Shown in pieces: positions 1 to 64,000 of a stretch of 64,000 bases of DNA. A program made the translations under genes and the position numbers. The DNA is taken from positions 1 to 64,000 of the forward strand of contig JAJZPR010000007.1 in assembly GCA_021847835.1 (NCBI GenBank), read 5' to 3'. The notes beneath the pieces were generated by a model. That model searched no databases. It was not told the DNA's origin and worked only from the letters and a program-made list of their open reading frames with translations. Within the stretch, counting starts at the first letter, position 1. Every line of letters begins with the position of its first letter. The stretch comes from Pseudomonadota bacterium (GTDB lineage Bacteria > Pseudomonadota > Gammaproteobacteria > Burkholderiales > Thiobacillaceae).

Positions 1-135
1 ATCAATTACTTCTTCAAGTGTGAGCAGCTTCAATTTATCCCCCAGCCAGATACCCCAGACTCGCGTCCAAAATACCCAGCCAGGTAACCAAGATGCCCAC
101 ACCTATCGGCTGTTAGATTTTTAAAGAACAATGCG
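1..135 (-). promoter_or_regulatory. probable rRNA operon leader with boxA-like site
   Basis: Read on the minus strand, 119-130 gives TGTTCTTTAAAA, close to the antitermination boxA consensus, followed by AACAGCCGATAGGTGTGG, a string typical of betaproteobacterial rRNA leaders. Further on, GTGTGGGC (about 92-99) can pair with GCTCACAC (about 17-24), like the stalks that flank 16S rRNA. No rRNA base is visible; that 16S begins just beyond base 1 is an inference. The alternative is a 23S leader. Confidence 0.55.
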
Positions 136-158
136 CTTGCGCGACTTTTGAATCCTGC

Positions 159-235
<77 letters not shown>

Positions 236-249
236 TCCGAAGAAGCGAG

Positions 250-279
250 ACTATAGCAAGGATTCGGAAACCGTGTCAA
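250..279 (-). promoter_or_regulatory. sigma-70 promoter for tRNA-fMet
   Basis: On the minus strand a perfect -35 TTGACA (274-279) and a -10 TATAGT (250-255) are separated by 18 bases. The -10 lies about 14 bases before the mature tRNA 5' end. Near-consensus strength fits a stable RNA promoter. Confidence 0.8.
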
Positions 280-376
280 CAAAATGCGACGCTAAAATTT
301 CCCGGCTTGCCCTTCTTGTCCGGTTGCCCGAATAATCCTCATATAACTGACAGCCCGTTTTTGCGCGAGGTTCCGC

Positions 377-1561
377 ATGTTTCCTGCCTTCACTCTCGCC
401 CGCCTGCCCCGGATCATTTTCGGCCATGGCGTGCGCACCCGGTTGCCCGCCCTGGCTTCAGCCTACGGCAAGCGCACTCTGCTGGTCACGGGCGCCCGGC
501 ATTTCCAGTCTAGTCCGCATTGGGCTGAAATACAGGCCGGCTTGCGGGCAGCCGGCGTTGCCTGGGAAATGCTGGGGGTAGACGGGGAGCCCTCACCCAG
601 CCTGGTCGACGAGGCCGTACGGGCCTACCGCAACGCAGGCTTTGGCAGCGTCGTCGGCCTCGGCGGCGGCAGCGCGCTGGATGCCGCCAAGGCCATCGCC
701 GGACTCTTGAAGCCCGGTAATTCGGTCATGGATCATCTGGAAGGCGTGGGGCCGGAACTGCCCTATCACGGCCCCGCCACTCCCTTCATCGCCATGCCCA
801 CCACCGCCGGCACCGGCTCCGAGGCCACCAAGAATGCCGTGCTGTCGGTGCATGGCCAGGAGGGCTTCAAGAAATCCTTCCGCGACGAGAAGCTGGTCGC
901 CGAAGTCGCCCTGGTCGACCCCGATCTCCTCGCCACCTGCCCGCCGCACATCATCGCCGCCAACGGCATGGACGCCTTCACCCAGTTGCTCGAATCCTAT
1001 GTCTCCAGCAAGGCCAACCGCTTGACCGACGCGCTGGCCTGGTCGGGCATGAAGGCGGCACGCAACTCCCTGCTCGATTGGTACCAAAACGGCCCCGAAG
1101 CCAGGGATGCCCAAGCCGGCATGGCCTATGCAGCCCTGATGTCAGGGATTACGCTTGCCCAGGTCGGCCTGGGCTCGGTGCACGGTCTGGCCTCGCCGCT
1201 CGGGGCGTTTTTTCCGATCCCGCACGGCGTGGTGTGCGGCACCCTGGTCGCGGAAGCCACGACCATGAACGTCCGGGCCCTGCGGGAACGCGGCAACAGG
1301 GAAACCCTGCTCAAATACGCCCAGGCCGGCCGCATGCTGGCCCGCGATACGCATCTTTCCGACGAGGAAGCCCTCGGCCGCCTGATCGGGGTCCTGCACG
1401 ACTGGACCGGGCAGATGCAACTGCCCAGGCTGTCTACGTTTGGCGTGAGTTCCGCCGACATTCCCAAAATAGTCGGCAACAGCCGCGGCAGCAGCATGAA
1501 AACGAATCCTGTCGTCCTGACTGATGAAGAAATCGGAAAAATCCTCGCAAGCCGCATCTAG
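377..1561 (+). CDS. iron-containing alcohol dehydrogenase
   Basis: A 394-residue group III (Fe-type) alcohol dehydrogenase: NAD(P)-dependent interconversion of an alcohol and an aldehyde or ketone in the cytosol. The N-terminal half carries the nucleotide-binding GGGSALDAAK and PTTAGTGSEAT motifs. The C-terminal half has the metal-ligand region with NGMDAF and the histidines of GSVHGLASPLG and PIPHGVV. Length matches the family. Substrate cannot be told from the sequence. The next gene is on the same strand but 190 bases away with a hairpin between, so it is probably a single-gene transcript. Confidence 0.88.
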   Translation: MFPAFTLARLPRIIFGHGVRTRLPALASAYGKRTLLVTGARHFQSSPHWAEIQAGLRAAGVAWEMLGVDGEPSPSLVDEAVRAYRNAGFGSVVGLGGGSALDAAKAIAGLLKPGNSVMDHLEGVGPELPYHGPATPFIAMPTTAGTGSEATKNAVLSVHGQEGFKKSFRDEKLVAEVALVDPDLLATCPPHIIAANGMDAFTQLLESYVSSKANRLTDALAWSGMKAARNSLLDWYQNGPEARDAQAGMAYAALMSGITLAQVGLGSVHGLASPLGAFFPIPHGVVCGTLVAEATTMNVRALRERGNRETLLKYAQAGRMLARDTHLSDEEALGRLIGVLHDWTGQMQLPRLSTFGVSSADIPKIVGNSRGSSMKTNPVVLTDEEIGKILASRI

Positions 1562-1572
1562 CGGAGGAGTTC

Positions 1573-1590
1573 CAGTAGCCGAGGCTACTG
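1573..1590 (+). terminator. palindrome after the alcohol dehydrogenase
   Basis: CAGTAGCC-GA-GGCTACTG is an 8-bp perfect inverted repeat starting 12 bases after the stop. No T-tract follows, so it is a weak candidate terminator or a transcript-end stabiliser. Confidence 0.35.
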
Positions 1591-1751
1591 TATCAAGAAC
1601 ATGCGGGGTCGGCGGAATGCCGCTGGCCGTGGTATGGTGAAGTTCGTGTTACGCGGCCGGACGGTTTGCATGACAAACACAAGACTGCTGTAGAATTTCC
1701 TGACGCACCGCTGCGTTAGTTCTTATAGAGTGAAGCAAGGAGGCATGCAGC

Positions 1752-2036
1752 ATGAGCCCGCAAATGATTCCCGAGACCCCGCCGGAATACGACCACACCC
1801 GCATCATCGAGAGGCCGGACGGCTTCTACTGGCTAGACAAGGACACCAATGCCGAATACGGCCCGTTCGAGACCCTGATCGCCGCGGTCGAGGATATGGA
1901 ATACAGGGCCGACAGCGACTATGAGCCGGTAGAAACGCTGCAGGAGGCTGAGGAGGAACTCGGCATTTCAGGCTGGATCGACCCCGACACCGGGCTGCCG
2001 GCCGAAGAGTCCCACACTCACCTGAACGACCAGTAG
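1752..2036 (+). CDS. small acidic protein of unknown function
   Basis: A 94-residue, strongly acidic protein with no signal peptide, membrane segment or cysteine. It is rich in Asp, Glu, Tyr and Pro, with the readable stretch DGFYWLDKDTNAEYGPFETL, which suggests a small folded binding domain. The start is chosen because AAGGAGG (1737-1743) lies 8 bases upstream of the ATG. A TAGAAT hexamer near 1692 with TTGCAT 19 bases before it may be its promoter. It converges with the arsenic operon. No family is recognised with confidence. Confidence 0.65.
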   Translation: MSPQMIPETPPEYDHTRIIERPDGFYWLDKDTNAEYGPFETLIAAVEDMEYRADSDYEPVETLQEAEEELGISGWIDPDTGLPAEESHTHLNDQ

Positions 2037-2055
2037 CCCTGCAAGGCTTGGCGCA

Positions 2056-3144
2056 TCAATCCTTGCCCTGGAACGCGAGCCCGCGTTCGTACCAGCCCTT
2101 GCTGCGGTTGACGAGCTTGACCACCAGCAGCATCACCGGCACCTCGATCAGCACGCCGACCACGGTGGCCAGCGCAGCACCCGACTGAAAGCCGAACAGA
2201 GCGATCGCCGCCGCCACCGCCAGCTCGAAGAAATTGGAGGCCCCGATCAGCGCCGAGGGGCAGGCCACGCTGTGCTTCTCGCCTACCTTGCGGTTCAGCC
2301 AGTACGCCAGGCTCGAGTTGAAGAACACCTGGATCAGGATGGGCACGGCCAGCAGCGCGATGATCAAGGGCTGCTCGATGATCGCCTCGCCCTGGAAGGC
2401 GAACAGCAGCACCAGCGTGGCCAGCAGCGCGAGGATGGACAGATGGCCCAGCGTGGCGAGCGTGGCGTCGAGCGCCGCCTGGCCGCGCCTGAGCAGGGCC
2501 TTGCGCCAGGCCTGGGCCAGGATGACCGGGATGACGATGTACAGCACCACCGAGGTGAAGAGCGTATCCCACGGCACGACGATCGCCGAAAGCCCGAGCA
2601 GCAGGCCGACGATGGGCGCGAAGGCGAAGATCATGATGGTGTCGTTCAGCGCCACCTGCGACAGCGTGAAATACGGGTCGCCGCCGGTGAGCCGGCTCCA
2701 CACGAAAACCATCGCCGTGCAGGGTGCGGCGGCCAGCAGGATCAGGCCGGCAACGTAGCTGTCGAGCTGCTCGGCCGGCAGATAGGGCGCGAACAAATGG
2801 CGGATGAATATCCATGCCAGCAGCGCCATGGAAAACGGCTTCACCGCCCAGTTGACGAACAGCGTCACACCGATGCCCTTCCAGTGCGACTTCACCTGGT
2901 GCAGGGCGCCGAAGTCGATCTTCATGAGCATGGGGATGATCATCACCCAGATCAGCAGACCGACGGGAATGTTGACCTGCGCCACTTCCATGCGTCCCAG
3001 CGCCTGGAAGGGTGCCGGCAGCGCCTGTCCCAGCAGCACGCCCGCGACGATGCACAGGGCCACCCACAGCGTGAGCCAGCGCTCGAACACGCTCATGGGC
3101 GCGCCGGCCGCCTGCCGGATGGCGACTTCGCACTGCGCGCTCAT
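2056..3144 (-). CDS. acr3: ACR3-type arsenite efflux permease
   Basis: A 362-residue inner-membrane carrier of the bile/arsenite/riboflavin transporter superfamily with about ten hydrophobic segments. It exports arsenite, the product of ArsC. The ACR3 signature is clear: the conserved cysteine in AAPCTAMVFVWS and the following TLSQVALND stretch. It is the last gene of the ars operon. Its ATG overlaps the arsC stop (ATGA), implying translational coupling. Confidence 0.93.
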   Translation of the reverse strand: MSAQCEVAIRQAAGAPMSVFERWLTLWVALCIVAGVLLGQALPAPFQALGRMEVAQVNIPVGLLIWVMIIPMLMKIDFGALHQVKSHWKGIGVTLFVNWAVKPFSMALLAWIFIRHLFAPYLPAEQLDSYVAGLILLAAAPCTAMVFVWSRLTGGDPYFTLSQVALNDTIMIFAFAPIVGLLLGLSAIVVPWDTLFTSVVLYIVIPVILAQAWRKALLRRGQAALDATLATLGHLSILALLATLVLLFAFQGEAIIEQPLIIALLAVPILIQVFFNSSLAYWLNRKVGEKHSVACPSALIGASNFFELAVAAAIALFGFQSGAALATVVGVLIEVPVMLLVVKLVNRSKGWYERGLAFQGKD

Positions 3145-3554
3145 GCCAGCCCCAGCGCTTCGCGCACTGCCGGCACCAGACGGCTGCGGATATCATCGCG
3201 CACCGCAAGGAAGCTTTCCAGCGGTTCGCCGTGCGGATCGTGGAACGGCAGATGGATGCTTGGAATCGGCTTCGGGAAGATCGGGCAGGCTTCCCTGGCG
3301 TTGTCGCACACCGTCACCACCAGGTCGATGTCCTCGTTCATCACCGCGTCGATATCCTTGGGGTGCAGGCCGTCGGTATTCAGGCCGGCAAGCCTGAGCG
3401 CCTCGATGGCGCCGTCAGCCACTTTGGGCTGCGGCCGGGTGCCGGCTGAAAGCGCATGCACCTGCCCGGCGAGATCGTGATTGAGGAGCACCTCGGCCAT
3501 TTGCGAGCGGCAGGAGTTGCCGGTGCACAAAATCAATACCGTTTTTTTCGACAT
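3141..3554 (-). CDS. arsC: arsenate reductase, thioredoxin-coupled LMW-phosphatase type
   Basis: A 137-residue enzyme reducing arsenate to arsenite. The phosphatase-like loop CTGNSCRS places the nucleophile at Cys10, and Cys83 and Cys90 (VTVCDNAREAC) complete the relay known for thioredoxin-linked ArsC (10/82/89 in the S. aureus enzyme). The glutaredoxin-type ArsC has a different fold and is excluded. It lies between arsI and acr3 in the ars operon. Confidence 0.94.
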   Translation of the reverse strand: MSKKTVLILCTGNSCRSQMAEVLLNHDLAGQVHALSAGTRPQPKVADGAIEALRLAGLNTDGLHPKDIDAVMNEDIDLVVTVCDNAREACPIFPKPIPSIHLPFHDPHGEPLESFLAVRDDIRSRLVPAVREALGLA

Positions 3555-3563
3555 GACCTTCTC

Positions 3564-4028
3564 TTATTTGCTGTGTGAAAAATTCTTTTGAAGCTGCGCG
3601 AGGGAGATCTGCGCCGGCATGGGCGCGCAGCAGGCGCTGCCTTCCGCCGCCTTCCCGCCGAAGACGGGCACGCGCCCCAGGGTATGGAAGCTTTCCCAGG
3701 CGATGCCCGCCGGGTCCACGGTCCAGTACTTGTCGGATTCCGCGTAGCAGCAGGCCGCACCTTTCTGCTCGACGACCGGGCCGGCGGCGGCCTGCACCCT
3801 TTGATGCAGCTCGTTCAGCTCTTCTTCGCTGTCGGCCTGGAAACCCAGGTGATCGAGGCCGGTCTTGCCGGCGCGCGTGGAGACGGCAAAGTTGATGCGC
3901 GGCTCGTCCAGCATCCATTTCGCGTAATCGCTTTCCACCACGGCGGGTTCCGCATCGAACAGCCTGGAATAGAAGGCGACTGCGGACGCAATGTCCGTCA
4001 CGCCCACATGCACATGAAATCTTTTCAT
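3564..4028 (-). CDS. arsI: ArsI/CadI-family C-As lyase (glyoxalase fold)
   Basis: A 154-residue vicinal-oxygen-chelate protein. ArsI cleaves the carbon-arsenic bond of trivalent organoarsenicals. Visible landmarks match: His5 (RFHVHVG), His60 (LDHLGF), Glu112 (WESF) as metal ligands, and the vicinal pair Cys93-Cys94 (AACCYAES) that binds arsenic. A second CC pair (SACCAP) lies near the C-terminus. The start at 4028 is preferred over one 7 codons upstream because it forms an ATGA overlap with arsR and gives the usual MKRFHVHV opening. CadI-like binding proteins are the alternative. Confidence 0.85.
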   Translation of the reverse strand: MKRFHVHVGVTDIASAVAFYSRLFDAEPAVVESDYAKWMLDEPRINFAVSTRAGKTGLDHLGFQADSEEELNELHQRVQAAAGPVVEQKGAACCYAESDKYWTVDPAGIAWESFHTLGRVPVFGGKAAEGSACCAPMPAQISLAQLQKNFSHSK

Positions 4029-4354
4029 CGTTTCGCTCCGGGTTTGCACGCGCTGCCCGGCAGGCAGGGCTCGCCCTGGCAGCAGTTTTCCGTCAGATAG
4101 GCCAGCAATTCGTTCATGGCGGCATAGTTGGCCTGGTAATAGACGAACCGGCCCTCATGCCGGCTGCTCACCAGCCCCGCGTTTGCCAGTTCCTTGAGAT
4201 GGAACGACAGGGTCGGCGCAGCGATTCGCATGGCATGGTTGATCTCGCCCGCCGCCAGGCCGGAGGTACCGACCTGCACCAGCAGGCGGAAAATGCCCAG
4301 GCGGGTTTCGTGCGCCAGCGAGGACAGGGCCTTGACCGCTTCGAATATTTCCAT
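4025..4354 (-). CDS. arsR: ArsR-family arsenic-responsive repressor
   Basis: A 109-residue winged-helix repressor from the start MEIFEAVKALSS; a longer in-frame opening is less likely because it runs into the AT-rich operator. The recognition helix is TLSFHLKELANAGL. It lacks the ELCVCD arsenic site of the E. coli protein. Instead it has Cys91, Cys92, Cys97 and Cys103 in the C-terminal tail, the arrangement of the Acidithiobacillus ferrooxidans-type ArsR. First gene of the ars operon, presumably autorepressing it. Confidence 0.92.
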   Translation of the reverse strand: MEIFEAVKALSSLAHETRLGIFRLLVQVGTSGLAAGEINHAMRIAAPTLSFHLKELANAGLVSSRHEGRFVYYQANYAAMNELLAYLTENCCQGEPCLPGSACKPGAKR

Positions 4355-4385
4355 AGTTTTATAATTATCGAAATATATGGCAAGG
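4355..4385 (-). promoter_or_regulatory. ars promoter/operator
   Basis: Directly before arsR is an AT-rich patch (4359-4379) reading ATATATTTCGATAATTAT on the minus strand, in sharp contrast to the GC-rich surroundings. It is like operator regions seen before this arsR type. Exact -10/-35 boxes are not assigned. Confidence 0.55.
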
Positions 4386-4422
4386 ACGTCAAGCCGGCCG
4401 TGCAAATAAAGCGCACGATGCG

Positions 4423-6978
4423 CTAAAGCCAGAGCATCAGGCCGGTTTCAAAGGGGTGCGTGAGATATTCGTGCCAAGGGTAGATGCGGACGCGGTAATC
4501 CAGCTTGCCGCACATTTCCGGCGTGATTTCCAGTTCATACAGCGTGCTGCCGTCCTGCAGGGTCTCCCTGCTTTCCATGCACAGGCAGCCGCGATTCCTG
4601 GCGGCGCTGCCCGGCCGGTGCAAGAGCACCTCCACCCGCACGTCCGTCGGGGCAAGTCCGCCCAGATTGGCCGCAACCCTGAGGGTGAAACCTTCGCCGA
4701 ACACGATGGTTTTCCGGGCGGTATCCAGGCGGCGCAGGGAAACCTTGTCCCAATGCGCGCGCACCCTGGACTTCCAGGCCGCCAGGCTTTTTGCCGGCGC
4801 GTACTGGCCATCCCGGAACTTGCGTCCCTGTTCGCTTGCGGACAGATAAAACTTCTCGACGTATTCTCCGACCATGCGCGCGGAATTGAATCGCGGCAGA
4901 AGGCTGGCGATCGAATGCTTGGCCATTTTCACCCAGCCCTCCGAGTACCCCATGCCGTTGCGCTTGTAATACAGCGGAACGATCTGATCCTGCAGCAGTT
5001 CGTAGAGCGTCAGGCTGTCCTCGGCATTGCGCCGCGCATCGTCAAAGTGCTCAGGGGCCGGCTTGATGGCCCAGCCGTTCTTCCCATCCCAGCCCTCGCC
5101 CCACCAGCCGTCCAGCACGGAAAGATTGAGCGTGCCGTTCATGGCCGCCTTCATGCCCGAAGTGCCGGAGGCCTCTAGCGGGTAGATCGGATTGTTGAGC
5201 CAGACATCGACGCCGGCCACGAGCCTGCGCGCCAAGCCCATGTCATAGCCCTCGACCAGCAGCAGCCTGCCCTCGAGATCAGGCAGATGCGACAACTCGT
5301 GGATACGGCGAATGAGCTCCTGGCCAGGCTGGTCGGCGGGATGCGCCTTGCCGGCAAAAATGAACAGCACGGGCCTGGCCTCGTCGGCAATGATCCGCTT
5401 CAGCCAATCCAGATTCTCGAACAGCAAGGTGGCGCGCTTGTAGGTGGCAAAACGTCGCGCGAATCCGACCGTCAGCACCTTGGGGTCGAGCGGGTTGGCC
5501 AGCTTCAGCAGCCGGTCCAGATGCGCCTGCGAGCCATGGTTGCGCGCATGCTGAATGGCGTAGCGCTGCTTCAGGGTGAAGAACAACTGTGCCTTGAGCG
5601 TCTGCCGCACGCTCCAGAACACGTGGTCGGGAATCCTGTCGATGCGCTCTTCCCAGAACGCGGTGTCGTTCAGCTTGTGACGCCACTCGTAACCCAGGCG
5701 ATTGTCGAACAGCTCGATCCACTCCTGCGCCAGGAAGGTGTTCACGTGCACCCCGTTGGTGACGTAATCCATCGGGTTTTCGTCAGGTTCGATTTGCGGC
5801 CAGTGCTCGCCGCAGATGTCGGAGGACACGCCGCCGTGGATGCGTGAAACGCCGTTGTGGTAACGCGAGCCATGCAGCGCCAGCGCGGTCATGTTGAAAT
5901 CCGGGCTGCTTCGGGTATGTCCCAGCTCGTGCAGGCTGCTCAGCGGAATATCCAGCTGCCGGCAGTAATCCTGGAAATAATGCTCGACCATGTCGCTGGA
6001 AAAATGATCGTGGCCGGCCGGCACCGGCGTGTGCGTGGTGAACACCGTGTCCACCGCCACGGCTTCCAGCGCGCTGTTGAAATCCAGCTGCCTGTCCTGC
6101 ATCAGCTGGCGGATGCGCTCCAACACCAGAAACGCCGCATGGCCCTCGTTGATGTGCCAGACCGTGGGCTTGACGCCCATGGCCGCCAGCGCGCGCGCGC
6201 CGCCGACGCCGAGAATGATTTCCTGGCGGATGCGCATTTCGCGATCGCCGCCATACAGCTGGTGCGTGATGTAGCGGTCCTCGGCGTTGTTTTCTTCCAG
6301 TTCGGTGTCGAGCAGCGTCAGCCAGACATGGCCCGCCCGCACCACCCAGACCTTGACCGCGACATTGCGGCCGGGAAACTCCACCTGAACTTTCAATTCC
6401 TGGCCGCCGTCGGTATAGGCGGGCATTACCGGCAGGTCATCGAAATCGGAATCGTGATAATGGGCAACCTGGCGGCCGTCGCCATCGATGGTCTGGGAAA
6501 AATAGCCCTGCCGGTACAGCAGGCCCACACCCACGAAAGGCAGGCGCATGTCGGATGCGGCCTTGCAATGATCGCCGGCGAGGATTCCCAGGCCGCCCGA
6601 ATAGATCGGGAAGCTTTCATGGAAGCCGAATTCCGCGCAGAAATAGGCCACCATGTCGCTGTGCTTGAGCTGGGCCGGCTGATCGCGCTTGAGCGGTTCG
6701 TTGTGGTAAGTGTCGTATGCCGACAGCACGCGGTTGTAATTGGCCAGGAACACGTGGTCTTCGGCGGCCTCCACCAGCCGCTGCTCGTCCACGCGCTTGA
6801 GAAAGGCCTTGGGATTGTGGCCGGTCGCCTCCCACAGGCCGGAATGCAGCCTGGCGAACAGCGTGCGCGTCGGCTTGTCCCAGGTGTACCAGAGGTTGTT
6901 CGCCAGCTCCTCCAGACGGATCAGCCTGCGCGGGATCTTGGGATTGACCTCGATCGTATAGGAAGTGCCCTTGGCCAT
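4423..6978 (-). CDS. glgP: alpha-glucan (glycogen/maltodextrin) phosphorylase
   Basis: An 851-residue GT35 enzyme of the alpha-glucan phosphorylase subfamily, releasing glucose-1-phosphate from storage or malto-oligosaccharide glucan. The PLP-binding region GTSGMKAAMNGT lies near residue 607, preceded by NNPIYPLEAS, and active-site stretches such as HINEGHAAF and FTTHTPVPAGHD are intact. A beta-rich C-terminal domain follows. No other glycogen genes are near. It is 47 bases downstream of orn and could be cotranscribed. Confidence 0.93.
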   Translation of the reverse strand: MAKGTSYTIEVNPKIPRRLIRLEELANNLWYTWDKPTRTLFARLHSGLWEATGHNPKAFLKRVDEQRLVEAAEDHVFLANYNRVLSAYDTYHNEPLKRDQPAQLKHSDMVAYFCAEFGFHESFPIYSGGLGILAGDHCKAASDMRLPFVGVGLLYRQGYFSQTIDGDGRQVAHYHDSDFDDLPVMPAYTDGGQELKVQVEFPGRNVAVKVWVVRAGHVWLTLLDTELEENNAEDRYITHQLYGGDREMRIRQEIILGVGGARALAAMGVKPTVWHINEGHAAFLVLERIRQLMQDRQLDFNSALEAVAVDTVFTTHTPVPAGHDHFSSDMVEHYFQDYCRQLDIPLSSLHELGHTRSSPDFNMTALALHGSRYHNGVSRIHGGVSSDICGEHWPQIEPDENPMDYVTNGVHVNTFLAQEWIELFDNRLGYEWRHKLNDTAFWEERIDRIPDHVFWSVRQTLKAQLFFTLKQRYAIQHARNHGSQAHLDRLLKLANPLDPKVLTVGFARRFATYKRATLLFENLDWLKRIIADEARPVLFIFAGKAHPADQPGQELIRRIHELSHLPDLEGRLLLVEGYDMGLARRLVAGVDVWLNNPIYPLEASGTSGMKAAMNGTLNLSVLDGWWGEGWDGKNGWAIKPAPEHFDDARRNAEDSLTLYELLQDQIVPLYYKRNGMGYSEGWVKMAKHSIASLLPRFNSARMVGEYVEKFYLSASEQGRKFRDGQYAPAKSLAAWKSRVRAHWDKVSLRRLDTARKTIVFGEGFTLRVAANLGGLAPTDVRVEVLLHRPGSAARNRGCLCMESRETLQDGSTLYELEITPEMCGKLDYRVRIYPWHEYLTHPFETGLMLWL

Positions 6979-7025
6979 GCTGTTTCTCTCCGCTCACTAA
7001 GCTGTTGCTACAAACTAAGCAAAAA

Positions 7026-7583
7026 TCATGCAGGCTGCTTGTCCTGGATGAAATGCTCCCGGTAATACTTCATCTCTTCGATGGACTCATAGATATCGGC
7101 AAGCGCTTCATGCTTGCTGGCTTTCTTGAATGCTTCCGACAGCCCCGGGCGCCAGCGCTTGGCCAGTTCCTTGAGCGTGCTCACGTCCAGGTTGCGGTAA
7201 TGAAAATATGCCTCGAGCCTGGGCATGTAGCGCGCCAGGAAGCGGCGATCCTGGCAGATCGAGTTGCCGCACATCGGCGAGGTGCGCTCGGGCACGTATT
7301 GTTTGACGAAGTCCAGCATCTGCGCCTCGGCCTCGGCCTCGCTCAATGTCGATGCCTTGACCCGGTCGATCAGGCCGGATTTGCCATGCGTGCCCTTGTT
7401 CCAGCTGTCCATGCCATCCAGCACGGCATCGGGCTGATGCACCACCAGCACCGGACCTTCCGCAACGGTGTTGAGATCGGCGTCGGTCACCACGATCGCC
7501 ACTTCCAGAATGCGGTTGTCGTCCGGCGACAAGCCGGACATTTCCATGTCGATCCACAGCAGGTTCAAAGGGTTTTGTGCCAT
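7026..7583 (-). CDS. orn: oligoribonuclease
   Basis: A 185-residue DEDDh 3'-5' exoribonuclease that degrades 2-5-mers, including pGpG from c-di-GMP turnover. Exo I motif WIDMEMSG, a [12 protein letters not shown] motif with the second acidic residue, and the terminal [10 protein letters not shown] (His-x4-Asp) are present. The start at 7583 ([10 protein letters not shown]) is chosen over one 9 codons upstream because the family begins just before the exonuclease motif. Confidence 0.95.
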
Positions 7584-7684
7584 CTCGTTTTCCAATGCTT
7601 GAAAGGCCACATTGTCTCAGTGGTGGAGAATTTAACAAACTCCGCCATAATTGGCGTTATCGATCCGCTTTCCGGAGGCACGCC

Positions 7685-7969
7685 ATGAAATCCGCGATTG
7701 TCCTGATGTTCGGGCTGGCGCTCGCGCCGGCCCATGCCGCGCCCTTCGACAAGGGCGACCCCAGGGCCGGCAAGGCATTGCACGACAAATCATGCCAGAC
7801 CTGCCATGACAGCAGCATGTATACCCGCGCTGCCCGCATCGTCAAGACGCCCGCGCAGCTGGCCGCGCGCATATCCGGCTGCAACGCCAATACCGGGGCC
7901 GGCTGGTTTCCGGAGGAGGAACGGCATGTGGCCGCCTACCTCAACCACAATTTCTACCATTTCAAATAG
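7685..7969 (+). CDS. small periplasmic c-type cytochrome
   Basis: A 94-residue protein with a Sec signal peptide (MKSAIVLMFGLALAPAHA, cut near residue 18) and a single haem motif CQTCH. A distal methionine ligand is uncertain; the only downstream Met is in SSMYT just after the haem motif. An extra cysteine occurs in ISGCNAN. It is 8 bases upstream of phhB, so they are probably cotranscribed, although no functional link is evident. Electron partner unknown. Confidence 0.85.
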   Translation: MKSAIVLMFGLALAPAHAAPFDKGDPRAGKALHDKSCQTCHDSSMYTRAARIVKTPAQLAARISGCNANTGAGWFPEEERHVAAYLNHNFYHFK

Positions 7970-7977
7970 AGTAAGCC

Positions 7978-8319
7978 ATGTCTGACATCGCACAAGACCT
8001 GACCCGCAAGAAATGCGCGCCCTGCGAGGGCGGCATCGCGCCGCTGACCGACGCGCAAATCGCCCCGCTGCTCAAGGGCCTGCCGGGCTGGGGCCGCGAC
8101 GGCATCAAGATTTTCAGGGAGTACAAGTTCAAGGACCACTACCAGACGCAGGCCTTCACCAACGCCGTGATGTGGGTATCGCACCGCGAGGACCACCACC
8201 CCTACCTGATCGTGGGCTACAACACCGTGCGCGTGGAATACTGGACCCATGCCATCAACGGCCTGTCGGAGAACGACTTCATCTGCGCGGCCAAGGTCGA
8301 TGCGCTGTTCGAAATCTAG
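7978..8319 (+). CDS. phhB: 4a-hydroxytetrahydrobiopterin dehydratase
   Basis: A 113-residue pterin-4a-carbinolamine dehydratase with the active-site motif EDHHPYL and the later [11 protein letters not shown] segment. It regenerates pterin cofactor after aromatic hydroxylation, or serves a moonlighting pterin role; no phenylalanine hydroxylase gene is in the window. The N-terminus has a CAPC pair (residues 13-16), common in bacterial homologues. Confidence 0.93.
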
Positions 8320-8352
8320 GGCCGAACTCGCAAGGCTGTTGAAGGTCGATCC

Positions 8353-9216
8353 TTGATCTCCGGCCAGGTAGTGGCGGCGCATGGCCGCCATTTTCTTGTG
8401 CAGACCGCGCAAGCAGAAGCGCTGGACTGCATCACGCGCGGCAGAAAACTGGATGTGGTGTGCGGCGACCGCGTCGAATTGAGCCTGACCGCACAGGGCC
8501 AGGGCGTCATCGAAAAAGTCTTGCCGCGCAGCAGCCTGTTCAAGCGCGCCGACGCCTTCCGCAGCAAAGCCATTGCCGCCAACGCCACCCAGATCGCCGT
8601 CATGGTGGCATCCCGGCCGAGCTGGTCGGAAGACCTGCTGCAGCGCTGCCTGCTGGCGGCGGAAAGCCAGCATCTGCCGGTGCTGATCCTCGCCAACAAG
8701 GCCGATCTGCCCGAGCACGCCGCCACGCTCGAAACGCTCGCTTTGTATGAGTCGCTCGGCTACACGGTCATCTCGCTGTGCGCCAGGCAGGACATCGGCG
8801 CGTTGCGCGAGCGCCTGCACGGCCATCTCACCCTGCTCGCCGGGCAGTCGGGCATGGGCAAGTCCACCCTGATCAACGCCCTCTTCCCGCATGCCGATGC
8901 GCGGGTCGCAGCCTTTTCCGAGGCGCTCGACAGCGGCCGCCACACCACCACCCACAGCCGGCTTTACAGGCTGGACGAGAACAGCGCCGTCATCGACTCG
9001 CCCGGCTTCCAGGAGTTCGCGCTGGCCCATCTGTCGCGGCAAGATGTCGAGGCCGCCATGCCGGACTTCAGGCCGTATCTCGGCCGCTGCCGCTTCCGCG
9101 ACTGCCGCCATGACAGCGAACCCGGCTGCGCCTTGCGGCAAGCCGTCGAAGAAGGCCGCATTGCACAAAAGCGCCTGGGTTTTTTCCATCAGCTGCTGGC
9201 CGAAAACAGCCGCTGA
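8353..9216 (+). CDS. rsgA: ribosome small-subunit GTPase RsgA
   Basis: A 287-residue circularly permuted GTPase for late 30S maturation. N-terminal OB fold, then the G motifs in permuted order: NKAD (G4), GQSGMGKST (G1), DSPGF (G3). C-terminal zinc site: CRFRDCRHDSEPGC. The start is TTG at 8353; no ATG gives the OB fold. It follows phhB by 33 bases. Confidence 0.94.
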   Translation: MISGQVVAAHGRHFLVQTAQAEALDCITRGRKLDVVCGDRVELSLTAQGQGVIEKVLPRSSLFKRADAFRSKAIAANATQIAVMVASRPSWSEDLLQRCLLAAESQHLPVLILANKADLPEHAATLETLALYESLGYTVISLCARQDIGALRERLHGHLTLLAGQSGMGKSTLINALFPHADARVAAFSEALDSGRHTTTHSRLYRLDENSAVIDSPGFQEFALAHLSRQDVEAAMPDFRPYLGRCRFRDCRHDSEPGCALRQAVEEGRIAQKRLGFFHQLLAENSR

Positions 9217-9255
9217 ATCGCCTATATTGAGGTCAGCCCGCTCTCATTTGGCATC

Positions 9256-9759
9256 ATGAAAAAGACCCTTGGATTATTGCTGGCATTGCTGCTCGCGCTG
9301 CCCGCGCATGGCGCGGGCACCTGGGTACAGACACCCTACAAGCCTGCCAAGGTGCTGTTCGAGTTCTACTTCGACGACCCGGCCAAGATGGGCAGTGCGC
9401 TTTACTGGGTGCGTTCGCTGATGAATCCGCTGATGGAAGCGCCTTACAGCTTCGCGCCCGAGGAATTGAGCGTCAAGGTGGTGATCCACGGCACCGAAAT
9501 CGTCACCATGGCCAAGCACAACGAGGAAAAATACCGCGAGTTCGTCGACCGCATGCGCTACTACGCCGCCCTTGGCGTCGAGTTCAAGGTCTGCGGCCAG
9601 GCCGCCGAAGACTTCGGCTATTCAGTGAATGACTTCCAGGACTTCATCCAGGTCGTGCCCAACGCCATCACCGAACTCGCGCACTGGCAGCAGGAAGGCT
9701 ATGCGCTGATCACGCCGCACATTTACGAGAAGCGCTTCCCCATAGAGGAAATTCGCTAG
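9256..9759 (+). CDS. exported DsrE-like protein
   Basis: A 167-residue protein with a clear signal peptide (residues 1-19, ending AHG-A) followed by a DsrE/YchN-like alpha/beta domain. A single conserved-type cysteine sits in FKVCGQAAEDFGY, the position of the sulfur-carrying Cys in many DsrE-fold proteins, and the C-terminal QEGYALITPHIYEKR is typical of the periplasmic branch. Likely a periplasmic sulfur or thiol-related protein; substrate unknown. It lies 39 bases after rsgA and ends just before a convergent CBS gene. Confidence 0.7.
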   Translation: MKKTLGLLLALLLALPAHGAGTWVQTPYKPAKVLFEFYFDDPAKMGSALYWVRSLMNPLMEAPYSFAPEELSVKVVIHGTEIVTMAKHNEEKYREFVDRMRYYAALGVEFKVCGQAAEDFGYSVNDFQDFIQVVPNAITELAHWQQEGYALITPHIYEKRFPIEEIR

Positions 9760-9763
9760 GGCC

Positions 9764-10213
9764 TCAAGCCTCCTGTTCGGGCCAGTGCTTGATGTAGCGC
9801 TTGAGCAGGCTGTTCTCGAAATTGGCTTCGCGCAGGCAGGCCTTGGCCACGTCGTAGAAGGAGATCACCCCCACCAGCTTGTTGCCGTCCAGTACCGGCA
9901 GATGGCTGATGCGCGCCTTGGTCATGGCATCGCGCGCGTAGTCGATGGTGTCGTCCGGCGTGGCCACCACCGGCTCGGTGACCATGAGGTCGGATACCTT
10001 GGTGTCCTTGAGCGTGCAGCCCTGGCGACGCAGGCCTTTCATGATGTCACGCTCGGTCAGAAAACCCACCATCCCGCCTTTTGCATTCTTCACCACCAGT
10101 GAACCCACGTCGTTCGCCACCATGCGCTCGACCGCCAGCGCCACGTCGTCGCCGGGGGTGATGCTGAAAATTTCGTCGCCGCCCTTGAAGGACAGGATTT
10201 CGCGGATAAACAT
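9764..10213 (-). CDS. CBS-domain protein
   Basis: A 149-residue soluble protein made of a tandem pair of CBS motifs (about residues 15-70 and 80-135: VGFLTERDIMKG and VGVISFYDVAKA). Such stand-alone pairs usually bind adenine nucleotides and regulate a partner. No enzyme domain is fused. Convergent with the DsrE-like gene, leaving 4 bases between stops. Confidence 0.88.
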   Translation of the reverse strand: MFIREILSFKGGDEIFSITPGDDVALAVERMVANDVGSLVVKNAKGGMVGFLTERDIMKGLRRQGCTLKDTKVSDLMVTEPVVATPDDTIDYARDAMTKARISHLPVLDGNKLVGVISFYDVAKACLREANFENSLLKRYIKHWPEQEA

Positions 10214-10269
10214 GCATCGTCTCCTTTAATTATCGAGCCAGCATACCAAAGCGGCCGGCCCGGCGGAAG

Positions 10270-10821
10270 TCACGGCCTTACCAGGCCCGCTTCCACCTCG
10301 TCGCGCCTGGCCTTGCCCGCAAGCGCCTCGATCAGGGCCAGCGCGAAATCCATGGCCGTGCCCGGTCCGCGCGAGGTGAGTATCTTGCCGTCCTTGACCA
10401 CGGCGTCTTTCAGATAGGCCATGCCCGGCACATCGAGCTTGTCCAGAAAACCGGGGTAACTGGTGACGCGCTTGCCAACCAACAGGCCCGCTTCCGCCAG
10501 CACGGTGGGCGCAGCGCAGATGGCGGCGGTGTATTTGCCCTGCTCCGCCATTTTTTTCAGCAGCGCAATGATGCGCGGATCTTCCCTGAGATGCTGCGCA
10601 CCCGGCATGCCGCCCGGCAGCACGATCATGTCGAACTCGACCCTCAGCACCGCATCCAGCGTGGCGTCGGGCAGCAGTTGCGTGCCGCGGCTGGCCTTGA
10701 CGATGCCGGGCTGCAACCCGGCGGTGACGACCTCGATGCCGGCGCGGCGCAACAGGTCGATGATGGTCACCGCCTCAAGCTCCTCGCAGCCCCCGGCAAG
10801 CGGAACGAGCACCTTGGCCAT
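10270..10821 (-). CDS. yajL: DJ-1/PfpI-family protein (YajL-like)
   Basis: A 183-residue class I glutamine-amidotransferase-like fold. The reactive cysteine is in AAICAAPTVL and the supporting glutamate in GGCEELEAVT. Order and length fit YajL/DJ-1, associated with oxidative-stress protection. It follows yajQ by 12 bases on the same strand, so a common transcript with yajQ and the proteasome-like gene upstream is likely. Confidence 0.87.
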   Translation of the reverse strand: MAKVLVPLAGGCEELEAVTIIDLLRRAGIEVVTAGLQPGIVKASRGTQLLPDATLDAVLRVEFDMIVLPGGMPGAQHLREDPRIIALLKKMAEQGKYTAAICAAPTVLAEAGLLVGKRVTSYPGFLDKLDVPGMAYLKDAVVKDGKILTSRGPGTAMDFALALIEALAGKARRDEVEAGLVRP

Positions 10822-10833
10822 GATCCCCTCCTT

Positions 10834-11319
10834 TCAGTCGCGGAAATTCTGGAATTGCAGGGGAAAATCGGTGATGGATTTCTTCACCAATGCAATGGTT
10901 TCCTGCAGCGTATCGCGCTTGGCGCCCGACACGCGCACGGTTTCGCCCTGAATGCTGGCCTGCACCTTGAGCTTGCTGTCCTTGACGAGCTTGACGATCT
11001 TCTTGGCCAGTTCGGTCTCGACGCCGGTCTTGATGGTCACGCTGCGCTTGACCTTGTTGCCTGAAATCTTCTCGACCGATCCGGTATCCAGGCATTTCAC
11101 GTCCACGCCGCGCTTGGCCAATTTCTGAGAAAGGATGTCCTGCACCTGGTCGAGCTGGAACTCGGTATCGGCGAACACCGTCAGCACATACTCGGCCTGC
11201 TCGACGCGGGCATCCGATCCCTTGAAATCGAAGCGGTTGCCGACCTCGCGGTTGGTCTGCTCCACGGCATTGCGCACTTCCTGCTTGTCCACTTCCGAAA
11301 CGATGTCGAACGACGGCAT
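10834..11319 (-). CDS. yajQ: YajQ-family nucleotide-binding protein
   Basis: A 161-residue protein opening [18 protein letters not shown], the near-universal YajQ start, with two ferredoxin-like halves. In other proteobacteria family members bind c-di-GMP and act as transcription co-factors. It begins 1 base after the stop of the BPH-like gene, so the two are tightly coupled. Confidence 0.95.
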
Positions 11320-11320
11320 C

Positions 11321-11896
11321 TCACTCCTCCAGCAATCGAACGGTTCTCACCTCCACCGGCAGGCCGGTGCGGTCGTCGAACTCTGCGGCCGCCTTGATCG
11401 CGCGGCGCGCGATCTCCTCGGCCGGCAGTTGCGAATTGTACAGCGCGTGCATGGCGCCCATGGCCAGATCGCTGCCGCTGCCATAAGCATAGAACCTGGA
11501 GAACTCCTGCACCGAACGGTGTTCGGCCACGCCGAAAATGCCGTGCGGATTGGCGATCAGCACGTCCATCTGGCTCGATTCGATGTCGTCGTCCTTGTCC
11601 TCGCCGGGCAGCAGGAAATACTGCTCCTTGAGCGTGGCATGCAGCGCCTGCCAGCTGCGGAAGATGTCCCCCACGGAATGGAATTCCGCCGGCACTTCAG
11701 GGTCGGAAAAATAATCCTTGAGGATGAGGATGAAGGTGGTGTAGCCGGTCACCGCCAGCCAACTGTCGCCGACCTGGATGAGCTTGCCGTGGTTGACCAC
11801 GTAGCTCGCGGACTCCTTGCTAGTACCCCACTTGGTCAGCGTGTCCGCCGCGATGGCGGCCACGCCGTTCTTCTTGACCACTGCAAGTGTCGTCAT
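11321..11896 (-). CDS. proteasome-like Ntn hydrolase, probably BPH
   Basis: A 191-residue Ntn-hydrolase resembling HslV. After Met removal the nucleophile would be Thr1 ([10 protein letters not shown]), with Asp17 (AIAADT) and a lysine at about 37 (VNHGKL). The [14 protein letters not shown] helix start matches the catalytic-serine region. It differs from HslV by insertions (about 85-105) and has no hslU next to it. Family and neighbourhood fit the betaproteobacterial proteasome homologue BPH. A bona fide HslV is the alternative, judged less likely. Confidence 0.72.
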
Positions 11897-11923
11897 GACG
11901 CCTCCTGCAGAAAATTTCAGTTT

Positions 11924-12235
11924 TTAACCGAAGTGACAGACGTAATGGTAAGGCTCGCCCGTAACTTCAATATCGAACGATGAATTGCCCGGCACGCTGA
12001 AGGACTCGCCCGCCTGGCAGGTCTTCCAGTCTTCACCCTTCAGGCGGTAGCGGCAGGAACCGGCCACGGTTTCCATGATTTCCGGCGCGCCGGTATTGAA
12101 GGCAAGCGTCGCGGGCAGGATCACGCCGACCGACTTCCGGGTGCCGTCGGCGAACTGCACGGTGTGCGACACGCACTTGCCGTCGAAATAGACGTTGGCC
12201 TTTTTGATGACGGTGACATTGTCGAACTGGGACAT
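11924..12235 (-). CDS. ppnP: pyrimidine/purine nucleoside phosphorylase
   Basis: A 103-residue cupin of the PpnP (formerly DUF1255) family, which phosphorolyses several nucleosides. Readable landmarks are [27 protein letters not shown] and [12 protein letters not shown]. The start MSQFDNV at 12235 matches the family; an ATG two codons earlier (12241) overlaps the argG stop as ATGA and is equally possible. Last gene of the arg block. Confidence 0.9.
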
Positions 12236-12237
12236 GC

Positions 12238-13470
<1,233 letters not shown>

Positions 13471-13487
13471 GTTCTGCTCAGTTTTGG

Positions 13488-13721
13488 TTAATGCGTGGAA
13501 CCGGAACCCTTGGCCGAGTGCACGATGCCGGGAAAGTTGCCGACGCGCAGCACGCTCATGTCGATGCGGTCGGTGGCGTTCTCGATCTCGATGCCGACGA
13601 TGCGGCCGTCCGCCGCGATATTGATGTTGATGCCGGGATGCGCCTCCCACGAATGGTCGGCCGTTTCCGGCAGCAGTTCGATGTACAGGGTGTCCTGGTC
13701 TGTGAAATAAGCGATGTTCAT
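13488..13721 (-). CDS. DUF2283 protein
   Basis: A 77-residue protein with the DUF2283 layout: [17 protein letters not shown], then a beta hairpin with [16 protein letters not shown]. Function unknown; members are small soluble beta proteins often found near toxin-antitoxin or metabolic genes. Its ATG overlaps the argF stop (ATGA at 13718-13721), so it is translated with argF, and it ends 17 bases before argG. It has a ribosome-coupled position, so it is not a chance frame. Confidence 0.85.
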
Positions 13722-14647
13722 TGGGTTTCCTGGTTGTCGAGCTTGCCCAGCAGCAGGTATTCCATCAGGGCCTTCTGGGTGTGCAGGCGATTCTCCGCCT
13801 CGTCCCACACCACGCTCTGCGGCCCGTCGATCACGTCGGCATCGACTTCCTCGCCGCGGTGCGCGGGCAGGCAGTGCATGAACACGGCGTCTGGCCTGGC
13901 CACTTTCATCATGTCGGCATCCACGCGCCAGTCGGCGAAGGCCTGCTTGCGCACTTCGTTCTCGGCCTCGAAGCCCATGCTGGTCCACACGTCGGTGGTC
14001 ACCAGGTCGGCGCCCATGCAGGCCTCCATGGGATCGGCAAAGCTCTCGAAATGGCTGGTGTCGTAAAGCCCCGCGCGCTCGGGCTCGACTTCATAGCCGG
14101 GCGGCGTGGACACGTGCACGTTGAAGCCCAGCACTACGGCGGCCTGCAGCCAGGTGTTGCACATGTTGTTGGAATCCCCCACCCAGGCCACGGTCTTGCC
14201 GCGGATGTCGCCGCGGTGCTCGATAAAAGTGAAGATGTCGGCCAGGATCTGGCAGGGGTGGTATTCGTTGGTCAGGCCGTTGATGACCGGTACGCGCGAA
14301 TGACTGGCGAAGCGCTCGATGATTTCCTGCTCGAAGGTGCGGATCATGACGATGTCGACCATGCGCGAAATCACCTCGGCTGCGTCCTCCACCGGCTCGC
14401 CGCGCCCCAGTTGGGTGTCGCGCGTATTGAGATAGATCGCCGCGCCGCCCAGCTGGTGCATACCGGCTTCGAATGAGAGCCGCGTGCGGGTCGAGCTTTT
14501 CTCGAAAATCATCGCCAGCGTGCGGTCTTCCAGCGGATGGTATTTCTCGTAGCGCTTGAAGCGATCCTTGATCACGCGGGTGCGCGCGAACAGGTATTCC
14601 AGTTCCTCGCGCGCGAGATCCTTGAATTGCAGGAAGTGCTTGACCAT
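13718..14647 (-). CDS. argF: ornithine carbamoyltransferase
   Basis: A 309-residue enzyme making citrulline from ornithine and carbamoyl phosphate. Carbamoyl-phosphate site [10 protein letters not shown], ornithine-side motifs and [12 protein letters not shown] are all present. It lies 15 bases after argD, giving an argD-argF-DUF2283-argG-ppnP order on the minus strand. Confidence 0.97.
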
Positions 14648-14662
14648 GATTTGTCCCGGTTC

Positions 14663-15835
14663 TCAGCCCGCCAGCAGCGCCCTGATCTCCTCAACCAGCG
14701 GCGGCAGCAGTTCGTCCGCGTTGGCCTGGCTGAAGATCAGCGGCGGCACCAGCCGGACCACCTTGTCGGAAGTCACGTTCACCAGGAAGCCGCGATCGCG
14801 CATCCTGGCCACGATATCGCCGCAGGGGCGATCGAGCTCGATGCCGATCATCAGGCCCTGGCCGCGGATGTCCACCACGCCGGCGGTATCGGCCAGCATG
14901 GCCTTGAGTTGGGCGCGGATGTAGTCGCCGGTCTTGTCGGCGTTCTCGCGCAGGGCCTGTTTTTCGATCGCGTCCAGCGTCGCCAGGGCCGCGGCGCAGG
15001 CGAGCGGATTGCCGCCGAAGGTGGAACCGTGGTTGCCGGGCTTGAACGCCTCGGCCGCCTCCCCGCGCGCGAGGCAGGCACCGATCGGCACGCCGCCGCC
15101 CAGGCCCTTGGCCAGCGCCATCACGTCCGGCATCACCCCGCTGTGCTGGAAGGCGAACCAGGCGCCGGTGCGCGCGATGCCGGTCTGCACTTCGTCCAGC
15201 ATCATCAGCAAGCCGAACTCGTCGCAGATCTTGCGCAGTTCGGCCATGTAGTCGCTCGCCGCCACGTTGATGCCGCCCTCGCCCTGCAAGGGCTCGACCA
15301 GCACCGCCACCACGTCCTGGTTGGTGGAGGCCACCTGGCGGATGGCGACGATGTCGTTGAACGGCACGCGCGCGAAGCCCGACAGCAGCGGCTCGAAGCC
15401 GGCCTGAATCTTGCGGCTGCCGGTGGCGGACAAGGTCGCCATGGTGCGGCCATGGAAGGACTGCTCCGTGACGATGATGGTCGGATTCGCGATGCCCTTG
15501 CCGTGTCCGTACAGGCGCGCGAGCTTGATGGCCGCCTCGTTGGCCTCGCAGCCGGAATTGCAGAAGAAGGCCTTGTCCATGCCCGACAGGTCGCACAGAC
15601 GATCGGCCAGCTCTTCCTGACGCTTCACGCGATACAGGTTGGAACTGTGAATCAGCGACGCTGCCTGTTCGGCAACGGCTTTGACCAGGCCCGGATGGCC
15701 ATGGCCCAGGGTATTCACCGCCACCCCGGCCACCGCGTCCAGATAGCGCTTGCCGTTCTCGTCCCAGAGGTAAACGCCCTCGCCGCGCACGAACGCGACG
15801 GGCTGGCGGGCATAAGTGTTCATCAAATGTGACAT
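14663..15835 (-). CDS. argD: acetylornithine aminotransferase
   Basis: A 390-residue class III PLP aminotransferase for the fourth step of arginine synthesis (possibly also succinyl-diaminopimelate in lysine synthesis). PLP lysine in LAKGLGGGVPIGA; FFCNSGCEANEAAIKLAR and GSTFGGNPLACAAALA are typical. First gene of the arginine block, preceded by a terminator at 15861-15882. Confidence 0.95.
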   Translation of the reverse strand: MSHLMNTYARQPVAFVRGEGVYLWDENGKRYLDAVAGVAVNTLGHGHPGLVKAVAEQAASLIHSSNLYRVKRQEELADRLCDLSGMDKAFFCNSGCEANEAAIKLARLYGHGKGIANPTIIVTEQSFHGRTMATLSATGSRKIQAGFEPLLSGFARVPFNDIVAIRQVASTNQDVVAVLVEPLQGEGGINVAASDYMAELRKICDEFGLLMMLDEVQTGIARTGAWFAFQHSGVMPDVMALAKGLGGGVPIGACLARGEAAEAFKPGNHGSTFGGNPLACAAALATLDAIEKQALRENADKTGDYIRAQLKAMLADTAGVVDIRGQGLMIGIELDRPCGDIVARMRDRGFLVNVTSDKVVRLVPPLIFSQANADELLPPLVEEIRALLAG

Positions 15836-15847
15836 GGCTCGATTCCG

Positions 15848-15882
15848 GTCTAAAAAGCAACACGGCGGCCTAGGCCGCCGTG
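15848..15882 (-). terminator. Rho-independent terminator before argD
   Basis: CACGGCGGCC-TA-GGCCGCCGTG (15861-15882) is a perfect 10-bp inverted repeat. On the minus strand it is followed by TTGCTTTTT. It lies 22 bases after the PuuD-like stop and separates that unit from argD. Confidence 0.8.
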
Positions 15883-15904
15883 TGCACGGGATTTGGCTGT
15901 TATT

Positions 15905-16390
15905 CTAGCCGAAAATCACGCCGCTATGCTGCCAGCCGTAGGACATGAAGAACAGCATGGGGATGGACAGCATGGTGTTGGTGCGCGAAGCCAGGAATGC
16001 CACACGGCGGGCCGTGGCCTTCTCTTCGTCGGAGGCCGGCTTCATGCCGAGGATTTTCTGCTGGTTGGGCCAGATCAGCACCCACACGTTGAACAGCATG
16101 ATGGTACCCAGCCAGGCACCGATGCCGATGCCGGCCATGCCGGGTTGCAGGGTGAATGCAGCGGTAAAGCTGCCGCCCAACAGGGCTGCGCCAGCCAGCC
16201 AGGTCACTACGGCCGCCCAGCGGAACCAAAAGAGCGCGCGCGGCGCGACGTGCTTGCTGATGCCGGCGCCGGTGCCGTCCTCGGCCGCGGCCTTGAGCGC
16301 CGCCACCTGCACGAAATTGAAGTAGTACAGCAGGCCGATCCACATGACGCCTGCCATGATGTGTATCCAACGAGCGAATGCGAGTTCCAT
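15905..16390 (-). CDS. PuuD-like membrane protein
   Basis: A 161-residue integral membrane protein with about four segments (near residues 8-29, 56-78, 86-108, 140-158). The opening WIHIMAGVMWIGLLYYFNFVQ matches the membrane domain of the urate-hydroxylase PuuD family, but the C-terminal cytochrome c domain of full PuuD is missing. The start at 16390 is supported by GGGGAGA about 9 bases upstream. Its role here is unknown; urate use is not supported by neighbours. It follows the 31-residue peptide gene by 14 bases. Confidence 0.7.
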   Translation of the reverse strand: MELAFARWIHIMAGVMWIGLLYYFNFVQVAALKAAAEDGTGAGISKHVAPRALFWFRWAAVVTWLAGAALLGGSFTAAFTLQPGMAGIGIGAWLGTIMLFNVWVLIWPNQQKILGMKPASDEEKATARRVAFLASRTNTMLSIPMLFFMSYGWQHSGVIFG

Positions 16391-16404
16391 TAATTGTTCT
16401 CCCC

Positions 16405-16500
16405 TTACACCAAGAAGTTCTTCATTACGACGTACAGCACAACGGTAAGCACCAGTCCGGAGATGACCGTGCCCCAGAGCGAATCGAGCGGGTTCTTCAT
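16405..16500 (-). CDS. 31-residue single-span membrane peptide
   Basis: A short frame reading MKNPLDSLWGTVI then SGLVLTVVLYVVMKNFLV: a charged, aromatic N-terminus and one hydrophobic span (about residues 10-30). AGGAGG lies 8 bases upstream of the ATG, one of the best ribosome binding sites in the window, and the stop is 14 bases before the PuuD-like start. Size and context suggest a small accessory subunit of that membrane protein. No family is recognised. Confidence 0.7.
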   Translation of the reverse strand: MKNPLDSLWGTVISGLVLTVVLYVVMKNFLV

Positions 16501-16544
16501 TGGGTATTCCTCCTAGAAAGTCGTTTTTAATCTTATTTGTTGCC

Positions 16545-16598
16545 AAAAAACCGGCATGCCTCGCTTTGGGCTTGCGCCCATGACGAAGCGTGCCGGTT
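16545..16598 (-). terminator. Rho-independent terminator after sodB
   Basis: On the minus strand AACCGGCA (16591-16598) pairs with TGCCGGTT (about 16549-16556), enclosing a small GGGC-GCAA-GCCC hairpin, and a run of T follows. It starts 8 bases after the sodB stop. Confidence 0.75.
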
Positions 16599-16606
16599 GC
16601 CTATCC

Positions 16607-17191
16607 TCAGGCGAAATTGGCCTCGGCGAATTGCCAGTTGACCAGATGCTCGAGGAAAGTCTCGACGAACTTCGGACGCAGGTTGCGATAGTCGATGTAA
16701 TAGGCGTGCTCCCAGACATCGATGGTCAGCACGGGCTTGTCGCCGGTGGTCAACGGCGTACCGGCCGGGCCCATGTTGACGATGTCGACCGTGCCATCGG
16801 CCTTTTTCACCAGCCAGGTCCAACCCGAGCCGAAATTGCCCACGGCGCTGGCCTGGAAGGCCTTCTTGAACTCGTCCAGGCTGCCCCACTTCTTGTTGAT
16901 GGCGTCTGCAAGGGCACCGCCGGGTGCGCCGCCGCCGTTAGGCTTCATGCAGTTCCAGAAAAAGCTGTGGTTCCAGACCTGGGCCGCATTGTTGTAGACG
17001 CCGCCGGCAGGCGCGCTCTTGACGATGTCTTCCAGCGACTTGCTCTCGAATTCCGTACCCTTGATCAGGTTGTTCAGGTTGGTGATGTAGGCCTGATGAT
17101 GCTTGCTGTAGTGGTAATCGAAGGTTTCTGCGCTCATATGCGGCGCGAGTGCATCCTTGGCATAAGGCAAAGCGGGCAGTTGATGTTCCAT
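16607..17191 (-). CDS. sodB: superoxide dismutase, iron type
   Basis: A 194-residue Fe/Mn SOD. Metal ligands: the first His in ALAPHMSAET, His of WNHSFFW, and Asp/His of DVWEHAYYIDYRN. The glutamine in NNAAQVWNH and GSGWTWLVKK point to the Fe form. Start at 17191 (MEHQLPALPYAKDAL) is the family start; the upstream in-frame extension is not conserved-looking. It has its own promoter and terminator. Confidence 0.95.
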   Translation of the reverse strand: MEHQLPALPYAKDALAPHMSAETFDYHYSKHHQAYITNLNNLIKGTEFESKSLEDIVKSAPAGGVYNNAAQVWNHSFFWNCMKPNGGGAPGGALADAINKKWGSLDEFKKAFQASAVGNFGSGWTWLVKKADGTVDIVNMGPAGTPLTTGDKPVLTIDVWEHAYYIDYRNLRPKFVETFLEHLVNWQFAEANFA

Positions 17192-17332
17192 GTTTTTCTC
17201 CTGGGGTTGGTTGATTGGCATAGGGCTCGGGGAATCTCCGCGCGAGGGACGTTGCGGCACGACGCCGGAACTGCGCTGCCCCGCTGGGCATTCGCGAAAA
17301 TCCCCAAGACTGAAACCTGATGGGTGACTGAG

Positions 17333-17361
17333 ATTCTAGCCGCCGCCAGGCACATGGGCAA
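17333..17361 (-). promoter_or_regulatory. sigma-70 promoter for sodB
   Basis: Minus strand: -35 TTGCCC (17356-17361), 17-base spacer, -10 TAGAAT (17333-17338). It leaves a leader of about 135 bases before the sodB ATG; no regulatory fold is assigned in it. Confidence 0.6.
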
Positions 17362-17477
17362 TAGTTGACTGAAAACGTCGAGTATTTTGGCTGGCCGACT
17401 ACACGCCGCGCCGCGCCCCGGCGACAGGCCGGGGCTGCATGCTAGAATCCCGCACCAACGTCCATTTCGAAACGTTC

Positions 17478-17759
17478 ATGCAGGATCCCTCAACCAGACA
17501 GCTTATTATTCGCGGAGTCACTTCCGCGGGACAAATCTTCCGCCCCAGCGACTGGGCGGAGAGATTGGCGGGCGTGCTTTCCGTTTTCAATATCGATTCG
17601 CGCATCAACTACTCGCCCTATGTGCACCCGCTTAGCTGCGACAGGCTCAAGTGCCTGGTCGTCGACGCGAAGCTGGAACAGGTCGACAGCCGCGCCTGGG
17701 AGTTCATCATGGGCTTCGCGCACGACAACGACCTGGTGGTTGAACCCTTCAAACGCTGA
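17478..17759 (+). CDS. DUF3579 protein
   Basis: A 93-residue protein with the betaproteobacterial DUF3579 pattern: IIRGVTSAGQIFRPSDWAER, then YSPYVHPLSCDRLKCLVVDAKL and FIMGFAHDNDL. Function unknown; soluble alpha/beta. The start at 17478 (MQDPSTRQ) is preferred over an ATG at 17439, because a TAGAAT hexamer at 17443-17448 looks like a promoter -10 and the domain begins right after residue 8. Confidence 0.85.
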   Translation: MQDPSTRQLIIRGVTSAGQIFRPSDWAERLAGVLSVFNIDSRINYSPYVHPLSCDRLKCLVVDAKLEQVDSRAWEFIMGFAHDNDLVVEPFKR

Positions 17760-17799
17760 CAGCGATGCGCCGCCTTGCGCGGCGAGCGAAACAAAAACG

Positions 17800-17829
17800 A
17801 ACGCCGCGTAAACGCGGCGTTTTTGTTTT
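17800..17829. terminator. bidirectional terminator between DUF3579 and rpsT
   Basis: AACGCCGCG-TAAA-CGCGGCGTT (17800-17821) is a 9-bp stem with a 4-base loop, followed by TTTTGTTTT on the plus strand. On the minus strand CGTTTTTGTTT follows. It serves both convergent genes. Confidence 0.88.
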
Positions 17830-17847
17830 CGACCTGCTCGAACCGGA

Positions 17848-18111
17848 TCAGGCCATGGCCTTGATGGCCTGGGCCAGGCGGCTCTTGTGACGGGACGCCT
17901 TGTTCTTGTGGATGATCTTCTTGTCGGCGATGCGGTCGATCACGCTCATGGAGGCCTGGAACACGCCGGCGGCGGCGGCCTTGTCACCGGCTGCGATCGC
18001 GGCGCGGACTTTCTTGACGGCCGTGCGCAGTTCGGAGCGCTGGGCCATGTTGTGGGCGCGCTGAGCGAGGGCCTGACGGGCACGCTTGCGGGCTTGAACG
18101 GTATTTGCCAT
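17848..18111 (-). CDS. rpsT: ribosomal protein bS20
   Basis: An 87-residue, Lys/Arg/Ala-rich helical protein of the 30S subunit opening [21 protein letters not shown], with the [16 protein letters not shown]-terminal segment. It is divergent from murJ, the common betaproteobacterial pairing. Confidence 0.98.
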
Positions 18112-18168
18112 TTATATGGACTCCTGAAAACAGGCTTTCCGCAGGGGAAAACCCGGACAAATCGGATA

Positions 18169-18258
18169 GCAGAATGCAGTGCAGAATGCAGTAAAGCGTG
18201 AGATTATAAGGGGAAAATCCAATATCCAGCAAGCCCAATATAAAACCGTATAAAACCG
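18169..18258. repeat. two short tandem duplications between rpsT and murJ
   Basis: GCAGAATGCAGT occurs twice in a row (18169-18192), and TATAAAACCG occurs twice in a row (about 18239-18258). They fill part of the 169-base divergent intergenic region, where promoters for rpsT and murJ must lie; no clear boxes are assigned. Confidence 0.6.
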
Positions 18259-18280
18259 GAAAACCCCGCCAAATTCCTGC

Positions 18281-19816
18281 ATGAACCTGCTCAAAGCGCT
18301 TGCAACCATCAGCAGTTTTACCCTGCTTTCCCGCATTACCGGCTTCATCCGCGACCTCCTGATCGCCCGCGCCTTCGGCGCCGGCCTGATGACCGACGCC
18401 TTTTTCGTGGCCTTCAAGCTGCCCAACCTGCTGCGCCGCCTGTTCGCCGAGGGCGCCTTTTCCCAGGCCTTCGTGCCCATCCTGGCCGAATACAAGAACA
18501 GGCATGGCGATGAAGCCGCGCACCAGCTTGTCAACAAGACCGCATCGGTGCTGAGCCTGGCGCTGGCCGTGGTTGCTGCCATAGGGGTCTTGGCCGCGCC
18601 GTTGCTGGTCTACATCAGCGCGCCGGGCTTTGCCGGCGATCCGGCCAAGTTCGACCTCACCGTGCTGCTCACCCGCATCACCTTCCCCTACATCGCCTTC
18701 ATGTCCCTGGTGGCGCTGGCGGCCGGCGTGCTCAACACCTGGAGCCGTTTTTCCGTGCCCGCCTTCACCCCGGTGCTCCTGAACGTGGCCATGATCCTGG
18801 CCGCCACCGTGGCCGCGCCCTGGTTCGACCCGCCGGTGCTGGCGCTGGCCTGGGGCGTGCTGCTGGGCGGGGTATTGCAGCTGTCCATGCAGTTCGGCGC
18901 GCTCTACCGCCTGGGCATGCTGCCGAAATTCACCCTGGATTTCTCCGACCCCGGCGTGCGCCGCATCCTGGTGCTGATGGGCCCGGCCACGCTGGGGGTG
19001 TCGGTGGCGCAGATCAGCCTGCTCATCAACACCATCTTCGCCTCCTTCCTCGATACCGGCAGCGTGTCCTGGCTGTATTACGCCGACCGGCTGATGGAAT
19101 TCCCCACCGGCCTGATGGGCGTCGCATTGGGCACCGTGCTGCTGCCCTCGCTCGCCAAGCATTACAGCGACGAGTCGCCAGAGGAATTCTCCCGCCTGCT
19201 GGACTGGGGCCTGCGCCTCACCCTGCTGCTGGCCCTGCCCGCAGCCGCCGCGCTGGCCGTGCTGTCGGTGCCGCTGATCGCCACGCTGTTCTTGTACGGC
19301 GAATTCGGTGCGCACGACCTGTGGATGACGCGCCAGGCCCTGCTTGCCTATTCGCTCGGCCTGCTGGGCCTGATCATGGTGAAGGTGCTGGCGCCGGGGT
19401 TCTATGCGCGGCAGAACATCCGCACGCCGGTCAAGGTCGCCATCCTCACCCTCGTCGCCACCCAGCTGATGAACCTGGCTTTCATCATTCCCCTGAAGCA
19501 CGCCGGCCTGGCGCTCGCCATCGGCCTCGGTGCGTGCATGAACGCCGGCATCCTGTACACCCTGCTGCGCAAGCACCGCATCTACGCGCCGCAGCCGGGC
19601 TGGGCCATGTTCATGCTCAAGATCGTCACTGCCGTGCTCTTGATGTGCGCCGCGCTGTACTGGGCGCACGGGCCGGATGCCGCCTGGCTCGAGCCCGGCT
19701 TCCTGCCGCGTGTCATCAAGCTGGGCTGGATGGTGCTGCTGGGCGCAGGCATCTATTTCGTCGCGCTGCTCGCCATGGGCATCCGCCCGTCGCAGTTTTA
19801 CCGCAAAGCGGCATAG
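18281..19816 (+). CDS. murJ: lipid II flippase MurJ
   Basis: A 511-residue inner-membrane protein of the MOP superfamily with about 14 spans, flipping lipid II for peptidoglycan synthesis. The N-terminal NLLKALATISSFTLLSRITG and FIRDLLIARAFGAG motifs are diagnostic. Length is normal. It is followed by ribF after 33 bases. Confidence 0.96.
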   Translation: MNLLKALATISSFTLLSRITGFIRDLLIARAFGAGLMTDAFFVAFKLPNLLRRLFAEGAFSQAFVPILAEYKNRHGDEAAHQLVNKTASVLSLALAVVAAIGVLAAPLLVYISAPGFAGDPAKFDLTVLLTRITFPYIAFMSLVALAAGVLNTWSRFSVPAFTPVLLNVAMILAATVAAPWFDPPVLALAWGVLLGGVLQLSMQFGALYRLGMLPKFTLDFSDPGVRRILVLMGPATLGVSVAQISLLINTIFASFLDTGSVSWLYYADRLMEFPTGLMGVALGTVLLPSLAKHYSDESPEEFSRLLDWGLRLTLLLALPAAAALAVLSVPLIATLFLYGEFGAHDLWMTRQALLAYSLGLLGLIMVKVLAPGFYARQNIRTPVKVAILTLVATQLMNLAFIIPLKHAGLALAIGLGACMNAGILYTLLRKHRIYAPQPGWAMFMLKIVTAVLLMCAALYWAHGPDAAWLEPGFLPRVIKLGWMVLLGAGIYFVALLAMGIRPSQFYRKAA

Positions 19817-19849
19817 CCGGTAAAATCGAGCTTTTTAGCCAGTTCGCAC

Positions 19850-20785
19850 ATGCGCATTTCCCACGGCCTGCAAACCAGCGGCAGCCCCGCCGGCGCCCCG
19901 CATGCGGTCACCATCGGCAATTTCGATGGCCTGCACCGGGGCCATCAGGCCATGCTCGCGCGGCTCAAGGAAGAAGCTGAAAAGCGTGGCCTGTCGAGCT
20001 GCGTGCTGACTTTCGAGCCGCACCCGCGCGAATTCTTCAGCCCGGCCGACGCGCCCGCGCGGCTGTCCAGCCTGCGCGAAAAAAGCGAACTCATCGAGGC
20101 CGCCGGCATCGACCGCCTGCACGTGTGCCGCTTCGACCGGCGCTTCGCTTCGCTCTCCCCGACCGAATTCATCGAGCGCGTGCTGGTCGGCGCCCTGGGC
20201 GCGCGCTGGCTGCTGGTGGGCGACGACTTCCGCTTCGGCGCGAAACGTGCGGGCGACTTCGCCCTGCTGAAGGAAGCCGGCGCCAGGCTGGGCTTCGAGG
20301 TCGAGTCGCTGCCCACGGTCAGCGTGGAAGGCAAGCGCGCCTCCAGCACCGCGGTGCGCGAGGCGCTCGCGGCCGGCGACATGCAGCATGCGCGCGAACT
20401 GCTGGGCCGGCCCTACAGCATTTCCGGCCACGTCATGCACGGCAACAAGCTGGGCCGGCATATCGGCTTCCCCACCGCCAACATCCAGATGCAGCACAAC
20501 CGCCCGCCGCTGTCGGGCATCTTCGCGGTCGAGGTCTGCGGCCTGAACGGCGCGCCGCTCCAGGGCGTGGCCAGCCTCGGCACCCGTCCCACCGTGCACG
20601 AAAACGGCCGCCCCACGCTGGAAGTGTTCATCTTCGATTTTCGCGACGACCTCTACGGCCGCAGGCTGCGGGTGGATTTCCTGAAGAAGCTGCGCGACGA
20701 GGAAAAGTATCCCGACCTCGACGCGCTCATCAATCAGATCAACCGCGACGTGGACAACGCGCGTGCATTCTTTGCCAGTCGATGA
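19850..20785 (+). CDS. ribF: bifunctional riboflavin kinase / FAD synthetase
   Basis: A 311-residue enzyme. The N-terminal FMN adenylyltransferase half has GNFDGLHRGHQ and the SSTAVREAL motif. The C-terminal flavokinase half has GRHIGFPTAN and GVASLGTRPT. It converts riboflavin to FMN and FAD. The murJ-ribF-ileS-lspA order is common in proteobacteria. Confidence 0.97.
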   Translation: MRISHGLQTSGSPAGAPHAVTIGNFDGLHRGHQAMLARLKEEAEKRGLSSCVLTFEPHPREFFSPADAPARLSSLREKSELIEAAGIDRLHVCRFDRRFASLSPTEFIERVLVGALGARWLLVGDDFRFGAKRAGDFALLKEAGARLGFEVESLPTVSVEGKRASSTAVREALAAGDMQHARELLGRPYSISGHVMHGNKLGRHIGFPTANIQMQHNRPPLSGIFAVEVCGLNGAPLQGVASLGTRPTVHENGRPTLEVFIFDFRDDLYGRRLRVDFLKKLRDEEKYPDLDALINQINRDVDNARAFFASR

Positions 20786-20805
20786 TTTTGCAAAACCCCA
20801 CTTCA

Positions 20806-20889
20806 AGCCACAGAGGACACAGAGAGCACAGAGCAAACCCACGCCTTATCCGGGAATCCCCAGGCTTTTCCTCTGTGCTCTCTGTGGCT
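20806..20889. repeat. large imperfect hairpin of CACAGAG type
   Basis: The left arm reads AGCCACAGAG then ACACAGAGAGCACAGAG; the right arm (from about 20871) reads CTCTGTGCTCTCTGTGGCT. The arms pair over about 19 bases around a loop of some 40 bases, and ACTTTTTTAG follows. It sits between ribF and ileS. It resembles a dispersed intergenic hairpin and may also act as a weak terminator. Confidence 0.7.
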
Positions 20890-20909
20890 GACTTTTTTAG
20901 AATTCAAAA

Positions 20910-23675
20910 ATGGCCGACTATAAAAACACCCTGAACCTCCCCGACACGCCCTTCCCCATGCGCGGCGACCTCGCCAGGCGCGAGCCGGGCTGGGTCAGGC
21001 AATGGCAGGAAAAGAACCGCTACCGCCAGATCCGCGAGAAGGCCGCCGGCCGCCCCAAGTTCATCCTGCACGACGGCCCGCCCTACGCCAACGGCGACAT
21101 CCACATCGGCCACGCCGTCAACAAGATCCTCAAGGACATCATCGTCAAATCCAAAACGCTTGCGGGTTTCGATGCGCCCTACGTGCCGGGCTGGGACTGC
21201 CACGGCCTGCCCATCGAGCTGATGGTGGAAAAGACCCACGGCAAGAACCTGCCGCCGGCCAAATTCCGCGAGCTGTGCCGTGAATACGCCGCCAGCCAGA
21301 TCGAACGCCAGAAGGCCGACTTCATCCGCCTCGGCGTGCTGGGCGACTGGGACCATCCCTACCGCACCATGGACTTCAAGTTCGAGGCCGGCATCATCCG
21401 CGTGCTGGCCGACATCCAGCAGGCCGGCTATCTCTACCAGGGCGCCAAGCCGGTGCACTGGTGCGTGGACTGCGGCTCGGCGCTGGCCGAAGCGGAAGTC
21501 GAATACGAGGACAAAACCTCGCCCGCCATCGACGTCGCCTTCAAGGTCGTGGACAGCGCCGAACTCGCCAAGCGCCTGCACGTGAGCCTGCCCGACAAGC
21601 CGGCGTACGCCGTGATCTGGACCACCACGCCGTGGACCCTGCCCGCCAACCAGGCCGTGGCGCTGCATCCCGAGTTCGCCTACGAACTGCACGACACCGA
21701 GAAAGGCGTGCTGATTCTGGCGCGCGATCTCGCCGCTTCCGCGCTGGAACGCTACAAGTTCACCAGCGAAGTATTGACCGACTTCCCCGGCAAGGTGCTG
21801 GAAGGCATCGAGTTGCAACATCCTTTCTACGATCGCCAGGTGCCGGTGATCCTCGCCGACTTCGTCACCCTCGATGCCGGCGTGGGCCAGGTGCACATTG
21901 CCCCCGGCCACGGCCACGACGACTATCTCGCCGGCCTGAAGTACGGGCTCAAGGTCGACAACCCCGTGGGCGACGACGGCAGGTTCTACGCCGACACCCC
22001 GCTCGTGGGCGGGCAAAGCATCTGGGACGGCAACAAGACCGTGCTGGAAATCCTCGCCGCCAACGGCGCCCTGCTCGCACAGGAAAAACTGCAGCACAGC
22101 TACCCGCACTGCTGGCGGCACAAGACGCCGATCATTTTCCGCGCGACAAGGCAGTGGTTCATCGGCATGGAAGTGAAGGGCAAGGGCGGCACCCTGCGCG
22201 AAATCGCCACCAAGGCCGTCGACGCCACCGAATTCTTCCCGGCCTGGGGCCGCGCGCGGCTGGAAGCCATGATGAAAAACCGCCCCGACTGGTGCGTGTC
22301 GCGCCAGCGCAACTGGGGCGTGCCGATTCCGCTCTTCACCCACAAGCAAAGCGGCGAGCTGCATCCGCGCACGTCCGAGTTGATCGAGGAAGTCGCCAGG
22401 CGCGTGGAGCAGGCCGGCATCGAGGCCTGGTTCAGCCTCGATCCTGCCGAACTGCTGGGCGCGGACGCCGCGCAGTATGAAAAATCCTCGCACACGCTGG
22501 ACGTGTGGTTCGATTCCGGCAGCACCCATGCCTGCGTCTTGAAGCAGCGCCCCGAGCTGGCCCACCCCGCTGATCTTTATCTTGAAGGCTCGGATCAGCA
22601 CCGCGGCTGGTTCCAGAGCTCGCTCCTCACCGGCTGCGCCAGCGACGGCCGCGCGCCCTACAAGGCCCTGCTCACCCATGGCTTCGTGGTCGACGGCCAG
22701 GGCCGCAAGATGAGCAAGTCCAGGGGCAACGTGGTCGCGCCGCAAAAGGTCATGGACCAGTACGGCGCCGACATCCTGCGACTGTGGGTGGCGACCACAG
22801 ACTATTCCGGCGAGTTGTCCATCTCCGACGAGATTCTGAAGCGCGTGGTGGAAAGCTATCGGCGCTTGCGCAACACCCTGCGCTTTTTGCTCGCCAACAC
22901 CGACGACTTCGATCCGAAGACTCAATCGATGCCGGTCAGCGAGTGGCTGGAAATCGACCGCTACGCGCTGGCCATGACGCGCAAACTGCAAGACGAACTC
23001 ACCGGCCATTACGCAGCCTACGAGTTCCACCTCGTCGCGCAAAAATTGCAGAGCTTCTGCTCCGAGGACCTGGGCGGTTTCTATCTCGACATCCTCAAGG
23101 ACCGGCTCTACACCACGGCGAAGGATTCGAAGGCGCGGCGCGCGGCGCAGAACGCGCTCTACCACATCACCCAGGCGCTGACCCGGCTGATGGCGCCGAT
23201 TCTTTCCTTCACGGGCGAGGAAGTGCACGCCGTGCTGGGCAGGAGCGCCGACGACAGCGTGTTCTTCCAAACCTGGCATGCCCTGCCCGAGCAAGTTGGC
23301 GAAACGGAACTGCTGGCACGCTGGGAAAGCATCCGCGACTATCGCGCCCAGGTGCTGAAGGAACTGGAAAACGCGCGCAGTGCCGGTCAGATCGGCTCGT
23401 CGCTGCAGGCCGAGGTCATCCTGCACGTGCGGCCCGAGACCCACGCCCTGCTCGCTTCGCTGGGAGACGACCTGCGCTTCGTGCTCATTACCTCAAAAGT
23501 CGAACGGGTGCCCGCCGAGGAAGACCGCATCCTGGTCATCGCCTCGGGCCATGCCAAGTGCGAGCGTTGCTGGCACTACCGCGAGGATGTCGGCGCCGAC
23601 GCCGCGCACCCGCAGCTGTGCGGCCGCTGCGCCAGCAACCTCTTCGGCCAGGGCGAGGCGCGGCAACATGCATAA
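20910..23675 (+). CDS. ileS: isoleucyl-tRNA synthetase
   Basis: A 921-residue class Ia synthetase. HIGH motif in [16 protein letters not shown] in [12 protein letters not shown], the editing domain in between ([13 protein letters not shown]), and the C-terminal zinc finger [12 protein letters not shown] with CGRCASNL. The zinc-finger form is the usual bacterial mupirocin-sensitive type. The 3' end overlaps lspA by 8 bases. Confidence 0.98.
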
Positions 23676-24126
23676 GTGGTTGTGGATTTCGGCTCTCGTC
23701 TTTGCCGTCGACCAGGTCACCAAATGGGCGATCTTCCTGGGCATGGAATACCACGGCATGATCCCGGTGCTGCCCTTTTTCAGCATCGTGCATGTGCACA
23801 ACACCGGCGCGGCCTTCAGCTTCCTGGCCGACGCCGGCGGCTGGCAGCGCTGGTTCTTCCTTGGCATCGGCATCGGCGCCAGCGCCTTCATCCTGCACTT
23901 GCTGCGCAGGCACCAGGACGAGGCGCTCATGTCCGTGGGGCTGACCCTGATCCTGGGCGGCGCGCTCGGCAACGTGTTCGACCGCGTGTGGCACGGCTTC
24001 GTGGTGGACTTTCTGTACTTCCACTATCAAACTTATGCCTTCCCCGCCTTCAACGTGGCCGATTCTGCCATCACCGTGGGCGCGGGCCTCTTGATCTGGG
24101 ACAGCCTGAGGCGCAAACCCGCATGA
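23668..24126 (+). CDS. lspA: lipoprotein signal peptidase (signal peptidase II)
   Basis: A 152-residue, four-span membrane aspartyl protease that trims prolipoproteins. Catalytic aspartates are in [15 protein letters not shown] and FNVADSAI. The start ATG at 23668 overlaps the ileS end, and the stop overlaps the next gene as ATGA. Confidence 0.96.
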
Positions 24127-24560
24127 GCGAAACCCCCGTCGCCTACGGCGACACCATCCGGCTGCGTTACGCCATCCGCTTCCGCAACGGCGACGAGATC
24201 GTGTCCAACTTCGAGGACGCCGAGCCCGACACCCTCACCCTCGGCGACGGCACGCTGGCGCAGACCCTGGAGCAATGGCTCATCGGCCTGAAACCCGGCG
24301 AACGGCATGTGTTTTTGCTGGAACCCTGGCAGGCCTTCGGCACCAGCAGCGAAGAACTGGTGCAGACCCTCAGGACGGAAGACATCCCCCCCGGCATGCA
24401 ACTCGAACCCGGCACGCTCGTCGAGTTCGAACTGCCCAACGGCCAGACCCTGGCCGGCAGCATCCTCGATGTCAGCCCCGAGGGCGTCAGAGTGGATTTC
24501 AACCATCCCCTGGCGGACTGCCCCATCGAGTTTGAGGTCGAGGTTGCAGGGATTTTGTAA
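24123..24560 (+). CDS. fkpB: FKBP-type peptidyl-prolyl isomerase, SlpA-like
   Basis: A 145-residue cytosolic FKBP with an inserted-flap domain: IRLRYAIRFRNGDEIVSNF, then LIGLKPGERHVFLL and the C-terminal FNHPLADCPIEFEVEV typical of SlyD/SlpA. No metal-binding His/Cys tail, hence SlpA rather than SlyD. Coupled to lspA by ATGA; the lspA-fkpB-ispH order is classical, but here a repeat cluster and a nuclease gene separate it from ispH. Confidence 0.93.
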   Translation: MSETPVAYGDTIRLRYAIRFRNGDEIVSNFEDAEPDTLTLGDGTLAQTLEQWLIGLKPGERHVFLLEPWQAFGTSSEELVQTLRTEDIPPGMQLEPGTLVEFELPNGQTLAGSILDVSPEGVRVDFNHPLADCPIEFEVEVAGIL

Positions 24561-24565
24561 ACCCT

Positions 24566-24672
24566 TTTACCCCCTCCCAACCTCCCCCGGCGAGCGGGGG
24601 AGGAGCAAAACCTTGCACCCTGCAGAGATACTCCCTCCCCTCTCGCAGGGGAGGGTTGGGGTGGGGTAAGCG
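24566..24672. repeat. inverted pair of palindromic repeats before the DUF559 gene
   Basis: A forward unit (CCCCCTCCCAACCTCCCCC, loop GGCGAGC, GGGGGAGG arm, about 24566-24607) is followed by a reverse unit (CCCTCCCCTCTCGCAGGGG then AGGGTTGGGGTGGGGTAAG, about 24629-24670). Reverse-complementing the second gives the first with small changes, so this is one repeat family in head-to-head pairing. The second unit ends 3 bases before the DUF559 ATG. Confidence 0.9.
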
Positions 24673-24673
24673 A

Positions 24674-25051
24674 ATGGCAACAAAACGCACCAACACCGCA
24701 CGCAAGCTCCGCCGCGAAATGACAGATGCCGAACGCCTGCTGTGGCAACATCTCAGACGGCAGCAGACGGGAATCAAATTCCGGCGCCAGTTTCCGCTTG
24801 GGCCTTATATCCTGGATTTTGTATCGCTTGATGCACGACTCAATCTGGAGATCGACGGCGGTCAACATGCAGAGCGTGTTGAGGACAGGATTCGAGACGA
24901 TTTCGTCCGCTCGCAAGGATTCAGGGTGCTCAGATTCTGGAACAACGAGGTGTTGGGTAATATCGAAGGCGTGATGGAGGTCATACTTCAACACTTACCC
25001 CCTCCCAACCTCCCCCGGCAAGCGGGGGAGGGGCAAACGAATTCAGCTTAA
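24674..25051 (+). CDS. DUF559 (Vsr-like) endonuclease-fold protein
   Basis: A 125-residue protein of the DUF559 family, related to Vsr/PD-(D/E)xK nucleases: [46 protein letters not shown] and [11 protein letters not shown]. The candidate acidic and His active-site residues are present. The last 17 residues (from [10 protein letters not shown]) are translated from a palindromic repeat, which also supplies the stop. The upstream repeat arm supplies a G-rich leader. Chosen start ATG 24674; a TTG at 24656 lies inside the repeat. Not part of the normal fkpB-ispH order, so probably inserted. Confidence 0.85.
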
Positions 25052-25298
25052 CCCCTCAATGCCCCTCCCAACCTCCCCCGGCAAGCGGGGGAGGAGCAAA
25101 CGAATTCAGCTCAAAACCTCAATGCCCCTCCCAACCTCCCCCGGCAAGCGGGGGAGGAGCAAACGAATTCAGCTCAAAACCTCAATGCCCCTCCCAACCG
25201 CCCAGTGGCTGGCGTGCACGCCAGCCCCGTTCCGGCGGGGCAAAGCCAAGCAGTTGGCTTTGCCTTACCCGCCTCCACCCCCCGGCAAGCGGGGGAGG
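24998..25298 (+). repeat. tandem array of forward palindromic repeats (63-bp period)
   Basis: Units begin at 24998, 25061, 25124 and 25187. Each has CCCCTCCCAACCTCCCCC, loop GGCAAGC, the complementary GGGGGAGG arm and a spacer ending CAAACGAATTCAGC. The second and third are nearly identical. The fourth is broken at about 25200 by a 65-base insertion of hairpins and resumes at 25267. There is no gene here apart from the DUF559 tail. Confidence 0.92.
25200..25264. repeat. three nested hairpins inserted in a repeat unit
   Basis: First, GGCTGGCGTG-CACGCCAGCC (25207-25226), a perfect 20-base palindrome. Second, CCCCG-TTCCGG-CGGGG (25225-25240). Third, GCAAAGCCAA-GCAG-TTGGCTTTGC (25240-25263), a perfect 10-bp stem. 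They abut each other and interrupt the fourth unit of the 63-bp array. Confidence 0.88.
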
Positions 25299-25327
25299 AA
25301 AAAACCGACAGCAATCCAGAGAACATT

Positions 25328-25481
25328 CCCTCCCCTCTTGCAGGGGAGGGTTAGGGTGGGCTCAAGGCAACCCAGCAAAAGATCCCCTCCCCTCTTGCAG
25401 GGGAGGGTTAGGGTGGGCTCAAGGCAACCCAGCAAAAGATCCCCTCCCCTCTTGCAGGGGAGGGTTAGGGTGGGGTAAAAC
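25328..25481 (+). repeat. tandem array of reverse palindromic repeats (57-bp period)
   Basis: Three units with TCCCCTCTTGCAGGGGAGGG at 25331, 25388 and 25445, joined by identical spacers (TTAGGGTGGGCTCAAGGCAA then CCCAGCAAAAGATC). They are in opposite orientation to the 63-bp array, so 24998-25481 is a large head-to-head cluster. About 35 bases remain before ispH. Confidence 0.93.
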
Positions 25482-25515
25482 ACCCATTCAAACAGGCAAC
25501 GCTCACCGTATCCTC

Positions 25516-26448
25516 ATGCATCATTCTCACCAGAAAATTTTCCTCGCCACGCCGCGCGGCTTCTGCGCCGGCGTGGACCGCGCCATCGCCATCGTCGAGC
25601 GGGCGCTGGAAAAGTTCGGCGCGCCCATCTACGTGCGCCACGAAGTCGTGCACAACGCCTATGTCGTCAACGATCTCAAGCGGAAAGGCGCGGTCTTCGT
25701 CGAGGAGCTGGACGAGGTGCCCGCCGGGGCGACGGTCATATTCAGCGCGCACGGCGTGTCCCAGGCCGTCAGGCATGAAGCGGAACAACGCGGCCTCAAC
25801 GTCTTTGACGCCACCTGCCCCCTGGTCACCAAGGTGCATGTGGAAGTTTCAAAGATGCGTGAGAAGGGCCTGGAAATCGTCATGATCGGCCACAAGGGCC
25901 ACCCCGAGGTCGAGGGCACCATGGGCCAGAGCGCGGGCGGCATGCACCTGGTGGAAACGCCTGAGGACGTCGCCGCACTGAATGTGGCCGACCCCGGCAA
26001 GCTCGCCTATGTCACCCAGACCACGCTCTCGGTGGACGACGCCGCGCGCGTGGTGGAAGCGCTGCGCGCGAGATTCCCCAACATCGTCGGCCCCAAGAAG
26101 GACGACATCTGCTACGCCACGCAAAACCGCCAGGATGCGGTGAAGAAGCTCGCCGCCGAATGCGACGCGGTCATCGTCGTCGGCTCGCCCAACAGCTCCA
26201 ACTCCAATCGTTTGAGGGAAGTCGCCGAAAACCTCGGCGTGCCCGCCTGGCTAGTGGACGACGAAACCGGCATCGATCCCGCCTGGCTTGCAGGCAAGCC
26301 CCGCATCGGCGTCACCGCCGGCGCCTCCGCCCCGGAAATCCTGGTCGAACGCGTCATCGCACGCCTGAAACAGCTCGGGGCCGCCGAAGCGGCCCCGCTG
26401 GAAGGCTTGCAGGAGAATGTCAGTTTTCCGATGCCGAAAGGGCTGTAA
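25516..26448 (+). CDS. ispH: 4-hydroxy-3-methylbut-2-enyl diphosphate reductase
   Basis: A 310-residue iron-sulfur enzyme, the last step of the MEP isoprenoid pathway. The three cluster cysteines are in [20 protein letters not shown] and [11 protein letters not shown], and the EVVHNAYVV and [10 protein letters not shown] active-site motifs are intact. The last 66 coding bases before the final codons (26376-26441) recur perfectly at 27089-27154, and other C-terminal pieces recur further downstream. Confidence 0.97.
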
Positions 26449-26476
26449 TCACCCCCACTCCTTTAAGGGGCTGGAA

Positions 26477-26770
26477 TTACTCCCGCGAAAAATCCACCTG
26501 CCAGTGGCGCGAGGTATGAATCACCGCAAGTACCCTGATGGCATCTTTTTGCACGCGGTAAACCACCAGATAGGGGTAACGGCCCAGCACAAGTTCGCGC
26601 GTGCCCGCTACCCCGCCCACCCGCCCCAGCAGCGGGTTATCCATCAGCGCCTGTACCGCCTCCCGGATGGCGCCGATTACTTTTGCCGCCGCCGCTTTGT
26701 TATCCTGAGCGATGGACGAGTGAATCTGGCGCAAATCCGAACCCGACTCATTCGACCACTCAAGCCGCAC
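26477..26770 (-). CDS. RelE/ParE-family toxin (module 1)
   Basis: A 97-residue toxin-like protein: LEWSNESGSDLRQIHSSIAQ, NPLLGRVGGVAGTRELVLG, YPYLVVYRV, the usual ParE/RelE order. Start is GTG at 26770, overlapping the antitoxin stop by 11 bases, exactly as in module 2. It faces ispH convergently with 28 bases between the stops. Whether it acts on gyrase (ParE) or mRNA (RelE) cannot be told. Confidence 0.88.
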   Translation of the reverse strand: MRLEWSNESGSDLRQIHSSIAQDNKAAAAKVIGAIREAVQALMDNPLLGRVGGVAGTRELVLGRYPYLVVYRVQKDAIRVLAVIHTSRHWQVDFSRE

Positions 26771-26987
26771 GCGTCAGTTCCGCAAACAGCGCCTCGACTT
26801 CTTCATTGCTCATTACGCCGGAAGCCTCGGCGGAATTGATTTTTGCCTCCAGCCAGCGGCGCTTGGCCAGATAAGACTCCAGCGCCTCGGCAGCGATGAA
26901 CGATTTGGAGCGCTGCGCGCCGGCAGCGATTCTCTCCAACTCGGCCCGAGTCTCGTCACTGACACGGATAGTAATAGTTGCACTCAT
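26760..26987 (-). CDS. ribbon-helix-helix antitoxin (module 1)
   Basis: A 75-residue protein with an N-terminal RHH domain: MSATITIRVSDETRAELERI then SKSFIAAEALESYLAKR. The acidic C-terminal half (SNEEVEALFAELT) should bind the toxin. The start at 26987 is preferred because the RHH strand begins at residue 3. Transcribed before its toxin, normal for autoregulated pairs. Confidence 0.9.
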   Translation of the reverse strand: MSATITIRVSDETRAELERIAAGAQRSKSFIAAEALESYLAKRRWLEAKINSAEASGVMSNEEVEALFAELTRAA

Positions 26988-27010
26988 GTTCCGTCCCGCC
27001 CAACGTACAC

Positions 27011-27030
27011 AACGTATACATTGTATAGTG
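27011..27030 (-). promoter_or_regulatory. operator/promoter of toxin-antitoxin module 1
   Basis: TATACA-T-TGTATA (27015-27027) is a perfect inverted repeat 28 bases upstream of the antitoxin ATG; on the minus strand TATACAAT within it can serve as a -10. This is a typical site for RHH autorepression. Confidence 0.6.
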
Positions 27031-27064
27031 GAATCCAGCGCCAAACACAAGGGGAAATCGTCGA

Positions 27065-27161
27065 GACTCGCAACCTGCCTGAAACAAACGGGGCCGCCGA
27101 AGCGGCCCCGCTGGAAGGCTTGCAGGAGAATGTCAGTTTTCCGATGCCGAAAGGCTTGTAG
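27065..27161 (+). pseudogene. ispH 3'-end fragment A
   Basis: 27089-27154 is identical over 66 bases to 26376-26441 of ispH and then ends TTGTAG in place of CTGTAA. A more diverged match extends upstream to about 27065 (CCTGAAACA). It encodes the ispH C-terminus [11 protein letters not shown] without the rest of the gene. Together with the real ispH end it brackets toxin-antitoxin module 1. Confidence 0.88.
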
Positions 27162-27220
27162 CGCTGCTCATGCCGCTTCGGCGCGATATTGCTGAATCTT
27201 GTCCAGTTCCGCGCCCAGTG

Positions 27221-27273
27221 GCTGGAAGGCAAGGCGGCATCCCCGCCGGCGCTTCCGCACCGGAAATCCTGGA
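27221..27273 (+). pseudogene. ispH 3'-region fragment B
   Basis: Resembles ispH around 26284-26343: GCCGGCGCTTCCGCACCGGA then AATCCTGG against GCCGGCGCCTCCGCCCCGGA then AATCCTGG, corresponding to AGASAPEIL. It ends with ACCGGAAATCCTGGA, nearly the same 15 bases that reopen fragment C on the far side of module 2. Confidence 0.7.
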
Positions 27274-27277
27274 CGCC

Positions 27278-27562
27278 CTACCACGCCACCGGCGGTTTTC
27301 GACGTGTGTGAAATGACCGCAGAATCTGCATCTCATCCGCCACCACTCGATACGGCACAAGAAACGGATAACCCAAAACAACCAACTCACGCGTGCCTGG
27401 AACCCTTCCCGCACGTCCGGAGGCAGGAAACGCTGCCAGCGCATCCACTTGTTTGCAAATTTCCTCCATCATGCGGGCGGCCGCTGCCGGGTCTTCCTGA
27501 GCGACATACGCCGCTTCCTCGTCCAGGTTGGCAAGCGCTCGTCTCAGCCACCTAACCCGCAT
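27278..27562 (-). CDS. RelE/ParE-family toxin (module 2)
   Basis: A 94-residue toxin-like protein: MRVRWLRRALANLDEEAAYV, FPASGRAGRVPGTRELVVLG, YPFLVPYRV, a ParE/RelE order. Start at 27562 is chosen for its 11-base overlap with the antitoxin stop; an in-frame start 7 codons upstream is possible. Only distantly similar to module 1, so module 2 is not a recent duplicate of it. Confidence 0.88.
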   Translation of the reverse strand: MRVRWLRRALANLDEEAAYVAQEDPAAAARMMEEICKQVDALAAFPASGRAGRVPGTRELVVLGYPFLVPYRVVADEMQILRSFHTRRKPPVAW

Positions 27563-27791
27563 TGCGCTTCCACTTTGCCGCAATGGCCTTCACTTCCTCA
27601 TCGCTTGCAAAATCTCCCGCTTCAGCTTCCTTGATCGCCTGCACCGTCTCGGCAATCTGCCAGGACTCGCGCTCAACAAAATCCCGGATGGCCTGTCCGG
27701 CAAGAAAGGACTTGGTGCGCCCCGTCGCTTCGGCAAGCGCTTCAAGCTGACGCGATAAATCATCGGCGAGCCGTAATGACATCATTCCCAT
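27552..27791 (-). CDS. ribbon-helix-helix antitoxin (module 2)
   Basis: About 79 residues with an N-terminal RHH/CopG-type domain: MSLRLADDLSRQLEALAEAT then GRTKSFLAGQAIRDFVE. The charged C-terminal half (ASDEEVKAIAAKWK) is toxin-binding by analogy. Start uncertain among several Met codons (27812, 27803, 27791, 27785, 27782); 27791 has a GGGGG stretch about 6 bases upstream. Confidence 0.85.
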   Translation of the reverse strand: MGMMSLRLADDLSRQLEALAEATGRTKSFLAGQAIRDFVERESWQIAETVQAIKEAEAGDFASDEEVKAIAAKWKRNAG

Positions 27792-27805
27792 GGCAACCCC
27801 CATTG

Positions 27806-27848
27806 AATACAATTAATACAATGCAATACATTGCAGTTCAATTGTATT
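27806..27848 (-). promoter_or_regulatory. operator/promoter of toxin-antitoxin module 2
   Basis: AATACAATT (27806-27814) and AATTGTATT (27840-27848) form a perfect inverted pair, with a further CAATG/CATTG pair inside. AT-rich and immediately upstream of the antitoxin, it is a likely autorepression site. Confidence 0.6.
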
Positions 27849-27863
27849 TCCGTTGAAAGCGGG

Positions 27864-27931
27864 TACCGGAAATCCAGGACGTGCGTGTCATCGCTGCCCC
27901 AAACAAACGGGGCCGCTGAAGCGGCCCCGCA
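27864..27931 (-). terminator. ispH fragment C forming the terminator of the pilin operon
   Basis: 27865-27931 follows the ispH end (ACCGGAAATCCAGGA, then TGTCATCGCTGCC, then the hairpin) with several changes. Its hairpin GGGGCCGC-TGAA-GCGGCCCC (27909-27928) lies 18 bases beyond the pilV stop and, on the minus strand, is followed by GTTTGTTTGG. So an ispH-derived coding hairpin now probably terminates the pilin operon. Confidence 0.65.
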
Positions 27932-27945
27932 GGCAGCGGGCCGGA

Positions 27946-30573
27946 TTATCTCCTGGCGGTTACATTGGTTTGTTGTTGCTGTGTTAGCGAGGCACTTCCT
28001 GACGTGCCGTCAATGTCCGCCAGAGCGGAGGTAATTTCCAGCATGGTGCACGACGAGCTTGTCGACGAGCCCGTGCATGGTGAGCCCTCGGGGGAGCGGT
28101 AGGTGTATGCGCCGCCCGCTGCATCGACCTCCACCGTGATATTGCCTGTCCAGCCCTTGGGCACCACGCAGGAGTAGCGCAGCTTCTCGTTTGCACCCGA
28201 GCCTTCCAGCACCTTGTTGGTACACGTGCCGCTGCTGCTACCGCCAAAGGTAATGGCAACTTTGTCCGACGCGATATCGGGCTTAATCCCACCAGACGGG
28301 TTATCCTCCTTATACACAAAACCGGTAATGGTGACCTGCCCGCCGTAGGCAACCACATCGGCGACAGAATAACTTGCATTGACCGTAATCACGCCGCTTG
28401 ATGGAATCGTCAGCTCGGTAGTGGTGGCGTCGTTGAATGTGTAAACGTCACCCGTGCTGTCAAAGGTCAGCGTGCCCGTCCACCCATCCGATACCGTGCA
28501 GGTGTAATACCAAGCATTGTTGTCCGGATCACCGGTTTGCGCGATACAAGCATTGATCACACTGCCAGAGGCCGTGTTCGCGGTCACGGTGATGGGGGAA
28601 GCCGGGCTTCCCGTCTCCGATACGTTCACCGAGCTGTTGCCCTTGAGCACCTTGCCTTTGATGGTGTGTGCCGTGCCGCCGGCCAGGCGCTTGACGAGAA
28701 TCGAGTCCGACAGCGTATTGGCGCTGAGGTTGTCATGGTCATCCGTCCCGAAGCTGACGCCGGGCACATAGCTGGCGCCGGTACGGTTGACCCCGCCCGT
28801 CACGCCGCTGTTGGCAAGCCTGGCCTTGGCCGTGATGGTGGCCTCGCCAGCGGTCGATCCGCTCTGGATGGTGACCTTGCCACGGCTGAAGCTGCCGTAA
28901 TAGCCGTTGACAGGGTCGACGATGGCCTCGATGGCTTCGCTGGTCACGGTCGCGATGCCAGTATTGCCGGAAGTCCAGTCATACAGCAGGGTCAGGTTGG
29001 CTTCGTAGAAAGGCGCGAACTCGAGCCAGGCTTTGTTCGAAGCCGAATGACTGGCGTCGATTTTCTCCAACAGCTTGCCGTAATAATCCGCATCGGGAAT
29101 ATTCAACTCGTTTTCCGAGGTGGCCGGATCATCCTCCGCGCCGTAGATGGTATCCACGTATACTGCGCGGGAAAGCAATTGCACCGGGGCGTCGCCGGAA
29201 GACAGATTCAGATCCCGCCCGCTCAACGGCGTAATGCTGATGCCGGTGCCGGTGTAGTCTTTTCTGACCGCATCCTCGACCACTTCCTCAACCATGTTGA
29301 CATAGCTGTCCAGGTTGGCATCGGTTTGCAAGTAGGAATAAGGCAAAACCGTGACCTTGCGCAATTGCCAGTCCTGCATCACGCGCCAGAAGCCGTCCAC
29401 GCGCATGAGCCTGCAGGATTCCAGATAGGCGCCTGAAGTCACCGCGGCAAACGGCGTCGCCGAGGATAGGCTGGTGTTCTTGGCAGCATCGTTGCAGCCG
29501 GATGTGCTGCCCACGCCGCCGCTTACACACTTGGAATACCAGTAGTGGTTGTGGTCGCCCGAAGTGTAGTTGTCAGACGGACGCTGCGGGTCGTATTTCG
29601 GATAGGCATTGCTGTCCAGATCATGATGATCGCGGCAGCAGATATCGCATTTGTCGGGCTGGCCGGTGCCCTTCACGCCGGTAACCTTTTCGACCTCTTC
29701 GCCAACCTTGGTCTCCAACGTGCTGCCGTTCCATACCTTGCGGGTCGGCGTATAAGCTTTCGCCGTCCCGCTGTTGAATTGGCACTCGCAGGTGACCGTC
29801 GCGAACTCTTCCTGTGAATCCTTCGTGTAGCTGCCAGTTTTGCCCGAGTAAATCACTGAATCGAAGCTGACTTCGATGCCTCTTCCGCTTTGAGACACTT
29901 CCGGCAATGGCTTGCTGGATTCCTTGAACTTGTCGCCACCCGAACTGATCGGCACCGGCACGGCGTCCGGCACGCCCACGGGCGTGTACTTCACCTTGGG
30001 CCCCGGCGAGGCTGCGGGATTGGCGGCGGTGCGCGTCACATCGGAGGGATCCACCCCATAGATGGCGCCCTGCAGGCTGGTGGTCTGGTCGACACCCTTG
30101 TTGTCGGTCCATTTGATGGTGACGGTCACCAGTTTGAAGTCGGCGTCGGTGCAAGCGGCATCGACAACTGGTGCGCCCCCGGCGGTTTCGGAGTAGCAGG
30201 CCACCGTCCAGGCGCGGGTATAAGCGGTGCCTGAAACCGTGGCCGTCGCCGCCGGCAGCAGAAGGCCGCCGACGCCGTCCTCCTGCCCGCCGGCATCGGC
30301 CGCGATTTCGGTGTAACAGAAGGTGCCGGCGGCACATTCATTGGCTGCGGTATCTGGATCATCCTTGAGCAAGGAAAAGCTTTTCAGGTCGTCGAGCTTT
30401 TCCTGCGCCAGGCTGGTGGCGACCATGCGCATCTTGACGAGCGTACCGTCCTGCAGCGCCACTGCATGAAAGCCTGCCAGCGCCAGCAGGCCTATGCCCA
30501 GCACGATGGCCGAGAACAGGGCTTCGATGAGGGTGAAACCACGCTGGTTTTTAATGTTGAGGGGGCTGGCCAT
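27946..30573 (-). CDS. pilV: very large PilV-type minor pilin
   Basis: An 875-residue type IV prepilin-like protein. The N-terminus has the PilD cleavage site QRG-FTLIEALFSAIVLGIGLL and the PilV continuation LVKMRMVATSLAQEKLDDLK. Usual PilV proteins are about 150-200 residues; the rest here is a long Cys-, Thr- and Ser-rich ectodomain. Near residues 635-735 and 745-845 two similar segments occur, marked CTVSDGWTGTLTF and CVVPKGWTGNITV, suggesting tandem Ig-like or other beta domains. Start at 30573 has GGAG 6 bases upstream. Last gene of the operon; likely a pilus-tip adhesin. Confidence 0.85.
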   Translation of the reverse strand: MASPLNIKNQRGFTLIEALFSAIVLGIGLLALAGFHAVALQDGTLVKMRMVATSLAQEKLDDLKSFSLLKDDPDTAANECAAGTFCYTEIAADAGGQEDGVGGLLLPAATATVSGTAYTRAWTVACYSETAGGAPVVDAACTDADFKLVTVTIKWTDNKGVDQTTSLQGAIYGVDPSDVTRTAANPAASPGPKVKYTPVGVPDAVPVPISSGGDKFKESSKPLPEVSQSGRGIEVSFDSVIYSGKTGSYTKDSQEEFATVTCECQFNSGTAKAYTPTRKVWNGSTLETKVGEEVEKVTGVKGTGQPDKCDICCRDHHDLDSNAYPKYDPQRPSDNYTSGDHNHYWYSKCVSGGVGSTSGCNDAAKNTSLSSATPFAAVTSGAYLESCRLMRVDGFWRVMQDWQLRKVTVLPYSYLQTDANLDSYVNMVEEVVEDAVRKDYTGTGISITPLSGRDLNLSSGDAPVQLLSRAVYVDTIYGAEDDPATSENELNIPDADYYGKLLEKIDASHSASNKAWLEFAPFYEANLTLLYDWTSGNTGIATVTSEAIEAIVDPVNGYYGSFSRGKVTIQSGSTAGEATITAKARLANSGVTGGVNRTGASYVPGVSFGTDDHDNLSANTLSDSILVKRLAGGTAHTIKGKVLKGNSSVNVSETGSPASPITVTANTASGSVINACIAQTGDPDNNAWYYTCTVSDGWTGTLTFDSTGDVYTFNDATTTELTIPSSGVITVNASYSVADVVAYGGQVTITGFVYKEDNPSGGIKPDIASDKVAITFGGSSSGTCTNKVLEGSGANEKLRYSCVVPKGWTGNITVEVDAAGGAYTYRSPEGSPCTGSSTSSSCTMLEITSALADIDGTSGSASLTQQQQTNVTARR

Positions 30574-30583
30574 GGCCATCTCC

Positions 30584-31837
30584 TTAGGGCTTCTGCACGT
30601 CCGACCAGCCTCCGGGGAGTCTGGCCAATGCGCGACTGGTAGGGTCATGCCACAGTTTTTCCAGGACGCTCGAGTCGTACTTCAGCACGAATCCGCCGGT
30701 CAACTGGAGGTCGACGCCCTTATAGGCGAGTATCGCGCCATGCAGGGTCGCATTGCCGTTTGCGATGAGCTTGGGCACACCGCCAGCGGGATCGAACAGG
30801 AATAGCAGGCCGTAGAACTGCTCCCCCGCGTTGAAGGTGGTATCGCCTTCCACTACCAGCAAGACCGGCTTGTCCGGCTTACCCACGTTGCCGGGCGGGT
30901 TGCAGTCACCGGTAACCCAGTGCAGGCCGGAGGAAGCGGTATTCAGGCCGGCGCAATTGGCCGCCACGGTGGCCTGATCCTTGATTTTCTGATAATCCGA
31001 GGCAGGTACGCCGAAGAGGAACTTGAACAGATCGGTCGGGAAGTTGGGGTCGCTGGCAACCAGATCGGGGCCGCTTTTGCCGTTCTTGCTGAGCGCCTCG
31101 CCCGACGGGCAGGCCGAGCCGTCGAAGTCGCCGATATGGCAACTGGCGAAACTGCCGCCGGGTGTGATGCTGCTGTCAGACCACGCCGTAACCGGCACGC
31201 CGGAGCCGCCGCCGTTGGAATTGGTGATGATGCTGTAATTGCCGGAGAGCGGAATGTTGCTGGCCGCGGCAAGCGGGGTTTCCACATTGCCGATGATGAG
31301 CGGGTAGAAATATACGCCCTGCTTGGCAATGGCGTTGCTGGTGCCGTCGGCCGAGGCGCCCCTGGCGACGATGTTGTAGACCAGCATGTTGCTGTCGCCG
31401 GCGGTCGGCGTCATCAGGTACAGGTCGAAACTGCCCTGGTCCGGCGCCTTGACCAGCCCGCTTTTGATGGTGAGGTAGCTCCAGTTCGCGCGCTCGCCGC
31501 TGCGGATGGTAACGCAGGGCGCGACGGTCTCGCCGCCAGTGCAGGCAGTCCAGCCGGAATCGTTGGCGTCACTCACGTCGTTGTCATTGTTGGCATCCAG
31601 GCCGATCGAACCGATGCGGCCGCGGTTGATGCTGAGCACGCTGAAGCCCTGTTCCAGCCCGGACTCCGCGGCGGTCAGCGCCTCGCGTGTGCGGTAGTCG
31701 TTGGCTGCAGAACGGGTGTCCAGCACCAGTATGCCGGCGCCATACAGCGCCAGCAGGCTCAGCAGCACCACCAGCACCAGCGTGACCACCAGGGAAACGC
31801 CTTGCTGACGGAAAAGGGTGGGAGACTGGATTTTCAT
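30584..31837 (-). CDS. pilX: PilX-like pilus assembly protein
   Basis: A 417-residue protein with the PilX N-terminus: QQGVSLVVTLVLVVLLSLLA then EALTAAESGLEQG. Roughly twice the usual PilX length; the ectodomain contains four or more cysteines, and near the C-terminus FYGLLFLFDP and ILAYKGVDLQL look like beta-helix strands. Start at 31837 (MKIQSPTLF) lies 5 bases after the pilW stop. Confidence 0.85.
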   Translation of the reverse strand: MKIQSPTLFRQQGVSLVVTLVLVVLLSLLALYGAGILVLDTRSAANDYRTREALTAAESGLEQGFSVLSINRGRIGSIGLDANNDNDVSDANDSGWTACTGGETVAPCVTIRSGERANWSYLTIKSGLVKAPDQGSFDLYLMTPTAGDSNMLVYNIVARGASADGTSNAIAKQGVYFYPLIIGNVETPLAAASNIPLSGNYSIITNSNGGGSGVPVTAWSDSSITPGGSFASCHIGDFDGSACPSGEALSKNGKSGPDLVASDPNFPTDLFKFLFGVPASDYQKIKDQATVAANCAGLNTASSGLHWVTGDCNPPGNVGKPDKPVLLVVEGDTTFNAGEQFYGLLFLFDPAGGVPKLIANGNATLHGAILAYKGVDLQLTGGFVLKYDSSVLEKLWHDPTSRALARLPGGWSDVQKP

Positions 31838-31842
31838 GATTC

Positions 31843-32721
31843 TCAACTCACGCTGTCGTTGCGCACGCGGATGGTTTCCTGCAGGGTGCGTTTCACGCTG
31901 CTGTCGGATTTGAGCTCTCCGGTGATGCTGATGGTGTATTCGCGTATCGAAACCGTCAGGCCGGAGCTGCCCAGGGTGGACGAGGTGTTCTCGGTCACCG
32001 AGAAGCCGTTCACGACGACGAAATTGTCGTCCGTGATTTTTTCCCACGAGCCGTTTGCGCAAACGGAATCCGAACCGGAAAAGCGAATCTTTACGGCATT
32101 GCCGTCCAGCTTGTAGCCGAAGTATTCGTCGCTGCCATAGGCGCCATCGAGTTTCTGGTCAAGGACGAACAGCACACAATTGCCGTCCCGGCTGATGACG
32201 GATTGCGGCCTCAGGATGCCCCAGCTGCCCTTGGCAACACCGTCGGTCGCCGTCACCGTGGCGGGCCATGTGCCGGCAAGCGATACCGTGTAGGTTTTGG
32301 CGCTGCCGTCATACGCGGTGATCTCGCCCCGATGCAGGTTTCCGTCACTGTCGATGTGGATAAGCGTGCCGCCGACGATCGTACCGGCAAGATCGCCAAG
32401 ATGATTGATGCCCGGGGTATCGGCTTTACTGGTGCTTACGGTGGCAGTGCCGCTATTGGCGCTGAGGGTGAGGGGAATGGCCATGCTGACCTGGACGGCA
32501 TCGGTCGCGGCATCCCAGGAGGTGGCGCGCCGCAGGTCGCGCGAGACCATCTGCATGGTCTGGCGCAAATCCTGCTCCAGCCGTGCCATCTTGATGCTGT
32601 CGTTGCTGCTGCGCAAGGTCGTGAACAGCATTTGCACGGCCGCGCCCACCACGATCATGCCCACCGCGATGCCGATCAGCAGTTCGGCGATACCGAAGCC
32701 TTTCTGGCGTGTCATGGACAT
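31843..32721 (-). CDS. pilW: PilW-type minor pilin
   Basis: A 292-residue prepilin with cleavage site QKG-FGIAELLIGIAVGMIV and the PilW helix MARLEQDLRQTMQMVSRDLR followed by a beta ectodomain. GGAGG lies 9 bases before the ATG at 32721; a second ATG at 32715 overlaps the fimT stop as ATGA and is an alternative. It contributes to the pilus-initiating tip complex. Confidence 0.9.
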   Translation of the reverse strand: MSMTRQKGFGIAELLIGIAVGMIVVGAAVQMLFTTLRSSNDSIKMARLEQDLRQTMQMVSRDLRRATSWDAATDAVQVSMAIPLTLSANSGTATVSTSKADTPGINHLGDLAGTIVGGTLIHIDSDGNLHRGEITAYDGSAKTYTVSLAGTWPATVTATDGVAKGSWGILRPQSVISRDGNCVLFVLDQKLDGAYGSDEYFGYKLDGNAVKIRFSGSDSVCANGSWEKITDDNFVVVNGFSVTENTSSTLGSSGLTVSIREYTISITGELKSDSSVKRTLQETIRVRNDSVS

Positions 32722-33287
32722 TTCGCATATCCTCCCATGAAAGCAGCGGCCGGCGAGCACATCCTGATCCGCCCCTGTTTGCTCACCACCACGTGGATCT
32801 GCTGCCCGCCGGCCGACACGACCTCGACGGTTTCCCCCGTTCCGACGAGCGAGCCGCGCACGGGGTCGAATTGAAAGGCGTAACCGTTATCGGGATCGTC
32901 GAGCAGCACGCCCTTGTAATCGGCGCTGGAGACGACGCGATCTACGCCGTCTATCTGGCAGGAGCCGGCCGCAGTGCAGTTGCAGGTCGTGCCTGCGACC
33001 ATGCCCAGGCACCAGGTGGCGCCTCCACCCGAGACCCTGAACTCCGTGCTCACCATGGCATTGCGCTTGATGGCCTCGCTCTTCGCATTGACCAGGAAAG
33101 CGCTGATGGTTTCGGCCGCGCGCTTGGCGCGGTATTTCTCGAAATACGCCGTGAACGAAGGCGTGGCGAGCGCGAGCAGGATGCCCAGAATGGCGATGAC
33201 CGTCATCATTTCGATGAGGGTGAAGCCCTGCCCCGCCCTCGGCATTGGAGCGCCGGCACCGCGTTGTGGAAGACCCCGGATGCGCAT
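32712..33287 (-). CDS. fimT: FimT/GspH-type minor pilin
   Basis: A 191-residue prepilin: GQG-FTLIEMMTVIAILGILLA, then the FimT/GspH-like KRAAETISAFLVNAKSEAIK and a C-terminal GRIRMCSPAA segment. Four or more cysteines in the ectodomain could form disulfides. Start at 33287 has GGAAG 8 bases upstream; ATG at 33293 would overlap the pilE-like stop. Confidence 0.9.
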   Translation of the reverse strand: MRIRGLPQRGAGAPMPRAGQGFTLIEMMTVIAILGILLALATPSFTAYFEKYRAKRAAETISAFLVNAKSEAIKRNAMVSTEFRVSGGGATWCLGMVAGTTCNCTAAGSCQIDGVDRVVSSADYKGVLLDDPDNGYAFQFDPVRGSLVGTGETVEVVSAGGQQIHVVVSKQGRIRMCSPAAAFMGGYAKCP

Positions 33288-33289
33288 CG

Positions 33290-33757
33290 TCATTTCTTCC
33301 AGCATACTGCCGGCCCTTTGACGCCGTTCTGGTCGAGCGTCAATTCCTTGCAGGATGTGCCGTCCCCGGTTTTGTCGTTGACCTGGCTTTTGCCGGCAAC
33401 AGCCGTGGCCTTGATGGTGTAGGTGCTGCCGGTGGTGTTTTCAATGGTGTAGGTGTAATAGTCGTTGGTGCCGGTGAACCCGGCATTGGCCGGCGTGTTG
33501 GTTGTCGCGGTATTGGTCGTGTCCGCGTCACTCCTGTAGGAGATTTTGTTGGCCCGCCACTTTTCCATGCCAACGCGCATTTGCTGCATTTCTGACTGCG
33601 CCTGGGCGCGGCGCGACTCGAGCAAATATCTGCTGAAGTTTGGCATCGCAATGGCCAGCAGAATGCCCAGAACGACAATCGCGATCATCAGTTCGATCAG
33701 GGTGAAGCCCCGGGCGAATTCCTTGCGTTTTTTTGCGGGTGTCATGCTCGATCCCAT
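33290..33757 (-). CDS. pilE: type IV pilin, PilE-like
   Basis: A 155-residue prepilin: ARG-FTLIELMIAIVVLGILL, MPNFSRYLLESRRAQAQSEM, a short Thr/Asn-rich ectodomain, and the C-terminal cysteine in PAVCWKK forming the D-region with an upstream Cys (TSCKEL). GAGGAG lies 9 bases before the chosen ATG at 33757. In related operons pilE is last; here it is first. Confidence 0.9.
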   Translation of the reverse strand: MGSSMTPAKKRKEFARGFTLIELMIAIVVLGILLAIAMPNFSRYLLESRRAQAQSEMQQMRVGMEKWRANKISYRSDADTTNTATTNTPANAGFTGTNDYYTYTIENTTGSTYTIKATAVAGKSQVNDKTGDGTSCKELTLDQNGVKGPAVCWKK

Positions 33758-33832
33758 CACGGGTTTCTCCTCAGTATCACTGTAGCGCCCAACCCCGCCG
33801 GCAAGCCAGCCGGGACGGACAAACGGCCACTT

Positions 33833-33841
33833 TGCTAGAAT
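33833..33841 (+). promoter_or_regulatory. extended -10 element for thiO
   Basis: TGCTAGAAT is an extended -10 (TGn plus TAGAAT) 25 bases before the thiO start, in the 109-base divergent gap between the pilin operon and thiO. No good -35 is seen, which is tolerable for extended -10 promoters. Confidence 0.4.
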
Positions 33842-33866
33842 CAACGGAAATCACCGGAGTCTGGCG

Positions 33867-34928
33867 TTGAAACGGAACTTCTTCATTATCGGCGGCGGCG
33901 TCGCGGGCTTGAGCGTGGCCTATGCACTTTTGCGGCAGGGGCAGGCAGTGACGGTTGCCGACCACAGGCAGCCCGGCCAGTCTTCCTGGGCGGGTGCGGG
34001 CATCCTGTGTCCGCTGCTGCCCTGGGATTACGAGGAGGCCGTGAACCGCCTGGCATTCGAGGGCATGCGTGCGTGGCCGGACTGGGCGGCTGCGCTGGCC
34101 AGGGAAGGCATCGATGCGGAGTATTGGGCCTGCGGCATGGAGGTCGTGGCCGAGGGTCTGGATTCGGACGCCGCGCTGGCCTGGTGCCGACAGCATGATT
34201 TCCCGGCCGGGCAGCTTTCCGAAAACCGCCTGTGGCTGCCGGACGTGGCGCAGATGCGCAACCCCCGCCTGGTCACGGCGCTGAGTACCGCGGTCATCAG
34301 CCTTGGCGGCGCGATACTGCCGGAACGCAAAATCACCGATCTGCACATGAAGGATGGCCGGGCGGTTGCGGCGCTGGCCGGACAATCCGAATACGTCGCC
34401 GATGTCTTTGTCTGGGCGGGCGGCGCCTGGGCGGGACAGGTGCTTGGCGGAATGGCCCCCGTGCCCAATACCCGCCCGGTGCGCGGGCAGATGCTGCTGT
34501 ACGCGCCGGGCAGCCACACGCTGAAGCATATTGTCTACCGACACGACGGGCTGTATCTGGTGCCGCGCCGGGACGGGCACCTGCTCGCCGGCAGCACGGT
34601 GGAGGATGTCGGCTTCGATGCCGGCACCACGCCTGAAATCCTGCACCAGTTGCACAAGGCGGCCTGCGACCTGCTGCCCGAACTGTGCGGGCATCGGCCC
34701 GTGCGCTCCTGGGCCGGCCTGCGCCCGGGCAGCCCGAACAACATCCCGGTCATCGACCGGCACCCGGCCTATGACAACGTCTGGGTGAACACGGGGCATT
34801 TCCGTTACGGCGTGACCATGGCGCCCGCCGGCAGCAGGCTGCTGGTGGAACAGATGCTGGGGCTGTCGCCGCACATCGATCCTGCGCCCTATTCCTGGCA
34901 GGCCGCGCTGGGCCGCAGCTGGCAATAG
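33867..34928 (+). CDS. thiO: glycine oxidase ThiO-like FAD oxidoreductase
   Basis: A 353-residue DAO-family flavoenzyme. FAD-binding FIIGGGVAGLSVAYALL at the N-terminus, the WAGAGILCPLLPWDY stretch and the C-terminal GHFRYGVTMAPAGSRLLVEQ are typical of ThiO, which makes the glycine imine for the thiazole of thiamine. Start is TTG at 33867 with GGAG 7 bases upstream. No other thi gene is in the window, so another D-amino-acid oxidase role is possible. Confidence 0.85.
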   Translation: MKRNFFIIGGGVAGLSVAYALLRQGQAVTVADHRQPGQSSWAGAGILCPLLPWDYEEAVNRLAFEGMRAWPDWAAALAREGIDAEYWACGMEVVAEGLDSDAALAWCRQHDFPAGQLSENRLWLPDVAQMRNPRLVTALSTAVISLGGAILPERKITDLHMKDGRAVAALAGQSEYVADVFVWAGGAWAGQVLGGMAPVPNTRPVRGQMLLYAPGSHTLKHIVYRHDGLYLVPRRDGHLLAGSTVEDVGFDAGTTPEILHQLHKAACDLLPELCGHRPVRSWAGLRPGSPNNIPVIDRHPAYDNVWVNTGHFRYGVTMAPAGSRLLVEQMLGLSPHIDPAPYSWQAALGRSWQ

Positions 34929-35011
34929 CTGCCGATGTCCTTCACCGCCACCCTGCCCTCTTTCACTCTGAAAATTCCGCCGTCTCGCCTCTTTGCTTCT
35001 CGGAGAACAGG

Positions 35012-35415
35012 GTCCCCCTCCCAACCTCCCCCACACAGTGGGGGAGGGGCGATGGACCCCCTCCCCACTTCGTGGGGAGGGCCGGGGTGGGCTCAGGGCA
35101 ACCCAGCAAAAGACCCCCTCCCCACTCCGTGGGGAGGGCTGGGGTGGGGAAACCTCTCCCTCCCAACCTCCCCCACCATGTGGGGGAGGGGCAAACGAAT
35201 TCAGCCCAAACCCTCAATGCCCCTCCCAACCTCCCCCACCGTGTGGGGGAGGGGCGATGGACCTCCTCCCCTCTCGCAGGGGAGGGCCGGGGTGGGCTCA
35301 GGACAGTTCGGCCTTAGACCCCTCCCCTCTCGCAGGGGAGGGTCGGGGTGGGCTCAGGGCAGTTCGGCCTTAGACCCCCTCCCCTCTTGCAGGGGAGGGT
35401 TGGGGTGGGGTAAGC
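35012..35415. repeat. second cluster of palindromic repeats
   Basis: The 488-base gap between thiO and the ELM1-like gene is filled by at least eight units in both orientations. Stems are CTCCCCC/GGGGGAG or CTCCCC/GGGGAG; loops vary (ACACAGT, ACCATGT, ACCGTGT, ACTTCGT, ACTCCGT, TCGCA, TTGCA). Spacers include CAAACGAATTCAG, AACCCAGCAAAAGACC and CAGTTCGGCCTTAGACC. The final unit ends GGGGTAAGCC directly at the next ATG. No gene is seen inside. Confidence 0.92.
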
Positions 35416-35416
35416 C

Positions 35417-36373
35417 ATGCTGACCGTCTGGCGCTTTACCGATGGCAAGCGCGGGCACGAGAACCAGTCGCTGGGGCTGGTCGAGGCGCTTTGCCGCCTG
35501 GCCGACTGCCGCGTGGAAACACTGACTGTCGCCAAAGCCTGGCCGCATTTTCTTTCCTGGCTGCTGGGCCGTTTTCCGGCGGAGAAAAGTTTGCCCAGGC
35601 CCGATCTCATCCTCGGTGCCGGCCACGCCACGCACTGGGCCATGCTGGCGGCGCGGCGTGCGCATGGGGGGAAGATCGCGGTGCTGATGAAGCCCTCGCT
35701 GCCGCTTTCATGGTTCGACTGGGTGATTGCGCCGGCGCATGACGGCCTGACCGAAAGCGCATCCGTCCTGACCACCCAGGGCGCGATCAACCGCATCCGG
35801 CCAAGTTCGACGCAGGATGCGCGGCGCGGCCTGATGCTGATCGGCGGGCCGTCGGCGGAATACGGCTGGAGCGAAACGGCCTTGTTGAAACAGATACACC
35901 TCATCGCCCTGCACCGGCCGGAAGTCGCCTGGCAACTGACCACCTCGCGCCGCACGCCGGCGGGCTTTCTCGCCAACCTTGCCAAATTGGGGCTGCCCAA
36001 CGTGAAGGCCGTTGGGCACGATGAAGTTTCTTCCGGCTGGCTGCCAGAGCAGTTCGCGCTGGCAGCCCAGGCGTGGGTCACGCCCGACAGCGCTTCCATG
36101 GTGTACGAGGCGCTCACCTCGGGCGCGGCGGTGGGCGTGTTTGATCTGCCCTACGCCAGGCCCGGGCGCGTGGCGCGCGGCCTGGAAAAGCTGGCGCAGG
36201 AAAACCGGCTGACGGCATTCTCGGACTGGGAACGCAGCGGCAAACTGCAAGCCAATATCCAAGCCCTCAACGAAGCCGAGCGCTGCGCCCGGCAATTGCT
36301 GCAATGTCTGAGAAACGCCCCTTCTCCACCGCGCGGGGAGAGCGGTGGCGGGCTCAAGGCAGTTCGGCCTTAG
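35417..36373 (+). CDS. ELM1-family (mitochondrial fission ELM1-like) protein
   Basis: A 318-residue protein of the ELM1 family, a GT-B-like fold found in bacteria near lipopolysaccharide genes: WRFTDGKRGHENQSLGLVEA, DLILGAGHATHW, then VTPDSASMVYEALTSGAAVG. Probably involved in surface glycan synthesis, though no reaction is established. The last 15 or so residues (APSPPRGESGGG onward) are encoded by a palindromic repeat, and another repeat abuts the ATG. Confidence 0.8.
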   Translation: MLTVWRFTDGKRGHENQSLGLVEALCRLADCRVETLTVAKAWPHFLSWLLGRFPAEKSLPRPDLILGAGHATHWAMLAARRAHGGKIAVLMKPSLPLSWFDWVIAPAHDGLTESASVLTTQGAINRIRPSSTQDARRGLMLIGGPSAEYGWSETALLKQIHLIALHRPEVAWQLTTSRRTPAGFLANLAKLGLPNVKAVGHDEVSSGWLPEQFALAAQAWVTPDSASMVYEALTSGAAVGVFDLPYARPGRVARGLEKLAQENRLTAFSDWERSGKLQANIQALNEAERCARQLLQCLRNAPSPPRGESGGGLKAVRP

Positions 36374-36475
36374 ACCCTTCTCCCCACCCACGTGGGGGGC
36401 CGGGGCGGGCTCAAGGCAGCCCAGCAAAAGACCCTCCTCTCCACTCCGTGGGGAGGGTCGGGGCGGGGAGGCGCC
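36313..36475. repeat. third cluster of palindromic repeats (diverged)
   Basis: Three decayed reverse-type units: one inside the ELM1-like 3' end (CCACCGCGCGGGGAGAGCGG), one at about 36379-36410 (CCCCACCCACGTGGGG), one at about 36433-36470 (CTCCACTCCGTGGGGAGG). The spacers CTCAAGGCAGTTCGGCCTTA and GCCCAGCAAAAGACC match those of the other clusters. The rest, up to mntA, contains nothing recognised except an AT-rich patch near 36520-36550 that may hold the mntA promoter. Confidence 0.85.
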
Positions 36476-36585
36476 TGTCGCAAGCTGAGAAGGCGCGTCA
36501 AGTTCATTCGTTTCGGATCAATAACAACTGCCGCCGGGTTTATAATTCCCATCGAATCCATGATGTCAGCGGGAAACGACAGCAC

Positions 36586-36903
36586 ATGAGACTGAAACCG
36601 CAGGAAGTGGACGCCATCACCCGTGCCGCGCGCGAAGTGTTCGCGCCCGGCACGGCCGTGTTCCTGTTCGGTTCGCGCGCGGACGACGGCAGGCGCGGCG
36701 GCGACATCGATCTCCTCATCGAGACACGCCAGCCCATGACCCCAGCCGAACTGGTCGAGCAGCGAACCCGCTTCGTGTCCCGTCTCTATCGCGCACTCGA
36801 TGAGCAGCGCATCGATATCGTGATCACCGCCCAGGAACAGCAGGACCCGAGGCCCGTGGTGGCTGCCGCAAGAAGAACCGGCATACTGCTGGCGCAGATA
36901 TGA
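36586..36903 (+). CDS. mntA: MNT-type nucleotidyltransferase antitoxin
   Basis: A 105-residue minimal nucleotidyltransferase with FLFGSRADDGRRGGDIDLLI (the GSx9-10DxD signature) and a third acidic residue in RIDIVI. In characterised pairs MntA neutralises HepT by adding AMP to a tyrosine. Its stop overlaps the hepT start (ATGA at 36900-36903). Confidence 0.9.
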   Translation: MRLKPQEVDAITRAAREVFAPGTAVFLFGSRADDGRRGGDIDLLIETRQPMTPAELVEQRTRFVSRLYRALDEQRIDIVITAQEQQDPRPVVAAARRTGILLAQI

Positions 36904-37379
36904 ATCCCGCAGACAAACTCAATGCCGCGCTGTGGGAGGCCGACCGTCACGCGGAAACGTTTACGGAAGCCTTGGCGGAATGGGACAGCGCCCCGGCTGC
37001 CGATTGGCAGTCGCTGGAAGCCGACCGCGGCCGTGTCCGGCTGGTGGACCAATTGCTCTTCCGCTTTCTCAAGCTTCAGGATGCGGTGGGTGAGCGCCTG
37101 GTGCCGGCCACCCTCGCCGCGCTGGACGAGCCGTTTGAGGAGTGGGCCATGCGCGACCGCCTCAACCGGCTGGAAAAGCTCGGGTATCTTGACGTCGACA
37201 AGTGGCTGGCCTGGCGCGAAACCCGCAACAGACTGGCCCACGAGTACCCCGACCGGCCTGAATTGCGTTTCGCCGCACTGCTGGCGGCTATTGCCGCCGC
37301 GCGCGCCCTTGCAGCGCTTTATGCAAACTGGCGCGCACGTCTGGCCGCGGAAAAGCTGATCGAAGCCGGCGGGAGATGA
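36900..37379 (+). CDS. hepT: HEPN-domain toxin HepT-like
   Basis: A 159-residue all-helical HEPN protein. The RNase motif RNRLAHEY fits Rx4HxY, including the tyrosine that MntA modifies in characterised systems. Longer and more Trp-rich than many HepT proteins, resembling the HEPN branch opening MNPADKLNAALWEADRHAE. Likely an RNase toxin held in check by MntA. Confidence 0.85.
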   Translation: MNPADKLNAALWEADRHAETFTEALAEWDSAPAADWQSLEADRGRVRLVDQLLFRFLKLQDAVGERLVPATLAALDEPFEEWAMRDRLNRLEKLGYLDVDKWLAWRETRNRLAHEYPDRPELRFAALLAAIAAARALAALYANWRARLAAEKLIEAGGR

Positions 37380-37389
37380 AAGAATCTCC

Positions 37390-38517
37390 TTGAATCGCAA
37401 ACTAACCGTCGTGCAAGTCCTGCCCGCGCTGCAATCCGGCGGCGTCGAGCGCGGCACCCTGGAAGTGGGCAGGCATCTGGTCGAACACGGCCACCGCTCC
37501 ATCGTGATTTCCGCCGGCGGGCGCATGGTGGAACAGCTCGTGCGCGAAGGCAGCGAACACGTCGCATGGGACATCGGGCGCAAAAATCTGCTGACCCTGC
37601 GCCTGATTCCAAAACTCAGGCGTTTCCTGATCGAGAACAAGGTCGACATCCTCCACGTCCGCTCGCGCATGCCGGCCTGGATCGCGTATCTCGCCTGGAA
37701 GGGCATGGACCCGAAAACCCGGCCGCGCTTCGTCACCACCGTGCACGGCCCCTATTCGGTCAATGCCTACAGCGCGGTGATGACCCGCGGCGAGCGGGTG
37801 ATCGTCATCTCGGAAATGATCCGAGACTATGTGCTGAAAAACTATCCCGCCACCGACCCGGGCAAGCTGCGCCTGATCTATCGCGGCGTGGACCCGAGGG
37901 AATTTCCCTACGGCCACAAGCCGGATCAGGCCTGGCTGGATGCGTGGCACCGGCAATACCCGCAGACCATGGGAAAGAAACTGATCACCCTGCCCGCCCG
38001 CATCACGCGCTGGAAGGGCCAGGAGGACTTCATCGAACTGATGGCGCGGCTCGGGGACAAACACCCGGAAGCGCACGGCCTGATCGTGGGCGAGGCCAAG
38101 GGCGGGAAAAGCCGTTTCCTCGACGAACTCAAGGAAAAAGCCGCGAGCCTGGGCGTGAGCGACCGCATCACGTTCATCGGCCATCGCGGCGACCTGCGCG
38201 AGGTCATGGCCATTTCCTCCGTCGTGCTCTCGCTGTCGCGCGAGCCCGAGGCCTTCGGCCGCACCACGGTCGAGGCCCTGAGTCTGGGCGTGCCGGTAAT
38301 CGGCTACAATCATGGCGGCGTGGGCGAACAATTGGCCGCCATTCTGCCCACGGGCGCCGTCGCCCTGAACGACATCGAGACCATCGCAAGCCTGATGCAG
38401 GACTGGTTGCGCCAGCCGCCGCAAATACCCCAACACCAGCCGTTCACTTTGGAACGGATGCTGAACGATACGCTGAATGTCTATCTCGAACTTGCCCAGG
38501 ATCAACCTGTCCGCTGA
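37390..38517 (+). CDS. GT4-family glycosyltransferase
   Basis: A 375-residue GT-B glycosyltransferase: QVLPALQSGGVERGTLEVGR at the N-terminus, VTTVHGPYSVN, and the GT4 donor motif EPEAFGRTTVEALSLGVPVI (E-x7-E). Cytosolic face, adding a sugar to an LPS or O-chain acceptor; donor unknown. Start is TTG at 37390. It overlaps the next gene by 41 bases. Confidence 0.9.
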   Translation: MNRKLTVVQVLPALQSGGVERGTLEVGRHLVEHGHRSIVISAGGRMVEQLVREGSEHVAWDIGRKNLLTLRLIPKLRRFLIENKVDILHVRSRMPAWIAYLAWKGMDPKTRPRFVTTVHGPYSVNAYSAVMTRGERVIVISEMIRDYVLKNYPATDPGKLRLIYRGVDPREFPYGHKPDQAWLDAWHRQYPQTMGKKLITLPARITRWKGQEDFIELMARLGDKHPEAHGLIVGEAKGGKSRFLDELKEKAASLGVSDRITFIGHRGDLREVMAISSVVLSLSREPEAFGRTTVEALSLGVPVIGYNHGGVGEQLAAILPTGAVALNDIETIASLMQDWLRQPPQIPQHQPFTLERMLNDTLNVYLELAQDQPVR

Positions 38518-39733
38518 ACGCATCGCCCGCTTTCTCGGTTTCATGCTGGTCGCCTGGCAGCCTTTCATAAGCGGCGCCCGCCTGCCTTCGATACTCCTGC
38601 TGCTGCTGGGCAGCTGGATGCTGTGGCACAAGCGGATCGATTTCTCTTCGGCGGCGGCCAAACGCCTGGGCATCGTTTTTCTGCTGCTGGGCATTCCGGT
38701 CCTGCTCTCCATACCCGGCTCGTTCCACCCGCAGGCCAGCATCCATATCGCCATCGTCATGGTTTTCTTCTATGTTGGCGGGTTGGCCCTGCTGCAAGGC
38801 TTTGCGCGCGACGAAGACCATGCGTGGCTGCAACGCTGGCTGCTGATCGTGGTGATGGCCTGGGTGGCAGACGGCTACGTTCAGTATTTCTTCGGCAAGG
38901 ACCTGCTGGGCGTCACATTGAGCGAGGACGGACGCGTGCTCGGCCCCTTCAACGGCAACCTGCATTTCAGCCTGTTCATCACCATTCTGATGCCGATGAT
39001 TTTCTGGCGGCTGGCAAGCCGGCGCCCCTGGCTTTCCCTGGCCCTGATCGGGCTGCTGGGCTTCATCGCCGCCATGGGCGGCGCGCACACCAACATGCTG
39101 TTTTTTCTGCTGGGCTGCCTGGTCCTGCTGCCCAGGTTCGGCTGGCCCCAGCGGACAACCCTGGTCGCCGCGGGCGTGGCCGTCGTCATCGCCGCTGCCG
39201 CACTTTCGCCCCAGACGACACAGCGCCTGGCCAGCGTCGAACAGCTTCTCCAGAGCGGCGGGAAGCCGCTCGCCCAAAAGCTGGATGAAACCCTCAGCGG
39301 CCGGGTGACGATCTGGGAAACGGCCTGGAACATGCTCAAGGACAAGCCCTTGACCGGCGTGGGCGCCGGTGCATTCGCCGAGGCCTACGACCATTACAGC
39401 ACACGCCCCGATGACCCTTTCCGCACCACCGGCTCATACGGCAGCCCCACCCACGCCCACCAGATGTACGTGTCCATCGCGGCCGAATCCGGCTGGCCGG
39501 GCCTGGCGGGGCTCGTGGCAGCCATCGGCCTGTGCGGATTCTGGCTCTTGCGCGCCCCGGCCGAACGGCGCCGCCAGGCCGCGCCCTACGCCGCCTCGCT
39601 GCTCGTCATCGCCTTTCCGATACAATCCCAGCCGGTGCTTTACACGATATGGTGGTTCCCGGTCGTGCTGCTGCTGTTGTGCGGCATGATCGCGGCACTG
39701 GGACAAAACCAGCCATTAGAGAAAAACTCATGA
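38477..39733 (+). CDS. O-antigen ligase/polymerase family protein
   Basis: A 418-residue membrane protein with about 11-12 spans and the large periplasmic loop typical of the Wzy/WaaL family. Near residues 275-335 the signature SGRVTIWETAWNMLKDKPLT, GVGAGAF and HAHQMYVSIAAESGWPGL is seen, including the catalytic-type His. WaaL (ligase) and Wzy (polymerase) are not separable by sequence here. The ATG lies inside the GT4 gene and the stop overlaps the next start. Confidence 0.88.
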   Translation: MSISNLPRINLSAERIARFLGFMLVAWQPFISGARLPSILLLLLGSWMLWHKRIDFSSAAAKRLGIVFLLLGIPVLLSIPGSFHPQASIHIAIVMVFFYVGGLALLQGFARDEDHAWLQRWLLIVVMAWVADGYVQYFFGKDLLGVTLSEDGRVLGPFNGNLHFSLFITILMPMIFWRLASRRPWLSLALIGLLGFIAAMGGAHTNMLFFLLGCLVLLPRFGWPQRTTLVAAGVAVVIAAAALSPQTTQRLASVEQLLQSGGKPLAQKLDETLSGRVTIWETAWNMLKDKPLTGVGAGAFAEAYDHYSTRPDDPFRTTGSYGSPTHAHQMYVSIAAESGWPGLAGLVAAIGLCGFWLLRAPAERRRQAAPYAASLLVIAFPIQSQPVLYTIWWFPVVLLLLCGMIAALGQNQPLEKNS

Positions 39734-40416
39734 GCCTCAAGGAACTGAGCCGGACTTTACGCATTCCCTTCAACAGGTTTTTCGCCTTCCGCAGGCTCAG
39801 GCAGTACCACGCCAGCTCGCGCAGCCTGGAAGAAACCGTCGACTGGGCGATGAGCTTCGGCCGCTATGGCTATTTCACGATCACGACGCTTCAAAAGCGG
39901 TCCGAAATCCTCGCGCTGGCCAATGCGGTCAAATCGCTCAACCCCCGCACCATCCTGGAAATCGGCACCGCGCGCGGCGGCACGCTGCTGATCTGGTCCA
40001 GCCTGGCCTCGGCAAAGGTCGTCAGCTGCGACCTCGTGCACCGCGAACCCCAGAAAGCCCTGCTCGAAGCCCTGCCGCCCCCCGGCTCGAACTGCCGGGT
40101 CAGGCTGCTGACCGGCGACTCCCACGCGCCCGAATTCAAGCAGCGCGTGGCTGCCGAACTCGGCGGGGAAAAAGTCGACTTCCTGTTCATCGACGGCGAC
40201 CATACCGTCGAGGGCGTCACCGCCGACTACGAAGACTACCGCGAATTCGTGCGCCCCGGCGGCATCATCGCCTTCCACGACATCGTGGAGAAACAGCCGT
40301 TCGAGACCAATCAGGTGCATCGGTTCTGGCAAGTCATCAAGAAACGAACCGATACCGAAGAATTCATCGACGATCCGGATCAATGCGGTTTCGGCATCGG
40401 CATTGTCCGGGTCTAG
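39730..40416 (+). CDS. class I SAM-dependent methyltransferase
   Basis: A 228-residue methyltransferase of the cephalosporin-hydroxylase/Methyltransf_24 type: RTILEIGTARGGTLLIWSSL (SAM loop), FLFIDGDHTVEGVTADYEDY and PGGIIAFHDIV. Probably modifies a sugar of the surface glycan given its place. ATGA overlap with the ligase gene. Convergent with the following glycosyltransferase, 41 bases apart. Confidence 0.88.
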   Translation: MSLKELSRTLRIPFNRFFAFRRLRQYHASSRSLEETVDWAMSFGRYGYFTITTLQKRSEILALANAVKSLNPRTILEIGTARGGTLLIWSSLASAKVVSCDLVHREPQKALLEALPPPGSNCRVRLLTGDSHAPEFKQRVAAELGGEKVDFLFIDGDHTVEGVTADYEDYREFVRPGGIIAFHDIVEKQPFETNQVHRFWQVIKKRTDTEEFIDDPDQCGFGIGIVRV

Positions 40417-40457
40417 GCATCAATCGGAATTTCCAGGCCAGGGGCCCAAAAAAACGG

Positions 40458-41519
40458 CTATCGTTGCGGAAGCATGGATAGCGTCTTCCCAAGCTGCGCC
40501 ATCACCACCTCGTTTGAGAAACACTCCCGATAGGCAAACGACGCCCGCTCGCCCAGTTCTGCAAGTTCAACCCTTCTAGAGGCGAGCGAAGCCACAGCGT
40601 TGGCGAGCTGTTGCGCATTGCCCGCTTCCACCCAGACCATCCCGCTTTGCGGCCTGTCGACCAAACGGGCCGGGTAGGCAGCCGAGCTCCGGGTGATCAC
40701 CGGCCGGCCGCACGCGAGGGACTGGAAAACCTTGTTGGGGATGACGCGCGAAGCCTTGGCCGAGCTGCCGAACACGCCCAGCAGGATGTCGGCCCTGTGG
40801 ATGCGTTCGGGTAGTTGCGTGTAGGGCAGCCAGTCTTCGAAGGCCACATTGGCCAATCCCCTCGCCTTCTCCTTGCAGAGATTGCGCAGCGGCCCTTCTC
40901 CCAGCAATACCCAGCGCACCGGCGGCCCCTGGTAGCGCTCCGCCGCTTCGACAATCACTTCGGGGCCCTGCAGGTCGATGAAACTTCCATAGAACAGCAC
41001 CTCGATAACTCTGCCATCGCTGTGCTCGGGCATGGGCGCAGGATGAAACAGCGGTTCCTCGGCACCGACATAGACCACTTTCAGGCGTGCCGGATCCAGG
41101 CCAAATTCTCGCGCGAAATAATCGGCATGCAGCGGGGTATCCGCCAGAATGATGTCGGCTGATTGAAGGAGCTTCTGCTCCCATTCGTGCAGCCTTCGAG
41201 CCTCGCGGCTTGCCGGCGAAAATTTGGCACGCTCGCATACCTGCTTGTCGTAGGCGCTGATCAGCGGGTCGAACACCAAAGGTATTCCGCGCGCCCGGCT
41301 CCAGCGCCGTGCGGCTGCGAGATCGCGCTGGCGGAAGCAGGGCACCCACACCAGGTCCGGTTTGGGCAGGCGGCGCAGCCAGGCTTCCAGATCGGCCATG
41401 CCGCTGATGGCTGGATGAAAATCAACGATGCGCCAGCCCAGCCCGGGCAGCAGCAAGCGCAGGATGCGGTTGCGGGAATAATCCGGGTCGAAGCGGCCCC
41501 ACCAGAGCATTGTCCGCAT
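40458..41519 (-). CDS. GT4-like glycosyltransferase
   Basis: A 353-residue GT-B fold protein: MRTMLWWGRFDPDYSRNRIL, VLFYGSFIDLQGPEVIVEAA, VLLGEGPLRN, and ADILLGVFGSSAKASRVIPNKVFQ (split here by FGSS) followed by SLACGRPVITRS. The in-frame region upstream of 41519 overlaps the GT2 gene in another frame and is not part of it. Last of three minus-strand glycosyltransferases. Confidence 0.87.
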   Translation of the reverse strand: MRTMLWWGRFDPDYSRNRILRLLLPGLGWRIVDFHPAISGMADLEAWLRRLPKPDLVWVPCFRQRDLAAARRWSRARGIPLVFDPLISAYDKQVCERAKFSPASREARRLHEWEQKLLQSADIILADTPLHADYFAREFGLDPARLKVVYVGAEEPLFHPAPMPEHSDGRVIEVLFYGSFIDLQGPEVIVEAAERYQGPPVRWVLLGEGPLRNLCKEKARGLANVAFEDWLPYTQLPERIHRADILLGVFGSSAKASRVIPNKVFQSLACGRPVITRSSAAYPARLVDRPQSGMVWVEAGNAQQLANAVASLASRRVELAELGERASFAYRECFSNEVVMAQLGKTLSMLPQR

Positions 41520-41521
41520 GT

Positions 41522-42298
41522 TCAGCGCCCGCGACGCAACAGGCGTTGCCGTTCCCGCGTTTTCGCCAGGCGGATGAAGCGCTGGAAGGCATACATGTAG
41601 CTCACCACGATGCCGTCGACGCCATTGACGAATTCGCGGCGCAGAAAATATTGTTTGAAGAAGGCGAAAACCGGCGTGAAGAGCAGCGCAAACAGGCCGG
41701 GGTCGCGGCCGCGCGCGGCAAGCACTTCGGCCTGGGCGCTGGAATAGCCGTTCACCTTGTCGACATGGTGCGCCAGGGAGCGGAAGGAACGGTGCAGCAC
41801 CATGCCCTTCAGATGGCCGACCCTGCCTTCGCGCACCACCACGGAGTCGTGCACCAACTCGTCCTTGAAGCCTGCCTTGTCCTTGCGGTAGAGCCGCACG
41901 GGATGATGGAATGCCGTCCACGGGTGGCCCGATTCCTGGAATGGATAGAGCGGCAGGATGGGCAAGGTATAGGCGACGCAGGGCGGCTCGCCGTCGTGGA
42001 ACAAGGCCCGCATCTCTTTCCCCAGCTCGGGCGAAACCTCCTCGTCCGCATCCAGGTTGAGCAGCCACGGGTTGCGGCACAAGCCTTCCGCAAACACTTT
42101 CTGGGGGCCGTAGCCGCGCCATTCGTTGAACACCACGCGCGCGCCCAGGGATTCGCTGACGGCCACCGTGTCGTCCTCGCTGCCGCTGTCGACCACGATG
42201 ACCTCGTCCACCCAGTCACGCACCGCCCGGATGACAACCGGGATGCGGTCGGCCTCGTTCCTGGCGATGATGAAGACGGAAACCGGCAGCCTGTTCAT
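41522..42298 (-). CDS. GT2-family glycosyltransferase, WaaE/KdtX-like
   Basis: A 258-residue GT-A enzyme: VSVFIIARNEADRIPVVIRA, VIVVDSGSEDDTV and LNLDADEEVSPEL (DxD). The LYRKDKAGFKDELVHDSVVV stretch is typical of the WaaE/KdtX LPS-core glucosyltransferase group. ATGA overlap with the upstream GT2 gene. Confidence 0.9.
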   Translation of the reverse strand: MNRLPVSVFIIARNEADRIPVVIRAVRDWVDEVIVVDSGSEDDTVAVSESLGARVVFNEWRGYGPQKVFAEGLCRNPWLLNLDADEEVSPELGKEMRALFHDGEPPCVAYTLPILPLYPFQESGHPWTAFHHPVRLYRKDKAGFKDELVHDSVVVREGRVGHLKGMVLHRSFRSLAHHVDKVNGYSSAQAEVLAARGRDPGLFALLFTPVFAFFKQYFLRREFVNGVDGIVVSYMYAFQRFIRLAKTRERQRLLRRGR

Positions 42299-43248
42299 GT
42301 CTTCTCACCTGTCGTGCCGCGCGGGCATTTGTCGGGCAGGCCCCAGTTTTCCGGGCATCCCGAGGCCAGCCATGCCAGTTGTGTGGAATAAATGGCGAGT
42401 TTTCTGCGCAAGGTCTGCACCCGCCCCAAGGTGAGCAGCACCAGCACGAGATGCGTTGCAGTGTTGACGGCCAGTCTCAGTATCCGCCATAGCGACAGCG
42501 GCAGCGCAAGCATGAAGGGCATGGTTTTCCGGTAATAGAGCAAACGGGAACGCAAAACCTCCACCTGGGCATCGCGCCGCACGCTGCGGGTGCTCGCGCC
42601 TTTCAGGTGCCTGATGCGGATGCGCGGATCAACCATCACTTTCCATCCTTGCCGGCGCAGACGCACGCACCATTCGGTTTCCTCGAAGTAGAAAAAGAAA
42701 TCCTCGTCCAGCGGACCGGCATCGCTCAGCGCCGCGCGGCGCAGCGCCATGCAGGCCCCCACCAGGGTTTCCACCTCGACGGGCTCCGCCAGGTTCGAGA
42801 CATCCGGATGCCTGCGGCGAAGCAAGCCGATCTCGGTAAGAAAGCTTGGCGCCACCCCTGCCGATCGCTGCGGCCGCCCGTCTTCGCCGATCAGCTGGCC
42901 GCCGATCAGCGCCGCTTTCGGGTCGGCCGCGAAATCTTCGGCGAAGCGCTCCAGCGCGCCGATGGGCAGAAAGGCATCGTTATTGAGAAACAGGATGAAA
43001 TCGCCGCGGGCCTGCCTCAAGCCCTGATTGCAGGCCCTGGCGAAACCGTTGTTGCAGCCGTTCCCGATGATCCGGATTTCTGGGAAGCATGCCTTGACCT
43101 GCGCGACCGAGTCGTCGCCGCTGCCGTTGTCCACCAGAATGACTTCGTCATTCGTGCCGATTGTCTGCGTCAGCGCAGACAGCGCATCCAGTAGCATTTG
43201 CACACCGTTACGGTGGACAATAACGACCGAGAAGCGTACCTCAGCCAA
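42295..43248 (-). CDS. GT2-family glycosyltransferase, rhamnosyltransferase-like
   Basis: A 317-residue GT-A enzyme: FSVVIVHRNGVQMLLDALSA, EVILVDNGSGDDSV, FILFLNNDAFLP (NND motif), and EETEWCVRLRRQGWKVMVDP, the pattern of WbbL-like rhamnosyltransferases. A hydrophobic segment near the C-terminus (LSLWRILRLAVNTATHLVLV) may anchor it to the membrane. First of the three minus-strand genes, divergent from the GT10 gene. Confidence 0.9.
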   Translation of the reverse strand: MAEVRFSVVIVHRNGVQMLLDALSALTQTIGTNDEVILVDNGSGDDSVAQVKACFPEIRIIGNGCNNGFARACNQGLRQARGDFILFLNNDAFLPIGALERFAEDFAADPKAALIGGQLIGEDGRPQRSAGVAPSFLTEIGLLRRRHPDVSNLAEPVEVETLVGACMALRRAALSDAGPLDEDFFFYFEETEWCVRLRRQGWKVMVDPRIRIRHLKGASTRSVRRDAQVEVLRSRLLYYRKTMPFMLALPLSLWRILRLAVNTATHLVLVLLTLGRVQTLRRKLAIYSTQLAWLASGCPENWGLPDKCPRGTTGEKT

Positions 43249-43374
43249 GGCTGAAAATTCCTTCCATCGGGACGATCAGGCAAAACAGCGTACGCATCTC
43301 CGGAAAACGCACCATTCGTGGCATGAAGGTGCGTTTATTATAAGAGCATTCATGCATTTGCCCCGCCTCTCCCC

Positions 43375-44445
43375 ATGACCAACAACAACACCAACTCCGA
43401 TCTCCCGGAAATTCGCGTCAAGGTGATGGCGGCGATCCCTCTGACCTACCTGCTGCGCCAGTTGCCGGGCAGCAGGCCAGCGTGGGGAAATTGCCGCTTC
43501 AGCTTCGATCCGGCCGACAGGCACTACGACTGGCTGGTGGTGTATGACGATCTGCCTGCCCGCCATGGCGAAGCGCGCAAGCAGCGCTTCGAGCAACTGG
43601 CCTGCCCCGCTTCGCACACCCTGCTCACCACCAGCGAACCTTCCTCCATCAAGCATTACGGCAACGCCTACGTGAGCCAGTTCGGCTGCGTGATCACCAG
43701 CCAGGAGGCATGGGCGCTGCCGCACAGGGACAGGGTGTTTTCCCAGGCCGGGCTGCACTGGTTCTACGGCCTCGGCAAAAGCCGGGTTCTCGCCTTCGAT
43801 GACATGCTCGCACATCCGCCGCACGACAAATCGAAGGATGTTTCCATGATGTTCACGCCCAAGCGCATGCGGCACACGCTGCATCACAGGCGTTTCAATT
43901 TCCTGCGGGATCTGATGCAGATCATGCCGGAAATCGATGTCTTCGGCCGCGGCGCGCGCCCCCTGGAAGACGACGACAAGGCGCATGCCCTGAATGCCTA
44001 CCGCTACCATGTTGCGGCCGAGAACTACATCGGCCCGCATCACTGGACCGAGAAACTCGCCGACGCCTTTCTCGGCCTGACCCTGCCTTTCTATGCCGGC
44101 TGTCCGAACGCGGCAGACTATTTCCCGGCCGACAGCTTCATCCCCATCGACATGAAGGATCCCGCCGGCGCCGCCCGCATCATTCGCGAGGCGATCGCGA
44201 ACAACGAATACGAAAAGCGCCTGCCTTCGATCATCGAAGCCCGCCGGCGCGTGCTGTACGAGCACAATTTCTTCGCCCTGGTTTCCCGCGAGATCGAAAA
44301 GCGCCACCGGCCGGATGCGGCAGCGGAAAGCGGTGCGGTGATCCATTCGCGCCACGCCCTGCGCAGCAGAAATCCCTTCAGCGCCCTGCACGGCCTCTAT
44401 GGAAAGGCGCGCGCCAGGGCTTTCCATTTCCTGCGGCGCGGCTGA
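43375..44445 (+). CDS. GT10-family (alpha-1,3-fucosyltransferase-like) glycosyltransferase
   Basis: A 356-residue protein. The C-terminal half has the GT10 donor motif: YRYHVAAENYIGPHHWTEKL then ADAFLGLTLPFYAGCPNAAD. This predicts transfer of fucose or a related GDP-sugar, possibly to LPS. The N-terminal half (AAIPLTYLLRQLPGSRPAWG) is not a signal peptide. AT-rich TTATTATAAG at about 43336 may be its -10. Followed by the ArnT-like gene after 12 bases. Confidence 0.85.
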   Translation: MTNNNTNSDLPEIRVKVMAAIPLTYLLRQLPGSRPAWGNCRFSFDPADRHYDWLVVYDDLPARHGEARKQRFEQLACPASHTLLTTSEPSSIKHYGNAYVSQFGCVITSQEAWALPHRDRVFSQAGLHWFYGLGKSRVLAFDDMLAHPPHDKSKDVSMMFTPKRMRHTLHHRRFNFLRDLMQIMPEIDVFGRGARPLEDDDKAHALNAYRYHVAAENYIGPHHWTEKLADAFLGLTLPFYAGCPNAADYFPADSFIPIDMKDPAGAARIIREAIANNEYEKRLPSIIEARRRVLYEHNFFALVSREIEKRHRPDAAAESGAVIHSRHALRSRNPFSALHGLYGKARARAFHFLRRG

Positions 44446-44457
44446 ACCTCGGCAACA

Positions 44458-46011
44458 ATGATCCCAGACATGCATCCCCCCGGCAGCACGACCATGACCG
44501 ACCAACTTTCCGCCTGGCTCGATGGGCGCAAGGCCTGGTTTTTCATCGGGCTGATCGGCGCCTATGTCGCGCTGCATTTCCTGCTGCGCGTCGTTTTCTC
44601 GCCGGTCATCGGCACTGATGACGTCACCCAGGCCATTTACGCCCAGGTGCTCGCCTGGGGCTACGAATTCAGGCAGCCGCCGCTCTATACCTGGCTGCAA
44701 TGGGGCAGCGACCGTTTGATTGGCGTGGGTGTGGCCAGCCACGCCTTCCTCAAGTATCTGCTGCTGTTCCTCACCTATCTGTTCCTGTACCTCGTCGCCA
44801 GGCAAGTCCATGCGCGCCAGAGCACGGCCATCATCGCCGCCGCCTCGCTTGGGCTCACCTACCCCTTCGCCGTCAGCATCCATCAGGGGGTGACGCACTC
44901 GATTCTGTTGACCGCGCTGATTGCGGCCTCGGTATGGGCTTTCATCCGGCTGGAACGGCGGCCGAGCCTGCCGGGCTACCTGGGCCTGGGCCTGCTGCTG
45001 GGGCTGGGGGTGTTCTCGAAATACGGCTTCCTGGTGTTTGCCGGCGCCTTTCTGCTCGCGGCCTTGAGCCTGCCGCGTTACCGCCGCGTGCTGCTCGACC
45101 GCCGCATGCTGCTCGCCCTGGCCATCGTCATTTTGATCGCATTGCCGCCTCTCCTCTGGCTGATCGAGAGGCAAACCGACACGCTGGCCGCAGCCGCAGC
45201 GCTGGGGCCGAAAACGGCCCAGGCCTCCACATTGCCGCCGCGCCTGGCGAACCTGGCCAGCCTCCTCAGTTCCATCGTGCAGTTCCTGGCCCCGCTGTGG
45301 CTGTTCCTGCTGATCTTTTTCCCCAAGGCGCTGCGCCGGACCGAGGCGCAGCCGGGCATGAACGAAGATGCCGCCCGCCTGCTGGGCCGCACGCTGGCGA
45401 TTTCGCTCGCCCTGCTGGTGCTCGCCATGCTCGCGGGCCTGCTCGGCAAGGTGCAGCCGCGCTGGATGCATGCGTTCTTGCTGCTGTTCCCGCTCTACTT
45501 CTTTGCCCGTGCCGAGAAAGCCTATGCGCAAGGGGTGGCCAGGCGAGGCTATGTCATCACGCTGGCGGCGATTCCCGTCCTCGTCATCGTGCTGTGGGCC
45601 GGTCAGACCTATCTGGGGCCGTCCCTTGGCAAGGCGACGCGCTTCCACGCGCCGTATGACCAACTGGCCCGCCACCTGCAGGAGGGAAACCCGGAACCCG
45701 GGCTGATCGTCGCCGGCGACGAATACCTGGCCGGCAATCTGCGCCTGTATTTTCCGCAGGCGGCCGTGATCGCCGCCAGCTTCCCCTTCAGCCCGCCGGC
45801 GCCCGCGCAGGGCGGCTGCCTGCTGGTCTGGAACACGGCCGCCGGTGCCTCGCTGCCGCCGCCACTGGAGAAATTCCTCGTGCAGGCGCCAGGCGCGTCG
45901 GCGGCAGGCATGAAAGTCTGGAAGGGGCTCTACCGCCATTCCAGCCGCGACTTCCTGGAAGCGGCTTACCTTGCCCTGCCCCGCGAAGCATGCAGAACAA
46001 GTCCTGAATAG
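44458..46011 (+). CDS. ArnT/PMT-like membrane glycosyltransferase
   Basis: A 517-residue protein of the GT39/GT83 group with about ten membrane spans and a C-terminal periplasmic domain. The loop after the first span holds the acidic pair in VIGTDDVTQAIYAQVLAWGY, and FRQPPLYTWLQW is the conserved periplasmic stretch. It should use a polyprenyl-phosphate sugar to modify lipid A, glycan or protein. The start could also be 12 codons later (MTDQLSAW). Confidence 0.85.
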   Translation: MIPDMHPPGSTTMTDQLSAWLDGRKAWFFIGLIGAYVALHFLLRVVFSPVIGTDDVTQAIYAQVLAWGYEFRQPPLYTWLQWGSDRLIGVGVASHAFLKYLLLFLTYLFLYLVARQVHARQSTAIIAAASLGLTYPFAVSIHQGVTHSILLTALIAASVWAFIRLERRPSLPGYLGLGLLLGLGVFSKYGFLVFAGAFLLAALSLPRYRRVLLDRRMLLALAIVILIALPPLLWLIERQTDTLAAAAALGPKTAQASTLPPRLANLASLLSSIVQFLAPLWLFLLIFFPKALRRTEAQPGMNEDAARLLGRTLAISLALLVLAMLAGLLGKVQPRWMHAFLLLFPLYFFARAEKAYAQGVARRGYVITLAAIPVLVIVLWAGQTYLGPSLGKATRFHAPYDQLARHLQEGNPEPGLIVAGDEYLAGNLRLYFPQAAVIAASFPFSPPAPAQGGCLLVWNTAAGASLPPPLEKFLVQAPGASAAGMKVWKGLYRHSSRDFLEAAYLALPREACRTSPE

Positions 46012-46040
46012 GGCGCATTCATTGATGGGAAACATGAATT

Positions 46041-46085
46041 CTTGACATCGGCCCCCTCCCCCGCAAGCGGGGAAGGAGTGTCAAG
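46041..46085. terminator. decayed palindromic repeat between convergent genes
   Basis: CTTGACA (46041-46047) and TGTCAAG (46079-46085) flank a repeat core CTCCCCCGCAAGCGGGG. The whole can fold as one long stem between the ArnT-like gene and the convergent hisG, so it may serve as a terminator although no clear T-tract follows. Confidence 0.5.
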
Positions 46086-46099
46086 TTGCTTGTTTCGGA

Positions 46100-46747
46100 T
46101 CAAGAATCCTTGTTCTTGATCGCCCCGGAAAAGGCCTCGAACAGCGGTTTCAGCATCTCCCGCTTGGTCTTGAGCGAAGCCCGGTTCACCACCAGACGCG
46201 AACTGATGTCGGTGATGTGCTCGACCGCGACCAGTCCGTTGGCCTTGAGCGTGCCGCCGGTGGAAACCAGGTCGACGATGGCGTCGGCCAGCCCCACCAG
46301 CGGGGCCAGTTCCATGGAGCCGTAGAGCTTGATGAGGTCGACGTGCACGCCCTTGGAGGCGAAATGCTCGCGCGCGGTGCTGACGTACTTGGTGGCGACG
46401 CGGATGCGCGCGCCCTCCTTCACCCGGCCCGCGTAGTCGAAGCCTTCGCGCACGGCCACCATCATGCGGCAGCGCGCGATCTTGAGATCCAGCGGCTGGT
46501 ACAGGCCCTCGCCGCCGTGCTCGATCAGCACGTCGCGACCGGCGATGCCCATGTCGGCGCCGCCATGCTGCACGTAGGTCGGCACGTCGGTGGCGCGCAC
46601 GATGAGCAATCGCACATCCTCGCGGTTGGTGGGGATGATGAGCTTGCGCGAGGCTTCCGGATCTTCGGCCGGGGTGACGCCGGCCGCCGCCAAGAGCGGC
46701 CTGGTTTCCTCGAAAATGCGTCCTTTGGAAAGGGCGATGGTGATCAT
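46100..46747 (-). CDS. hisG: ATP phosphoribosyltransferase, short form
   Basis: A 215-residue HisG, first step of histidine synthesis: [18 protein letters not shown], then [13 protein letters not shown] and [19 protein letters not shown]. It lacks the C-terminal regulatory domain of the long form, so it should need HisZ, which is not in the window. An 8-bp hairpin (ATCAAGAA/TTCTTGAT, 46099-46120) spans its stop codon. Confidence 0.96.
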
Positions 46748-46748
46748 G

Positions 46749-48238
<1,490 letters not shown>

Positions 48239-48240
48239 TG

Positions 48241-49014
48241 TCAATGCCTCAGTTTGTAGCCGCGCTTGAGCAGCAGCAGGGTAAACCCGGATATTGCCAT
48301 AAAGCAGACGGCCACGACCAGCAGGCTCAGGCCCGGCGCCACGTCGGAATGGCCGAAGAAGCCCCAGCGGAAGCCGTCGATCATGTAGAACACCGGATTC
48401 CAGTGCGAGGTCGCCTGCCAGAAGGGCGGCAGCGAATGGATCGAATAGAACACGCCGGACAGGAAGGTGAGCGGCATGATGAGGAAGTTCTGGAAGGCCG
48501 CGAGCTGGTCGAACTTGTCCGCCCACATGCCGGCGATGATGCCGAGCGCGGCGAGGATGCCGGTGGAGAGGACGGTCAACGCCAGCAGCCAGAACGGATG
48601 CATCAAGGGCAGATCGGCGAACCACACGGTCACCAGGCCCACGCCCACGCCCACCACCACGCCGCGGATGACCGCGGCCAGCAGGTAGGCCGAAAAGAAT
48701 TCCAGGTAGGACAGCGGCGCCACCAGCACGAACACGATGTTGCCGGTGATCTTGGACTGGATGAGGCTGGAGGAGCTGTTGGCGAAGGCGTTCTGCAGCA
48801 TGGACATCATGATGAGGCCCGGCACCAGGAAGGTGGTGTAGCTCACGCCGGGATAGACCTGCACGCGCTCTTCCAGCACATGCGAGAAGATCAGCAGATA
48901 CAGCATGGCCGTGACCACCGGCGCCAGGATGGTCTGGAATGCCACCTTCCAGAAGCGCAGCAGTTCCTTGTAGAGCAGGGTCGTGAATCCGGTCATTGCT
49001 GTCCGCTCAAGCAT
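48241..49014 (-). CDS. ABC-2 type transporter permease
   Basis: A 257-residue membrane protein with six spans: YLLIFSHVLEERVQVYPGVS, FLVPGLIMMSMLQNAFANSS, then FLSGVFYSIHSLPPFWQATS. It is the YadH/DrrB-type exporter partner of the ATPase upstream, overlapping it by 8 bases. Substrate unknown; the mla-linked location suggests envelope lipid or polysaccharide export. Confidence 0.9.
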   Translation of the reverse strand: MLERTAMTGFTTLLYKELLRFWKVAFQTILAPVVTAMLYLLIFSHVLEERVQVYPGVSYTTFLVPGLIMMSMLQNAFANSSSSLIQSKITGNIVFVLVAPLSYLEFFSAYLLAAVIRGVVVGVGVGLVTVWFADLPLMHPFWLLALTVLSTGILAALGIIAGMWADKFDQLAAFQNFLIMPLTFLSGVFYSIHSLPPFWQATSHWNPVFYMIDGFRWGFFGHSDVAPGLSLLVVAVCFMAISGFTLLLLKRGYKLRH

Positions 49015-49897
49015 TCTGGATGATTTCGGTGAACACGTCTTCGAGATCCGGCTCGAGCAGCTGCATTTCCAGCACCCGCCGGCCGGCTGTGCGAATACTT
49101 GTCAGCATGGCCTCCAGCTCGGCGTAATCCTGGAAGGGAAGCAGCCAGCAACTGCCCTGGCCGCGCTTGAGGCCAAGCGACGCAGGCGGTTCACCATCCA
49201 GCTTGAACTGCGCCTGGTGGCCATGGCGGCGCGACAGCAGATTGCGCGTGCTGTCCAGCGCCACCAGCCTGCCCTGCTTGAGCATGGCGATGCGCTGGCA
49301 CAGCGTTTGCGCCTCTTCCAGGTAGTGCGTGGTCAGCACCACGGTATGGCCTTCGCGGTTCAGGCTCTGGATGAACTGCCACAGGGTCTGGCGCAGGTCC
49401 ACGTCGACGCCGGCGGTGGGCTCGTCGAGCACGATCACCGGCGGCTTGTGCACCAGCGCCTGCGCCACCAGCACGCGGCGCTTCATGCCGCCGGAAAGCG
49501 CGCGCATGTTCTTGTCGGCATGCGCGGTCAGGCCCAGGCTGTGCAGCACGTGCTCGATCCAGTCGTCGTTTTTGCGGATGCCGAAATAGCCGGACTGCAC
49601 GCGCAGCACTTCTCGCGCGGTGAAAAACGGGTCGTAGACCAGTTCCTGCGGCACCACGCCCAGCGCGCGGCGCGACCGGGCGTAGTCGCGCGCGACGTCG
49701 AAGCCCATGACCTCGGCCGTGCCCTGGCTCGCCCGCACCAGTCCCGCCAGGATGTTGATGAGCGTGGTCTTGCCCGCGCCGTTGGGGCCGAGCAGGCCGA
49801 AGAACTCGCCCTGCTTGACTTCGAGATCGACGCCGTCCAAAGCGCGCGCCTGCCGGTACTGCTTGACCAGGCCGGCCACTCTCAGCGCGGCGCTCAT
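49007..49897 (-). CDS. ABC transporter ATP-binding protein
   Basis: A 296-residue ATPase of the YadG/DrrA type: Walker A GPNGAGKTT, signature LSGGMKRRV, Walker B VIVLDEPTAGVD, H-loop TTHYLEEA, and a C-terminal extension. Start at 49897 (MSAALRV) overlaps the mlaB stop as ATGA. Confidence 0.93.
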   Translation of the reverse strand: MSAALRVAGLVKQYRQARALDGVDLEVKQGEFFGLLGPNGAGKTTLINILAGLVRASQGTAEVMGFDVARDYARSRRALGVVPQELVYDPFFTAREVLRVQSGYFGIRKNDDWIEHVLHSLGLTAHADKNMRALSGGMKRRVLVAQALVHKPPVIVLDEPTAGVDVDLRQTLWQFIQSLNREGHTVVLTTHYLEEAQTLCQRIAMLKQGRLVALDSTRNLLSRRHGHQAQFKLDGEPPASLGLKRGQGSCWLLPFQDYAELEAMLTSIRTAGRRVLEMQLLEPDLEDVFTEIIQNA

Positions 49898-50166
49898 AAC
49901 TGATCGGCTACGCCGTAAAGTGAAGCCAGGCTCAGGAGGCTGGGGGGGAGACCGGTGACTTTGAGGCTTTTCTGCTGCGCCGCGGCTTCGCGCTTGCAGG
50001 CGAGAATGAGCCCGAGCGCGGAAGAATCGACATTGGCTATCGCGCTGCAATCAAGCGTGTCCACCCCGGACTGCACCAGCGGGCGGATTTTTTCCAGCAA
50101 ACCGGGAACCGTGTCGAGGGTGACATCGCCGCCCAGCCGGCACAGCCCGTCCTGCCGCTCGATCAT
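49894..50166 (-). CDS. mlaB: STAS-domain protein MlaB
   Basis: A 90-residue STAS protein, cytosolic regulator/assembly factor of the MlaFE phospholipid transporter. LDCSAIANVDSSALGLIL holds the conserved Ser of the domain. ATGA overlaps on both sides. Confidence 0.9.
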   Translation of the reverse strand: MIERQDGLCRLGGDVTLDTVPGLLEKIRPLVQSGVDTLDCSAIANVDSSALGLILACKREAAAQQKSLKVTGLPPSLLSLASLYGVADQL

Positions 50167-50867
50167 GCGTACGGAGCCGTTGCCGCGGCCGGGCCCGTGG
50201 AGGCCGACGGCTTGGACTTGACCGGCTTGGCGGGGGCGGGGCTTCCGTTGTCAGGCTGCGCCCCGGCCTTTTCCAGGCTGCGGGATTTGGCTTCCAGCAT
50301 GGAGATCAGCCCGTCTATGCCGGACTGGCGGATGGTGCTGGCAAACGAGGAGCGGTAATTGATCACCAGGCTTACGCCGTCGATGGACACATCATAGACC
50401 TTCCAGCCGAATGAGGTCTTGTGCATTTCGTAATTGATGGGAATGGGCTTGCCGCCCGGCTGCTTGACCTCGGTCAGCACCGTGACTTCGGTGGCGTCCG
50501 GCTGCATGGAGAACGGCTTGAAATCGACGGTTTGGTTGCTGAACGCGGTGAGCGACGTGGCATAGGTGCGCACCAGCAGGGCGCGGAACTCCTTCACCAG
50601 GGCCTGCTTCTGCTTGGGGCTGGCGGCATTCCAGTGCTTGCCCAAGGCGAGCTGGGTCATGCGGTTGAAGTCGAAATGCGGCAGCACCTTGGCCTCCACC
50701 AGACTGTAGACCTTCTGGACGTTGCCGCCCTGAATCTCCTTGTCGGCCTTGAGGATGGCCAGCACTTCCTGGGTGGTGGTCCTGGCGAGCGCGTCCGGCG
50801 ACGGCTCGGCCGCCCATGCCGCCATGGGCAGCAGGCTTGTCAGCAGGACTAGAATGGCACGCAACAT
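50163..50867 (-). CDS. mlaC: periplasmic phospholipid-binding protein MlaC
   Basis: A 234-residue exported protein (signal peptide about 1-19, AWA-AEP) of the Ttg2D/MlaC family: VLPHFDFNRMTQLALGKHW, LLVRTYATSLTAF, then VSLVINYRSSFASTIRQSGI (including GVSL before VINY). It ferries phospholipid between membranes. The C-terminal 35 residues are a Pro/Ala/Ser tail of low complexity. Confidence 0.93.
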   Translation of the reverse strand: MLRAILVLLTSLLPMAAWAAEPSPDALARTTTQEVLAILKADKEIQGGNVQKVYSLVEAKVLPHFDFNRMTQLALGKHWNAASPKQKQALVKEFRALLVRTYATSLTAFSNQTVDFKPFSMQPDATEVTVLTEVKQPGGKPIPINYEMHKTSFGWKVYDVSIDGVSLVINYRSSFASTIRQSGIDGLISMLEAKSRSLEKAGAQPDNGSPAPAKPVKSKPSASTGPAAATAPYA

Positions 50868-50910
50868 GGCTTCTCCCGAAAGCTGTCGTTAGTATGCTGA
50901 CCGCTGGAAA

Positions 50911-52275
50911 CTATTTCTGTTCCCCGATGAGCTTGTCGATCTGCGCCACGTTCACGTTGTAATCGTTCACGGTGCGCAGGTATTCGGTCTGCGCCAGCAC
51001 ATAGCTCTTGATGGCTTCGGCCAGCCTGTCGCCTTTTTCCAGGCCGGCGGAGAAGTCCGCCATCGCGGCGATGACCCAGCGCCGCGCCGAGGCCGCGCCT
51101 TCCGCGAGGTCCTTCTGCGCATCGAAATTCGCCTTGGCATTGGCATAGGCTTCACCGACTTCGAAGGGAATCCCCCTCAGCGCGAACTGCTTTTTCTGGT
51201 TGAGCGCCTCGAGTTCGGCCTGCGCCTGGGTCACGCGAGCCGAACCCACGTCGAAGGCACCTTCCCACCTGATGCCGACCACCGGGGTCAGGCCGCCGCC
51301 GTTGAAGGGATCGTAAAGGTGGGGATTTTCCAGGTGTTCGCGCCGCGAGGCGTAGTTGTACGAGCCCACCACCCCCGCGTAGATATCCGGCATGAGGTCG
51401 GCCTTCTTGGCCGCCACCAGGGCGCGCTTGGCCTTGAGGCCGGCTTCCAGCTGCTGCATTTCCGGCCGTTCGGCCAGCGCACGGGCCTGGAGATCTGCGA
51501 GAGCGGCGGCCGGGAAAGGCGCGGGTTCGAGTCTTTCATCCGCCACCGACAAGGGCGCATCGAGGCCGACTCCGGTCAGCACCTTGAGTCCGTCGAGACT
51601 GATCTTTTCCACGGCGCGGGCCTGGTGCACGTATTTGCCGACGAGTCCCCGCGTCGCCTGCAGCGAATAGAGTTCGGCCTGGGTGACTTCGCCGGTTTCG
51701 TTCTTGAGTGCGCGCTGGGCGCGGCTGATCGAGCTCTCCAGGCGGCTTTGCATGTCCTCCAGGAACAGGCGGGTGTCGCGCGCGGTCAGGTAGCCGTAAT
51801 AGGCGCGCTTGGTGTCGAACACGGTCTCGGCCCGGCTCTGGCGCACGTCGCCGCGCTTGATGTCGATGTTGCCCGCGGCGGCTTCGCCGTAGGCGTCGAC
51901 CTTGCCGAAGGTGTAGAGCGGCTTGATCAGGGCGAGTTCGACATGGGTCCAGTCGGACAGGCCGTTCCAGTCGTCGCCATCCGTGCGCGGCGTGGTGCCC
52001 GAATAGGCTCCGCCCTGGTAGAAGCCGCCCTCGACCTGCTTGGTCAGGCCGATGAAGGCATTGGCGCTGATGCGCCAGCCTTCGTTGCCCTTCACTTCGG
52101 CCAGCAGGCCGCGCGCGGCCTCGACCAGGGCTTCCCGCTCCTTGATGCGAGGATCGGCGGAAAGGCTCATGTCCACGGCCTGCTGCAGGTTGACGGTCTG
52201 CGCTGCGGAAATGCCGGAAAACAGCATGCCGGCGGCAAATAAAGCCAGCGCGAGCTTGTTATTGTGCGGTTTCAT
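50911..52275 (-). CDS. TolC-family outer membrane protein
   Basis: A 454-residue outer-membrane efflux-type protein with signal peptide (about 1-24, SAAQT) and two OEP repeats rich in long helices (EREALVEAARGLLAEVKGNE; ARALAERPEMQQLEAGLKAK). It sits between mlaD and mlaC, where many betaproteobacteria have mlaA. It overlaps mlaD by 17 bases, so it is a true operon member. Whether it serves the Mla system or the ABC exporter downstream is not known. Confidence 0.9.
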   Translation of the reverse strand: MKPHNNKLALALFAAGMLFSGISAAQTVNLQQAVDMSLSADPRIKEREALVEAARGLLAEVKGNEGWRISANAFIGLTKQVEGGFYQGGAYSGTTPRTDGDDWNGLSDWTHVELALIKPLYTFGKVDAYGEAAAGNIDIKRGDVRQSRAETVFDTKRAYYGYLTARDTRLFLEDMQSRLESSISRAQRALKNETGEVTQAELYSLQATRGLVGKYVHQARAVEKISLDGLKVLTGVGLDAPLSVADERLEPAPFPAAALADLQARALAERPEMQQLEAGLKAKRALVAAKKADLMPDIYAGVVGSYNYASRREHLENPHLYDPFNGGGLTPVVGIRWEGAFDVGSARVTQAQAELEALNQKKQFALRGIPFEVGEAYANAKANFDAQKDLAEGAASARRWVIAAMADFSAGLEKGDRLAEAIKSYVLAQTEYLRTVNDYNVNVAQIDKLIGEQK

Positions 52276-52738
52276 TGGCCGCTCCTTCCTGAGCCTTGTT
52301 GTAAAGAAACTGTCCGATCAGGTTTTCCAGCACCACGGCCGACTGGGTCAGCTTCACCCGATCCCCATTCACCAATTTTACGCTATCGCCGCCGGCTTCC
52401 AAGCCGACATACTGCTCGCCCAGCAGGCCCGAGGTCAGGATGGCGGCCGACGTGTCCTTGGGGAAGGCATAGCGCTTGTCCAGGCTGAGGACGACTTCGG
52501 CCTCGTAGGCCTTGTCGTCGAAGCTGATCGCCGTCACCCTGCCCACCACCACGCCGGCGCTCTTCACCGGCGCCCGCACCTTGAGGCCGCCGATGTTGTC
52601 GAAATGCGCCGTCACCTGGTAGCTGTCAGCCATACTTACGGAACTCATGCTGCCCACCTTGAGCGCAAGAAACAGCAGGGCGCCTATGCCCGCCACCACG
52701 AACAACCCGACCCACAGGTCCAGCCAAGCCCTGCTCAT
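52259..52738 (-). CDS. mlaD: MCE-domain protein MlaD
   Basis: A 159-residue inner-membrane-anchored protein: one N-terminal span (LWVGLFVVAGIGALLFLALK) and an MCE domain (VTAHFDNIGGLKVRAPVKSA, GVVVGRV, TSGLLGEQYVGLEAGG). It forms the hexameric periplasmic ring of the MlaFEDB complex. Confidence 0.95.
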   Translation of the reverse strand: MSRAWLDLWVGLFVVAGIGALLFLALKVGSMSSVSMADSYQVTAHFDNIGGLKVRAPVKSAGVVVGRVTAISFDDKAYEAEVVLSLDKRYAFPKDTSAAILTSGLLGEQYVGLEAGGDSVKLVNGDRVKLTQSAVVLENLIGQFLYNKAQEGAANETAQ

Positions 52739-53532
52739 CAGCCTACCCCCCGAAACATGAATGCCGTCAATACAAAATCCAGCGCCAGGATGGCCAGGCT
52801 GGAAGTCACCACCGTGCGGGTGGTCGCGCGCGACACGCCCTCCGCCGTCGGCGGCGCGTCGTAGCCTTCGAACAGCGCGATCGCGGTCACCGCCACGCCG
52901 AACACCACGCTCTTGATCACGCCGTTGAGAATGTCTTCCTCGAAGTCCACCTGGGCCTGCATCTGCGACCAGAAGCTGCCCTCGTCCACGCCGATCAGCA
53001 CCACGCCGACCAGATAGCCGCCGAAGATGCCCGTGGCCGAGAACAAGGCCGCCAGCATGGGCATGGAAACCACTCCGGCCCAGAAGCGCGGCGCCACCAC
53101 CCGCGCCACCGGGTCCACCGCCATCATTTCCATGGCGGCCAGCTGCTCGGTCGCCTTCATCAGGCCGATTTCGGCGGTGATCGCCGAGCCGGCACGGCTG
53201 GCGAACAACAAGGCCGCCACCACCGGCCCCAGTTCGCGCACCAGCGACAGCGCCACCAGCACGCCCAGGGCCGATTCGGAACCATAGGTTTGCAGGGTTT
53301 CATAGCCCTGCAAACCCAGCACCATGCCGACGAACAGCCCCGACACCAGGATGATGATGAGCGAGAGCACGCCGGCGAAATAGATTTCCCGGATGGTGAG
53401 TCCGAAACGTCGGAACGCCATGCCGGAGTGCAGCAGGATGGCCACAAAGAAGCGCGCGGCATACCCCATGCGCGACACCGCTTCCCGCGTGCGCTTTCCC
53501 AGGCTGGCGATCGCACGCAATGGCGCGATCAC
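52738..53532 (-). CDS. mlaE: MlaE permease
   Basis: A 264-residue permease of the MlaE family: QIYFAG-like [19 protein letters not shown], then [20 protein letters not shown] and [20 protein letters not shown]. It is the transmembrane part of the Mla ABC system; ATGA overlap with mlaF and a 1-base junction with mlaD. Confidence 0.96.
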
Positions 53533-54326
53533 AGGCCCAGCCTCAGGTCTTCGGCGTACGGGCGGGCCGGGTAATGGAAGGGCACCGGGCCGTCCGGCTC
53601 TCCATGCACGAACTGGTGCACGAAAGGCAGCCCCGAGGCGCGCATCTCCTCCGGCGTACCCTCCGCCTCGATCACGCCTTCCGACACGAAATAGACGTAA
53701 TCCACGATTTTCAGCGACTCCTGCACGTCATGCGTCACCACGATGGAAGTCAGCCCCAGGGTGTCGGTGAGCCGGCGGATGAGGTTGCCGATCACCCCGA
53801 GCGAAATCGGATCGAGTCCGGCAAAGGGCTCGTCGTACATGACCAGCATGGGTTCCAGCGCGATGGCGCGCGCCAGCGCCACGCGCCGCGCCATGCCGCC
53901 GGAAAGCTCGGAAGGCATGAGATCCGCCGCGCCGCGCAGGCCGACGGCATGCAGCTTCATCAATACCAAATCGCGGATGATCTCCTCCGGCAGGCGGGTA
54001 TGCTCGCGCAACTGAAAGGCGACGTTGTCGAATACGCTCATGTCGGTGAACAGCGCGCCGAACTGGAACAGCATGCCCATCTTGCGGCGCAGCTGGTAGA
54101 GGCCGTCCGCATCCAGCTCGCCCACTTCCTGGCCCGCCACCCGAACGCTTCCGCTGTTGGCCCTGATCTGGCCGCCGATCAGGCGCAGCAGGGTGGTCTT
54201 GCCGCAGCCGCTGCTGCCCATGATGGCGATGACCTGGCCGCGGCGGGCAGCCAGACTGATCCCCTTCAGGACCGGCCGGGCGTTGTAGCCGAAGGTGACA
54301 TCTTTTATCTCTACCAGATTGTCCAA
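53529..54326 (-). CDS. mlaF: MlaF ATPase
   Basis: A 265-residue ABC ATPase: Walker [10 protein letters not shown], signature LSGGMARRV, Walker [15 protein letters not shown]-loop VVTHDVQES. First gene of the mla operon; the 64-base gap to the DUF72-like gene is AT-richer and may hold the promoter. Confidence 0.96.
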
Positions 54327-54390
54327 AGCTCTGGCCCTTGGTGTTTTTGATTTGGCATCATTTTATCGGAAGCCCGCCCGCCGATGGCCA

Positions 54391-54849
54391 TCAGACTCCC
54401 AGAACTTCCATCAACTGGCCCGCCTGCCTCAATTGCGCCAGCGCGCCGTCACGGGAAATCACGTACAGGGGCGCCCCGCCGTGCGCGGCTTTTTGCATGC
54501 GCCGTGCCAGCTCGCGCAAGTCCGCCTCCCCTTCGAGACAGACGATGTCCAGTTGGCTTTCCGCTATGCCGCGTTCGCCGAAACGGCGGGCCTTGGCCGC
54601 ATCCTGCTCGTCGAAGGTTTCCGGCGCACCCAGCACGAAGCGGAATCTCTCCAGGGTGTCGTCCAGCCAGCCGGCCACCTCCGCATCGGTGGCGTTTTTC
54701 CACAGCGCATGGGGCAAATACACGCAGCGGAACCGGGTGTTGTAGAAAGACAACTGCCAGTCCTCTGGCAAGTCCTCGGGGTAGAAATCCCCCTTCCATG
54801 CCGCATGCGCCCAGCCTACCGCGCCCAGATAAACGAGGTAATCGCTCAT
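54391..54849 (-). CDS. short DUF72-related protein
   Basis: A 152-residue protein whose first half follows DUF72: VGWAHAAWKGDFYPEDLPED then WQLSFYNTRFRCVYLP. Typical DUF72 proteins have about 230-300 residues with a TIM-barrel; here roughly half remains, yet the frame is intact, with no disablement seen. Follows cysS by 31 bases on the same strand. Confidence 0.65.
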   Translation of the reverse strand: MSDYLVYLGAVGWAHAAWKGDFYPEDLPEDWQLSFYNTRFRCVYLPHALWKNATDAEVAGWLDDTLERFRFVLGAPETFDEQDAAKARRFGERGIAESQLDIVCLEGEADLRELARRMQKAAHGGAPLYVISRDGALAQLRQAGQLMEVLGV

Positions 54850-54880
54850 TTCATTGCAATCGCGGCAAGCCCTTGCCGGC

Positions 54881-56254
54881 TCAGGCCCGGCGCCAGGTCG
54901 TGCCCTGGGGGCCGTCTTCGAGAATCACGCCGGCCGCCTTCAGCTCGTCACGGATGCGGTCGGCCTCGGCGAAGTTGCGCGCCTTCTTGGCGGCAGAGCG
55001 TGCCGCGATCAGGGCATCGATTTCCGCATCCGGCAGCCCGCCGGCCTCGCCGACAGGCCGCTTGAGGAAGGCTTCCGGCTCCGCCTGCAGCAGTCCCAGC
55101 ACGCCGCCCAGCGCCCTGAGCATGCCCGAAAGCCGGGGATCGTGCGCACGGTTGGCTTCGCTGGCCAGCTCGAACAGCACCGCCACCGCTTCGGGCGTGC
55201 CGAAATCCTCGTCCATCGCTTCCTTGAAGCGCGCCGCCCAGGGATCATTCCAGTCGGGCTCGATATCGGCCGGCGGCACGTTCTTCAGCGTCGTGTAGAG
55301 CCGGGTCAGCGCACCCCTGGCGTCCTCCAGGTGTGCGTCGGAATAGTTGAGCGGGCTGCGGTAATGCGCGCGCATGATGAAGAAGCGCACCACCTCGGCA
55401 TCGAACTTGTCCAGCACTTCGCGGATAGTGAAGAAGTTGCCCAGGCTCTTGGACATCTTCTCGTTGTCCACGCGCACGAAGCCGTTGTGCAGCCAGTAGT
55501 TGACGAACTTGCAGCCGTGCGCGCCCTCGCTTTGGGCGATTTCGTTCTCGTGGTGGGGAAACTGCAAATCCTGGCCGCCGCCGTGGATGTCGAAGTGGCG
55601 GCCGAGCAGCTTGCCGCTCATGGCCGAGCATTCGATGTGCCAGCCTGGCCGCCCCGGCCCCCAGGGGCTTTCCCAGGCGGGCTCGCCCGGCTTGGCCGCC
55701 TTCCACAGCACGAAATCCATGGGGTCGCGCTTGTTGGGATCCACTTCCACGCGTTCGCCCGCGCGCAGGTCGTCGAGCGACTTGCCGGACAGCTGACCGT
55801 AGTGCCCGAATCCGCGCACGCTGTAGTACACATCGCCGTTGGCGGCGCGGTAGGCGAGGCCGCGCTCCTCCAGGGTCCGGATCATGGCCAGCATCTCGGC
55901 GACGTATTCGGTCGCGCGCGGCTCGGCATCCGGCCGCAGCACGCCGAGCCTGGCCTCGTCCTCGTGCATGGCGGCGATGAAGCGATTGGTGAGTTCGGCC
56001 GTGGTTTCGCCGTTTTCATTTGCGCGCTTGATGATCTTGTCGTCGATGTCCGTGATGTTGCGCACGTAGGCCAGGCGGTAGCCGGAGGCGCGCAGCCACC
56101 TCGCCACCATGTCGAACACCACGAAGACGCGGGCATGGCCCAGGTGGCAGTAGTCGTATACCGTCATCCCGCATACATACATGCGGACCTGGCCGGGCTG
56201 GATGGGGACGAAGTTCTCTAGACTGCGGCTTAGGGAGTTGTACAGCTTGAGCAT
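54881..56254 (-). CDS. cysS: cysteinyl-tRNA synthetase
   Basis: A 457-residue class Ia synthetase: [20 protein letters not shown] with the HIGH-type HLGH and the zinc cysteine, [20 protein letters not shown] (KMSKS). Start at 56254 ([10 protein letters not shown]) is the family start. Divergent from the TPR gene. Confidence 0.97.
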
Positions 56255-56351
56255 GGGGAAAAGGATGGATTGGCAGCGCTGGTGGCAAACCACCCACGGA
56301 TACGGGGGAGTTGTTAGAATTCGGGCTTACAAACCGCTTCGAGTTTATCAC

Positions 56352-56909
56352 ATGCCCAGTCTGCCAAGTTTCGCGCGCCTGCTGGCCCTCGTGCTCAGCC
56401 TGTCATTCCCGGTCGGGAGCAAGGCGGACGAGGTCCAGGACATCAACCAGCTTTTCCGCACGGGCGACCTGACCACGGCGCTGGCGCGCGCCGATAAATT
56501 CCTGGCCCGAAACCCAAATAATGCGCAGGCGCGTTTCCTGAAAGGCCTGATTCTGACCGATCTGGGCAAGTCCGCCGAGGCCATTCAGGTGTTTACCGCC
56601 CTCACCGAGAATTACCCCGAACTGCCCGAGCCCTACAACAACCTGGCCGTGCTGCATGCTGCGGAGGGCAGGTACGATGCTGCGAAAAACGCCCTGGAAA
56701 TGGCGATCCGCGCCCATCCGGGCTACGCCACCGCGCACGAGAACCTGGGCGACCTGTATGTCAGGATGGCCGCGCAGGCCTACGCCAAGGCCCTGCAGGC
56801 CGACGGCAGCAACCAGACGGCCAAGGCCAAGCTCGCGCTCATCAGGGAACTGGTGTCCGGCAACAAGCCAGCCGCGCCCGCTGCCGAACCGGCGGGCGCA
56901 AATCCCTGA
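56352..56909 (+). CDS. exported TPR protein
   Basis: A 185-residue protein with an N-terminal signal peptide ([16 protein letters not shown]) and three TPR-like repeats ([60 protein letters not shown]), ending in an Ala/Pro tail. Likely a periplasmic or envelope scaffold; precise role unknown. Start at 56352. ppiB follows after 37 bases. Confidence 0.85.
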
Positions 56910-56946
56910 GACCGTCTTAAAACCACCCCGAAAAGGAAGCAATCAC

Positions 56947-57438
56947 ATGGTCAAACTCCACACCTCGAAAGGGGACATCACGCTTGAACTGGATGCCGAG
57001 AAGGCGCCGATCACCACGGAAAACTTTCTCCAATACGTGCGCGACGGCTTCTACGACGGCACCATCTTCCACCGTGTCATCGACGGCTTCATGATCCAGG
57101 GCGGCGGCTTCGAGCCCGGCATGTCGCAGAAGCCCACGCGCGCGCCGATCGGGAACGAGGCCGCCAACGGCCTGAAGAACGAGGCCTACACCATCGCCAT
57201 GGCGCGCACCTCCGTCCCCGATTCGGCCACCGCCCAATTCTTCATCAACGTGGCCGACAACAGCTTTCTCAACCACACCGCGCCCACCCCGCAAGGCTAC
57301 GGCTATGCCGTGTTCGGCAAGGTGGTCGAAGGCAGGGAAGTGGTGGACGCCATCAGGAAAACCCGCACCGGCAGCCGTGCCGGCCACCAGGACGTGCCGG
57401 TGGAGGACATTGTCATCACCAAGGCGGAAATTGTCTGA
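56947..57438 (+). CDS. ppiB: cyclophilin-type peptidyl-prolyl isomerase
   Basis: A 163-residue cytosolic cyclophilin: [36 protein letters not shown] and [10 protein letters not shown] cover the active site. No signal peptide, so PpiB rather than PpiA. Confidence 0.96.
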
Positions 57439-57496
57439 CCTGGCGCCATGAATCCACTGCGGCTGAATGCGGGAGCGCGCGACGATTTCTGACGCC

Positions 57497-58264
57497 ATGT
57501 CTTCCACTAACCGCACGCTGTTCATCGCCGACCTGCACCTGGCCGAAGCGCGCCCGCTGGCCAGCGGGCGCTTTTTTCATTTCCTGGAAGACATTGCCGC
57601 GGGCGCCGATGCGCTTTACATCCTCGGCGACTTGTTCGAATACTGGGTCGGCGACGACGATGTCGATGCGCCGATCGCCCGCCAGGCCGCGGAAAGAATC
57701 CACGCCCTGACGGCAGCCGGCACGCCGGTCCATTTCATGCACGGCAACCGCGATTTCCTGCTGGCGCGGCGCTATGCCGGTTCGTGCGGGATGACGCTGC
57801 TGGACGATCCCGTCGTCGTCGATCTGTATGGCGTCCCCACCCTGCTCACGCATGGCGACACCCTGTGCACCGATGACCGCAGCTACCAGCGCTTCAGGAA
57901 ATTCGCCAGGCTGCCGCTGGTGCGCGGCAGCCTGCTCGCGCTCCCGCTCGGCCTGCGCCACGCCCTGGCCAAATCCGCGCGCGCGGGCAGCGAACGCGCC
58001 AAGACGGGGAAATCCTGCGAGATCATGGACGTGAATGCGGATGCGGTTGCCGATGCCTTTCGGCGGTCGGGCGCACTGCGCATGATCCATGGCCACACCC
58101 ACCGGCCCGCCCGGCATCTTGCAACGATAGATGGCAAGCCCGCGGAACGCTGGGTTTTGCCGGACTGGTACGGCGAAGGCGGCTATCTCGCCTGCACCGC
58201 TCAGGGCTGCGAACTGCTGCCCGCCCCTTCTCCCTCGAAATCGGGAAGCGCAACCGATTCGTAG
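57497..58264 (+). CDS. lpxH: UDP-2,3-diacylglucosamine diphosphatase
   Basis: A 255-residue calcineurin-like phosphoesterase of lipid A synthesis: FIADLHL, YILGDLFEYWVGDDD, FMHGNRDFLL, LTHGDTLCTDD, IHGHTHRPA, all metal-ligand motifs of LpxH. Start at 57497 (MSSTNRTLFIADLH). Its last 64 bases overlap the convergent gene at 58201-58893. Confidence 0.95.
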   Translation: MSSTNRTLFIADLHLAEARPLASGRFFHFLEDIAAGADALYILGDLFEYWVGDDDVDAPIARQAAERIHALTAAGTPVHFMHGNRDFLLARRYAGSCGMTLLDDPVVVDLYGVPTLLTHGDTLCTDDRSYQRFRKFARLPLVRGSLLALPLGLRHALAKSARAGSERAKTGKSCEIMDVNADAVADAFRRSGALRMIHGHTHRPARHLATIDGKPAERWVLPDWYGEGGYLACTAQGCELLPAPSPSKSGSATDS

Positions 58265-58893
58265 TGCTTCGGCAACTCGAAAAGCCTGGGGTTCGGTTCG
58301 CGTTTTTTTCCGCTCACGTACTGCCTCGCGCGCCCGGCATAGTCCCGCTCCTCGATCGGCAGGCCCTGCGACAGCGCCAAGCCGGTCTGCCAGACATGGT
58401 GCACCAGGTCGCAGTCCTGGCGCAGATCGGCAGGCGTGTTGCGATAGGTCGTCCACTGGGTGTAAGCCAGCGCAGCCTTGTATTCTGCCAGCGCGCGCGC
58501 GGCGTCGGGGAACAGCCTGGACGCGGCCACGGTCTCCGAGCAGAGCTTGCCGTCGGCCAGCACCTGCACGCGCACGGTTCCCGCGCGCACCGGCGTCACC
58601 CTTTTCTCCACCCGATAGGCAGGAGCGGGACTCTTGGGCAGCTTCTTGTCGCTGATGGCCATGAGCATTTTCTGCTCATGCACCACGTTCGATACCTTGC
58701 CGGTCTTGCGGTCGAGCAGTATGAAATCGCCGTCGTCGCGCCCTTCATCCATGCGCAGATAGCGCTCGGTCACCAGGATGCGCGTCTGGTAGGCGGGTGC
58801 GCCGTCCTCGCTGTCCAGGTAGCGCAACTCGATCATGCCTGCCGCCTGCGCGCCCATGCACGCCAGCAGGGCGAAAGCCGGAAGAATTTTCAT
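58201..58893 (-). CDS. exported protein of unknown function
   Basis: A 230-residue protein with a signal peptide (MKILPAFALLACMGAQAAG). The mature part has a beta-rich start (RYLDSEDGAPAYQTRILVTE, YLRMDEGRDDGDFILLDRKT) like LolA/LptA-type or DUF4412-type domains, then helices with two cysteines (DGKLCSETV, RQDCDLVHH). No family assigned. It lies directly after metZ (stop/start overlap of 4 bases) and runs into lpxH convergently. Confidence 0.75.
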   Translation of the reverse strand: MKILPAFALLACMGAQAAGMIELRYLDSEDGAPAYQTRILVTERYLRMDEGRDDGDFILLDRKTGKVSNVVHEQKMLMAISDKKLPKSPAPAYRVEKRVTPVRAGTVRVQVLADGKLCSETVAASRLFPDAARALAEYKAALAYTQWTTYRNTPADLRQDCDLVHHVWQTGLALSQGLPIEERDYAGRARQYVSGKKREPNPRLFELPKHYESVALPDFEGEGAGSSSQP

Positions 58894-60062
58894 GCTTCCA
58901 GCCCCCTCGCCAGATCGTTGCGGATGTCGCGCACCGATTCCAGTCCGACCGCCACGCGGATGAGACCGTCGCTGATGCCGGCGAACGCGCGCTGTTCCGC
59001 GGTCATGCGGCTGTGCGTGGTGGAAGCCGGGTGGGTGATGGTGGTCTTGGCGTCACCCAGGTTGGCGGTGATGGACAGCAGCCGGCAAGCGTCGATCACG
59101 CGCCAGGCCGCCGCCTGGCCGCCCGCGACCTCGAAGGCCACGATGCCACCGCCGGTTTTCTGCTGGCGCATCGCCAGTGCGTGCTGGGGATGCGAGGGCA
59201 GGCCCGGATACCACACGCGTTCCACCTTCGGATGGCTTTCCAGCCAGGCCGCGAGTTCCAGCGCGTTCTTCGAGTGCGCCTCCATGCGCAAGCTGAGGGT
59301 TTCCAGGCCCTTGAGGATCACCCAGGCATTGAAGGCGGACAGCGTCGGCCCGGCGGTGCGCAGGAAGGTATACACGCCCTCCATCAATTCTTTCGAACCC
59401 AGCACCGCGCCGCCCAGCACCCTGCCCTGCCCGTCCAGATACTTGGTGGCGGAATGGATGACGATGTCCGCGCCCAGATCCAGCGGGCGCTGCAAGGCAG
59501 GGGAACAGAAGCAGTTGTCCACCGCGAGCCGGGCGCCGGCCTGTCTGGCGATGGCCGCGAGCGCCGCGATGTCGCTCACTTCGGTCAGCGGGTTGGAGGG
59601 CGACTCGACGAAGAACAGTTTGGTGTTGGGCTTCACCGCCCGCTTCCAGTCTTCCGGCTCGGTAGGCGAGACGTAGGTGGTCTCGATGCCGAAGCGCCCG
59701 AGGATGTTGGAAAACAGCTGCACCGTGGAGCCGAAGATCGAACGCGAGGCGACGATGTGCTCGCCCGCTTTCATCAGGCCCATGACCGTGGCCAGGATCG
59801 CGGCCATGCCGGAGGAGAACGCCACGCAGCGCTCGGCGCCTTCCAGCGCCGCGAGCCGGGTTTCCAGCATGGTCACCGTGGGGTTGGTGAAGCGCGCGTA
59901 GATGTTGCCCGGCTCCTCGCCCTTGAAGCGGGCGGCGGCCTGGGCCGCGCTCTCGAACACGAAGCTGGAGGTGAGGAACAGGGCCTCGCTGTGTTCGTTG
60001 AACTGGCTGCGCAGCGTGCCGCTGCGTACCGCCAGGGTTTCCAGGTCGTATTCTTCAGTCAT
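58890..60062 (-). CDS. metZ: O-succinylhomoserine sulfhydrylase
   Basis: A 390-residue Cys/Met-metabolism PLP enzyme making homocysteine from O-succinylhomoserine and sulfide. PLP lysine in HSATKYLDGQGRVLGGAVLG; DNCFCSPALQRPLDLGAD and ITANLGDAKTTITHPASTTH are typical of MetZ. Start at 60062 (MTEEYDLETLAVRSG) with GGAG upstream; ATG at 60068 also possible. A hairpin with a T-tract lies directly before its ribosome binding site. Confidence 0.93.
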   Translation of the reverse strand: MTEEYDLETLAVRSGTLRSQFNEHSEALFLTSSFVFESAAQAAARFKGEEPGNIYARFTNPTVTMLETRLAALEGAERCVAFSSGMAAILATVMGLMKAGEHIVASRSIFGSTVQLFSNILGRFGIETTYVSPTEPEDWKRAVKPNTKLFFVESPSNPLTEVSDIAALAAIARQAGARLAVDNCFCSPALQRPLDLGADIVIHSATKYLDGQGRVLGGAVLGSKELMEGVYTFLRTAGPTLSAFNAWVILKGLETLSLRMEAHSKNALELAAWLESHPKVERVWYPGLPSHPQHALAMRQQKTGGGIVAFEVAGGQAAAWRVIDACRLLSITANLGDAKTTITHPASTTHSRMTAEQRAFAGISDGLIRVAVGLESVRDIRNDLARGLEA

Positions 60063-60074
60063 CTCCATCTCCAA

Positions 60075-60104
60075 ACAAAAAACCCGTTCGCGCGGGAACG
60101 GGTT
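60075..60104 (-). terminator. intrinsic terminator in the metZ leader (attenuator)
   Basis: On the minus strand AACCCGTTC and GAACGGGTT (60081-60104, loop of 6) form a 9-bp stem followed by TTTTTTGTTT. Only about 10 bases separate the T-tract from the metZ ATG, leaving no space for a promoter, so metZ must be transcribed through it. This implies conditional termination rather than a plain purF terminator. Confidence 0.75.
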
Positions 60105-60105
60105 C

Positions 60106-60165
60106 ACCACGCTTTAGCAGTATTTATTGGATGCGCCCTGCAAGCTGTGTTCAACTCGGCGCCGG
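60106..60165 (-). promoter_or_regulatory. candidate SAM-II-like riboswitch before metZ
   Basis: Minus strand in order: GCGCC (60158-60162), GAGTTGAAC, CTTGCAG, GGCGC (60133-60137) pairing with the first, AATAAATA, then TGCTAAAGCG. This order of a P1 stem, TTGCA, an A/U-rich strand and GCTAAA recalls the SAM-II aptamer. The second pseudoknot helix pairs poorly by eye (CAG with CTG plus UU with AA), so the call is tentative. Confidence 0.4.
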
Positions 60166-60205
60166 ATTCAGGCTGCCTGAAATTTAAGCCGTGCGCGGCG
60201 GCGAG

Positions 60206-61729
<1,524 letters not shown>

Positions 61730-61732
61730 GTT

Positions 61733-62227
61733 TCACCTGTTGAAATGAATGTGTTCGGCCACTTTGGCAGGCAGCAAAGGCACCGCCTCCATGGCCAGCA
61801 TCTCCAGCACTCCGGAAGATAGCGCATTTTTCCAGAAACCGGTCTGCGGCATTGCGGTCAGGCCTGCGGCAAGCGTCAGTCCGACCAGAATCACCACGCC
61901 GCGCAGCAGGCCAAAAAGCCCGCCCACCGCCCTGTCGGCGGCGCCCAGGCCGACCGCGCCCACTGCCCCTTTTATCAGGCGGCCGAACAGCATGACGAAG
62001 ATCATCACGATCAAAAAGATCACGGCAAAAGCAATGAAGTAGCGCATGCCCTCGCTATCCACGTCCAGGGGCAGCATGGGGGCCACGGCCGCCGCACCCC
62101 ATCTTGCCGCGAGCAAGGCCACGATCCAGGAAGCCAGCGAAAAAACCTCCGCGACCAGGCCGCGCATGAGGCTGAGAATGACGGAAGCCGCCAGAACCAG
62201 GATGACAATCCAGTCGAGCACGGTCAT
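61733..62227 (-). CDS. cvpA: CvpA-family membrane protein
   Basis: A 164-residue protein with four membrane spans: LDWIVILVLAASVILSLMRG, ASWIVALLAARWGAA, YFIAFAVIFLIVMIFVMLFG, and GLLRGVVILVGLTLAAGLT. Needed for colicin V production in E. coli; otherwise envelope-related. ATGA overlap with the SPOR gene. Confidence 0.93.
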   Translation of the reverse strand: MTVLDWIVILVLAASVILSLMRGLVAEVFSLASWIVALLAARWGAAAVAPMLPLDVDSEGMRYFIAFAVIFLIVMIFVMLFGRLIKGAVGAVGLGAADRAVGGLFGLLRGVVILVGLTLAAGLTAMPQTGFWKNALSSGVLEMLAMEAVPLLPAKVAEHIHFNR

Positions 62228-62760
62228 TTCTCGACGACCTGGCCGGTGATGCCCGCGGCAGCCAGCCTGGCCGACAAGGCATCGGCCTCGGCCCGGTTCG
62301 TAAACGAGCCCACGCGCACGCGCGTGCTGCCGTCCACTTCGTCGGCATGGGGTTTGAGACCGAGCGCCGCAATGCGCGACTGAAGCCGCTCGGCATTGAC
62401 CTTGTCGGCGAACACGCCGACCTGCACGGCATAGACAGCGGAAGCCTGGGTGGGCGCGGCAAGCTTGGCGGGAGGAGGGGCCGGCCTGGCGGCCACAGCA
62501 GGCGCGGGAGCGGTCGCGGCAGACTGCGGCGGCTCGACCACGCTGTTCGCGGGCGGCGGCGCATATTCGACGGTGTTTTGCGGCGGCTGTTGATCGATCG
62601 CCGGCGGCGGCATGCGCACTTCCAGCGGGCCGGCCGGAGGCGGCTCGTCCTCCAGCACCAGCGGCAGGATGACCACCGCGGCGATCGTGAGCGCGACCGC
62701 GCCGATCAGCCGGCGGCGCGCGCGGCGCTTGTGGTCGTCGTCAACAAGGGGTGGCGGCAT
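62224..62760 (-). CDS. SPOR-domain membrane protein (DedD-like)
   Basis: A 178-residue protein: short cytosolic N-terminus (DDDHKRRARRRL), one span (IGAVALTIAAVVILPLVL), a Pro/Ala-rich periplasmic linker, and a C-terminal SPOR domain (YAVQVGVFADKVNAERLQSR, RVRVGSFTNRAEADALSARL). SPOR binds denuded septal glycan, as in DedD. Start at 62760 lies 20 bases inside the folC 3' end; the folC-dedD-cvpA-purF order is conserved in proteobacteria. Confidence 0.92.
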   Translation of the reverse strand: MPPPLVDDDHKRRARRRLIGAVALTIAAVVILPLVLEDEPPPAGPLEVRMPPPAIDQQPPQNTVEYAPPPANSVVEPPQSAATAPAPAVAARPAPPPAKLAAPTQASAVYAVQVGVFADKVNAERLQSRIAALGLKPHADEVDGSTRVRVGSFTNRAEADALSARLAAAGITGQVVEK

Positions 62761-64000
62761 GATTGGGAACTGCGGCAATGAGCACTGCGGCAACTGTATA
62801 AAACGACCCGAAGACGGTAATTCTATCACCTTCGCCGGCCTGAAGTTTCGCCGCTTGAAAGGCGGAAAGCGGATCGTCGAAAGCCTCGACCGGCCCCGCA
62901 ACCCGGGAACGGACGCGCTCCGCCAGCCCGGCCCCCGCCTGCCCGCGCTCGCCCGCCAGGCCGGCGACGAACCAGGCATCGAAACAGTTCTTCAAAGGCT
63001 CTATGACGCCGTCCGCGTCCTTGTCGGCCAGCAGGGCAAATACCGCAAGATTTTTACCCCTGGCCGGGCAGGTGCGCAGGTTGTCCGCCAGGGCGCGGGC
63101 CGACTGCGGGTTGTGCGCGACGTCCAGCACGATCTCCACAGCACCGGCGATGCGCTGGAAACGGCCAGGCAAACGAACATTTTCCAGCCCGGCATGGATC
63201 GCAGCCAGCGAAACCGGAAGCGTTTCGGACAATGCGGACAGCCCCGCCAGGGTGGACGCGGCATTGGCCAGCTGGTACGCGCCGGCCAGCGCCGGCAAGG
63301 GCAAATCCGCCAGCTCGATCTCGCCCATGCGGAAATGCCAGGCACCGCCGGACAGGACAAAACTGAAGTCGCCGCCCGCGCGCAACAAGCTTGCATCGAT
63401 GGCGTGCGCATGATCGAGCAGGCTTTGCGGCGGGTCCGCATCGCCGCAGATCGCCGGCTTGCCGGCGCGGAAGATGCCGGCCTTCTCGAAGCCGATGGCT
63501 TCGCGGGTATCGCCCAGCCAGGCCTGATGGTCGAGGTCGACGGTGGTCACGATGGAAACCGCGGGCTCGAACACATTGACGGCATCGAGCCGTCCGCCCA
63601 GCCCCACTTCCAGGATCGCCACCTCGACGCCGGCCCGGACGAACTGCCACATCGCGGCCAGCGTGCCATGCTCGAAATAGGTGAGCGAAACCTCGCCGCG
63701 CGCGGCCTCCACCGCCCCCAGCCCGGCCACGATTTCCGCGTCGGATGTTGCTTCGCCGTCGATGCGCACGCGCTCGTTGTAGCGCAAGAGATGCGGCGAG
63801 GTATAAAGCCCCGTCCTGTACCCCTGCGCGCGCAGGATGGCTTCGAGGTAGGCGCAGGCGGAACCCTTGCCGTTGGTGCCGCCGACGAGAATGACGGGGA
63901 AGGCCGGGCTGAGGCCCATGGCGTCGCGCACGCGCGCCACGCGCGCCAGCCCAAGCTCGATCGCGGACGGGTGCGCCCGCTCCAGCCGTGCCAGCCAGGA
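62741..64000 (-). CDS. folC: folylpolyglutamate synthase / dihydrofolate synthase (5' end beyond window)
   Basis: At least 419 residues; the frame is open to the right edge (SWLARLERAHPSAIELGLAR, the usual FolC opening), so the true start lies outside and the internal GTG at 63940 is not the start. Motifs: VGGTNGKGSACAYLEAILRA (P-loop), EVGLGGRLDAVN, DVAHNPQSARAL. It adds glutamate to dihydropteroate and folates. Confidence 0.95.
   Translation of the reverse strand, partial: SWLARLERAHPSAIELGLARVARVRDAMGLSPAFPVILVGGTNGKGSACAYLEAILRAQGYRTGLYTSPHLLRYNERVRIDGEATSDAEIVAGLGAVEAARGEVSLTYFEHGTLAAMWQFVRAGVEVAILEVGLGGRLDAVNVFEPAVSIVTTVDLDHQAWLGDTREAIGFEKAGIFRAGKPAICGDADPPQSLLDHAHAIDASLLRAGGDFSFVLSGGAWHFRMGEIELADLPLPALAGAYQLANAASTLAGLSALSETLPVSLAAIHAGLENVRLPGRFQRIAGAVEIVLDVAHNPQSARALADNLRTCPARGKNLAVFALLADKDADGVIEPLKNCFDAWFVAGLAGERGQAGAGLAERVRSRVAGPVEAFDDPLSAFQAAKLQAGEGDRITVFGSFYTVAAVLIAAVPNHAATPC

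Follow-up and report, generated by a model that had tools for sequence, protein, structure and literature searches.

The REP sequences and their doublets, the REPINs, are small palindromes that occur in several variants per genome, each variant lying inverted beside its own nuclease gene, which encodes a Y1/HUH transposase (RAYT), and also as solitary copies and doublets. A REP palindrome carries a GTAG or a CGTC tag at one of its ends (PMC3733652), and Bertels and Rainey tied the REPINs to the RAYTs by matching their variants (PMC3116915). A different repeat, formerly known as BoxC or PIT, was described by Holder et al. in 2015 as a triplex motif (TM) with 23 copies in Escherichia coli MG1655, always intergenic, and for the E. 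coli motif the formation of the triplex was observed in vitro (PMC4666352). According to the same article mobility functions had never been found around the TM, and its mechanism and origin were left unanswered; the terms DUF, endonuclease and ycjD do not occur in its main text (PMC4666352). The DUF559 proteins belong to a family of unknown function that has been interpreted in more than one way. One study located YcjD of E. coli beside Vsr within the PD-(D/E)XK superfamily (PMC1189080), and the Caulobacter protein VsrA was read as a VSP repair enzyme, which causes an SOS response in cells devoid of cytosine methyltransferase (PMC12907096). In the open PMC literature we found no paper that links DUF559 to the BoxC/PIT/TM repeats.

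Here we analyze a DUF559 gene located in a stretch of 64,000 nucleotides, referred to as the window, from a bacterium of the Thiobacillaceae (contig JAJZPR010000007.1, assembly GCA_021847835.1). The gene is flanked by fkpB (24123-24560) and ispH (25516-26448), and an earlier sequence-only reading described it as a Vsr-like DUF559 gene placed between an inverted repeat pair and two tandem arrays of the same repeat family. The PF04480 profile and a structure scan bear out this description, and the limits given for the cluster, 24566-25481, are correct to within a few bases (TTTTACCCC ... GGGGTAAAA). The features of the locus, together with a second cluster of the window, are the following:

24561..25515, no strand: whole insert between fkpB and ispH, missing in three relatives of the same genus (locus comparison).
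24570..24603, minus strand: TM unit, the outer one of the upstream head-to-head pair (structure scan, DNA fold).
24633..24666, plus strand: TM unit directly 5' of the gene, with its third strand facing the gene; left terminal inverted repeat (structure scan, DNA fold).
24674..25051, plus strand: DUF559 gene, 125 amino acids, predicted Vsr-like/EDxHD nuclease with its conserved residues intact (PF04480, alignments, model).
24998..25031, minus strand: TM unit at the 3' end of the gene, overlapping the last codons; right terminal inverted repeat (structure scan, DNA fold).
24999..25203, minus strand: 63-bp tandem array, 3.3 copies, with three TM units at 24998, 25061 and 25124 (repeat and structure scans).
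25279..25305, minus strand: partial copy of the palindrome, missed by the strict scan (direct repeat family D3).
25328..25474, plus strand: 57-bp tandem array, 2.6 copies, with three TM units at 25328, 25385 and 25442 (repeat and structure scans).
35012..35410, no strand: second TM cluster, eight higher-scoring units, with no adjoining DUF559 gene (structure scan, list of open reading frames).

In each unit a 5-nt loop joins a pyrimidine arm to a purine arm, and a short second loop connects the latter to its mirror image, a third strand made of purines. The structure scan found 20 matches in the whole window, eight of them strict units around the DUF559 gene, and a single match in the reversed window; the units of the window fold as stable hairpins, and the genome to which it belongs contains 80 matches to the pattern versus 2 to the reversed pattern, so that the motif is multicopy and over-represented. 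The units of the 63-bp and 57-bp arrays are one kind of repeat in opposite orientations and with slightly different sequences, and the immediate flanks of the gene, a plus-strand TM upstream and a minus-strand TM downstream, constitute terminal inverted repeats. A search for known RNA families at their gathering score gave no match in 24400-25700.

With its pyrimidine-purine stem, short loop and mirrored purine third strand, the repeat has the layout of BoxC/PIT/TM, and it also shares with the published motif a second loop of the TTA/CCG type and a high copy number (PMC4666352). The same scan recovers the published copy of K-12: TM no. 9 of MG1655 (1351204-1351239; PMC4666352) lies 167 bp downstream of the DUF559 gene ycjD (1351407-1351760), for which the scan detects this single TM, and by eye a degraded copy can be made out where the gene ends. 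We conclude that the repeat around DUF559 is the intrastrand triplex motif and not a REP sequence; the gene in the window encodes a Vsr-like DUF559 protein instead of a Y1/HUH transposase, and the adjoining units have a third purine strand and lack the GTAG/CGTC tag. The feature shared with REP/RAYT is that the nuclease gene lies between inverted copies of its own variant of the repeat. In contrast to BoxC/PIT/TM as published, for which no mobility gene was reported (PMC4666352), the repeats described here have a partner nuclease with matched variants. The sequence-only reading had recognized the pairing of this repeat family with a nuclease, and had missed both its identity with BoxC/PIT/TM and the unit, recurrent in several phyla, that is described below.

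Other features of the region were noted. A defence system at this locus was discarded, the only indication being a weak DpdF match (E 3e-4). On the 3' side of ispH (26477-27158) two short minus-strand open reading frames resemble, by eye, a toxin-antitoxin pair, and beyond them the final 25 codons of ispH recur at 27084-27158 with 92% identity; similar fragments of the ispH 3' end occur downstream of ispH in the congeneric genomes G188 and G190. Three weaker TM matches follow the second cluster, out to position 36465, and this cluster lies partly inside open frames.

The product of the gene scores 126.1 bits against PF04480 (curated Pfam cut-off, 20.6), and DUF559 is its sole Pfam match apart from a sub-threshold REase model. 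The structural model of the protein (pLDDT 83.7) matches the DUF559 structure 3hrl with a Z score of 15.0, I-Bth0305I with 11.6 and Vsr with 9.9, and a profile search also retrieves I-Bth0305I, weakly (E 4e-4). A likeness to TnsA appears in the structure listing with a Z score of 7.1, too low to build on. Five residues, E17, D45, D58, H62 and D68 in domain numbering, are kept in 134-135 of 135 sequences, 80 of which were recruited with a motif that includes D58 and H62; E17, D45, H62 and D68, which we take to be the EDxHD motif, are present in the copy of the window. The gene is therefore predicted to encode a Vsr-like/EDxHD nuclease with intact catalytic residues. I-Bth0305I is similar in the fold of its catalytic domain, but DUF559 is here a lone domain of 105 residues, with neither added DNA-binding modules nor an intron and with inverted TMs at its bounds.

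The distribution of TMs around DUF559 genes was evaluated in two sets of loci. For the first, 185 genomes evenly drawn from the class of the window were searched with the PF04480 profile, which gave 92 matches in 60 genomes; 60 regions were taken (58 of the 60 with E <= 1.7e-17, together with two weaker matches), and flanks were counted in 56 loci, leaving out two with short flanks (L102, L104) and the two weak ones (L105, L106). Within 200 bp, TMs were present on both sides of the gene in 31 of these 56 loci, on one side in 10 and on neither in 15, whereas among 480 control open reading frames of the same regions the corresponding counts were 3, 32 and 445. The flanks reached an inverted-repeat score of 30 or more in 41/56 DUF559 loci versus 9/480 controls. 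In the 60 regions (967 kb), 120 of the 200 TMs lie at 400 bp or less from the DUF559 domain, and the reversed sequences gave 9 matches. By eye, a looser version of the same layout is visible in several loci devoid of strict TMs, either with a hairpin that takes the place of the second loop (L062, L068, L072, L100) or with a CCCCCTTT..AAAGGGGG stem (L087, L093).

The second set comprises the best 80 of at least 576 loci found in GTDB genomes with a profile built from the first set and one motif, and therefore is not a random sample. By their record titles these best 80 belong to Proteobacteria, Chloroflexi, Nitrospirae, Nitrospinota, Spirochaetes, Omnitrophota, Dadabacteria, Stahlbacteria, Chlamydiae, Gastranaerophilales and others. 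Two short-flanked loci were dropped, and one with a run of N (L151) was kept out of the inverted-repeat count. Among the remaining 78 of these best 80 loci, TMs within 200 bp were found on both sides in 53, on one side in 18 and on neither in 7, and none of 367 control open reading frames was bracketed; the inverted-repeat score reached 30 in 62/77 loci versus 3/367 controls, and of 222 TMs, 177 are at most 400 bp from the gene, with 6 matches in the reversed sequence. The orientation is also constant: the nearest upstream TM is on the plus strand in 34/36 cases in the first set and 53/61 among the best 80, and the nearest downstream TM is on the minus strand in 34/36 and 54/63, respectively. 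A stereotyped unit TM(+)-gene-TM(-) is thus present in several phyla, and chance as the cause of the bracketing was rejected on account of the reversed sequences and the control frames. The enrichment of repeats beside DUF559 genes that the sequence-only reading had put forward as a check is evident in both sets (31/56 and 53/78, versus 3/480 and 0/367 in the controls). Vsr genes, whose products have the same fold, lack these repeats: of 31 matches in the class sample 28 were scored, and no TM lies within 500 bp of any of them. Given that the mirror-image bracketing recurs in so many bacterial groups, the DUF559 nuclease is a strong candidate for the enzyme that moves the TMs.

Stable hairpins at both ends of a gene could also be its terminators or stability elements, the remaining regularities being a coincidence. 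This was already disfavoured, and we regard it as very improbable: genes other than DUF559 are almost never bracketed, earlier work cited by Holder et al. found neither promoter nor terminator activity in PIT elements (PMC4666352), and the match between variants described below would be left unexplained. Moreover, the DUF559 frame reads into the downstream TM in 73 of the 98 loci that have one, as in the window, where the last codons of the gene are written in the TM; the Pro/Gly tail encoded by the repeat, which the sequence-only reading had mentioned for DUF559 homologues, agrees with this count.

Away from DUF559, the inward arrangement does not prevail among TM doublets (17 inward, 21 outward, 6 tandem); in MG1655, 4 of the 5 pairs in the published table are inward (PMC4666352). 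Eight TM-DUF559 cassettes lie in frame inside long open frames (L064, L080, L081, L083, L086, L094, L096, L162); DNA methylase or type I specificity domains (N6_Mtase, N6_N4_Mtase, Methylase_S) are present in six of these hosts, and an AIR-synthase-like gene and a class-III aminotransferase account for the remaining two. Since GC-rich TMs are often open in frame, insertions of this kind may be tolerable.

The variants of the TM follow the cassette, the protein and the genome. The two ends of one locus match each other better than ends from other genomes (mean 50 vs 24), and in genomes with several DUF559 genes the own ends surpass the mean of the ends of the paralogues in 21/29 loci (p 6e-4), a paralogue's end being an equal or better match in 8/29. 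Similarity between proteins correlates with similarity between flanks (Mantel r 0.56, 51 loci, p 0.002). Dispersed TMs, at a distance above 800 bp, are similar to the cassette of the genome or locus to which they belong, with a median rank in the top 2% of 102 cassettes (117 TMs, 33 genomes) and 24 of 33 groups above the middle (p 1e-4); base composition and kinship may add to the figures for end matching, the Mantel test and the dispersed TMs. The CCTTC-type TM is found in 11/185 genomes, namely 8 of 41 with a canonical DUF559 versus 3 of 144 without it (p 3e-4). Once the cassette copies are left out, this type occurs in 3/4 genomes whose cassette has it versus 4/37 of the others (p 0.012; small numbers). 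The genome of the window has two PF04480 genes, each with its own TM variant.

The sequence-only reading had proposed to compare repeat number with the presence of DUF559, and the two are linked at the level of the class, of the family and of E. coli strains. A single fixed TM pattern was counted in the 185 genomes of the class, a canonical DUF559 being defined by E <= 1.7e-17, and with no tree correction the median is 13 TMs in the 41 genomes with a canonical DUF559 versus 0 in the 144 without it; at least 10 TMs are present in 25/41 versus 12/144, and the reversed pattern gave in all 28 and 35 matches in these two groups. In the family of the window the medians are 43 (13 genomes with DUF559) and 2 (12 without), with p 2e-4, or 4e-4 minus the window's genome, also without tree correction. 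That genome has an estimated contamination of 7.11%, and the copy-number results stand without it. Its congeners have 19, 20, 21 and 95 TMs when DUF559 is present, and 0, 1, 2 and 16 when it is absent. Exceptions exist in both directions, such as the TM-rich genomes G093 (77), G047 (48) and G045 (36), devoid of a canonical DUF559, and the 8/41 genomes with the gene and fewer than 3 TMs; loss of the gene after the spread, contigs broken at repeats, or variants missed by the pattern could explain them. The Y1_Tnp domain, present in 123/185 genomes, was rejected as the real driver because the TM median is 0 in genomes without a canonical DUF559, with or without Y1_Tnp; a smaller positive effect remains in a joint fit (t 9.9 for DUF559, 3.4 for Y1_Tnp).

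Of 5426 E. coli genomes, 3365 gave a match to ycjD and 2061 did not, which accounts for one E. coli control genome, among 14 controls, with no PF04480 match though K-12 has ycjD. Sixty rows taken at even steps from 5393 records were compared with a query formed by the TM and ycjD, in which the places counted are TM-like matches of the query rather than all TMs. The 37 genomes with ycjD have 12-27 places (median 18 after subtracting that of the gene), versus 1-18 (median 4) in the 23 without it (p 1e-9), a difference that may reflect few events given that the strains are related.

Relatives provide sites at which the cassette is absent. Among three relatives of the same genus, fkpB and ispH share 4 bp in G187 and G188 and are separated by 9 bp in G185, which bears out the claim that the insert splits this neighbourhood, and no TM was detected in the 3.9-kb fkpB-ispH loci of these genomes. 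On another contig of the genome of the window (C55) the second DUF559 is located between sdhB and sdhE, with TMs of another variant at 10 and 11 bp, and is fused in frame through a TM to SdhE (Sdh5 domain; L052, 9484-10200, minus strand). Within the genus, this junction contains DUF559 with strict TMs in G000 and with looser flanks in G188, TMs without DUF559 in G190, a looser hairpin in G192, and neither DUF559 nor TM in G185, G187, G189 and G191; it looks like a recurrent landing site. The same in-frame DUF559-TM-SdhE (Sdh5 domain) fusion was noticed in a Gallionellales genome, an unrelated lineage (L166, 5977-6573, plus strand).

These sites bear on the possibility that DUF559 is a free-standing homing endonuclease, for which the TM clusters would be both target and shelter; it would cut at or between TMs, the gene would be copied in by break repair, and the TMs would spread otherwise. 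The EDxHD homing enzyme I-Bth0305I is, after the DUF559 structure itself, the nearest in fold and sequence, one article counts DUF559 among the EDxHD homing enzymes (PMC9403480), and G190 has TMs without the gene at sdhB-sdhE. We nonetheless consider this explanation unlikely: the target is not split, a whole TM being present on both flanks, the three empty fkpB-ispH sites have no TM, and homing alone does not predict that TM copy number follows the presence of DUF559.

Possible traces of movement are also found within genomes. In G032 three cassettes, 88-98% alike, occupy unrelated places and share longer ends; the full 72-nt end is confined to this genome, where six matches are full-length and seven partial ones consist of the TM only, and 9-bp repeats accompany these cassettes, as judged partly by eye. 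Among 67 loci with strong inverted flanks, both outer ends lie at 6 bp or less from the end of the TM in 39. No clean target-site rule was found in these 67 loci, and a direct repeat at p <= 0.05 was detected in 3/67, about the chance level expected without target-site duplication. IS200/IS605-type elements and MITEs also have hairpins near their ends and non-autonomous copies; they differ from the present case in that the only Pfam match of the gene in the window is DUF559 and direct repeats stay at that chance level. One cassette (L060) has 10-bp direct repeats. In another genome (G116; L231-L235, L238) a MITE-like family of about 165 bp, with ends AACYCAAGTTGCTACCT, carries an inward TM pair in its middle and, by eye, 4-5 bp direct repeats at its ends. 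The direct repeats of the G116 family and of L060 point to help from other transposases in those cases. In Legionella anisa (L223, around 5850-6510) a DUF559 gene belongs to a unit of 663 bp whose inverted ends measure 147 bp and which has a direct repeat of 5 bp, and in L. pneumophila a repeated segment with a transposase and DUF559 was described as a recombination hotspot (PMC12308824).

It could alternatively be argued that DUF559 acts in repair or DNA processing, as a VSP-like or hairpin-cutting nuclease, and that it tolerates or tidies TMs; these would spread by slippage, by RAYT or DDE enzymes acting in trans, or by horizontal transfer, carrying the gene along. The interpretation of VsrA as a VSP repair enzyme (PMC12907096), the TM pairs inside the G116 family and the small effect of Y1_Tnp on TM number are in line with this proposal. 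It does not account for the Vsr genes themselves being unbracketed (0/28), for cassette ends that match both the protein type and the dispersed TMs of the genome, or for a TM median of 0 without canonical DUF559 regardless of Y1_Tnp, and most cassettes have no direct repeats; we judge it slightly less credible than homing.

The explanation that we favor, with a probability of roughly 0.6, is that TM-DUF559-TM is a minimal mobile element with an EDxHD/Vsr-like nuclease that propagates both itself and solitary TMs. The association of the two partners is observed in the oriented bracketing, the matched ends, the co-variation with the protein, the copy-number link, the empty sites of relatives and the three near-identical cassettes of one genome, and from it we infer mobilisation by the enzyme, given that oriented bracketing, matched variants, cognate dispersed copies and a copy-number link are the traces expected of a nuclease and its substrates. 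The nuclease would recognize the folded TM, that is, the hairpin plus the purine third strand, in single-stranded or extruded DNA, and would nick at the edge of the TM; replication or repair would then copy one TM, a pair of them or the entire cassette (about 400-470 bp) to a new, mostly intergenic place. A copy of the cassette may have entered the fkpB-ispH junction, insert-free in relatives, and local tandem copying could afterwards have produced the 63-bp and 57-bp arrays, while solitary TMs, including BoxC/PIT of E. coli, would be non-autonomous copies. By analogy, the system would work like REP/RAYT with an unrelated nuclease and usually without target-site duplication. The RAYT-like role that the sequence-only reading had suggested for DUF559 gains from the bracketing and the copy-number link; DUF559 is no Y1/HUH transposase, and its enzymatic step is a proposal drawn from these traces.

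A broader proposal, to which we give somewhat less than even odds, is that this is a class of mobile DNA extending over several phyla, with a Vsr-like EDxHD nuclease as its sole protein, triplex-forming hairpins as its ends, and BoxC/PIT/TM together with the looser relatives (those with a hairpin second loop or the CCCCCTTT..AAAGGGGG stem) as its non-autonomous offspring; neither an HUH or DDE enzyme nor a site-specific recombinase would take part, the nuclease nicking the folded strand and the host copying it. If the nuclease alone moves the element, it would be categorically new. The preferred reading, if true, would provide a function for a family to which published papers now attribute repair or homing, and would imply more than one origin of REP-like systems, from unrelated nucleases. 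A matched nuclease also makes the question of the TM testable in E. coli, by means of K-12, in which ycjD is the DUF559 gene, and of the 2061/5426 genomes in which ycjD was not found.

Between E. coli strains, TM sites vary at hrpB-mrcB, pstB-pstA and tauD-hemB. As a test of movement these sites were set aside: the difference at pstB-pstA is possibly a deletion, those at hrpB-mrcB and tauD-hemB are replacements, and the changes could have run in either direction. At pstB-pstA (L261; NC_000913.3, 3908200-3908800) strains differ by a segment of exactly 92 bp that contains a TM and has AACCGTGT on either end, which corresponds either to an insertion with an 8-bp duplication or to a deletion between the AACCGTGT repeats. 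Between fabI and sapF, K-12 carries ycjD and a TM, and an E. coli genome without ycjD (L336 and L257; NZ_CP041300.1) has an efflux operon and an MFS gene at the same place.
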